From: Campylobacterales bacterium
GTDB lineage: Bacteria; Campylobacterota; Campylobacteria; Campylobacterales; Nitratiruptoraceae
Assembly (NCBI GenBank): GCA_027065825.1
Contig: JAMONM010000065.1
Location: forward strand, 1-36,068
Length of the DNA stretch: 36,068 bases
Direction: 5' to 3'
Positions 1-36,068 of the stretch are shown piece after piece. The notes beneath the pieces are model-generated. The model saw nothing but the letters and a program-made list of their open reading frames with translations. It ran no database searches and was not told the origin of the DNA. How positions within the stretch are numbered: position 1 is the stretch's first letter; each line of letters opens with the position of its first letter. A program made the position numbers and the translations under genes.

Positions 1-1
1 T

Positions 2-1108
2 TTCATGGTTCTTGTCAAAGTAGCCATACTGCTGTTTTTCAGTCTCCTTGGATTTTTCAGCGGAGATTTTCATAGGCTCTCTCCGGAACACTACGAGTCG
101 GCATTAAAGATCATGACCGGAGGTCTAATCATATTTTTGGCGTACGAGGGATTCGAACTAATAGCCAATACCGCCCAGGATATAAAAGATCCCCAAAAAA
201 ACCTTCCCAGAGCCTATTACGCCTCAGTTTTGACAACGATCTTCGTCTACGTTCTGGTAGCGGCCGTTGCGGTAGCGAACCTAACCTATCAAGAGGTAGA
301 GAAATATCAGGACTTTGCGCTGGCCGTAGCTGCAAAGCCCCTGTTGGGAGAATTCGGTTTCACTCTAATAGGCATAGCGGCTCTGCTCTCTACCTCTTCG
401 GCCATAAACGCCACTTTATACGGCGGAGCCAGAGTCAGTTACCTAATAGCCAAAACCGGCGCTTTGCCGCGGGAGCTATCAAAACGAATATGGAAAGAGG
501 GAACTGAGGGGTTGGCTATTTTGGCCGTATTATCAGTTGTTTTCGCTCTCGTTTTCAATCTGGAAAATATCTCGATCGCTGGTAGTCTCGGTTTTTTGTT
601 GATTTTCGCCTTTGTCAATCTGGCCAATTTCAGACTCTACAAAGAGACCGCCTCCAATAGATGGATCTCTCTTACAGCGGCTATATTTTGCTTTATGTCG
701 ATATTCGTGCTTATATGGTACAATCTGGATAAGTCACCCCAAAATCTGATCTCAGCCTTTACGGTTTTGCTGGGAACCTTTCTACTGGAAGCTGTATACG
801 TTTTCTACAAAAAACGAAGACTCGAGAATTTTATAGATTTCAGACTCAAAAAGAGAGAGCGTGTGATAAAAAATCCCATGCTATATCTGTCTCCAGCAGT
901 AGAAAAGATAAAAAAGAACCACAAAGAGGCAAAACTATACAAAATAGAGTCCCCTTCGCATATAGAGATCTTGATCTATTCAAAGGACTCTCCAAAGATA
1001 AAAAAGGAGCTGCGCAACACCTTGAAACATACGTTAGGCGATGAGGGAATGAGACTGTTTAACATAAAAGCTATCGACAAACAGCCACAACACCTCACTC
1101 CACTTTGA
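2..1108 (+). CDS. APC-family amino acid permease, 3' part (5' end outside window)
   Basis: C-terminal two thirds of an amino acid/polyamine/organocation (APC) transporter of the inner membrane. The reading frame is open to the left edge, so the ATG at 5 is probably an internal Met. Family features include the EGFELIANTAQDIKDPQKNL stretch near residues 49-68, typical of the loop after TM6 in APC permeases, then hydrophobic segments at about 73-92, 115-135, 168-185, 190-208, 222-240 and 247-267. The last 95 residues or so are hydrophilic and basic, forming a cytoplasmic tail that ends in a small mixed alpha/beta region. The substrate cannot be told from sequence. The 3' end overlaps the 3' end of queC by 14 bases on the opposite strand, so there is no room for a separate terminator. 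Confidence 0.85.
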   Translation, partial: FMVLVKVAILLFFSLLGFFSGDFHRLSPEHYESALKIMTGGLIIFLAYEGFELIANTAQDIKDPQKNLPRAYYASVLTTIFVYVLVAAVAVANLTYQEVEKYQDFALAVAAKPLLGEFGFTLIGIAALLSTSSAINATLYGGARVSYLIAKTGALPRELSKRIWKEGTEGLAILAVLSVVFALVFNLENISIAGSLGFLLIFAFVNLANFRLYKETASNRWISLTAAIFCFMSIFVLIWYNLDKSPQNLISAFTVLLGTFLLEAVYVFYKKRRLENFIDFRLKKRERVIKNPMLYLSPAVEKIKKNHKEAKLYKIESPSHIEILIYSKDSPKIKKELRNTLKHTLGDEGMRLFNIKAIDKQPQHLTPL

Positions 1109-1766
1109 TCATATACGGAATCGGATCTTTGAGTTTCGCCTTTTTAAAGCCTTTCAACCTCAATCTGCAACTGTCGCAAACCCCGCAGGCTGTTTCGCTT
1201 TCTTTGTAACAGCTCCATGTCAGCTCCAACGGAACGCCCATTTTTGAGGCCAACGTTACGATATCCTCCTTTTTTAGATCTATTAAAGGGGTTTTGATTT
1301 CGATGTTAGTCTCATCCCTTGTTCCGAGATTTATGGAGCGTTCCATCGATTCTATAAAGCTCTTTCTGCAATCCGGATATCCGCTGCTGTCTTCTTCCAC
1401 CACCCCTATAAATATGGCTTCGGCCCCCTCCTTTTCGGCTATAGCCGCCGCAACCGAAAGAAATATACCGTTTCTAAAAGGAACGTACGTTACCGGAACA
1501 CCAGGCGCTATTCCGCCGGTAGGCACCTCTATATCCTTATCTACCAGAGCCGAAGCTCCTATATTCTCAAAAAAACCTAAATCTATAACATACTTTTTTG
1601 CCCCCAGAGTATCGGCTATATCGTTAAAGGCTTTCAGCTCCCTTTGCTGGGTTCTTTGAGAATAACAAAAATGCAACGCCACTATATCGTAGCCATCCCT
1701 TTTAGCGATATAGGATGCTGTAGCGCTATCCATGCCGCCGCTGAGAATACAGATCGCTCTTTTCAT
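1095..1766 (-). CDS. queC: 7-cyano-7-deazaguanine (preQ0) synthase QueC
   Basis: Cytoplasmic ATP-dependent enzyme that converts 7-carboxy-7-deazaguanine and ammonia to preQ0, the precursor of the tRNA base queuosine. The N-type ATP pyrophosphatase PP-loop SGGMDS is at residues 9-14. A zinc-binding cysteine set near the C-terminus (C186, C194, C197, C200; pattern C-x7-C-x2-C-x2-C) matches the QueC family, and the 223-residue length is normal. The ATG start is preceded by an AGAGG element about ten bases upstream. It lies 20 bases downstream of cheR on the same strand and may be cotranscribed with it. No other queuosine gene (queD, queE, queF) is visible in the window. Confidence 0.95.
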   Translation of the reverse strand: MKRAICILSGGMDSATASYIAKRDGYDIVALHFCYSQRTQQRELKAFNDIADTLGAKKYVIDLGFFENIGASALVDKDIEVPTGGIAPGVPVTYVPFRNGIFLSVAAAIAEKEGAEAIFIGVVEEDSSGYPDCRKSFIESMERSINLGTRDETNIEIKTPLIDLKKEDIVTLASKMGVPLELTWSCYKESETACGVCDSCRLRLKGFKKAKLKDPIPYMIKVE

Positions 1767-1786
1767 TGTTTCAAAACCTCTGCTTT

Positions 1787-2551
1787 TTAAATCTTTTCAA
1801 ACAGGAACATTTCCTCGTCTACTCTGCTAAATCCCGGAGTGGCTTTGGGATTATCGGTATTGCCCAGCATCAAAATTCCACCATCTCTCAAAAGAGAGTG
1901 AAATTTTAGCATAGCCTTTTGCTTTCCCTCCTCGTCGAAGTAAATAAAGAGGTTTTTACTGACTATAATATCGAAACTTCCAAAATCCTCTCGGCTCAGT
2001 TCGAACAGATTCTTTCTATAAAAGGAAGTCAATCTTTTATATCTTTGTTTTATGGTGTACATATCCCCGGAAATCTTTTCGAAAGCCTCCTCCAAAATAT
2101 CCCGAGGCACCTCGGAGAGTCTATTTGGATGATATATTCCTCGTTTTGCTCTTTCTATGACGGTTTGATTGATATCGATACCTATTACCTTGAACTCCCT
2201 CAACCCTTTGCGAAAGAGCTCAATCGATATAGAGTAGCTCTCTTCCCCCGAAGCGCACGGCAAAGATAAAATTTTACGGGCCTCGAGCTTTGAAGCCAGC
2301 TCGGCAAGAGAGTGCAGCTCTCTTTTTTCCCTGTAAAAGTAGGTAGTAGAGACGGTCATGTAGTCAATGAACGATTGCATCAGCTCTTTGTCGTTTTTAA
2401 TAGCCCTCAAAAGGGAACCGCAACCTTTTACGCCTTTTGAGGCGGCGAACTTCGCTATTTTGTTTTTGATAATGGAGAGTTTTCTATCGAAAACTATACC
2501 TGTTCGGGATCTAAAATACTCCAAAATTTTGTGTATGCACAGCTCGCTCAT
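1787..2551 (-). CDS. cheR: CheR-type chemoreceptor glutamate methyltransferase
   Basis: S-adenosylmethionine-dependent enzyme that methylates glutamates on chemoreceptors for sensory adaptation. The N-terminal helical domain (about 1-75) leads into the CheR hallmark VSTTYFYRE, and the SAM-binding loop reads LPCASGEESYS near residue 100. A later SKNLFIYFD matches the usual CRNVLIYF motif with Cys-Arg changed to Ser-Lys. About 254 residues, slightly short. The start is ATG at 2551; an in-frame TTG at 2554 is the alternative, and neither has a strong ribosome site. It lies directly downstream of the chemoreceptor gene (42-base gap, same strand), which suggests it is the methylase serving that receptor. 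Confident on family; the altered motif residues deserve a check. Confidence 0.9.
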   Translation of the reverse strand: MSELCIHKILEYFRSRTGIVFDRKLSIIKNKIAKFAASKGVKGCGSLLRAIKNDKELMQSFIDYMTVSTTYFYREKRELHSLAELASKLEARKILSLPCASGEESYSISIELFRKGLREFKVIGIDINQTVIERAKRGIYHPNRLSEVPRDILEEAFEKISGDMYTIKQRYKRLTSFYRKNLFELSREDFGSFDIIVSKNLFIYFDEEGKQKAMLKFHSLLRDGGILMLGNTDNPKATPGFSRVDEEMFLFEKI

Positions 2552-2593
2552 CAAAGACTCGGTTGAGATATAAACCTTTTTAACTCTGCTAAA

Positions 2594-4591
2594 TTACGTT
2601 TTGAACTGATCGAGCATGTTGCTCAACTCTTCTATCTGTTTATAGAGATGCTCGGTAGCGGTAGCGATCTCTTCCACGCTTCTGGCGTTAGAGGATGAGA
2701 TGTCGTTTATCTTCTCTATTTCGGTCAAAATACCCTCTATCTCCTTACTGATCTCTTTTATGCTCTTTGAGGAAGAGGCCGATTTTCTCGCCGTCTGCTG
2801 CATTACCTCGCTGACCGTCTCGATATCGTTTTCAACAACTGAGGCCGAATCGGTCATTTTCGTAAACTCCTGAGCGTTGTGGGATATCTTTTCGCTGATA
2901 GCGTTTATACTCTCTATTAACCTGTTTATGGTCTCGTTAATATTTTCCACATGTTCGGCAGATTTTTCGGCCAGATTTCGTACCTCTTCGGCGACTACCG
3001 CAAAACCCTTGCCGTGTTCGCCCGCTCTGGCCGCTTCGATAGCGGCGTTGAGAGCCAGTAGGTTCGTCTGACTGGCTATAGACTCTATCAGATTCAGAAC
3101 CTCTTTGGTTTCGTTGGTCCTCTCTATCAACGATTCAAGATCGTCTACGATTCTCTTTTCGTTTTGAGCGCTCTCGTCAACGGTTTTTACCAGCTGCAGC
3201 ATGCTCTCTTTGGCAACTTCGAGTCTCTCGTTCGCTCTGTCGATCTCATCTTTGGATTCCTCGAGCATCCTGACCGATTCCTCCAAAGGCTGCTTGACAT
3301 AGTTGGCCTTTTTCGTAGTAGAAGCCACTATCTGCGACTCCTCTTCGGCTCTTTTTCCGATCTCCATAGCGGTAGAGCTAAGTTCTGCCGCAATAGAAGC
3401 GTCCTCCTGAGCGGCCGTTTTGGCTTGATTTATCACCTCTTTGGCGGACTCGATAACCTCGTTAATACTGTTTGCGATCTCTCCTATCTCATCTTTTAGA
3501 TCGATATTGAGTTTTTGCGTAAAATCCTTCTCTTTGGCGATATTGTGGAGTTTTTCTTTCATGTTTCTGATCGGTTCGTTAATCGATTTGCTGGCGATAA
3601 CGTAGCCTAAAAACAGTATAAAGACAACTATTATCATCAAAAGCGTAAAGTGGAACATCAATACTTTCTGCTCTTTTTCCAAAAGCGAATCTATACTGAC
3701 AATAAGCTCTTTTGAGATGTAGTCCTCGACCTTTTTTAGCAGGTTGATCTTTTCTGTTATCTTCTGGAACCAGTAGCCTGGTTCTATTCCGAAGCCGCCT
3801 TCGATCTCCTTTTCTATGGCCACTCTTTCCATTCTGGCCACCTCCTCCACGGCTTCACCCTTTACCGTATTCTTGTAATATCTGACGAATCTATCCGGCG
3901 CCGCCAGTTCAAAAGAGGTCAAAAAGGCCTTCTGTTCGCTAATAAGCGTTATAAATTTTACGAAAAATCCAGGCAAAAACTGGTCTCTGGCGAAAGTGTT
4001 TGAGAGGACCGCCCTTTCGATACCGGCTCTTTCTTTAGCCAAAAGAAAGTCTGTATAGGAAATTAGCTCCTTGGCGATCTCCTCGTTACTGCTCTTTTTC
4101 GATATTTCGCCGATAGTCTCCAAAAATTTTCCGTTCATGGAGGTGTAGTAGCCTATCGCTTTTTTGGTGTCTATAGAGAAAGAATCGATTTTTGAACGCA
4201 TCGAGTCGAGACGTTTTAGCATCTCCATGGCGGCTTTGAAGTCTCTTTTGACGTCTGGATCCACATCTTCGAAGGCCGAGCTTCTGACGAAACTCTCCAG
4301 AGCCTTTCTCTTTTGATCCGTCAACTTTCTTTGTGAGATGATCTCTTGGGCGAATTTTTTACCTTTACTACCCAAAAATCCGGCCGTTCTTCCCCTCTCT
4401 TTTTGCAACTCGTGGACCAGATCGGATATTTTTACTGACAGCAGAACTGAACCCTTGAGTCTTTTGTTTTTAGAATACTCCACAAACTCTTCGGAAAGCT
4501 GGATATAAGACAGAAAAACAACGCTAATAAGCGAAATAAATACCAGCAGTATCAGTTTTGTCTTGATAGTAAGATTTTTAATAAACTCCAT
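2594..4591 (-). CDS. Methyl-accepting chemotaxis protein with NIT-like sensor domain
   Basis: Inner-membrane chemoreceptor, 665 residues. TM1 is at about 12-30. A long, mostly helical periplasmic region (about 35-310) contains a stretch with [20 protein letters not shown], typical of NIT (nitrate/nitrite-sensing type) domains. TM2 is at about 312-333, followed by HAMP (about 335-390) and the MCP signalling domain with the conserved hairpin tip [20 protein letters not shown] near 505-525. The C-terminus ends DQFKT with no NWETF-type CheR docking pentapeptide. ATG start with AAAGGCGG nine bases upstream. cheR follows on the same strand. NIT domains elsewhere sense nitrate or nitrite, but the ligand here is inference from the family only. 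Confidence 0.93.
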
Positions 4592-4637
4592 CTGCCGCCT
4601 TTCATAAAATTTTTTTTGCGTTATGGTTTTAATCTCT

Positions 4638-4681
4638 GATTTAATTTTGTATCTATATTGTATACTCTACAAAATTAAATC
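4638..4681. repeat. 14-bp perfect inverted repeat between the chemoreceptor gene and ybeY
   Basis: Arms GATTTAATTTTGTA (4638-4651) and TACAAAATTAAATC (4668-4681) are exact reverse complements separated by 16 bases. The element lies in the 144-base divergent spacer, about 47 bases upstream of the chemoreceptor start and 55 bases upstream of ybeY. The lack of a T-run and the position between divergent starts argue against a terminator. An operator for a dimeric regulator, or overlapping divergent promoters, is more likely. The spacer between the arms has TATACT-like and TATATT-like hexamers. Confidence 0.6.
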
Positions 4682-4701
4682 GAGTTAAATAAGGCTAATT
4701 T

Positions 4702-4710
4702 TGCTAAAAT
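4702..4710 (+). promoter_or_regulatory. Candidate extended -10 promoter for ybeY
   Basis: TGCTAAAAT is a good extended -10 element (TG-N-TAAAAT), placed 25 bases before the TTG start of ybeY. That leaves a very short leader carrying the AAGGAG ribosome site (4722-4727). Campylobacterota vegetative promoters often lack a clear -35, and none is obvious here. Confidence 0.45.
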
Positions 4711-4735
4711 AGCCCTCAAAAAAGGAGCCTTCCGG

Positions 4736-5158
4736 TTGATCGAAATAGACAACAGAACAGACCTCCGATTCGATACCGATATTATCGGTAAAATTTACGA
4801 AATTTTTACAACGAAAGATATGGAACTGATCGTAGTAGATTCGGAGACGATGCGCTCCATAAACAGGGAGCACAGAGGCATAGACGCTCCAACAGACGTG
4901 TTGAGCTTCCCTTTAAATAGCGCTCCGAACGCTCCGCTGGGATCGATCGTTATATGCGCCGACAAGGTCAAAGAGGCCGCAAAAAGATACGGCCACTCTA
5001 TAAGCGACGAAACGGCTCTTTTGTTTCTGCACGGAATTTTGCATCTGCTCGGCTATGATCACGAGAGCGACGAGGGAGAGATGAGAAAGATGGAAAAAGA
5101 GACGATAGAGCGTCTGGGACTGCCGAAGAGTCTTATTATAAGAAGCGAAAAGGAGTAA
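4736..5158 (+). CDS. ybeY: Endoribonuclease / rRNA maturation factor YbeY
   Basis: Single-strand-specific metallo-endoribonuclease used in 16S rRNA 3'-end maturation and ribosome quality control. The UPF0054 zinc signature H-x3-H-x5-H is present: H99, H103 and H109 in HGILHLLGYDH. The upstream DVLSFP motif, also typical of the family, is present. 140 residues, normal length. The start is TTG at 4736, supported by AAGGAG eight bases upstream. The following exchanger gene begins three bases after the stop, with its ribosome site inside the ybeY end, so the two are translationally coupled. Confidence 0.95.
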   Translation: MIEIDNRTDLRFDTDIIGKIYEIFTTKDMELIVVDSETMRSINREHRGIDAPTDVLSFPLNSAPNAPLGSIVICADKVKEAAKRYGHSISDETALLFLHGILHLLGYDHESDEGEMRKMEKETIERLGLPKSLIIRSEKE

Positions 5159-5161
5159 CGA

Positions 5162-6094
5162 TTGGATTTTATAATTTTCGTGATTTCCATGGCCGTTTTG
5201 ATAAAAGGGGCCGATATGATAATCAAAGAGTCCGAAAGGATTGCTCTGCATTACGGAATATCAGAATTTGTTATAGGCGCCACTTTAGTTGCGGTTGGAA
5301 CCAGCCTGCCGGAAATGGCCGCCAGCATAGCGGCAAGCTATAACCATAAAAGCGAAATGGCGGTTGCGAACGTACTCGGAAGCGTAGTTTTGAACATTAC
5401 GCTGGTTCTTGGACTGGTTTTTCTGCTCTCTAAAAACATAAATCCCTCAAGAGACATCTTCGCAAAAGACAGCACATGGGCCCTGATACCGGTATTCGTG
5501 TTTATTCTGATGGCTTTTGACGGCGTAATATCCAGATTTGAGGGTTTTCTCTTTTTACTGCTGATGGGAGGATATCTGCTGTTTTTATCCAGCGAGTCAG
5601 AGATGTTGACCGAAGAGATAGACGAGGATCTAAAAAAAGAGCCATTTAACTGGCCCAAAACCTCCCTTTTGTTAATCGGCGGATTTGTAGCCGTGGTAGG
5701 AGGCGCCGATTTTGCGATCGAGAGCGCCTCAAACATAGCCAGAGAGTTCGGAATCAGCGAATGGATCATAGGACTCTTTTTGATAGCGTTCGGAACCAGT
5801 CTGCCCGAATTGATGGTCAGTATCGTAGCGGCTCTGAAAAAGAAGGCTGATATGAGTATCGGAAACATCATAGGCTCTAACGCGGCTAATTTCACCATAG
5901 TACTGGGTAGCGCAGCTTTGGTCAATCCGCTAACTGTAGACGTCAGCAGATATATGTTCGATATAGCCACGGCGCTGACCGTATCTATCGTTTTGGTATT
6001 CATAACGGCCAACAGAATGTACAATAAATCTGCGGGAATCGCCCTATTGACTCTTTTGGCGCTTTTTGCCTACAACTCTTTAAACGCCCTGTAA
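5162..6094 (+). CDS. CaCA-family sodium/calcium exchanger (YrbG-like)
   Basis: Inner-membrane cation antiporter of the Ca2+:cation antiporter superfamily, 310 residues with about ten hydrophobic segments in two inverted repeats. Each repeat carries the ion-binding alpha motif: GTSLPEMAAS near residues 46-55 and GTSLPELMVS near 213-222. Each is paired with a second motif, VANVLGSVVLNIT in the first half and IGNIIGSNAANFT in the second, the latter matching the usual GNxxGSNxxN form. A short acidic cytoplasmic loop lies between the halves at about 140-165. TTG start at 5162 with AAGGAG inside the end of ybeY. Ion specificity cannot be told. It converges on the PBP2 gene with a four-base gap and no visible terminator. 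Confidence 0.9.
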   Translation: MDFIIFVISMAVLIKGADMIIKESERIALHYGISEFVIGATLVAVGTSLPEMAASIAASYNHKSEMAVANVLGSVVLNITLVLGLVFLLSKNINPSRDIFAKDSTWALIPVFVFILMAFDGVISRFEGFLFLLLMGGYLLFLSSESEMLTEEIDEDLKKEPFNWPKTSLLLIGGFVAVVGGADFAIESASNIAREFGISEWIIGLFLIAFGTSLPELMVSIVAALKKKADMSIGNIIGSNAANFTIVLGSAALVNPLTVDVSRYMFDIATALTVSIVLVFITANRMYNKSAGIALLTLLALFAYNSLNAL

Positions 6095-6098
6095 TTTT

Positions 6099-7883
6099 TC
6101 ATTTGATATATCCCAACTCAAGCAGTTTGTCATAAATTTTCGAAACTATGGGGCCGGCGGCGCTGCCTCCGTGTCCGCCGTGCTCTACGAGCACAGTAAC
6201 CACGTATTCGGGCTCTTTGTAGGGGCCGAAAGTGGTCAGCCAAGCGTGCGACCTGCTGTAGTATTTGAGCTCCTCCTCCTTCATTCTCTTTTTCTCGTCC
6301 TGGGGAATTCCGATAACCTGAGCCGTACCGGTTTTTCCGGCAATTTTAACGGGTGTAGTTATATAGTTCGTGGCCGTACCCTTGGGATGGTTGCACACTT
6401 CGTACATCGCTCTTCTGATATAGGGAAGTTTTCTCTTTTCTATGGGAGTTAGAACATCTTTGAATTTCGGTTCGAAATATTTATCCTTGAATTTCAGAGC
6501 AAAATGCGGCAAAGGCAGCTTTCCTGAGGCCAGCAAAGCGGTATGTACCGCCATCTGCATCGGCGTCACCAGATCGTACCCCTGACCTATCGAGGCTACG
6601 ACAGTTTCACCTATAAACCATTTTCTGCCGTATTTTTTCTCTTTCCACTCTTTGTCGGGTACGATTCCGATAAACTCGTTTGGAAGATCGACGCCGGTTT
6701 TCTTGCCAAATCCCAAATCTTTCAAAGTAGCCGCGATCTGATCTATGCCCACCTTGAGACTACCCTCGTAAAAGTAGACGTCGCAACTCTCTCTGATGGC
6801 TTTTTTCATTTCGGTTTCGCCGTGTCCGGTAATTTTCCAACATCTAAATTTCCTCTTGCCCAGTTTTATGGCGCCGCCGCAGTAAAAGGGAGTATATTCC
6901 CCGATTTTCCTACTGTTTATAAAAGAGAGCGCAACCCCCATTTTGATTGTAGATCCAGGCGGATATAGACCGTTTACCAGTTTGTTGGTAAAAGGGTGAT
7001 CGAAATTTGTTATCAGCTCTTGCCATCTCTTTTTAGATATTCCGGAAACGAACATGTTTAGATCATATTCCGGAAAACTCCCGGCGGCAAGAATCTCTCC
7101 GTTTAGTTTCATCACTATAGCCACGCCCGCTTTGCCTTCGAACAGCTCCTCGATATAACGTTGCAGTCTCACATCGATCGTCAACACAAGATCCCTATTC
7201 TCCACCGGCTCTCTCTTTTCTACGGTCTCTATCTCCTCGTTAAATGCGGTAACTTTGATCAATCTATATCCCAGTTCCCCCTGCAGATATGAGTTATAGT
7301 ACCTCTCCACTCCGGTTTTACCGATAATTCCCACCAGTTTGGCCACTTTGTCGGCTTTGGCCTCTTTTTTGTTCGTCCTGGAGACGTACCCTATAATGTG
7401 CGAAGCCAGATCCCCGTTGGGATAGAATCTTTTGAACGAAGGCTCGACGAAGATATCCTCTCTTTGGTTCAAACTACTGTAGTGGGGCAATACCGTTTCG
7501 TACTCCAAAAAGGGAACGACCTCGATAAAATCGTGATTATACGGAGAGTCGCGCCTAATATACCTTTTTAACATCTTCTCTTTATTTAGATCGGGAAAGA
7601 GCCGAACCAGATATTCCAAAGTGGCGTTTAGTTCTTTCTGCCTTTTTCTGTATCGCAGATGAGGTTTGACTTTTATTTTAAAACCTATATTGTTAACGGC
7701 CAAAGGGTTCTGGTTACGATCTAAAATCTCCCCTCGCGTCGGAATTATCCACTCTTTTTTTATCATATTCTGTTCGGCCAGCAGTTCGTAATAGCTATTC
7801 GATTTTATACTCAGATAATAGACTCTCGCCAGTAGCAATATCCATACCGCTATAAATAGATAGAAAAGAGTTTTCAATCTCAT
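6099..7883 (-). CDS. mrdA: Penicillin-binding protein 2 (elongation transpeptidase)
   Basis: Periplasmic DD-transpeptidase of lateral wall synthesis, anchored by one N-terminal membrane segment (about 5-23). The pedestal/dimerisation region spans about 50-220 and includes IPTRGEILDRN near 47. The transpeptidase domain has the active-site tetrad STIK (Ser near 310, in PPGSTIK), an SCD triad in RESCDVYFY as is usual in PBP2, and KTGTAQ near 516. Length 594, normal. The start ATG overlaps the stop of the upstream membrane-protein gene by four bases (ATGA), so the two are coupled. It is last in the long minus-strand envelope run. FtsI-type identity is less likely because of the SCDVYFY motif and the lack of a PASTA or long N-terminal domain. 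Confidence 0.95.
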   Translation of the reverse strand: MRLKTLFYLFIAVWILLLARVYYLSIKSNSYYELLAEQNMIKKEWIIPTRGEILDRNQNPLAVNNIGFKIKVKPHLRYRKRQKELNATLEYLVRLFPDLNKEKMLKRYIRRDSPYNHDFIEVVPFLEYETVLPHYSSLNQREDIFVEPSFKRFYPNGDLASHIIGYVSRTNKKEAKADKVAKLVGIIGKTGVERYYNSYLQGELGYRLIKVTAFNEEIETVEKREPVENRDLVLTIDVRLQRYIEELFEGKAGVAIVMKLNGEILAAGSFPEYDLNMFVSGISKKRWQELITNFDHPFTNKLVNGLYPPGSTIKMGVALSFINSRKIGEYTPFYCGGAIKLGKRKFRCWKITGHGETEMKKAIRESCDVYFYEGSLKVGIDQIAATLKDLGFGKKTGVDLPNEFIGIVPDKEWKEKKYGRKWFIGETVVASIGQGYDLVTPMQMAVHTALLASGKLPLPHFALKFKDKYFEPKFKDVLTPIEKRKLPYIRRAMYEVCNHPKGTATNYITTPVKIAGKTGTAQVIGIPQDEKKRMKEEELKYYSRSHAWLTTFGPYKEPEYVVTVLVEHGGHGGSAAGPIVSKIYDKLLELGYIK

Positions 7884-8341
7884 AAAAACACCGAAACCGT
7901 CAAAAGTTCTACGAACAGATAAAAAAGATACCAGCCATCGGGGAGGAATACCGGAGTGTTGAATATCTCGTTAAGCATATACAGCATAACCGGATAAAAC
8001 AGAAAAAAACCGCAAACGGCGCCTATTTTCAAAAGCCATTTCACGAAAAATAGATGTTTGATCCTATCATAAAGAACTCCCAGCAGAACGTAAGTGATAA
8101 AGGTGCTAAAAAAGGGCAGCGAATGGTTGGCTTCGAAAAAGAGAGTAAAAAGCAGCACATAAAAGCGGGAGGTTCCGTCTCTGTATGAGAGGTAAATCCA
8201 AAAACCTACCCCGGCTAAAGGAGGCAAAAACGGGTATATGGAGCTTATCGCCTCGTACGGCCAGGCGAACAGCAAAAACAAAAAGGGAGCTAAACCTTTT
8301 TTATCATAGAGACTTCGTTGCATACCGGAAAATGTTTGCAT
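7880..8341 (-). CDS. Small multi-pass membrane protein upstream of PBP2 (MreD-like position)
   Basis: About 153 residues with roughly five hydrophobic segments and no recognisable catalytic motif. Size, topology and tight coupling (ATGA overlap) to the PBP2 gene recall MreD, a partner in the elongation complex, but I see no sequence signature that proves it. The start is uncertain. ATG at 8341 has GGGCGGA upstream; TTG at 8359 and ATG at 8323 are alternatives; a TTG near 8285, just after the end of the preceding gene, would remove the overlap altogether. A homologue of unknown function sits in the same place in C. jejuni as I recall it. Confidence 0.75.
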   Translation of the reverse strand: MQTFSGMQRSLYDKKGLAPFLFLLFAWPYEAISSIYPFLPPLAGVGFWIYLSYRDGTSRFYVLLFTLFFEANHSLPFFSTFITYVLLGVLYDRIKHLFFVKWLLKIGAVCGFFLFYPVMLYMLNEIFNTPVFLPDGWYLFYLFVELLTVSVFL

Positions 8342-8754
8342 TTTATACAGTCCGCCCAAATCTTATGCTCTGGAATCTTCTCTTTTTCTATCTCTACAAA
8401 TCCCAGTTTTTCAAAAAATTCTCTATTGTAAGTAAGCGACAACACCTCCTGGACGCCTAGATTCTTGCCTTCGGCTATCGCTTTTTGAACCAAAATTTTG
8501 CCTATACCGCTCCCTCTATACGGCTCGGCGACTATTAAACTCCTAATTTCGGCAAGCTTAGGCGTATGTATGTGCAAAGCTACAAACCCAATAACCTCCT
8601 CCTCCAACACGGCCAGCAGATACGATCTGATATTGGTGGCGACCTCGTCGTCGCTTCGAGGCAGGATTACTCCCTCTTCCACCGCTTTATGCACGAGCCG
8701 CTGCATTTTCGGGATATGTTTCAACGTAGGTTTTATAAATTTGACTCCTTCCAA
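8290..8754 (-). CDS. GNAT-family N-acetyltransferase, ArgA-like
   Basis: Single GNAT domain of 154 residues. The acetyl-CoA pyrophosphate loop is YRGSGIG near residues 79-85 (R/Q-x-x-G-x-G/A type). The N-terminal part (VEEGVILPRSDDEVATNIRS) and the C-terminal tail resemble the short stand-alone N-acetylglutamate synthases, the first step of arginine synthesis, rather than ribosomal-protein acetyltransferases. The tail carries three cysteines in DCIKCKHFPVC, possibly a metal site. It begins one base after the engB stop and its end overlaps the next gene. The substrate is inference; other GNAT roles are possible. Confidence 0.8.
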   Translation of the reverse strand: MEGVKFIKPTLKHIPKMQRLVHKAVEEGVILPRSDDEVATNIRSYLLAVLEEEVIGFVALHIHTPKLAEIRSLIVAEPYRGSGIGKILVQKAIAEGKNLGVQEVLSLTYNREFFEKLGFVEIEKEKIPEHKIWADCIKCKHFPVCNEVSMIKKV

Positions 8755-8755
8755 A

Positions 8756-9346
8756 TCAAAACACCTCTTTGACGATTTCCTCTCTTAGCTCCTCTATTCC
8801 CCTACGGGTGGTACTGGATACCAAAAACGGATCGTCAAATTTTTTTTTCAAAGAGGCCAGCTCTTTTTGCTTTAGTTTGTCGGCTTTCGTAAATACGATC
8901 AAAATCTTTTGGTCTCCTCTCAAAATCGATTCGATAAACTCCAAAGCCCTCAGATCTATCTCCATTTGAGGATGTCTCGCGTCTCTTAACATCAAAAAGA
9001 GTCTAACGGCCTCTCTTTTTCTCAAAAAGTCGCTAAGGCTCTTTTGCCATTCGTTTTTTAGGCTTTTTGAAGCCTTGGCGTATCCATATCCGGGCAGATC
9101 CACAAATCTCATCGGGAAAACTTTTTCATCTTTTTGCAGCTCAACATCGAAAAAGTTTATCAGTCTGGTCTTACCGGGAGTGGAAGAGCTCTTGGCAAGA
9201 TTTTTCCTATTGAGCAAAGCGTTGATCAAAGAGCTTTTTCCTACGTTGCTACGCCCTATAAAAGCCACCTCGGAAAGAGTCGGCGGGGGAGCCTCTTTTA
9301 TGCTCGGAGCCGATGTGAGAAACAGGGCCTTTTTTACCTTTGTCAA
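8756..9346 (-). CDS. engB: Ribosome biogenesis GTP-binding protein EngB (YsxC/YihA)
   Basis: Small essential GTPase of the TrmE-Era-EngA-YihA family, involved in large-subunit assembly. G1 is GRSNVGKSS at residues 31-39. The Thr of STPGKT near 56 provides G2, G3 is DLPGYG at 83-88, G4 is TKAD near 150, and SSTTRRG near 178 is G5-like. 196 residues, normal. The start is TTG at 9346, preceded by GGAGGGAAA, and overlaps the lptA stop by four bases (TTGA). Confidence 0.96.
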   Translation of the reverse strand: MTKVKKALFLTSAPSIKEAPPPTLSEVAFIGRSNVGKSSLINALLNRKNLAKSSSTPGKTRLINFFDVELQKDEKVFPMRFVDLPGYGYAKASKSLKNEWQKSLSDFLRKREAVRLFLMLRDARHPQMEIDLRALEFIESILRGDQKILIVFTKADKLKQKELASLKKKFDDPFLVSSTTRRGIEELREEIVKEVF

Positions 9347-9825
9347 TTTCCCTCCCCGGTAGCGTTCTCTTCAACGTTGAAGATAAATTTGACCGGTTTT
9401 TTGCCGCCCTCTACCCTCGCCTGACCGTTTTGTCTGTTGACTATCACTTTTTCGCCGTAAATCTTTCTGTTTTCCGGCTTTTGCAGAATAAATACGTCTT
9501 TTTCCAGAAGATATTTGGCCTCTTTCGGAAAATATACGATCTTTTGCGCTTTACCCTCGTAGCTTTTGTTGGAATCCATCACTATTTTGAACGTCACATC
9601 TTTTAAAGCCTCGTATTTTATCGGTTTTCTCTCTTTGTCGAAATATACGATCAGTTTTTGCGAGTCTATGCGATCTTTGCCTTTTTTAACGTGGACGTCG
9701 CCGGTAAAAATCGAAACCCGTCTGGTCTCGTCCGCCTCAAAGCTGTTGGAAGTAATCTCTACGTTTTCGGCATACAGTATCGGTATGGCCAAAAGTAACG
9801 CCAAAACGGAAACGAACCCTCTCAT
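9343..9825 (-). CDS. lptA: LPS-transport periplasmic protein LptA
   Basis: Periplasmic OstA/LptA-type beta-jellyroll protein that forms the bridge carrying lipopolysaccharide from LptC to the outer membrane. A clear signal peptide (about residues 1-19, ending ILYA) precedes NVEITSNSFEADETRRVSIF, the usual start of the OstA-like domain (about 20-135). 160 residues. The C-terminus is polar and low in complexity. The ATG start overlaps the lptC stop (ATGA), and engB follows with another four-base overlap. Confidence 0.9.
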   Translation of the reverse strand: MRGFVSVLALLLAIPILYAENVEITSNSFEADETRRVSIFTGDVHVKKGKDRIDSQKLIVYFDKERKPIKYEALKDVTFKIVMDSNKSYEGKAQKIVYFPKEAKYLLEKDVFILQKPENRKIYGEKVIVNRQNGQARVEGGKKPVKFIFNVEENATGEGN

Positions 9826-10340
9826 CTACCCTTCTTCTCTTTGATTGTAGCCTTGACGCTTTTGGCTAAAATTTTACCCTTATTTCGGTAATAAATCAAA
9901 TCGGTACCGGTGGCCGAAAAGCTCTCTCCCTTCATGCTAAAGGGCCCCAGGCTTCTGAAAGTTTCCGTTTTTTTTGCGTATCTGGCTCTATCGCTTAGGA
10001 ATATGAACTCCTTGCCCTCGTAAAATACGTCGCCGTAGAGATCTATAATCTCGTTCACCGTATTGTAGACACCCTTTTTCGCTTTGAGCGACTCTTTTTT
10101 AGGAGTAAACGTTTTATAAATCATATCGTAAACCGTAACCCTATCAGAGAACTTCTCTCCGAGACTGCCGGACAGTTCGCTCTCTACGCCAGATACGGAA
10201 ATCTTTTTGGATACGAAATTAACGAATTCAGCCTCTGCAACGGCGTCTTTTATCCCTTTTTTAGTCTCGTAGGGTTCAAACAGAGCCGACCAGAGCGAAA
10301 AAAACAAAATAGTGGCTATCAAAAAAAGAGGCAGTTTCAA
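9822..10340 (-). CDS. lptC: LPS export inner-membrane anchor LptC
   Basis: Bitopic inner-membrane protein that receives LPS from the LptB2FG transporter and passes it to LptA. One N-terminal membrane segment (about 2-20) is followed by a periplasmic beta-rich LptC/YrbK-type domain. 172 residues. Sequence conservation is low, as usual for LptC, so the call rests partly on position between kdsC and lptA. TTG start at 10340, overlapping the kdsC stop by four bases (TTGA). Confidence 0.85.
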   Translation of the reverse strand: MKLPLFLIATILFFSLWSALFEPYETKKGIKDAVAEAEFVNFVSKKISVSGVESELSGSLGEKFSDRVTVYDMIYKTFTPKKESLKAKKGVYNTVNEIIDLYGDVFYEGKEFIFLSDRARYAKKTETFRSLGPFSMKGESFSATGTDLIYYRNKGKILAKSVKATIKEKKGR

Positions 10341-10843
10341 CCGCTATCTCCTATCCAGTGCTCAAGATACTCTTCAAATCTCCCCTCTTTTTTCAAAATA
10401 TACTCTATCATCTCTCTAACCGCACCTTCTCCGCCCCTCTTTTTCAACACTACATCTACGCTCTCTTGAATAATAGAGACTGCATCGGATGGAGCGAAGC
10501 TCAAACCCACCTCTTTTAAGAGCCTGTAATCGTTCAGATCGTCGCCAATGGCGGCCATCTCATTGCGCCCTATTTTGCTGAGCTCCTCGATACGCAAAAG
10601 CGCCTCTTTTTTATCTTTGACTCCCTGATAGAGATAGTCAACCCCCATCTCGTCGGCCCTATGAGACACTATTTTAGACTCCCTTCCCGTAACAATAGCC
10701 GCTTTGTATCCCAATCTGAGCCACTGCTTTATAGCAAAACCGTCTTTGACGTTGAATGATTTGAGCTCGTCGAGAGTATTGGTGTAGGTTATTTTTCCAT
10801 CGGTCATACAGCCGTCGACGTCGAGAATCAAAAGCCTGATCAA
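10337..10843 (-). CDS. kdsC: 3-deoxy-D-manno-octulosonate 8-phosphate phosphatase KdsC
   Basis: HAD-superfamily C0-type phosphatase that produces free Kdo for LPS inner core. Motif I is DVDGCMTDG with nucleophile D8 and general acid D10; motif II is the Thr of VTGRES near 52; motif III/IV is GDDLNDY near 100. 168 residues, normal for the capless tetrameric KdsC group. The start is TTG at 10843, overlapping the hisB stop by four bases. The neighbouring lptC and lptA make the LPS role convincing. Confidence 0.92.
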   Translation of the reverse strand: MIRLLILDVDGCMTDGKITYTNTLDELKSFNVKDGFAIKQWLRLGYKAAIVTGRESKIVSHRADEMGVDYLYQGVKDKKEALLRIEELSKIGRNEMAAIGDDLNDYRLLKEVGLSFAPSDAVSIIQESVDVVLKKRGGEGAVREMIEYILKKEGRFEEYLEHWIGDSG

Positions 10844-11412
10844 ATCAGGCCTTTCGTACTGGGTATGCCGGTTTTGTCATCTTTTTTCAGAGCCCTCTTC
10901 AAAGCCAACGCCAACGCTTTGAAGGAGGCTTCGGCTATATGGTGTCTGTTTCTGCCTCTTTTTTTGTGCAGATGCAGCGTAATTTTGGCGTTGAAGGCAA
11001 AAGCCCTAAAAAACTCTTCGAATAGCTCGCAATCAAAATCTTTAATATTTCCATCCAAACCTAAATCGTACACCAAATAGGGTCTATTTGACAAATCTAT
11101 GGCGCACTCTACCGCGCTTTCATCCATAACCACCACGGCGTCGCCGAATCTGGCCACGTTTTTTACGGGATAGATCTCCTTGCAAAGAGCCTCGCCCAAA
11201 ACTATACCTACATCCTCCACGGTATGGTGATAGTCTACGTGAATATCGCCTCTACATTCGATTTCAATATCGATTCCCGAATGTTTAGAGAGACTCTCCA
11301 ACATATGATCGAAAAAGCCTATCCCCGTCGAAACGGCGTAAACTCCTCTGCCTTCAACCTCAACCTTGACCTTTATATCGGTCTCTTTTGTAACTCTTTT
11401 CAACTCCGTCAT
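10840..11412 (-). CDS. hisB: Imidazoleglycerol-phosphate dehydratase HisB
   Basis: Monofunctional dehydratase of histidine synthesis (imidazole glycerol phosphate to imidazole acetol phosphate). The two Mn-binding histidine motifs are present: YHHTVEDVGI near residues 60-70 and RHHIAEASFKA near 158-168, together with GFFDHMLE near 32. 190 residues, the normal single-function length, with no fused phosphatase. ATG start at 11412 with AAGGAAC upstream, nine bases after rlpA. No other his gene is in the window, and hisB is not part of the equivalent C. jejuni run as I recall it, so it looks inserted into an envelope operon. Confidence 0.95.
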   Translation of the reverse strand: MTELKRVTKETDIKVKVEVEGRGVYAVSTGIGFFDHMLESLSKHSGIDIEIECRGDIHVDYHHTVEDVGIVLGEALCKEIYPVKNVARFGDAVVVMDESAVECAIDLSNRPYLVYDLGLDGNIKDFDCELFEEFFRAFAFNAKITLHLHKKRGRNRHHIAEASFKALALALKRALKKDDKTGIPSTKGLI

Positions 11413-11421
11413 TTAAGTTCC

Positions 11422-12201
11422 TTATTCGTTGATAACCACAAAGGCGCCGGGAAACTCGCCTCTGGCTATAAAGTCTCTGGCCTCCTCTTCGCTTCTGAAA
11501 CCTACCAACCAAACCCGATACAAGGGCTTGGAGTCCACTGTAAAAGTTTTTATAACGGCTCTGTATCTACCTTCGACCGTCGCATAGCGCTCTTTGGTGA
11601 TTTTAGCGCCCTCCATACGTCTAAAAGCCCCTATTTGAACCGCGAAATCCTTTAGCTCAACGCCTCTTACGGAACTCTCCAAAGAGGCTATCGTTTTGTC
11701 AAAACCCAGCACCTCTATCTCCACCGGAGCCGTTCCCTGCGCAATCATTCCTATTTTTCTCGCAGCGGCGTAAGAGAGATCTATAATTCTATTTTTGACA
11801 AAAGGGCCTCTGTCGTTTATTCTAACTACAACCTCCTTGCCGTTTCTGAGATTTTTCACTCTCACCATAGTGTTCATTGGCAGGGTTTTATGGGCGGCCG
11901 TCATGGCGTACATATCGTAATACTCTCCGTTACTAGTCTTTCGACCGTGAAAATCGGGACCGTACCAGCTGGCTATACCTCTGAATCTGGATCCTACGTT
12001 TACGATTGTGGGATAATATCTTTTGCCGGCTACCGTATAGGGTCGCATAGTGGCCCTGTGAACCGCGTGGGAGCTTTTTGGAGTACCGTAGCTCTCGCCC
12101 GCTACGGAAGCCGATTTTTCAAATTTAGGCGCGCATCCGGTTACCGCAAAAAGCAAAAACAGCAGAAAATAAAAACCTAAACTCCTAATTGATAATAACA
12201 A
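11422..12201 (-). CDS. rlpA: RlpA-family septal ring lytic transglycosylase, lipoprotein with SPOR domain
   Basis: Outer-membrane lipoprotein that cleaves denuded glycan strands at the septum. The lipobox AVTGC places the lipid-bearing cysteine at residue 23. The double-psi beta-barrel domain spans about 72-165 ([19 protein letters not shown], then [10 protein letters not shown] and RINDRGPF, which hold the catalytic Asp/His region). A C-terminal SPOR domain (about 183-257) targets septal peptidoglycan. 259 residues. The start is TTG at 12201, supported by GGGAG six bases upstream, and overlaps the mltD end by 17 bases. Paired with mltD as in other Campylobacterota. Confidence 0.92.
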
Positions 12202-13393
12202 GTCTCTCTCCCACCCTCAGGAGGGTCCCTTTTTTATCGTTTATCTTTTTCAGTTTAGCCACCGACACTCCGTATTTTTTGGCGATCTTTAGCATCGTAT
12301 CGCCCTTTTTGACCCTATAGACGATTTTGCTCTTTTTCGGAATCGGGATGATCAGGGTCTCTCCGATCTTGAGCCTGTTGCTCCTTTTGTTGTTGAAATC
12401 TTTTATAATTTTATACGAAATCTCATATTTTTTGGCGATTTTCGCCAAAGAGTCCCCTTTTTTTACTTTGTACACTATAAATGCCCTTTTTTTGTCGGTA
12501 GGTTTATAATTGCTTTTGTAGTCAGCAAGCTTCAGATAGGGAATATAAATATCGTATCTTTTTGCATAAGGAGGGACAAAACCGTATTTTAGATGGGGAT
12601 TTAGTTCCGAAAGTATCTTTTTATCCATCTTTATCGCCTCGGCTATATCGTAAAGAGTGTCGCCGGCGGCCGCCTTCACTACGGCCAAAGAGTATGCCGA
12701 ACCTCTGTTTAGGATATAGTCGAAATCCTTTTTTAATCTATATCTCTCATCCCCGGCTATAAGGGCCAGAGTGATTATCTTTTTTATATATCTTCTGCTC
12801 TCTTTTGGGAGATACTTTTTTCTCGGATTCAAAAGCACATCCAATCTATCGCTGCCCGCTCTTTTTATCGCTCTGGCAACTCGCCCCTCTCCAGAGTTGT
12901 ACGCCAAAGCGGCCAGATACCATCTGCCGAATTTTGCATGCAGATATTTAAGATATCTAATAGCGGCCTTCGTGGATTTTACCGGATCTTTTCTCTCGTC
13001 CACGTACTCGTCTATCCTCAAGCCGAATTTACGGGCGGTCTGGGGAATAAACTGCCACAGTCCCACGGCCTTTTTATGAGATCTGGCGTGAAGACTGAAA
13101 TTTGACTCGGCCATCGCCATAAAGAGAAACACCTGAGGCACTCTGGCCTCGCTCATTAGCCTCTTGATCGTCGGTATATAGATGAACGAATCTGATTTAG
13201 TATCGAAAAAACTGCTGTTTTGATATCTTTTAAACTCGTTTTTTATTTTGGCGTAATCGGGATTCGTTACAAAAGAGGGATCTATTTCGAGACTTCTTAA
13301 AATCTCTATCTCTTTGTTGTAGTACCCACCTATATCCAAAGAGGCGAAAAGGTTTACAAAAAAAATCGCCGTTAACAGTACGATACGTTTCAA
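12185..13393 (-). CDS. mltD: Membrane-bound lytic murein transglycosylase D with three LysM repeats
   Basis: Periplasmic glycan-cleaving enzyme. I place the start at TTG 13393, giving [17 protein letters not shown] as signal peptide, because CAGGAG lies just upstream; an in-frame ATG at 13429 would add 12 residues without a better ribosome site. The SLT domain has the catalytic Glu in AMAESNF (about residue 96), then [10 protein letters not shown] and AYNSGEGRV. Three LysM-type peptidoglycan-binding repeats follow: a diverged one ([13 protein letters not shown]) and two good copies ([14 protein letters not shown] and [14 protein letters not shown]). About 402 residues. Next gene rlpA overlaps the 3' end. 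Confidence 0.93.
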
Positions 13394-13431
13394 TATTGCT
13401 CCTGTCGCATTCGGAATTTCGGTATACATAA

Positions 13432-14223
13432 TTATACTATCTTTTCCAGCGGTCTAAAAAGTCTAGCCGCGTTTTTGGTAGTAATCTCGCAGATCGAATC
13501 GAGATCTTTATCTAAAATCTGTGAAAGTTTGGAGGCGACCAGCGCGGTATACGCAGGCTCGTTTCTTTTGCCTCTGTACGGATGGGGAGTCAAAAATGGC
13601 GAATCGGTCTCCAAAACTATTTTGTCGATCGGAATTTTAGGGACTACCTTTAGAAGTTTCTTGGCGTTTTTAAATGTCAAAACTCCGCCTATACCGTAAT
13701 AAAATCCCATATAAGCCAACTCCAGCAAAATCTCGCTGGCGTTGTAGCAATGCAAAACACCGCCGTAAGTAGGATCGGCATGCTCTTTTAAAATCTCCAA
13801 CGAGTCGGCGCTGGCTTCCCTGATATGAACGATAAGTGGCTTTTTATACCTTTTGGCCAAATCTATTTGAGCTATAAAGACCTCTTTTTGCCTCTTTTTT
13901 ATCCTCTCCTTTTCCCTATCGTCTTTCGGTAGTCTGTAATAATCTAGACCGCACTCTCCGACAGCCACGCATTTTGGATGTTCTATATATTTTTTCAGAT
14001 ACTCTTCCTCGTAATTATCCGCATCATAAGGGTGAACTCCCACCGCAAAAAAGACCTCTTTATATCTTTGTGATATCTCTACTGCTCGCGGCAGATCGGC
14101 GGGATCGGCTCCCGGAATGACAAAAGCCTTCACTCCCTCCCTTTTGGCTCTATCAATCACCTCATTCAAATCCTTATCATAGCTGTCAAAATCTAGATGG
14201 CAGTGGGTATCCACTATTTTCAA
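13432..14223 (-). CDS. tatD: TatD-family metal-dependent deoxyribonuclease/hydrolase
   Basis: Cytoplasmic TIM-barrel metallohydrolase of the TatD family, implicated in DNA 3'-5' exonuclease activity and repair. Metal ligands are visible in THCHLDFD (H7, H9), VGECGLDYY (Glu), VHIRE (His), LHCYNA (His) and ETDSPFL (Asp). 263 residues, normal. The start is TTG at 14223 with AAGGAG upstream and overlaps the recN stop by four bases (TTGA). Placement next to recN suggests a DNA-maintenance role, but family members vary in substrate. Confidence 0.93.
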   Translation of the reverse strand: MKIVDTHCHLDFDSYDKDLNEVIDRAKREGVKAFVIPGADPADLPRAVEISQRYKEVFFAVGVHPYDADNYEEEYLKKYIEHPKCVAVGECGLDYYRLPKDDREKERIKKRQKEVFIAQIDLAKRYKKPLIVHIREASADSLEILKEHADPTYGGVLHCYNASEILLELAYMGFYYGIGGVLTFKNAKKLLKVVPKIPIDKIVLETDSPFLTPHPYRGKRNEPAYTALVASKLSQILDKDLDSICEITTKNAARLFRPLEKIV

Positions 14224-15734
14224 CTTTGCTCCTTTTTTAACATTTCTTTGGCGAAATTCAAAGCCTTTTGGGTCACCTTTTCGCCGCTGATCATCCTGGC
14301 AATCTCTTTAATTCTCTCTTTATAGTCCAAAGGAACGACTTCGTTATCCCGAACCAAAAAATGGTGTTCTGCCGTACTGGAGAGTTGCGGCTGATGCGAA
14401 ATCGCCAAAACCTGTATTCTTTTAGAGATCTTTTTAAGCACTTTGGCCACTCCCATCGACTCTTCTCCGCTTAGATTGGCGTCGATTTCGTCCAAAACGA
14501 GTACTCCGGCTCTCTCCTCTTTTTGCGCCGCCATAAAAGCCAATCTGAGCCTGTTAAATTCGCCCGAACTGATCTGATCTGTCTTGGCCGAACCCAAAAC
14601 TATCTCGAACCTATCGATCCCCTCTCTATCCAGTTCCTTGGAACTCCAAAGAATATCTGCTTCCGAAAGTCTCAGCTCTTTGGTATAGAGGTTTATTCTA
14701 TTTTTTACCTTTTTAACCGCCCTCGCTCTATAATCGCTCAGCTTTGCAGCCATCTCCCGCAGTCTGGTTTCAACTTCCTCCGCACGTTTTCGCAAGGACT
14801 CCTTTTCGAACTCCATATTTTCCAGTTCTCTAAGCTCCGCTTTTTTCCGTTCGAGATACTCCAGAGCCTCTTCTACGGAACCGTAGCGTCTTTTTAACTC
14901 CGAGAGCTTCTCTATCCTGTCGAGAATCTCCTCTATCTCGCTGTTTTCCAGTTCTCTAAGCTCCATAAGGGTCTCTTCGAATATAGCTCTGATTTCGTTC
15001 ATTCCTTCGAAAAAAACATCGCTTTTTCGCTCACATCTATCCAAGGCGGTATAAACCGCATCCTCATATTCGAAAATAGCTGTTGCTCTATCTATCGCCT
15101 CTTTGATCTTCTCGGCTTTAGAGAGTCTTCTTTTGATCTCCATAAGTTCCTCGTACTCTCCGCGTCTGGGAGAGACGGATTCGATTTTGTGGATTTCATA
15201 TTTCGCAAACTCGATCAGCTCGGTTACTCTCTTCTCTTTCTCACTAAGCTCTTTTAATCTTTTGCGAGTTTCGCTAAACTCTTCGTAAGCCTTTTGATAA
15301 TCGCTTTTGAGCCTATCGAACCCTTCCAAAGAGCTAGCCTCCAAATCTATCTCTTTTAAAATATTCTCGCTAGATAGCGTCTCTCTTTCTCGCTGTCCCA
15401 GATAGATCAAATAGCTGTCAAAAAGCTCTTTTACCCTCTTTTTAGAAATGGCCTGAGAATTTACAAAATATCTGGTATTTTCCCGTTTCAAGAACCTAAT
15501 TACCGTTACCTCCTCGCTCTCTATACCGTATTTTTCGAGAGGCAGGTCACTTCTTGTCTGAGCCTCGCAAACTCCGGCTATAGGCTCCCCTTTTCCAAAA
15601 AGCGCCAGAATCTGGCCGAAAAGAACGGACTTTCCGGCTCCGCTTGGGCCGGTAAAAACCGTTAGTCCCTCTTTTAGATCCAGCTCTATCTTTTCGAAAT
15701 TCAAAAGACTCTTTATATAGATCCGCTCTATCAC
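14220..15734 (-). CDS. recN: DNA repair ATPase RecN
   Basis: SMC-like protein of double-strand-break repair. The N-terminal ATPase half has Walker A GPSGAGKS at residues 29-36. A long coiled-coil middle (about 150-350) is broken by a hinge-like region. The C-terminal half has SSGEFNRLRLAF (ABC signature equivalent) and Walker B GVLVLDEIDANLSG near 415-430, then the ISHQPQL switch. 504 residues, shorter than the roughly 550 of E. coli but in the range I expect for Campylobacterota. The start is GTG at 15734, immediately after the nadK stop, so coupled to nadK. Confidence 0.93.
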   Translation of the reverse strand: MIERIYIKSLLNFEKIELDLKEGLTVFTGPSGAGKSVLFGQILALFGKGEPIAGVCEAQTRSDLPLEKYGIESEEVTVIRFLKRENTRYFVNSQAISKKRVKELFDSYLIYLGQRERETLSSENILKEIDLEASSLEGFDRLKSDYQKAYEEFSETRKRLKELSEKEKRVTELIEFAKYEIHKIESVSPRRGEYEELMEIKRRLSKAEKIKEAIDRATAIFEYEDAVYTALDRCERKSDVFFEGMNEIRAIFEETLMELRELENSEIEEILDRIEKLSELKRRYGSVEEALEYLERKKAELRELENMEFEKESLRKRAEEVETRLREMAAKLSDYRARAVKKVKNRINLYTKELRLSEADILWSSKELDREGIDRFEIVLGSAKTDQISSGEFNRLRLAFMAAQKEERAGVLVLDEIDANLSGEESMGVAKVLKKISKRIQVLAISHQPQLSSTAEHHFLVRDNEVVPLDYKERIKEIARMISGEKVTQKALNFAKEMLKKEQS

Positions 15735-16574
15735 CTACATCCCCCAATGGAGCTTTTTCCTAAGAACCTCAAAATAGTTGCGCTCTTTTCTATGAACCAG
15801 TTTGGCGCCTATTTGCGCCCGTTTTATGGTAATAGTGTCTTTTGGAGAAAACTCGTATATCTCCTGGCCGTCAACCACCATCAGAGCGTTTTCGGTTTTC
15901 GTACGGATCTCTATCTCGAAATCCGCCGGCAGCACAAGCGGCCGCTGAGTAAGAGAATGTGGACAGATCGGAGTAAGAATATAGGCGTTGGTCAGCGGAT
16001 AGACCACCGGTCCCCCGGAAGCCAGATTATAAGCCGTAGAACCCGTGGGCGTAGATATTATCAAACCGTCGCCGTAATAGGTGTTGAACCATTTTTTGTC
16101 GATAAAGGCGTCTATATGGATCATTTTAGAAATGGCCTGCCTGGTTATGACGATATCGTTAAACGAGTACATCTTCTCCTTTTTGTTCGAAATGGAGGCT
16201 TCCATCATCATTCTGTTGTCGATCCTCACCTCCCCTTTTTTGAGCTTTTTTATAAACTCTTCGATATTGTCCGGCAGAACGTCCGTCAAGAACCCCAGTT
16301 TTCCTAGATATATCCCGAGTACGGGCTTATGATAGCGATAACTCCTTCTTACCAGAGAGATCAACGTACCGTCGCCGCCCAGGGAGACCAGTATATCGCT
16401 CTCTTTGCACATGACGTCGAACTCCTGGCCCAAAACCCCTATCATAGACGCGCTTATAGAATCGATAAGTACCTCGATATTCTCTTTTTCGAAGGCCTGC
16501 TTGACTTTGAAAAAAATCTCTTTCAAATCAGGAGCCGAAGGGCGCAAAACTATACCTACCCTCTTTATTTCCAT
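15735..16574 (-). CDS. nadK: NAD kinase
   Basis: Cytoplasmic enzyme that phosphorylates NAD+ to NADP+. Diagnostic GGDGT is at residues 66-70, followed by NDIVITR and [15 protein letters not shown], which form the NAD-binding site and the conserved glycine-rich loop. About 279 residues, normal. The ATG at 16574 is preferred over the GTG at 16577 because AAAGGA lies exactly six bases upstream. First gene of the long minus-strand run and divergent from aspS, with a candidate promoter in the spacer. Confidence 0.96.
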
Positions 16575-16601
16575 CACGTTTCCTTTCTCTTTGAAGCCTT
16601 T

Positions 16602-16610
16602 ATTTTATCA
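16602..16610 (-). promoter_or_regulatory. Candidate extended -10 promoter for the nadK run
   Basis: On the minus strand this reads TGATAAAAT, an extended -10 (TG-N-TAAAAT) 28 bases upstream of the nadK start. It would drive the 13-gene run down to PBP2. No convincing -35 is seen. Confidence 0.5.
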
Positions 16611-16628
16611 TATATTAAAGCATATCTT

Positions 16629-16637
16629 TGATATAAT
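16629..16637 (+). promoter_or_regulatory. Extended -10 promoter for aspS
   Basis: TGATATAAT is a perfect extended -10 (TG-N-TATAAT), 32 bases upstream of the aspS TTG start. It lies back to back with the nadK promoter in a 94-base divergent spacer. Confidence 0.6.
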
Positions 16638-16668
16638 CGCACAAAACTTAGAGACTAAAGGATTTGAG

Positions 16669-18426
16669 TTGAGAACCGATTACTGTGCGGAACTGAGTGA
16701 AAAAGATGTCTCCAAAGAGGTGATTCTATGCGGCTGGGCCAACAGTTATAGGGACCACGGCGGAGTTATTTTTATTGACCTTAGAGACAAAAGCGGAATA
16801 GTTCAGCTAGTCTGCGATCCCGCCGACAGCCCCGAAGCGCACAGAGTGGCTACGGAAGTTAGGGACGAATATGTTTTAATAGCCAAAGGACGCGTGAGAC
16901 TCAGGGGAGAAGGGCTGGAAAACCCCAAACTGAAAACCGGTAAAATTGAGGTTGTAGTCAGCGAGTTGACAATCGAAAACAGAAGCGAGCCCACTCCGTT
17001 TACCTTGGGCGACGAGAGCGTAAACGAAGAGATCAGATTAAAATACAGATATCTCGATCTGAGAACGAAAAAGTCGTACGAGACATTCAAACTGCGCTCC
17101 AAAGCGGCGATCGCGGCGAGAAATTTTCTGGACGCCAACGGATTTTTGGAGGTAGAAACCCCAATCTTGACCAAATCCACACCCGAAGGGGCCAGAGACT
17201 ACCTGGTTCCCAGCAGGCTCTATCCTGGAGAGTTTTACGCCCTGCCCCAATCTCCCCAGCTATTTAAACAGCTGCTTATGGTGGCCGGTTTCGACAGATA
17301 TTTTCAGATAGCTAAATGTTTCAGGGACGAAGATCTAAGAGCCGACAGACAGCCTGAATTTACTCAGATAGACGTAGAGATGAGCTTTTGCACCCAGGAG
17401 GAGGTAATAGAGCTGGCCGAGGGTCTTGTCAAGACTATATTCGCCGCCGTGGGAATTTCGGTAGAGACTCCTTTTGCGAGAATCACGTACAAAGAAGCGA
17501 TGGAGAGTTACGGCAGCGACAAACCGGATCTCAGATTCGACATGAAATTAGTCGACGTAATCGATATATTCGAGAATACGGAACTGAAAGTCTTTAAAGA
17601 GATAGCCCGATATAAAAAACTCAACCGAATAAAAGCGCTTCCTGTAAAAAAAGGTGAAAATCTAACCAGAAAAGAGATCGACTATCTAACAGAATTCGTA
17701 GCCAAATTCGGAGCCAAAGGACTGGCGTGGGTAAAAGTCAAAGAGAATTTGGAGCTTCAAGGTCCCATAGTTAAATTCCTCAGCGAAGAGGAAAAGAGCG
17801 AACTGATAAAAAGATGCGAAGTCGAACCTGGCGATCTGATATTCTTCGGAGCCGGTGAGAAACGGGTAGTTTTGGAGTATATGGGCAGACTTAGAGACAA
17901 ACTGGGCGAAATGCTAAATCTCAAAGACCCCTCCGTCTACAAATTTTTATGGGTGGTCGATTTCCCTATGTTCGAAATTGAAGAGGGACAGGTAAAAATA
18001 AAAGCCCTCCATCACCCCTTTACCATGCCTAAAAACATCGACGAAGAAGATATTGAGGAGATGACTAGTCTGGCGTACGATATGGTTGTAAACGGCGTTG
18101 AGTTGGGAGGAGGCAGCATCAGGATCCACAAAAGAGAGATCCAGCAAAAAGTTTTCGAAATTTTGGGTATCGGCGAAGAGGAGGCGAAAGAAAAATTCGG
18201 ATTTTTGCTTGACGCTCTCAAATTCGGCGCACCGCCGCACGGAGGCTTCGCGATAGGATTTGACCGTCTTGTGATGCTGCTAAGCAAACGGGACAATATC
18301 AGAGACGTTATCGCCTTTCCAAAAACTCAAAAGGCGCAATGTCTTCTCACGGGAGCTCCGGGGCCGGTGGATCCCCAACAGCTCAAAGAGCTCCATCTGA
18401 GAATCAAAGAGCCCAAAAAGGTATGA
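16669..18426 (+). CDS. aspS: Aspartyl-tRNA synthetase
   Basis: Class II aminoacyl-tRNA synthetase, 585 residues, bacterial type. N-terminal OB-fold anticodon domain (about 1-105, including [13 protein letters not shown]), catalytic core with YRYLDLRT and motif 2 [16 protein letters not shown], the bacterial GAD insertion (about 280-400), and motif 3 GFDRLVMLL near the C-terminus. The start is TTG at 16669 with AAAGGA six bases upstream; the open frame upstream of it is only the opposite face of nadK. AspRS of relatives such as Helicobacter pylori is non-discriminating and also charges tRNA-Asn; whether this holds here is not shown by the sequence. Its stop overlaps the next start (ATGA). Confidence 0.97.
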
Positions 18427-18647
18427 GACTGATCGACGCCAAAAACGGAGATCTGGTTAGGGTCGTAGGCTTCGAAGGTGGCTGTGACGAATTCAAATGC
18501 CACCTTCACGCTATGGGCTTTATGATCGGCGACGTGGTCAAAATAGTGCACAGAGGCTTTTTCGGTCCTATCCAGGTGGAGAGCAAAGGGGCCAAAGTCG
18601 CCCTATGCAGAGGCCAGGCCGAAAAAATATTGGTAGAAAAAATCTAA
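18423..18647 (+). CDS. FeoA-domain protein
   Basis: 74-residue SH3-like protein of the FeoA family. Conserved points are the opening [17 protein letters not shown], the central [18 protein letters not shown] and the closing [14 protein letters not shown]. The ATG at 18423 overlaps the aspS stop (ATGA) and AAAAAGG lies just upstream; a longer in-frame opening inside aspS is an artefact. FeoA proteins normally assist the FeoB ferrous iron transporter or form part of metal-dependent regulators, but no feoB is nearby, so the role here is open. Confidence 0.85.
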
Positions 18648-18663
18648 CTTTCAGGAGAATATG

Positions 18664-19236
18664 ATGAAAAAACTCTTTTTAATTATTGGAGCCCCAGGTA
18701 GCGGTAAAACAACCGACGCCGAGATAATAGCGAAAAGAAACAGCGACAAAATAGCACACTATTCAACCGGAGAGCTTTTAAGAGAAGAGGTCAAAAAAGG
18801 CACGCCTCTTGGCGCGACTATAGCGAGTTTTATCGACGAGGGCAAACTGGTTCCGCTGGAAATAGTAATCGATACGATAGTAACCGCGATTAAAAACAGC
18901 GACAAAGATGTAATCATAATAGACGGTTTCCCAAGAAGCGTAGAGCAGATGAAAGCCTTAGACGAAATTCTCTCAAAAAATCCCGATATCAAATTAGAAG
19001 CGGTAATCGAGGTGGTGGTCAGCGAAGAAACTGCCAAAGAGAGAGTTCTAGGCAGAGCGAGAGGAGCGGACGACAACGAAAAAGTATTTGAAAACAGAAT
19101 GAGAGTATATCTCGAGCCTCTGCCGGAAATTGAGAGTTTTTACGAAAAAAAGGGGGTCTTGACGAAGATAGACGGCGAAAGATCGATCGAAGAGATCGTC
19201 GAGGAGATGGAGAAGTTTATTTTATCAAGAGTTTAA
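18664..19236 (+). CDS. adk: Adenylate kinase, short form
   Basis: Cytoplasmic AMP/ATP phosphotransferase. P-loop GAPGSGKTT at residues 9-17, AMP-binding STGELLR and IIDGFPRS, and the [10 protein letters not shown] region in place of a full lid. 190 residues: the long LID insertion of E. coli Adk is absent, as in other short bacterial forms. Two ATGs occur in tandem (18661, 18664); AGGAG at 18653-18657 gives a better six-base spacing to the second. The next gene starts on the base after the stop. Confidence 0.95.
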
Positions 19237-19986
19237 ATGGCAACCGTATCCAATCCCGTTTTTTACGCCGTTATTATCGGAACAGAGATTTTAAACGGTC
19301 GCAGGGAGGATCGGCACTTCGATTTTTTAAAAAAAGAGTTGTCAAAAAGGGGTTGGAGATTCAAAGCCTCCTTTTTGATAGAGGATGACCCCTCGCTGAT
19401 CGAGTCTATTTACACAACGATAGCCGAAGACGAAAACGGAGTAATGTTCAGTTTCGGAGGTATAGGTGCCACTCCCGACGACTACACCAGAGCGGTTGCC
19501 GCAAAGGTATTCGGCGACGGAAAGCTCTACGAACATCCAAAGGCGAAAGAGCTGATTTTAAAACGTTTCGGCGATTCGGCATATCCTCACCGTATAAACA
19601 TGGCCAAACTGCCAAAAGGGGCCGAACTTTTACACAACCCGATAAATTTGGTTCCCGGTTTCTATCTGCAAAAACGCTACTTTTTCGTTCCGGGTTTTCC
19701 GGAAATGGCACACCCCATGATCATCGAAGCTCTCAATCTTTTCTATCCCAAAGCAAAGGAAAAACCCAGATACACCATCTGCGTAGAGGCTAGCGAAAAC
19801 GATCTGATGGACCTGATGCAACAGATTCCGAAAGAGGTGGAGTTCTCCTCCCTTCCGGCTGTGAGAGAGGGGCGATATTTTGACGTAATCTCCATAGCGG
19901 GAGAGGAGGCGAAAAAATGGATAGAGTTCTTCATCGGCGAAATAGAAAAGAGGGGCTATAAATATAAATGGGGAGAAGCGTGCTGA
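19237..19986 (+). CDS. CinA N-terminal/MoaB-type molybdopterin-binding domain protein
   Basis: 249 residues with an N-terminal MoCF_biosynth fold (about 9-165): IGTEILNGRREDRH near 15-27 and FSFGGIGATPDDYT near 70-83 are the signature motifs of CinA/MoaB/MogA proteins. There is no C-terminal CinA amidase domain; instead about 80 residues resemble the middle domain of CinA. CinA-like proteins hydrolyse ADP-ribose or process damaged NAD, and MoaB-like ones bind molybdopterin; which applies here is not clear. ATG directly follows the adk stop with no strong ribosome site, suggesting coupling to adk. Confidence 0.85.
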   Translation: MATVSNPVFYAVIIGTEILNGRREDRHFDFLKKELSKRGWRFKASFLIEDDPSLIESIYTTIAEDENGVMFSFGGIGATPDDYTRAVAAKVFGDGKLYEHPKAKELILKRFGDSAYPHRINMAKLPKGAELLHNPINLVPGFYLQKRYFFVPGFPEMAHPMIIEALNLFYPKAKEKPRYTICVEASENDLMDLMQQIPKEVEFSSLPAVREGRYFDVISIAGEEAKKWIEFFIGEIEKRGYKYKWGEAC

Positions 19987-20255
19987 TAGTAAACGCTCTG
20001 ATAGAGCTAAATCTTCCATACGTCGACTCTTTAAAAGGGAGACGCAAAATCGTCACATCCATAAAGGATAGACTAAAAAACAGAAATATATCGATAATGG
20101 ATATCAGCGGCGAATATCCGAAAGAGGCCTTGCTAGCTCTATGTTTTTTGTCCTCCAACGAACCGCAAGCACAAAAAAAGCTTCAAAGCATAGAAGCAAT
20201 CATGCAACGGCACTATCCAGAAATCTCATACTCTCTCAGCTACGAACTGCTATAG
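19968..20255 (+). CDS. DUF503-family protein
   Basis: 95 residues, small alpha/beta protein. The pattern IELNLPYVDSLKGRRKIVTSIKDRL matches (shown over two pieces: IELNLPYVDSLKG and RRKIVTSIKDRL) the DUF503 (YlxP-like) family, some members of which lie in ribosome-biogenesis operons with rbfA. It overlaps the preceding gene by 19 bases. Start is ATG 19968 or, with GGGGAG close upstream, GTG 19980. Last gene of the aspS run. Function unknown. Confidence 0.8.
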   Translation: MGRSVLIVNALIELNLPYVDSLKGRRKIVTSIKDRLKNRNISIMDISGEYPKEALLALCFLSSNEPQAQKKLQSIEAIMQRHYPEISYSLSYELL

Positions 20256-20322
20256 CGGTCTATTCGGATCGGCCCGAAAGTATTTATAAAAAAAATTTAT
20301 ATTTTTCCTCAGCGCCATATAT

Positions 20323-20351
20323 TTGACAAATATTCGTTTTTTTTATATTCT
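20323..20351 (+). promoter_or_regulatory. Sigma-70-type promoter for the AhpD-like/cytochrome/thioredoxin genes
   Basis: A consensus -35 TTGACA (20323-20328), a 17-base spacer and a -10 TATTCT (20346-20351). The AhpD-like start lies 22 bases past the -10. This is the best -35/-10 pair in the window, and it starts a new transcription unit after the DUF503 gene. Confidence 0.65.
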
Positions 20352-20372
20352 AACGGTAAACAAGGAGTGAAT

Positions 20373-20909
20373 ATGGCACATATTAAGCTACCTGAATATG
20401 AACAGATGAGTCCCTCTATACAAAAAAAAGCGGAACCGATTTTAAAAAAGAGCGGAAAACTCGGAGATATTTTCAGGCTATTGGCCATAGATGAAAATAT
20501 CTACAACTCCACAGACGTTATGGTTCAAAACTACCTTTTAAAAGAGACAAGGCTTCCTTATTATATAAAGGAGGCTATCGCGCTGCTGATCTCAAAAGAG
20601 AACAGCTGTAAAATGTGTGTGGAAGTTCACAAAAGTATAGCCAAAATGCTGGGTCTGACCCAAGAGGAGATAGAAAAGATACTCCAAGGAATTGAGACCC
20701 TAGAAGGCGACGAAAAGGTAAAAGAGCTACTGGCTTTTTGTATCAGGGCTTCGAAAAAAGATAACTACAAAATAACGAAAGAAGAGATCAACAGAGTAAA
20801 AAGCTTTGGATGGAGCGACGAGGAACTGCTCGAAGCAGTCGCGATTACGGCCTATTTCAACTACATCAATACCCTATCTAACGTATTCGGATTGGGAGAT
20901 GACCAGTGA
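20373..20909 (+). CDS. Carboxymuconolactone decarboxylase/AhpD-like protein
   Basis: 178 residues, cytoplasmic (no signal peptide), all-helical CMD/AhpD fold. It carries the AhpD catalytic pattern E-x11-C-x2-C-x3-H exactly: E67, C79, C82, H86 (around KENSCKMCVEVHK). AhpD uses this as a thiol-based reductant in peroxide defence with AhpC; other family members are decarboxylases without the CxxC. The ATG at 20373 has AAGGAG five bases upstream; a GTG at 20367 is inside that site. Its stop overlaps the cytochrome start (GTGA). No ahpC or lipoamide gene is adjacent. Confidence 0.85.
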   Translation: MAHIKLPEYEQMSPSIQKKAEPILKKSGKLGDIFRLLAIDENIYNSTDVMVQNYLLKETRLPYYIKEAIALLISKENSCKMCVEVHKSIAKMLGLTQEEIEKILQGIETLEGDEKVKELLAFCIRASKKDNYKITKEEINRVKSFGWSDEELLEAVAITAYFNYINTLSNVFGLGDDQ

Positions 20910-21235
20910 AAAAGATCGCCCTTTTGTTTATTACTATCGTATCGATAGGATATAGCTACAGCGCAAAGGGTATGGTAACGTATAAAAAACTCTGCTATTC
21001 CTGCCACGGACCCGCGTTTAAAGGAGCGGCCATGATGGAGAGCCACGAGTGGAGATCTCTCTTTGCGAACAAGGCAACCGGGCTAAAAGCGCTACACGAG
21101 AACAGCCAAAAAGCGATCGAGAGGCTAAACAGTTCATACTTTAACAGAAGGGCCCAAGCTCTCGAAAATTTTTTGATAAACAACGCCAGAGACAAAGGAA
21201 TCGTTCGCGGCTGTGACGGATTAAATTGCGGCTAA
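20906..21235 (+). CDS. Small periplasmic mono-haem c-type cytochrome
   Basis: 109 residues with a signal peptide (about 1-20) and a single haem-attachment site CYSCH (C30, C33, H34). The rest is short and polar with a predicted helix at about 65-95. No Met follows residue 44, so the usual distal Met 40-60 residues after the haem site is missing; Met43/44 or His47/His63 are the only candidate axial ligands in sight. Two extra cysteines (C103, C108) lie at the very C-terminus. The start is GTG at 20906, overlapping the previous stop and preceded by GGGAG. Redox partner unknown. Confidence 0.85.
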   Translation: MKKIALLFITIVSIGYSYSAKGMVTYKKLCYSCHGPAFKGAAMMESHEWRSLFANKATGLKALHENSQKAIERLNSSYFNRRAQALENFLINNARDKGIVRGCDGLNCG

Positions 21236-21245
21236 GGAGAAACCG

Positions 21246-21656
21246 ATGAAAAAGATTTTACTGCTCTCTCTTCCGCTTCTGCTATCGGCCCGAATTGAGT
21301 GGCTAAACTCCTATACAGAGGCGATAAAAAAGGCTCAAACCGCCAATAGACCTATTTTGGTATTTATCGAAAGCGAATATTGCTCCTGGTGTAAAAAGAT
21401 GAAAAGGGAGGTATTTACAAAAACAGAAATACAAAGGATTATCAACGGCAATTTCATTCCCCTAAAACTCGACAAAGACCGCTCTTCCTATCCAAAGGAG
21501 CTCAGCGTAAAACTGGTCCCGACAACCATCTTTCTGACCCCGGAGGGAAAAAAGTTCACAAGAAGCGTTTTGGGATATTGGGAACCGAAATCTTACGGAT
21601 CGTTTTTAAGCGACGCGATTAGAAGATATAAAAAATTCTCCTCTAAAGTTCAATAA
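21246..21656 (+). CDS. Periplasmic thioredoxin-fold protein
   Basis: 136 residues with a signal peptide (about 1-15) and a thioredoxin fold. The redox-active site is CSWC (C46, C49) after ESEY, and the cis-proline loop is LVPTTIF (P92). The WCKKMKREVF pattern resembles SoxW/DUF255-like or thioredoxin_7 proteins rather than TlpA or DsbA. ATG with AAGGAG upstream, ten bases after the cytochrome stop. It may reduce or oxidise a periplasmic partner, perhaps the C-terminal cysteines of the neighbouring cytochrome; that is inference. Confidence 0.87.
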   Translation: MKKILLLSLPLLLSARIEWLNSYTEAIKKAQTANRPILVFIESEYCSWCKKMKREVFTKTEIQRIINGNFIPLKLDKDRSSYPKELSVKLVPTTIFLTPEGKKFTRSVLGYWEPKSYGSFLSDAIRRYKKFSSKVQ

Positions 21657-21669
21657 ATAGATTTTTGTA

Positions 21670-21675
21670 TATAAT
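21670..21675 (+). promoter_or_regulatory. Candidate -10 promoter element for ppa
   Basis: TATAAT 28 bases upstream of the ppa ATG, in a short AT-rich gap. No clear -35. Confidence 0.45.
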
Positions 21676-21703
21676 TAGCCAAACTTTTCATAGGAGAGAG
21701 TAT

Positions 21704-22222
21704 ATGAATCTATCCAAAATAGGTCACGGCGAAAATCCCGACAAGGTTCACGCCCTAATAGAGATACCGTACGGTTCCAACGTCAAATATGAGATAGACA
21801 AAGATAGCGGCGCCATATTTGTAGACAGAGTCCTCTATAGCGCTATGTTCTATCCCGCCAATTACGGTTTCGTCCCCTCCACTCTGGCCGCAGACGGCGA
21901 TCCAGCCGACATTTTGGTACTAAACGAATACCCTCTACAGGCTGGCAGCGTAATTAAATGCAGGCTTATCGGAGTCCTGATTATGGAGGACGAAAGCGGA
22001 ATGGACGAAAAACTCCTTGCGGTTCCGATAGAGAAAGTCGATCCCAAATATGCCGAGATAAAAGATATTGACGATCTGCCAAAAGCCACGCTGGAAAAGA
22101 TCAAAAACTTTTTCGAAACCTACAAGATGCTCGAACCCAACAAATGGGTAAAGGTCAAAGAGTACAAAAACAGGGCCGAAGCCGAAAAAATCCTTCAAGA
22201 AGCTATACAAAACTACAAATAA
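21704..22222 (+). CDS. ppa: Inorganic pyrophosphatase, family I
   Basis: Soluble Mg-dependent enzyme that hydrolyses pyrophosphate to drive biosynthesis. The family I signature DGDPADILV holds three metal-binding aspartates (D64, D66, D69), with IEIPYGSNVKYEID and YPANYGFVPSTL upstream. 172 residues, normal. The ATG at 21704 is chosen because AGGAGAG lies just upstream; an in-frame ATG at 21665 lies within the promoter. In relatives it is also near aspS and adk. Confidence 0.96.
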   Translation: MNLSKIGHGENPDKVHALIEIPYGSNVKYEIDKDSGAIFVDRVLYSAMFYPANYGFVPSTLAADGDPADILVLNEYPLQAGSVIKCRLIGVLIMEDESGMDEKLLAVPIEKVDPKYAEIKDIDDLPKATLEKIKNFFETYKMLEPNKWVKVKEYKNRAEAEKILQEAIQNYK

Positions 22223-22249
22223 AAAATAGAGGGCCTCTATCGGGCCCTC
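22220..22249 (-). terminator. Rho-independent terminator of the porin gene
   Basis: On the minus strand: stem GAGGGCC, loop CGATAGA, stem GGCCCTC, then TATTTTTTAT. The stem begins eight bases after the porin stop and its T-run extends into the end of the convergent ppa gene. On the plus strand no T-run follows, so it is not clearly bidirectional. Confidence 0.8.
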
Positions 22250-22256
22250 CAAAGAG

Positions 22257-23588
22257 TTAGAAGCTATAGGAGGCTATGACCCTGTATTGAGTCAAAGAGT
22301 CGATTTGAGTCACTACGTTTTGTGCCGTAGCTGAAGCCGGATTATTAACCCATATTCCTTTAAAAGCCAAAGAGAATCTCTCTTTTTTATATCCCAAAAC
22401 CGCGTTTAAATCCCTCTGAGCCGATTCGAACCTGCCGTTAGTATATCTGGCGCATGCCAAAGAGAGCGACCATCCCTCAACTGGCAAGAGTTTGGAAAGA
22501 TTCTGTTTTATTCCGATTCTGACGCCTTGAGTACCACCGATATAAGCCGAATCGCTGTTTAACGCCTTGCCGTAATTGGATTGAAACAGGTTGTTGGCCG
22601 TGATCATATTAGTAAACAGAGGAGTTCCGTCCCATGGCAGAACCAACGAATCGTGAGAGCCTTCGTCCTTTAGTACCTTGCTGTAGGCAAAAGAGGCCGA
22701 GGTTCCGCCCCTGGCAAAAGCCAGCCTGGCTCCGAAAGCGTTCACACTTATATCCTCTCCGCCGGTAGGGGAAGTGGGTAAAACCAGATTATCTTCGGCG
22801 TTACCTACGCTGGTTTGGTTTATATACTGGAAGGAAAATTTATAATCGTAGTCTTTGTAACTGTTTTTAAAGTCGCTCTGTATATATATCGAGTTTAAAA
22901 AATCGGTGGCATAGTAATCGTATATCTTTACCGAGTAGTTATCTTTTGAATACTTTGCCCCTGCCATCCATACGTTTTGCCTATCGTCTCCGGTGACGGC
23001 TCTGGTTGCCGCTCCCAGGGCATGTTCGACTATATTCATGAAACTATCGGAAGTTCTTTGCTTGAATCTGGTAATATACGCCAGCTCCACTTTGGTACCG
23101 TATTTTAGATCGATATCGGCAAAGTATCCTTCAACCGCACTGGGCAGCATTCTCACCTCTTTGGCGTTGATCAAAGGAGTCTTGATCACCTTTCTACCGC
23201 CGGAGAGAGTGAAATTCTCATAGGAGTAGTTTAAATAAGCCTCTCCCACTACGGCGAATCCTTTTGTGGGATCCTTGCCCAATAGGCCGTTGTCTTTGCC
23301 TATGATAGAGGTATCTACCCTTCCGGGCAACCAAAACGGGTTGGTGGTCATCATGGTCACGGCAGCTTGAAATCCGTTGTAATCGCCGGTTCTATATCCG
23401 AGCTGTCCGCCCAAAGAGTGTGCGTGTGCAGAAGTTTTGGTAAAATCGGCCAGCTCTTTGTTAGTTTCGATATAATAATATTTGATCTTTCCGTATCCTT
23501 TACCTTCGGCGAACCAGTCGCTCAGAGAATCCGCTGCGCAAAGATTTACGGAAATTAAAAGTGCGGCGGCTAAAGAGACTCTGCTCAT
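22257..23588 (-). CDS. OprD-like outer-membrane porin
   Basis: 443 residues with a signal peptide (about 1-19, ending LCAA), then alternating amphipathic strands, and an aromatic C-terminus (YRVIASYSF) typical of beta-barrels recognised by Bam. It resembles the Campylobacterota OprD-family major porins (GYGKIKYYYIETNKE, LGGQLGYRTGDYNG, GGRKVIKTPLINAKE). OprD-type barrels form 18-stranded channels for small solutes; the substrate is unknown. ATG start with AAAGGAG upstream. It has its own promoter region and terminator, so it is probably monocistronic. Confidence 0.88.
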   Translation of the reverse strand: MSRVSLAAALLISVNLCAADSLSDWFAEGKGYGKIKYYYIETNKELADFTKTSAHAHSLGGQLGYRTGDYNGFQAAVTMMTTNPFWLPGRVDTSIIGKDNGLLGKDPTKGFAVVGEAYLNYSYENFTLSGGRKVIKTPLINAKEVRMLPSAVEGYFADIDLKYGTKVELAYITRFKQRTSDSFMNIVEHALGAATRAVTGDDRQNVWMAGAKYSKDNYSVKIYDYYATDFLNSIYIQSDFKNSYKDYDYKFSFQYINQTSVGNAEDNLVLPTSPTGGEDISVNAFGARLAFARGGTSASFAYSKVLKDEGSHDSLVLPWDGTPLFTNMITANNLFQSNYGKALNSDSAYIGGTQGVRIGIKQNLSKLLPVEGWSLSLACARYTNGRFESAQRDLNAVLGYKKERFSLAFKGIWVNNPASATAQNVVTQIDSLTQYRVIASYSF

Positions 23589-23619
23589 ATACTCTCCTTT
23601 ATAACTGAAAATTATTTTT

Positions 23620-23646
23620 AATATAAGATATTCCCATAATTTGGGA
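23620..23646 (-). promoter_or_regulatory. Candidate porin promoter with small palindrome
   Basis: Minus-strand TATATT (23620-23625) is a plausible -10, 32 bases before the porin ATG. Just upstream, TCCCATAATTTGGGA (23632-23646) is a short inverted repeat with five-base arms, covering the spacer and -35 area. It could be an operator, but the arms are short. Confidence 0.35.
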
Positions 23647-23733
23647 CTCTCATATTTTTCACAAAAGTAATATTAACCAAAAATATTTGATGAGATTTTT
23701 AAATTTTTTTTATGTCACGAAAATGTAGCCACC

Positions 23734-23760
23734 TAAAAAAACGGTGTATAGAATCTACAC
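23734..23760 (-). terminator. Candidate terminator after the amidase gene
   Basis: Minus strand: GTGTAGATTCTATACAC can form a five-base-pair stem (GTGTA/TACAC) followed by CG and seven Ts, starting one base past the amidase stop. The stem is short and AT-rich, so it is moderate evidence only. Confidence 0.5.
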
Positions 23761-23761
23761 A

Positions 23762-25186
23762 TCAATTTTTTTCAAAATAGCTATCTATTCCGTCGGCGAT
23801 ACCTTTGGCCAAGAGCTTTTGATAAGCGGGATTAAAGAGCCTTTTAGCCTCTGTGGGATTGGTTATGTAGCCTATCTCTATAAGTATCGAAGGCATCTGA
23901 GCGCCCACCAGTACCCAAAATGGGCCTTCTCTGACCCCTCCGTCGGTTACGTCGTATCTTTTTCTCAAATTGTACAGCATTCCCCTTTGCACATCCAACG
24001 CCAATTTGTTCGAAGCGATTATCTTTTCTCTGTTCAAAAAGTTCAAAAAGGTCTGTTTCGAATAGTATCCCATCGAATCCAAATCGGCTCTGTTTTCCAA
24101 AGCGGCGACTTTTTTGGCCCGTTCGCTCCTGGCCGGAGACAAAAAGAAGGTCTCAATTCCCTTCATACTCAGATATTTACTCTTTTTCGGGGCCGCGTTA
24201 GCGTGTATGGAGATAAATATATCCGCCATACGTCTGTTTGCGTATCTGGTTCTGTTTCTAAGAGGAACGAAATAGTCCTTGGTTCTGGTGAGATAGACTT
24301 TGTAGCCTCGTCTTTTTAACTCTCCGTATAATCTCTTGGCTATGGCCAAAACGGCATCTTTTTCCCTCTTTCTTTTATAACCTACCGCGCCAGCGTCTTT
24401 ACCGCCGTGCCCCGGATCGATAACGACCGTTTTGGTTCTAGGATCGAAAGATAGCAGATTCCCGGTCTGCGCTTTTTTTGCAGTTTTTTTAGGCTTTTTT
24501 TGGGGGATGGGCTCATTTTTGACGATTTTTGATTCTCTTTCGTCCAAGATCCCTTTTAAATAACCTATTTTCAAAACGGTATTTTCTATTTTGAAATCGG
24601 CGCCTATCGCTCGGTCCCCTTCTAAAACGACTCTGGTGGTCTTCTTGTCGAATTGGGCTATTTTCACTCTCTTTAGGCCCTTAGGAGAGTACTCTCTAAA
24701 TACGTAGGGCCAGACGGCTTTTATATCGTATACCCTCTTGTATATCCCCTTTTTTCCGTCGTTGATGGAAAAACTTTTAGGAGGCTCTGGCCTTTTATCA
24801 AACTTTAGCTCTATATATCCTTTTTTTAGATAAATAGACGATATTTTAGGAAGAGACTCTTTTTTTACCTCTTTTGTTCTGCTCTGATCTCGAGTCTTTT
24901 CCGTTTTGTGGGGTAGCGAATTTTTTTTGCGGTTTTTATCTCTTTGTAAAAGCGCGTTTAGTTTTTGACGGTAATCTTTGCACTCGATTTTCAGTCTGTC
25001 GCAGCTTTGAACGAGGCCTTTGAGCGCTTCGACCTTCATAGAAGAGTCGTTTTCGAGAATAGATCTAATATATAGGGTCTTGAAACCGTTGTAGGCCCTC
25101 TCGACTCTTTCTGGATCCGAAGAGGCAAGATCCTCGTAGGCTCGCTCCAACTGGTTTCCGTACAGCAGTGCGGTTAAAAACAGCAA
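23762..25186 (-). CDS. amiC: N-acetylmuramoyl-L-alanine amidase with AMIN-like domain
   Basis: Periplasmic zinc amidase that splits septal peptidoglycan during cell separation. N-terminal hydrophobic signal segment, a basic linker, an AMIN-like beta domain (about 115-215) and an Amidase_3 domain (about 252-474). Zinc ligands: H260 in DPGHGG, E275 in KREKD, and the His of SIHANAA; the catalytic Glu is in LIEIGYI. 474 residues from TTG 25186, but this start has no ribosome site and gives a signal peptide without basic residues. A start at AUA 25210, with GGGGGAG four bases upstream, would give a classical KRSLLVFLLFLTALLYG signal. Likely partner of the EnvC-like protein encoded upstream. Confidence 0.93.
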   Translation of the reverse strand: MLFLTALLYGNQLERAYEDLASSDPERVERAYNGFKTLYIRSILENDSSMKVEALKGLVQSCDRLKIECKDYRQKLNALLQRDKNRKKNSLPHKTEKTRDQSRTKEVKKESLPKISSIYLKKGYIELKFDKRPEPPKSFSINDGKKGIYKRVYDIKAVWPYVFREYSPKGLKRVKIAQFDKKTTRVVLEGDRAIGADFKIENTVLKIGYLKGILDERESKIVKNEPIPQKKPKKTAKKAQTGNLLSFDPRTKTVVIDPGHGGKDAGAVGYKRKREKDAVLAIAKRLYGELKRRGYKVYLTRTKDYFVPLRNRTRYANRRMADIFISIHANAAPKKSKYLSMKGIETFFLSPARSERAKKVAALENRADLDSMGYYSKQTFLNFLNREKIIASNKLALDVQRGMLYNLRKRYDVTDGGVREGPFWVLVGAQMPSILIEIGYITNPTEAKRLFNPAYQKLLAKGIADGIDSYFEKN

Positions 25187-25211
25187 AAATACTAACAGCG
25201 ACCTTTTTATC

Positions 25212-26303
25212 TTACTCCCCCTCTACAAGTCTTCGCATAAGCTCTTTGACGGAAATTATCTCGTTGAGTCTATAGCCGTTGGCCCCGCTGAAAAAGAGCC
25301 CCAGCTCTTTGTCTCCCATATAGGCGTCGCTCAACCTGTCGGCTATACAGTAGCCTACCGCTTTGGCCTCTATGCCCCTTTGGCAAGGCGCCACGCAGTT
25401 GCTGATACATTTTATGGGCGGAGCCTCTTTTTTTTCTACCAGTTCGATCAGATTCGTTCTGACTCCTCTGGCCGGATAGCCTACGGGAGATTTCAACAGA
25501 ACTATATCCTCTTTTTTCGCCCGCAGCAAAACCTCTTTGAAATTATCGTCGGCGTCGCATTCATAGGTTCCTATGAATCTGGTTCCTATCTGAACTCCGG
25601 CGGCTCCCAGTTTAAGGAATTTGACGATATCCTCATGATCCCATATGCCTCCGGCGGCTATTACCGGAATTTCACCCCATTTTTCGGCCTCTTCTATAAC
25701 CTGTGGAACGATGTTTTCCAAGGAGTACTCCTCCATGAAACACTGCTCGTAGGTAAAACCCTGGTGCCCGCCGCTGAGAGGTCCCTCCACAATAACCGCG
25801 TCGGGAATTCGTCCGTAACGTTTTTCCCATCTTTTACATATTATTTTTAACGCCTTTGCGCTGGATACGATCGGAACCAGAGCCACATCCTCGAATCCTT
25901 CGGTAAACTCTGGCATATTTGTAGGTAGTCCGGCACCCGTAATTATAATGTCCGCTCCGGCCTCGCATGCATCGCGAACCACGCGAGGATAATCGTTTAT
26001 AGCGTAGAGTATGTTGGCGCCGAGAGGTTTGTCCTTGCAAATTTTTCTGGCGTTTTCGAAAATCTTAAAAAGCGCCTTGGTAGAGTAGAAGTTTTCGGTC
26101 TCCAAAGGTCTTCCGGCAATCTCTTTGTCTATATATTTTCCCTTTTCGTAATAGCCGGTTCCCACGGTACTAATCACTCCCAGTCCGCCCTCTTTCGATA
26201 CGGAACCGGCCAGGGAATCCCAGCTGATACCGACACCCATTCCACCTTGAATAATCGGATACTCTATCGTATGTTTTCCTATCTTTAACGGAGGCAGTTT
26301 CAC
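25212..26303 (-). CDS. Nitronate monooxygenase / FabK-like flavoprotein
   Basis: 363-residue FMN TIM-barrel protein of the 2-nitropropane dioxygenase family. Conserved features: [11 protein letters not shown] near 16-26 (FMN-binding), TGAGLPTN near 120, [10 protein letters not shown] near 182-191 (active-site His region) and AAGGIWD then [11 protein letters not shown] for phosphate binding. A cysteine group CISNCVAPC near residues 301-309 is outside the core pattern. The family contains nitronate monooxygenases and FabK enoyl-ACP reductases, and sequence alone does not decide. GTG start overlapping the tyrS stop (GTGA). Confidence 0.85.
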
Positions 26304-27502
26304 TTTGTCACCTTTAACTTCGCAAATTTCCTTTTTCCTACCTGCAATATATACTCTCCCTCCTCCAGATGGAGATCCTTGTCGTTGATCTTCTCTTTGT
26401 TGACCCTAACCGCTCCGGCTTGGATATCTCTACGAGCCTGTGAAGTGGAGGGCTCTATTTTACACTCCACCAACGCTTTTGCGATCCATATCGGTCCCTG
26501 CAGCGTAAACTCCTCCATTTCGCTAGGCAGATCGTTCAACTTGTGGACTCTGTCAAACTCCTCTTTGGCCAGTTTGGCCGCTTGCTCCGAGTGGAATCTG
26601 GCCACTATTTCCGCGGCCAAAAGCTCTTTGACATATTTTGGATGTATTTTTGACTCTTTGACTCCCTCTTTGAGAATCTCAATCTCTTCTATCGTTTTCG
26701 TACTGAGTAGTTCGTAATATCTCCACATCAATTCGTCTGATATGCTCATTACTTTTGCGAACATCGTGTTCGGATCCTCGTTTACGCCTATGTAGTTACC
26801 CAACGATTTACTCATTTTCATAACGCCGTCTAAACCTTCCAAAATAGGCATCATCAAAATCGCCTGCTCCTTTTTTAAACCGAAACTGCGCTGGAGCTGT
26901 CTACCCATCAAAAGGTTGAATTTCTGATCCGTACCGCCGATTTCTATATCGCTTTTCAAATGGACACTGTCGTAGCCCTGGAGCAGAGGATAGATAAACT
27001 CGCTGATGGCTATCGGTCTGTTCTCTTTGTAGCGCTTTTCGAAATCGTCTCTTTCGAGCATCCTGGCTACGCTAACCAAGGTAGTAAGCTCCAAAAGTCC
27101 GCCGGCGCCAAGTTTTTCGATCCATTCGGAATTGAAATAGACCACGGTTTTTTCAGGATCCAAAATTTTAAACACCTGCTCCTGATAGCTTTTAGCGTTT
27201 TTTAAAACCTCCTCTTTGGAGAGTTTCTTTCTGGTTTCGCTTTTGCCGGTAGGATCGCCTATTGTAGCAGTGAAATCGCCGATTATAAACTGTACAATGG
27301 CGCCGTAGCGCTGAAACGTGGCCAGTTTTTGCAACAGTACCGTATGTCCCAGATGCAGATCGGGCGCCGTGGGATCGAATCCGGCCTTTACGAAATAGGG
27401 TTTTTGCTCGCTAAAGTATCTTTGCACCAAAGATTCGATTCTAGCTTCGTCTATTATCTCGGCGCAGCCCCTTTTGATTTCAGCCAGAGCCTCTTTTAGC
27501 AT
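26300..27502 (-). CDS. tyrS: Tyrosyl-tRNA synthetase, KMSKS (TyrRZ) type
   Basis: Class I synthetase, 400 residues. HIGH-type motif HLGH at 50-53 ([13 protein letters not shown]), tyrosine-binding [28 protein letters not shown] near 234, and a C-terminal S4-like RNA-binding domain (about 335-400). KMSKS, rather than the KFGKS of E. coli TyrS, places it in the TyrZ group. ATG with AAAGGAG upstream; 13 bases after spoT. Confidence 0.96.
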
Positions 27503-27515
27503 CTCTCTCCTTTAA

Positions 27516-29656
27516 CTATCTTTTATAAGCGTCGTCGCTTGATGTGATCTCTATGATTTTTGCTTTGGTTTCGAGTTTCTTTCTCAATACTTCCGCATCC
27601 TCCATATGCGTCTCTATTTCGAGTTCGCATATGTTGGCATGTTCAATATCGTGGCCCAGTTCTACCGAAATAACATTTATATCAAGTTTTGCCAAATATT
27701 GCAATAAAGAGGCCAGCGCCCCCTTTTTGTTTTGCAAAGATACCAAAGTCTGTATCTTGGCATCTTTTGGCTGGCCCACCCCACAAAGAGCATCGGTTCG
27801 CCATCGGCTATCATGTGGGAGGCCTTTTCGCACAGTTTGTGGTGGATCAAAGCTTTGTTGTGGCTCTTAAAGGCTACGATCTCGTCGCCCTGTTTGGGAG
27901 TGCAACAGTAATCGAACTCCACACCCGATATCGAAAAACTTGAAAAAATCACAAAATTCTCGAGGGTCTGTTCCTTGATTTTGACGCTTTTTCCGATAAA
28001 GGGCAGAATCTTTTTATTTTTTCTCAAAGAGGCCAGATATCTGTTTATTGTCTCTTTGAAAAAATTTATATCGGTCGGAACTTTGTGTAGCGTATGAGAT
28101 AACGAGTTCTCCTCGACCCATCTCAAGATCTCCTCTTTGGTCACCCTAAGTTCGCTAGAAAGGATATTAAGGGCGCTCTTTGAGTTTATCTCTTTAATTT
28201 TCTGTTTACACGCCTGTCTCATCTGCTCTTTGGCCTTGGAGGTTTTAACGGCGTCTATCCAGCTGCATCTGAGAATAGGTTTTTCCGAAGTGATAATTTT
28301 GACTATGTCGCCGTTTTTCAGTTCGGTCAAAAGGGTGCTTTTTTGTTTGTTGATAAAGACCGCCCTGGCTCTGTTTCCGATATCTGTGTGAACCGCATAA
28401 GCAAAATCCAGCGCTACGGCGCCTCTTGGAAGGGTAAACATGTCGCCCTTGGGCGAAAATACCGAAATATCTTCGCTGAAAAGGTCGCTCTTTACAAGTT
28501 CGTAGAACTCCTCTATATTGTCGTTTTGATACTGAAGGTTCTCGAGCCATTTCAAATTAATATTATCCAGACCCAGCTTGTACTTCCAGTGGGCGGCCAC
28601 TCCGTATTCGGCGGTCTTGTGCATATCGTATGTTCTAATCTGTACCTCGAAGATCGAAGTATTGTCAAAAACGGTGGTATGGATAGTCTGGTATCCGTTC
28701 TCCTTAGGAATGGCTACATAGTCTTTGAATCTCATAATTAAAGGCTTAAAATTCAGATGGACCGCTCCCAGAGCTCTGTAACAGTCTATCTTTTCCCTCA
28801 CCAAAACCCTTATAGCCAGCAGATCCAGAACCTCTTCTATAGAGATTCCTTTTCTTTGCATTTTCTGATAGATAGAGTAGTAGTGTTTAATTCTGCTGAT
28901 AATGGTGAATTCGTTGTATCTAAAGCCGTTTTTGATCAGAACCTTTTTGACGTCCTCAATGAAATTGTTCAGTTTGATCTGCAGCTCCTGTTTGTGGGAA
29001 CTGATAAAATCGTCTATCTTTTGATACTCTTTTGGAAAGATATAATAAAAGCTCAAATCCTCAAGGAGGTTCTTCAAAAAAGAGATCCCGAGTCTATGAG
29101 CGATAGGCGCGTAAACCACCAGCGTCTCTTCGGCTATTCTTTTCTGTTTGTTCGGGGGCAGAGCCTTTAGAGTCAGCATATTATGCAATCGGTCGCAAAG
29201 TTTTATCACGAGTACGCGTACATCTTTGATAGAGGCCAAAAGAATCTTTCTAAAACTCAAAGCGGAAGAAATAAGCTTTTCGTTCGAGCTCGAAGGTATC
29301 AGACTCTCGTCTCTGATCTCCACGATCTTCGTCAAACCCTCCACCAAACGGGCCACGTCGCTTCCGAAATGTTCTTTGATCTCTTCGATAGTGTGGGAGG
29401 TATCTTCCACCACGTCGTGAAGCAAAGAAGCGATGACCATCGTCTCCTCTTTGGAGATATAAGCAACAATAGAAGCCACGAGAATCGGATGGACGACGTA
29501 GGGCTCGCCGCTTTTTCTGTATTGGCCTTTGTGGGCCTCGACGGCGAAGTTTAGAGCATATTCAATTTTCGGGTCTTTCTTGATCGTAGAAAAGAGAAGC
29601 TCTTTCGCGCCTTCTATATCGTGGCAGTCCCTTATCTTCTCTACGAATCTTTTCAT
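27516..29656 (-). CDS. spoT: Bifunctional (p)ppGpp synthetase/hydrolase SpoT, interrupted by an apparent -1 frameshift
   Basis: RelA/SpoT homologue controlling the stringent response. HD hydrolase domain (about 25-180: HPILVASIVAY, SLLHDVVEDT), synthetase domain (about 235-350) with RFKDYVAIPKENGYQ, whose RxKD type is that of bifunctional enzymes, TGS domain (about 390-450) and a C-terminal ACT domain. The first frame runs 29656 to 27677 (659 codons) and diverges after PRYRL near residue 637; the ACT domain (VSLQNKKGALASLLQYLAKL onward) is in the -1 frame to 27516. Restoring one T at the TTT of 27745-27747 (CTTTGG to CTTTTGG) gives one 713-residue protein of normal length. Sequencing or assembly error is the simplest cause; a real mutation would remove the regulatory ACT domain only. 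Confidence 0.88.
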
Positions 29657-29668
29657 ACAGACTCAGTT

Positions 29669-29883
29669 TCATTTGTCGTAACTGTTGGCGTCGATTTTCA
29701 ATACGCCTTCGGCTACCTCCATAATGGCGATATCTGTATATTTGTACTTTTTTATATCCACGTTGACCAAAGGTTCGGCGCCCAGCGCCAGTTCATTGGC
29801 TCTTTTTGCTACCGCAACCGACAGCAGATACCTGTCGTAATTCACCTTTTCAAGGGCTTTAGCCGCAATCTTTTCCAGTCTCA

Positions 29884-29884
<1 letters not shown>
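29669..29884 (-). CDS. rpoZ: RNA polymerase omega subunit
   Basis: 71-residue omega subunit, which supports assembly of RNA polymerase and in many bacteria mediates ppGpp binding. Pattern: MRLEKIAAKALEKV, then DRYLLSVAVAKRANEL and YTDIAIMEVAEG, the Campylobacterota form of omega. The ATG at 29884 overlaps the last base of the pyrH stop (TGATG) and has AAGGAG upstream; an open frame extending further upstream is just pyrH in another frame. It lies between pyrH and spoT, as is common. Confidence 0.92.
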
Positions 29885-30660
<776 letters not shown>

Positions 30661-30681
30661 TCATTAGATCAAAAGTTTAAA

Positions 30682-31866
30682 CTACTCCACTTTAATAAGC
30701 TGAAGAGGATTTATATGGTAACGGTTTTTTGTCACCTCGAAGGTAAGTTTTCTATTGACTCTCCCTATTACGTATCCCTTTTTTACCTTTTTGCCCTTTT
30801 TTATCGTTGGGGCTATTTTGTCCAGATGCGCATAAATCGTATAGAGTCCGTTATTATGTTTTATAATGACTACGTTATTTAGATGGGGAGTTCTTTTTGC
30901 CAGCACCACCCTCCCGTTAAGGACGTTTTTTACCTTTGCCTGAGGCGTCAGAGGTTTAAGCTCTATAGACTCGTTAAAGATCTTGATATTGTATACCGGG
31001 TCCACGTAGTTTCCGTACCGTTTGGTTATGACGAACTTCTCCAGCGGAGCGATGGTTTTAGGGCCTCTGTACCGAATCGTTTTTACCCTCTGATACGAAT
31101 TGCCGAGATTTCTTACTTTTAGCCTGTTTTGCTCTTTTGAATAGCTGTTTCTTTTTTGAGTTTTGGTGATTTTCAGTCGCTCAAGAGTCTCCCTCAGCGA
31201 GTTCTGTTCCCTAATAAGCGCGGCAATCGCCTTATCGTACTCTCTTTTTTTTCTCTCCAGCGCCCTTAGCGTACTCTTTTTTTTCTTTTTGAGCGATTCC
31301 AACTCTTTGCGTTTGGAGTTTAGCTCTGCTATAACGGCTTTTAAACGTTTTAATCTCTCACGTTCGCTCTCGAGTTTTTTAATCGTGCTTTTATATTCGC
31401 TGCCCAATTTGGAGATTCGTTCCGCTTCGCTTTTTTTTATGGCTTTCAACAGCTCCTCGTTTAAAAAATCCTCCTGGGAATTTCTGTTTATCGATGAGAC
31501 GATGAGGGATTTGGAGAAATACTTGGCAATTAGTAGCGTCAGTTTCTCTTTGAGCCTGCTCTCTTGCCGTGCCAGCTCTTTTTCGTTTTTACTGATCTGC
31601 TCGATTCTCTTTTGGGCCTCGGATAGTTCTCCGGATCGTGAGGAGAGCTCTTTTTGAAGCTTTTGCAGCTCCCGTTCCGCTTTTTTTAATTCGCTTCTGT
31701 TCTTTTTGATTTCGGAGGCTATCTTTGAGAGTTTTAGATTGAGCCCCTTTAGATTTTTTCTGCTTTTTTGCAGCTCTTTTTTGGAACGCTCTATCTCTTT
31801 GTCGATCTGCGAGGCGCTCAAAAGAGTCGCAACCGATAAAATCAAAGCGAATATCGCCCTTGTCAT
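30682..31866 (-). CDS. EnvC-like LytM-domain protein (degenerate M23 peptidase, predicted amidase activator)
   Basis: Periplasmic protein of 394 residues: signal peptide (about 1-18, ending LLSA), a long charged coiled coil (about 20-245), and a C-terminal LytM/M23 domain (about 275-394). The catalytic zinc ligands look lost. The usual HxGxD region reads FNESIE, and the final HLHFEV is KLTFEV; only YAHLD is kept. This matches EnvC and NlpD, which activate amidases rather than cut peptidoglycan. It follows ftsX with an ATGA overlap, the classic partner arrangement for FtsEX-EnvC. The predicted target is the AmiC-like amidase in this window. Confidence 0.88.
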   Translation of the reverse strand: MTRAIFALILSVATLLSASQIDKEIERSKKELQKSRKNLKGLNLKLSKIASEIKKNRSELKKAERELQKLQKELSSRSGELSEAQKRIEQISKNEKELARQESRLKEKLTLLIAKYFSKSLIVSSINRNSQEDFLNEELLKAIKKSEAERISKLGSEYKSTIKKLESERERLKRLKAVIAELNSKRKELESLKKKKKSTLRALERKKREYDKAIAALIREQNSLRETLERLKITKTQKRNSYSKEQNRLKVRNLGNSYQRVKTIRYRGPKTIAPLEKFVITKRYGNYVDPVYNIKIFNESIELKPLTPQAKVKNVLNGRVVLAKRTPHLNNVVIIKHNNGLYTIYAHLDKIAPTIKKGKKVKKGYVIGRVNRKLTFEVTKNRYHINPLQLIKVE

Positions 31867-32669
31867 TGTCCCACTTGCCTAACAGACACCACGATCACGC
31901 TAAAGAGCGTAACGGCCAATCCGAAAACTCCCAGCAACGCCATATCGACCATAATTTGGGATAGCGAAATTTTTAAAGAGACCACTCCCAAAAGATTTTG
32001 CATAATCTTGGCGTTAAGCAGATAATAAAAGAGTCCATACAGCGCAGCCAACGACAATAGAGTGTCCACTATGGCCAACCTGATCAAAACCCCGCTCCTC
32101 ATCCACAAAGGGGCTCCGAAAAGCTCCATAATGTACATTCTCTCCCTGTGTTCGAGATACCATACCTGCATCTGCTTGAAAATAAGCAAAGTGCTGATTA
32201 TAGCCGTAATCGCCAAAAAGATCTTTGATATCTGTTTTAGAACTATCAGCATATTATATATTTTGTTGTGAGAGTTTTCAAAGGTTTCGACTCTTTTAAC
32301 GCCCTCTACTCTTTTTAATCTATCCTCTATCCTCTTTAGTTCGTCCCCGGTAGGGAAATGTTCCAGTTTTATTCTGTAAAATCTGGGCATGAATTTTTTC
32401 AAAGATTCAAAATCTACAGAGATTCCCTCCCGTTCAAGACGCGAAACGAGAGACTTGGAATCGATCTCTTCTAGCGATTCAACGTCTATATATGGTGTTA
32501 AATCCTCCTTGTCAATCTCTCTGTCGGCCGAAATCAAAACTATATAGTCCTCGCGCAATCCGTTTTCATAATCTTTGATAACCCTATCCAGCACGATATA
32601 AAACTCTATGGCGAAAAAAATCGAAAAGAGAGGTAAAATCAAAGATAGATGGTTTTTAAGAGACTTCAT
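31863..32669 (-). CDS. ftsX: Cell-division ABC transporter permease FtsX
   Basis: Inner-membrane protein of about 268 residues with four membrane segments: one near the N-terminus (about 7-28) and three after residue 150 (about 157-180, 198-222, 242-266). The periplasmic domain between TM1 and TM2 holds EVDKEDLTPY-like acidic stretches (about 35-145) that would contact the EnvC-like protein. I prefer ATG 32669; ATG 32681 has AGAGG directly against it with no spacing. It overlaps the end of ftsE. FtsX proteins transmit ATP-driven shape change rather than move a substrate. Confidence 0.9.
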   Translation of the reverse strand: MKSLKNHLSLILPLFSIFFAIEFYIVLDRVIKDYENGLREDYIVLISADREIDKEDLTPYIDVESLEEIDSKSLVSRLEREGISVDFESLKKFMPRFYRIKLEHFPTGDELKRIEDRLKRVEGVKRVETFENSHNKIYNMLIVLKQISKIFLAITAIISTLLIFKQMQVWYLEHRERMYIMELFGAPLWMRSGVLIRLAIVDTLLSLAALYGLFYYLLNAKIMQNLLGVVSLKISLSQIMVDMALLGVFGLAVTLFSVIVVSVRQVGQ

Positions 32670-33330
32670 AAATGGTTCCATCCTCTATATGAAAATGTCT
32701 GTAGGAAATTCTTATATCCGAAGGAATATGATGCGTAACCACTACCACGGTTGTACCCAGCTGCTCGTTAGCTCCAACCAGAAGATTCCATATCAGATTC
32801 GAAGAGTAATCATCCAAATTTCCCGTAGGCTCGTCAGCAAGAATAATAACGGGATTATGTGCGAGAGCTCTGGCCATCGCCACCCGTTGCTGTTCCCCTC
32901 CGCTGAGCTCCAGCGGATATCTGTCGGCCTTGTGGGAGAGTCTTACATGTTTTAGTAGCTTTTTTGCCTGATTTTCGCACACCTCTTTGGAGTAACCGGC
33001 GATCAACAGAGGCAGCATTACGTTTTTTTTGATCGTCCATTCGTTAATCAGTTTGTAATCTTGAAAAATTATACCCAGATATTTTCTCAAAAAGTTCAGT
33101 TTAGAAGGACGTATGTCGTGCAAAGAGACTCCTCCGATCACCAGTTCGCCTCCGACCGGTTTTAGAGCTCCGTAAAAAGATTTTATCAGCGTCGATTTTC
33201 CGCTGCCGCTAGGACCTGTAATAAATACGAAACTGCCGCTGTTGATGTCGAAACTGCTGTTTTTTATTACCGGTTCATCCACTTTATAAGCCAAGGTCAG
33301 ATTGTCCGCTTTTATTACGCTATTGGCCAT
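32656..33330 (-). CDS. ftsE: Cell-division ATPase FtsE
   Basis: Cytoplasmic ABC ATPase, 224 residues. Walker [10 protein letters not shown] at 39-47, Q-loop IFQDYKL near 90, signature [15 protein letters not shown] near 142-156, Walker [13 protein letters not shown] near 160-172, and H-switch VVTHH. The [10 protein letters not shown] form is typical of the FtsE/LolD group, and ftsX next door settles FtsE. ATG start; its coding end overlaps ftsX, and its start overlaps the trmB end by 11 bases. Confidence 0.95.
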
Positions 33331-34495
33331 AGAGAATCTCTTCTATTTTTTTGTGAGCCGATACGTTGGCTTTGGATAGTATCGGCTTTTTAGGAAAATA
33401 TTCGCATTTATTCGGCAAAATAACAATATATTTATGTTCGGGTCTGTCAAAAGCTCCGAAAGAGAGTTTCATAACGGCGCGTTTTTGATCGATTTCGTAC
33501 AGTTTCTCAAAATGGATAAAAAAATCCTCGAATTTCATAGGGCTCGTGTCAAAAATCTCAAATATCCTTTTTTTATCGACTCCTTCGGAAAAATCAAAAT
33601 CGAATTCAAGATCGATAGGATCCGAAACGGTTTCGTTTACAAGACGAAGATCGTATATGTTCTTATCCAGTCTGCGCCATCTATCCTCGTATTTGCTGGA
33701 AATCTCCGGCTCAATGTTTTTACCTATTTCGATTCTTGCGCTATCGAGCTTCAAAAAGGTCTCAAAAGTGTATCTAAAATAGTTTTCGCTATCTGTTCTA
33801 ACTTCTAGCACTCCCCCGGGTTTAAGTGCTCTAAGAGACTCTTTGACGAATCGGTCCGAAATCACTCTTCGATGCGGTTTTTTGTCCCAAGGAACTGGAA
33901 AATGGACAAAGATCTTTCCGGCAAGATTGGAGGGAACCATCTCCATAAAGAGCCTCGCGTCATAATCTACAACAAACAGATTTTCCAGCCGGTTTATTTC
34001 GATCTGTTTTAAAAGCTGATCGATAGAGGGTCTATGGATCTCAACCCCTATGAATCTGATATCTTTATTGTTTTTCGCCTGATGCAACAGATGCCTTCCG
34101 CTACCGAAGCCTATCTCGATCCATATCTCCTTATCGATAGGAAAACTATTTGCGAAAAAATCGATATCTTTTAAAAAACTATCGCTCTTTTCGAGATGGT
34201 GCTCTTTTATTGAACCGATATTGCTTCTTGTAACTCTACAAGAGGCCAGATCGCAAAAACTCTTTAGAGCCTTTTGCATAGCGGAAACCGGAGAGAGTCT
34301 CGTGATTTTGTCACTTTTTACGATATATTCGCCCTCGCGCTTTTTAATCGATATTACAAACCCTTTTTCCCTGTATTCGCATCCGACTATGGTCTCGCCC
34401 CCGCCCTTTTCGGAAGCGAACCATAAAAATTTGAAATCCCCTTTTTTCGCCGGCGTATCGAATCGGTCAAAATCTGAAACTACTATATGAGGCAT
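33320..34495 (-). CDS. trmB: tRNA (guanine-N7-)-methyltransferase TrmB, long form
   Basis: 391 residues. The SAM-dependent core lies about 95-270: WIEIGFGSGRHLLHQA is motif I, and VHFPVPWDKKPHRRVI matches the TrmB signature (FPDPW..K..H..RRL) that contacts m7G46. Compared with the roughly 240-residue E. coli enzyme there are extra N-terminal (about 95 residues) and C-terminal (about 110 residues) parts, as in other Campylobacterota TrmB proteins. Starts three bases after the lipoprotein stop. Confidence 0.92.
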   Translation of the reverse strand: MPHIVVSDFDRFDTPAKKGDFKFLWFASEKGGGETIVGCEYREKGFVISIKKREGEYIVKSDKITRLSPVSAMQKALKSFCDLASCRVTRSNIGSIKEHHLEKSDSFLKDIDFFANSFPIDKEIWIEIGFGSGRHLLHQAKNNKDIRFIGVEIHRPSIDQLLKQIEINRLENLFVVDYDARLFMEMVPSNLAGKIFVHFPVPWDKKPHRRVISDRFVKESLRALKPGGVLEVRTDSENYFRYTFETFLKLDSARIEIGKNIEPEISSKYEDRWRRLDKNIYDLRLVNETVSDPIDLEFDFDFSEGVDKKRIFEIFDTSPMKFEDFFIHFEKLYEIDQKRAVMKLSFGAFDRPEHKYIVILPNKCEYFPKKPILSKANVSAHKKIEEILYGQ

Positions 34496-34498
34496 GCA

Positions 34499-35740
34499 CT
34501 ATTTTTTAATGTAAACTTCCACTTTTTCGGAAGGTTTTGAAAGGATCGAATATCTATCCAGAGCGTATACTCTATATATATATTTGATACCGGGAACTAC
34601 CGTCCTATCAACAAAAGTCGTCGATTCTATATCTTTGTATTTATACTCTTTGGTATTCAAAAAGCCTTCCCTCTCCTCTTTTACAACCATATATTTAACG
34701 CTTCTGTCGTCTCTGGGGTGCCATTTGATAATAACTGTATTGTCCTTTACCACGGTTGAGACGATTATAGGCGCCTCCGGCTTAGGCAGGGTGGCTCCCA
34801 TAACCGGATTATCCTGTTTGAAACTCTCCAATCCGTCCCTGTCCACGGCCGTAACCTTGTAAAACTTTGTTACTCCGTCTTTGCCTATGTTGTCCGTATA
34901 TCTGGTGCCTCTGACCTTTGCGTGCAGAACAAAGAGTATATCGGATACGGCGCTTCTGTAAATGTTGTAGTGATCTATGTCCGGTTCGGGGTTTTTATCC
35001 CAGCTGACGACGATCTTTTTCGGCAGATCGGTAGTGGCTTTTAGATTTTTTACCATCTTGGGTCTCGGTTTGGTAAAAGCCTTTACGACCTTACTGGGAG
35101 CCGATACTATGGAATCGAAGGTTTTAACCCTCACTCTATAGAAATAGAGATGGTTGTCTTTTAGGTTTTTGTCTATATATTCGGCCTGCAGTCTACCTTT
35201 GACGACGCCTATTGGTTTCCATTTGGGATCGTCCGGCTCGCTTCTTTCTATGATATACTCTTTGACTCGCGGATTGGGATGGGGCCTCCAAATTATCTTA
35301 ACCCTTCTTGGCAGATTGCTAATCGCCTCTATAAAACTTACCGACTCAAGAACAGGCAGGGTCTTGATACGTACAACGTCGCTGGGAACGGACTCTTTGC
35401 CCTCTGAGTCGTATGTAGACATACGATAATAATAAAGAGTATTTGGCTTTAATCCCTCATCAACGTAATGGGAGCTGAAACGATCCTCGATAACGGCTAT
35501 TCTGTCGAGCTTACCGGTTTTTGAAGTACTTCTGTACAGATAATACCCCTCGACCCTCTCGTCGTAAACCGGATTCCATTCAAAAGCCACGCTGGTAATA
35601 TCTGCTATTACTCTAATCTCTTGAACCTTAGGCAAAGAGGGGTCTATTTTTGGCTTTTGAGTAAGAGACGGCTGCTTAGCGCACCCTCCCAAAAATAGTA
35701 TCAAAAAGCTTATCAAACCCGTTAGGTATAATCTTTTCAT
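34499..35740 (-). CDS. flpA: Fibronectin type III lipoprotein, FlpA homologue
   Basis: 413-residue lipoprotein: lipobox LGGC with Cys20, then four fibronectin type III-like repeats (about 38-128, 132-226, 228-322, 326-412), each with a Y-x-L/I-Y/E-R-S-type strand (YYLYRS, YIIERS, YNIYRS). C. jejuni FlpA (Cj1279c, as I recall) is similar in size and lies in the same gene order between an rluA-type gene and trmB. The FlpA fibronectin-binding motif WRPHPDFRV has a near match WRPHPNPRV at residues 151-159. ATG start with GGGAG upstream; overlaps the preceding gene by 65 bases. In an environmental organism the ligand is unlikely to be host fibronectin. Confidence 0.9.
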   Translation of the reverse strand: MKRLYLTGLISFLILFLGGCAKQPSLTQKPKIDPSLPKVQEIRVIADITSVAFEWNPVYDERVEGYYLYRSTSKTGKLDRIAVIEDRFSSHYVDEGLKPNTLYYYRMSTYDSEGKESVPSDVVRIKTLPVLESVSFIEAISNLPRRVKIIWRPHPNPRVKEYIIERSEPDDPKWKPIGVVKGRLQAEYIDKNLKDNHLYFYRVRVKTFDSIVSAPSKVVKAFTKPRPKMVKNLKATTDLPKKIVVSWDKNPEPDIDHYNIYRSAVSDILFVLHAKVRGTRYTDNIGKDGVTKFYKVTAVDRDGLESFKQDNPVMGATLPKPEAPIIVSTVVKDNTVIIKWHPRDDRSVKYMVVKEEREGFLNTKEYKYKDIESTTFVDRTVVPGIKYIYRVYALDRYSILSKPSEKVEVYIKK

Positions 35741-36068
35741 ATACTTTCTCCCTTTCGAATCTTTCTTCGATAAACCGCCGCATATCCTGCGGCAGATCCG
35801 CCGTAAACCTCATCCGTTCGCCGCTTTTTGGATGGGTTAAATACAGAATATACGCATGCAAAAAAACTCGCTCTATTTTACCATTTCGGCTCTTAAAACC
35901 GTATAAACTATCCCCCAGTATATGGCGCCCGAGGGAGGAGAGATGCACTCTGATCTGATGCGTTCTACCGCTATGGAGTTTCGCGCCTATTAATTCGATC
36001 CTCTCGGTTTTGTCAACAGCTATCTTGGCAAAAGCGCTTTTGGCCTCTTTGCCGTTTGGAACAATGAC
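35676..36068 (-). CDS. RluA-family 23S rRNA pseudouridine synthase, C-terminal part (5' end outside window)
   Basis: The last 130 residues of a pseudouridine synthase; the frame is open to the right edge of the window. The diagnostic HSGRTHQIRVHLSSLGRHIL is followed by GDSLYG, as in RluA/RluC/RluD. The catalytic HRLDxxTSG motif would lie just outside. The GTG at 35948 within RVHLSS is not a start. Its end overlaps the flpA-like gene by 65 bases. Which of RluA, RluC or RluD it equals cannot be decided from this part. Confidence 0.9.
   Translation of the reverse strand, partial: VIVPNGKEAKSAFAKIAVDKTERIELIGAKLHSGRTHQIRVHLSSLGRHILGDSLYGFKSRNGKIERVFLHAYILYLTHPKSGERMRFTADLPQDMRRFIEERFEREKVYEKIIPNGFDKLFDTIFGRVR

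Follow-up and report, generated by a model that had tools for sequence, protein, structure and literature searches.

Recurrent but non-obligatory linkage of an AhpD-type protein, a small cysteine-tailed cytochrome c and an exported thioredoxin-fold protein in Campylobacterales

Three small redox genes, encoding an AhpD-type protein, a monohaem cytochrome c and a thioredoxin-fold (Trx) protein, follow one another on a 36,068-nucleotide stretch of a Campylobacterales genome (the whole stretch is referred to as the window, and its genome as G000), which raises the question of whether they form one module and, if so, what that module would do. The three are consecutive plus-strand open reading frames (ORFs), with the GTG start of the cytochrome gene overlapping the TGA stop of the AhpD gene as GTGA and the Trx ORF beginning ten bases past the cytochrome stop (Table 1); the tight packing described in an earlier reading of the DNA without database searches (the sequence-only reading) is thus borne out. 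The same reading took AhpD to be cytoplasmic and the other two proteins to be exported, in agreement with hydropathy; the export and signal calls for the cytochrome and Trx are hydropathy calls only, with a best 12-residue mean of N-terminal hydrophobicity of 2.7 and 2.5, respectively. It also noted no ahpC, sox or lipoamide gene nearby, and none was seen by eye among the window ORFs of at least 110 aa.

Table 1. Features of the three-gene locus and its flanks, in window coordinates.
Feature	Position	Strand	Characteristics
DUF503 protein, upstream neighbour, outside the cassette	19968..20255	+	Same neighbour in several relatives
Perfect palindrome ATATTTG-A-CAAATAT (7-1-7) over the -35 box	20319..20333	.	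Occurs once in the window; candidate operator
Sigma-70-like promoter TTGACA-17-TATTCT	20323..20351	+	10/12 consensus bases; near chance as a pattern
AhpD-type (CMD family) protein, 178 aa	20373..20909	+	CxxCxxxH, ENSCKMCVEVH; no hydrophobic N-terminus
Small exported monohaem cytochrome c, 109 aa	20906..21235	+	CYSCH, H64, CDGLNCG tail, type A
Exported thioredoxin-fold (Trx) protein, 136 aa	21246..21656	+	CSWC, VPT loop, hydrophobic N-terminus
Inorganic pyrophosphatase ppa, downstream neighbour, outside the cassette	21704..22222	+	Same neighbour in several relatives

The promoter-like pair at 20323 sits 21 bases before the AhpD ATG, and a promoter before AhpD is plausible by position. It had been called the best -35/-10 pair in the window, a claim that fails: an identical 10/12 pair (TTGACA-17-TATTCT) lies at 11795, and the minus strand has an 11/12 site at 32281. 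Promoter strength was dropped as evidence because 10 or more of the 12 consensus bases are matched at 16 sites in the window, near the chance level given by 20 shuffles, which averaged 10.5 such sites. The palindrome over the -35 box, which the sequence-only reading did not mention, is possibly the operator of some regulator.

Conservation of the linkage was assessed in a sample of 298 genomes of the order, with 22 genomes in the window's own family (f1). AhpD, the cytochrome and Trx are clustered in six of the 22 f1 genomes (G000, G001, G003, G006, G007, and G009), and two genomes of a second family, f4, hold all three in one cluster with DsbD between them (G059 and G180). Throughout f4 the cytochrome adjoins AhpD in all eight AhpD-bearing genomes among the 298 sampled. 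DsbD lies directly 3′ of a cytochrome with a type A tail (defined below) in nine of the 13 f4 genomes having that cytochrome, the contig of G200 ending before the position where DsbD could show; a small Trx follows DsbD in five of the nine DsbD-bearing clusters, there being none on the fetched stretch in G024, G084, and G096, and the contig of G150 ending too early to show one. A large thioredoxin-domain protein, DUF255/YyaL-like by eye, is divergent to the cassette in L027 (which carries the G209 locus), L037, L103, L122, and L166 (f4).

Elsewhere in the order the genes occur in other pairings: AhpD and the cytochrome are divergent neighbours in G142, and divergent with a MerR gene between them in G171; in G004, G037, and G248 a small Trx gene comes next after AhpD in the same orientation (gaps of 70, 40, and 5 bases) and there is no cytochrome; and Trx adjoins a type A cytochrome in G280, where AhpD is not next to the cytochrome. 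Within f1, AhpD is kept between DUF503 and ppa without the cytochrome and Trx in G002, G008, G010, and G015, and G005 has the cytochrome with no AhpD match. Of 55 AhpD loci, 18 lie within 1.5 kb of a gene of the cytochrome family (haem-bearing in 16 cases and haem-less in two) and 37 do not. On an AhpD tree of 56 rows (55 distinct loci, two rows being from G024), the linkage label needs 13 changes, compared with 20.4 in shuffles; the AhpD-cytochrome linkage is clustered on the tree, yet repeatedly gained or lost, and only five of 53 forks are starred as supported, so gains and losses cannot be firmly reconstructed from it. The three-gene linkage is conserved but not obligatory. The sequence-only reading had staked its module on conserved linkage in relatives, and the linkage does recur there; the cassette is real, and the earlier interpretation is partly supported, its shared redox module standing as a recurring association and not as an obligate unit.

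The cytochrome had been called odd, a fair description since it matches cytochrome profiles below cut-off only (Cytochrome_CBB3, 17.6 bits against 27; Cytochrom_C, 17.8 against 21.3). With the class I cytochromes c of these profiles it has in common a single CxxCH near the N-terminus and a weak profile similarity; unlike them, its family has one or more conserved C-terminal cysteines and H64, includes haem-less relatives, and falls below cut-off. Profile searches of the ORFs of 263 loci gave 98 distinct family members, and a profile cut before the tail recovered the same 98, a check that is not fully independent because the loci were mostly fetched via the tail-bearing profile; the counts describe loci selected by profile hits and are no census of the family. 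All 98 members have a tail cysteine, either among their six final residues or as part of CDxxxCG within the last forty, and 93 have CxxCH, the five haem-less members being those of G025, G044, G233, G210, and G161. When all 98 were aligned, W49 and the tail cysteine C103 were kept throughout, and H64 was a histidine in 93 of 93 haem-bearing and none of the five haem-less members. CxxCH and H64 thus occur in the same 93 members and C103 in every one, so H64 tracks the haem, unlike the tail cysteine; in this alignment H64 behaves as a sixth haem ligand would. An AlphaFold2 model of the cytochrome from three sequences, with pLDDT averaging 61 and below 50 over most of the tail, cannot place the tail relative to the haem.

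The haem-less members lie in L053, L054, L248, L093, and L101 and have neither CxxCH nor an equivalent of H64, with the C-terminal cysteine kept; those of G210 and G161 adjoin a MerR gene divergent to AhpD. A tandem pair of family cytochromes occurs in L251 (G224) at 2028-2830.

The tails fall into three types, which were drawn after the neighbours had been seen and differ in how often a small Trx gene adjoins (within 200 bases on the same strand, found with a profile that itself included five Trx from cytochrome-linked loci, four of type C and that of L175): type A (CDxxxCG; 31 members including the window's) has an adjoining Trx in seven of 31, type B (mostly DSGNVPAC-like; 47 haem-bearing and three haem-less members) in none of 50, and type C (DSxxIP[ST]C-like) in 15 of 15, and the two haem-less members outside these types have none. 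Types A and C each form one supported clade (98 and 99) on a few-column tree that carries a long-branch warning. Across the type A alignment C103, C108, and H64 are invariant, and there is no invariant Met. Since type B members keep the tail cysteine with no adjoining Trx, a linked Trx is not a requirement for the tail. The type C cytochromes (L042, L046, L179-L181, L221, L223, L228, L229, L231, L235, L236, L239, L245, and L249) are overlapped or closely joined by the small Trx gene, with a gap of up to 125 bases, and their Trx partners are mostly CFYC. A large protein with CxxCH motifs is divergent to the type C pair in L042, L179, and L181; in L042 this protein shows a below-cut-off resemblance to the multihaem ExtM.

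The window Trx exceeds the cut-offs of Thioredox_DsbH and Thioredoxin_7 (59.3 and 62.5 bits against 27), with Thioredoxin_2 also among its Pfam matches; no AhpC-TSA/Redoxin family, the type of domain found in the apocytochrome reductases CcmG/ResA, is among its Pfam matches to E ≤ 1. A profile of the Trx alignment matches solved DsbD C-terminal domains, among others, and a DsbD-type protein (an open frame of 595 aa) is encoded elsewhere in G000. DsbD moves electrons from one side of the membrane to the other, between cytoplasm and periplasm, and its presence inside the f4 cluster is therefore the best argument for one pathway. The likeness to DsbD-driven reducing pathways lies both in the Trx itself and in this gene company, and the excerpted text of PMC4460558 is likewise pertinent to DsbD electron transfer across the membrane; unlike the DsbD-driven pathways described in such excerpts, the proposed client here would be a small cytochrome with a cysteine tail.

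The window AhpD scores above cut-off for CMD (PF02627, 38.6 bits against 23) and for the AhpD core domain (TIGR00778, 44.8 against 27.8) and below it for TIGR01926 (64.2 against 81.8). Full-length orthologues across the order are 55-80% identical, and orthologues at E < 1e-30 occur in 75 of the 298 genomes, three of which (G014, G162, and G224) have fragments only. CxxC plus His is the catalytic motif of AhpD/CMD proteins, and C79, C82, and H86 are invariant in 21 of 21 aligned orthologues. The nearest solved relatives, 2prr and 2pfx, are uncharacterised peroxidase-related proteins that have the AhpD core domain and CxxCxxxH in common with it, and an AlphaFold2 model from two sequences has a mean pLDDT of 69, with about 80-89 across most of residues 61-150. 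AhpD of the Mycobacterium type has AhpC as partner and lipoamide as donor; the window AhpD, by contrast, has no adjoining ahpC by the same inspection of window ORFs. A lipoyl synthase over cut-off is absent from G000, where the best lipA match reaches 29.5 bits against 310, which makes a lipoamide-fed AhpD unlikely there, lipoate uptake being still possible; G006, which carries the cassette, does encode a lipoyl synthase over cut-off, and G007 encodes one that falls just short, so in these two genomes AhpD may have a lipoamide donor.

A relative of this AhpD has been reported from dehalogenation. In the available portions of two papers, SMUL_1530 of Sulfurospirillum multivorans is an AhpD family protein encoded beside pceAB (PMC4585668, PMC7755780), and the former portion gives the CxxC and His of the AhpD family as catalytic, SMUL_1530 as detected in PCE-grown cells only, and its identity to uncharacterised AhpDs of free-living Epsilonproteobacteria as ∼60% (PMC4585668). 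In L110 (G040), at 7079-9697, an AhpD 58% identical to the window's directly precedes two genes, one for a reductive dehalogenase (over cut-off) and one for an anchor-like protein of 74 aa, which is the arrangement that these portions report for SMUL_1530 and pceAB; unlike in the window cassette, neither a cytochrome nor Trx lies beside it. By the reported identity and L110, the window AhpD and SMUL_1530 very probably belong to the same orthologous group, and the cassette would then be a second genomic context for the AhpD group that these excerpts place beside the Sulfurospirillum PCE reductive dehalogenase.

Nine genomes (G001, G003, G006, G007, G009, G043, G059, G096, and G180) have a TetR gene immediately 5′ of AhpD, and the TetR of L029 exceeds the cut-offs of PF13972 and TetR_N. 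When the nine TetRs were combined in a profile, it ranked the same nine best across the 298 genomes, at 340-358 bits, with the next best at 210 bits; a broken TetR piece outside this 210-bit ranking adjoins AhpD in G200. Upstream of the TetR gene, all nine genomes have the palindrome TAGAGTAATTACTCTA with zero to two mismatches (about 300 bases upstream in G096), the two-mismatch matches being no better than a reversed-pattern control (up to five per genome). Matches with zero or one mismatch sit by the cassette TetR or by the G200 piece, except for one in G043 and one in G171, the latter preceding a YceI gene and a related TetR. The three-gene cluster is headed by TetR and the upstream palindrome in seven of eight genomes, the exception being the window's genome, in which neither the cassette TetR, by profile search, nor a match to TAGAGTAATTACTCTA was found. 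We propose that TetR may repress the cassette in relatives through this palindrome, and the pair offers a candidate handle for finding the trigger.

Related TetRs (35-43% identical) occur in 13 of 14 further fetched loci, with a palindrome within three mismatches in 13 of 13; L198-L205 and L207-L211, from several families of the order, hold related TetRs and palindromes close to TAGAGTAATTACTCTA. Their neighbours include, by Pfam, one example each of YceI, LigB-type dioxygenase, and DoxX genes and, by eye, further YceI and LigB genes along with CDGSH and mono-oxygenase genes; weakly DinB-like genes are also found among them. By analogy only, this gene company points to electrophile, quinone, or lipid-peroxide stress more than to the peroxide or sulfur stress offered as examples in the sequence-only reading; for the former, the quinone- and electrophile-stress operons of MhqR are the comparison case. 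In Burkholderia, according to the excerpted text of PMC9113575, YceI (BcnA) and cytochrome b561 act against lipid peroxyl radicals, a haem protein and an exported factor thus working together against membrane peroxidation; YceI genes adjoin related TetRs with a like palindrome here, and the comparison is an analogy only, the window cassette having, unlike the Burkholderia system, neither YceI nor cytochrome b561. Expression data for Nitratiruptor SB155-2 under Cd/Cu, in the available portion of PMC10092412, name TetR, Trx, and cytochrome genes, under locus tags with no established correspondence to the cassette. Regulators of another kind are seen in L096, where a MerR-type regulator is divergent to AhpD at ∼6395-6495 with the long palindrome AAATGTTAAGTA-G-TACTTAACATTT between them, and MerR-AhpD pairs resembling this one occur in several other loci.

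From the observed linkage we infer an electron path, and the reading that we favour, held with slightly less belief than doubt, is of a thiol-redox stress cassette that spans two compartments. In the cytoplasm, AhpD would reduce peroxides or electrophiles with the thiols of its CxxC/His site, its own reductant in the window's genome probably being the thioredoxin system and not lipoamide. On the other side of the membrane, the exported Trx would take electrons from a DsbD-type protein and pass them to the two cysteines in the cytochrome's C-terminal CDGxNCG, a step suggested by the conservation of the tail and by the repeated linkage of cytochrome and Trx genes. The haem, whose ligands are probably two histidines (H34 and H64), would connect the thiol pool with periplasmic electron transfer.

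The same facts might describe a looser neighbourhood of separate stress genes joined by nothing more than a shared promoter and the co-regulation that it brings, AhpD acting alone and the cytochrome and Trx having other periplasmic tasks. We consider this unlikely, yet a serious contender. It would account for the 37 AhpD loci without a cytochrome neighbour and for the separation of a cytoplasmic AhpD from two exported partners, which counts against the cassette, and the excerpted text of PMC7755780 gives SMUL_1530 as a single-gene transcript of low level with a log2 fold change of 2.29 with PCE. Against it, each of the three gene pairs turns up repeatedly in separate families, under varied regulators and in varied arrangements, and the linkage of Trx to the type C cytochrome is without exception in the 15 loci.

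Two further explanations concern the periplasmic pair. Trx could be a dedicated apocytochrome reductase, similar to CcmG/CcsX, that keeps the CxxCH cysteines from pairing with those of the tail; the periplasmic Trx gene does adjoin that of its cytochrome, and the available portion of PMC4460558 gives such reducing steps as known in Epsilonproteobacteria. This we regard as clearly improbable, since the window Trx matches Thioredoxin_7/DsbH/Thioredoxin_2 and not AhpC-TSA/Redoxin, unlike CcmG/ResA, and since none of the 47 type B haem cytochromes has an adjoining Trx, so that an extra cysteine by itself does not demand one. Alternatively, the tail cysteine might ligate the haem iron as a thiolate, making the cytochrome an enzyme or sensor reactive towards sulfur or gas and kept in the reduced state by Trx. 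TsdA and SoxA have such a cysteine thiolate ligand, and the invariant C103, C108, and H64 of type A, with no invariant Met, would suit one; we nevertheless find the proposal very hard to credit, given that the histidine and not the tail cysteine follows the presence of haem among the 98 members and that the tail is poorly modelled by AlphaFold2.

Beyond the favoured two-compartment cassette, a bolder reading, which we think rather improbable though worth stating, is that these small 'cytochromes' have the C-terminal thiol, not the haem, as their essential element, are fed by Trx in two subfamilies, and are inducible together with AhpD and TetR. They would form a thiol-to-haem relay from the DsbD pathway to respiratory or detoxifying haem proteins, and some members may have shed the haem and the second histidine jointly while retaining the thiol function. 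The known elements here are periplasmic thiol reduction and AhpD. Among the matches listed in open-licence PMC literature, no paper treats the three genes together or the cytochrome family, in keeping with the sequence-only reading's view of the three-gene combination as undescribed; that literature yielded no expression or biochemical data for the cassette, and the excerpted text of PMC10045233 holds nothing that bears on it. If Trx does reduce the cytochrome tail, the cassette would wire the periplasmic thiol pool directly to haem electron transfer, and the family offers a test case for why a cytochrome retains its tail cysteine after loss of the haem and the second histidine. All three cassette proteins are small and look soluble.
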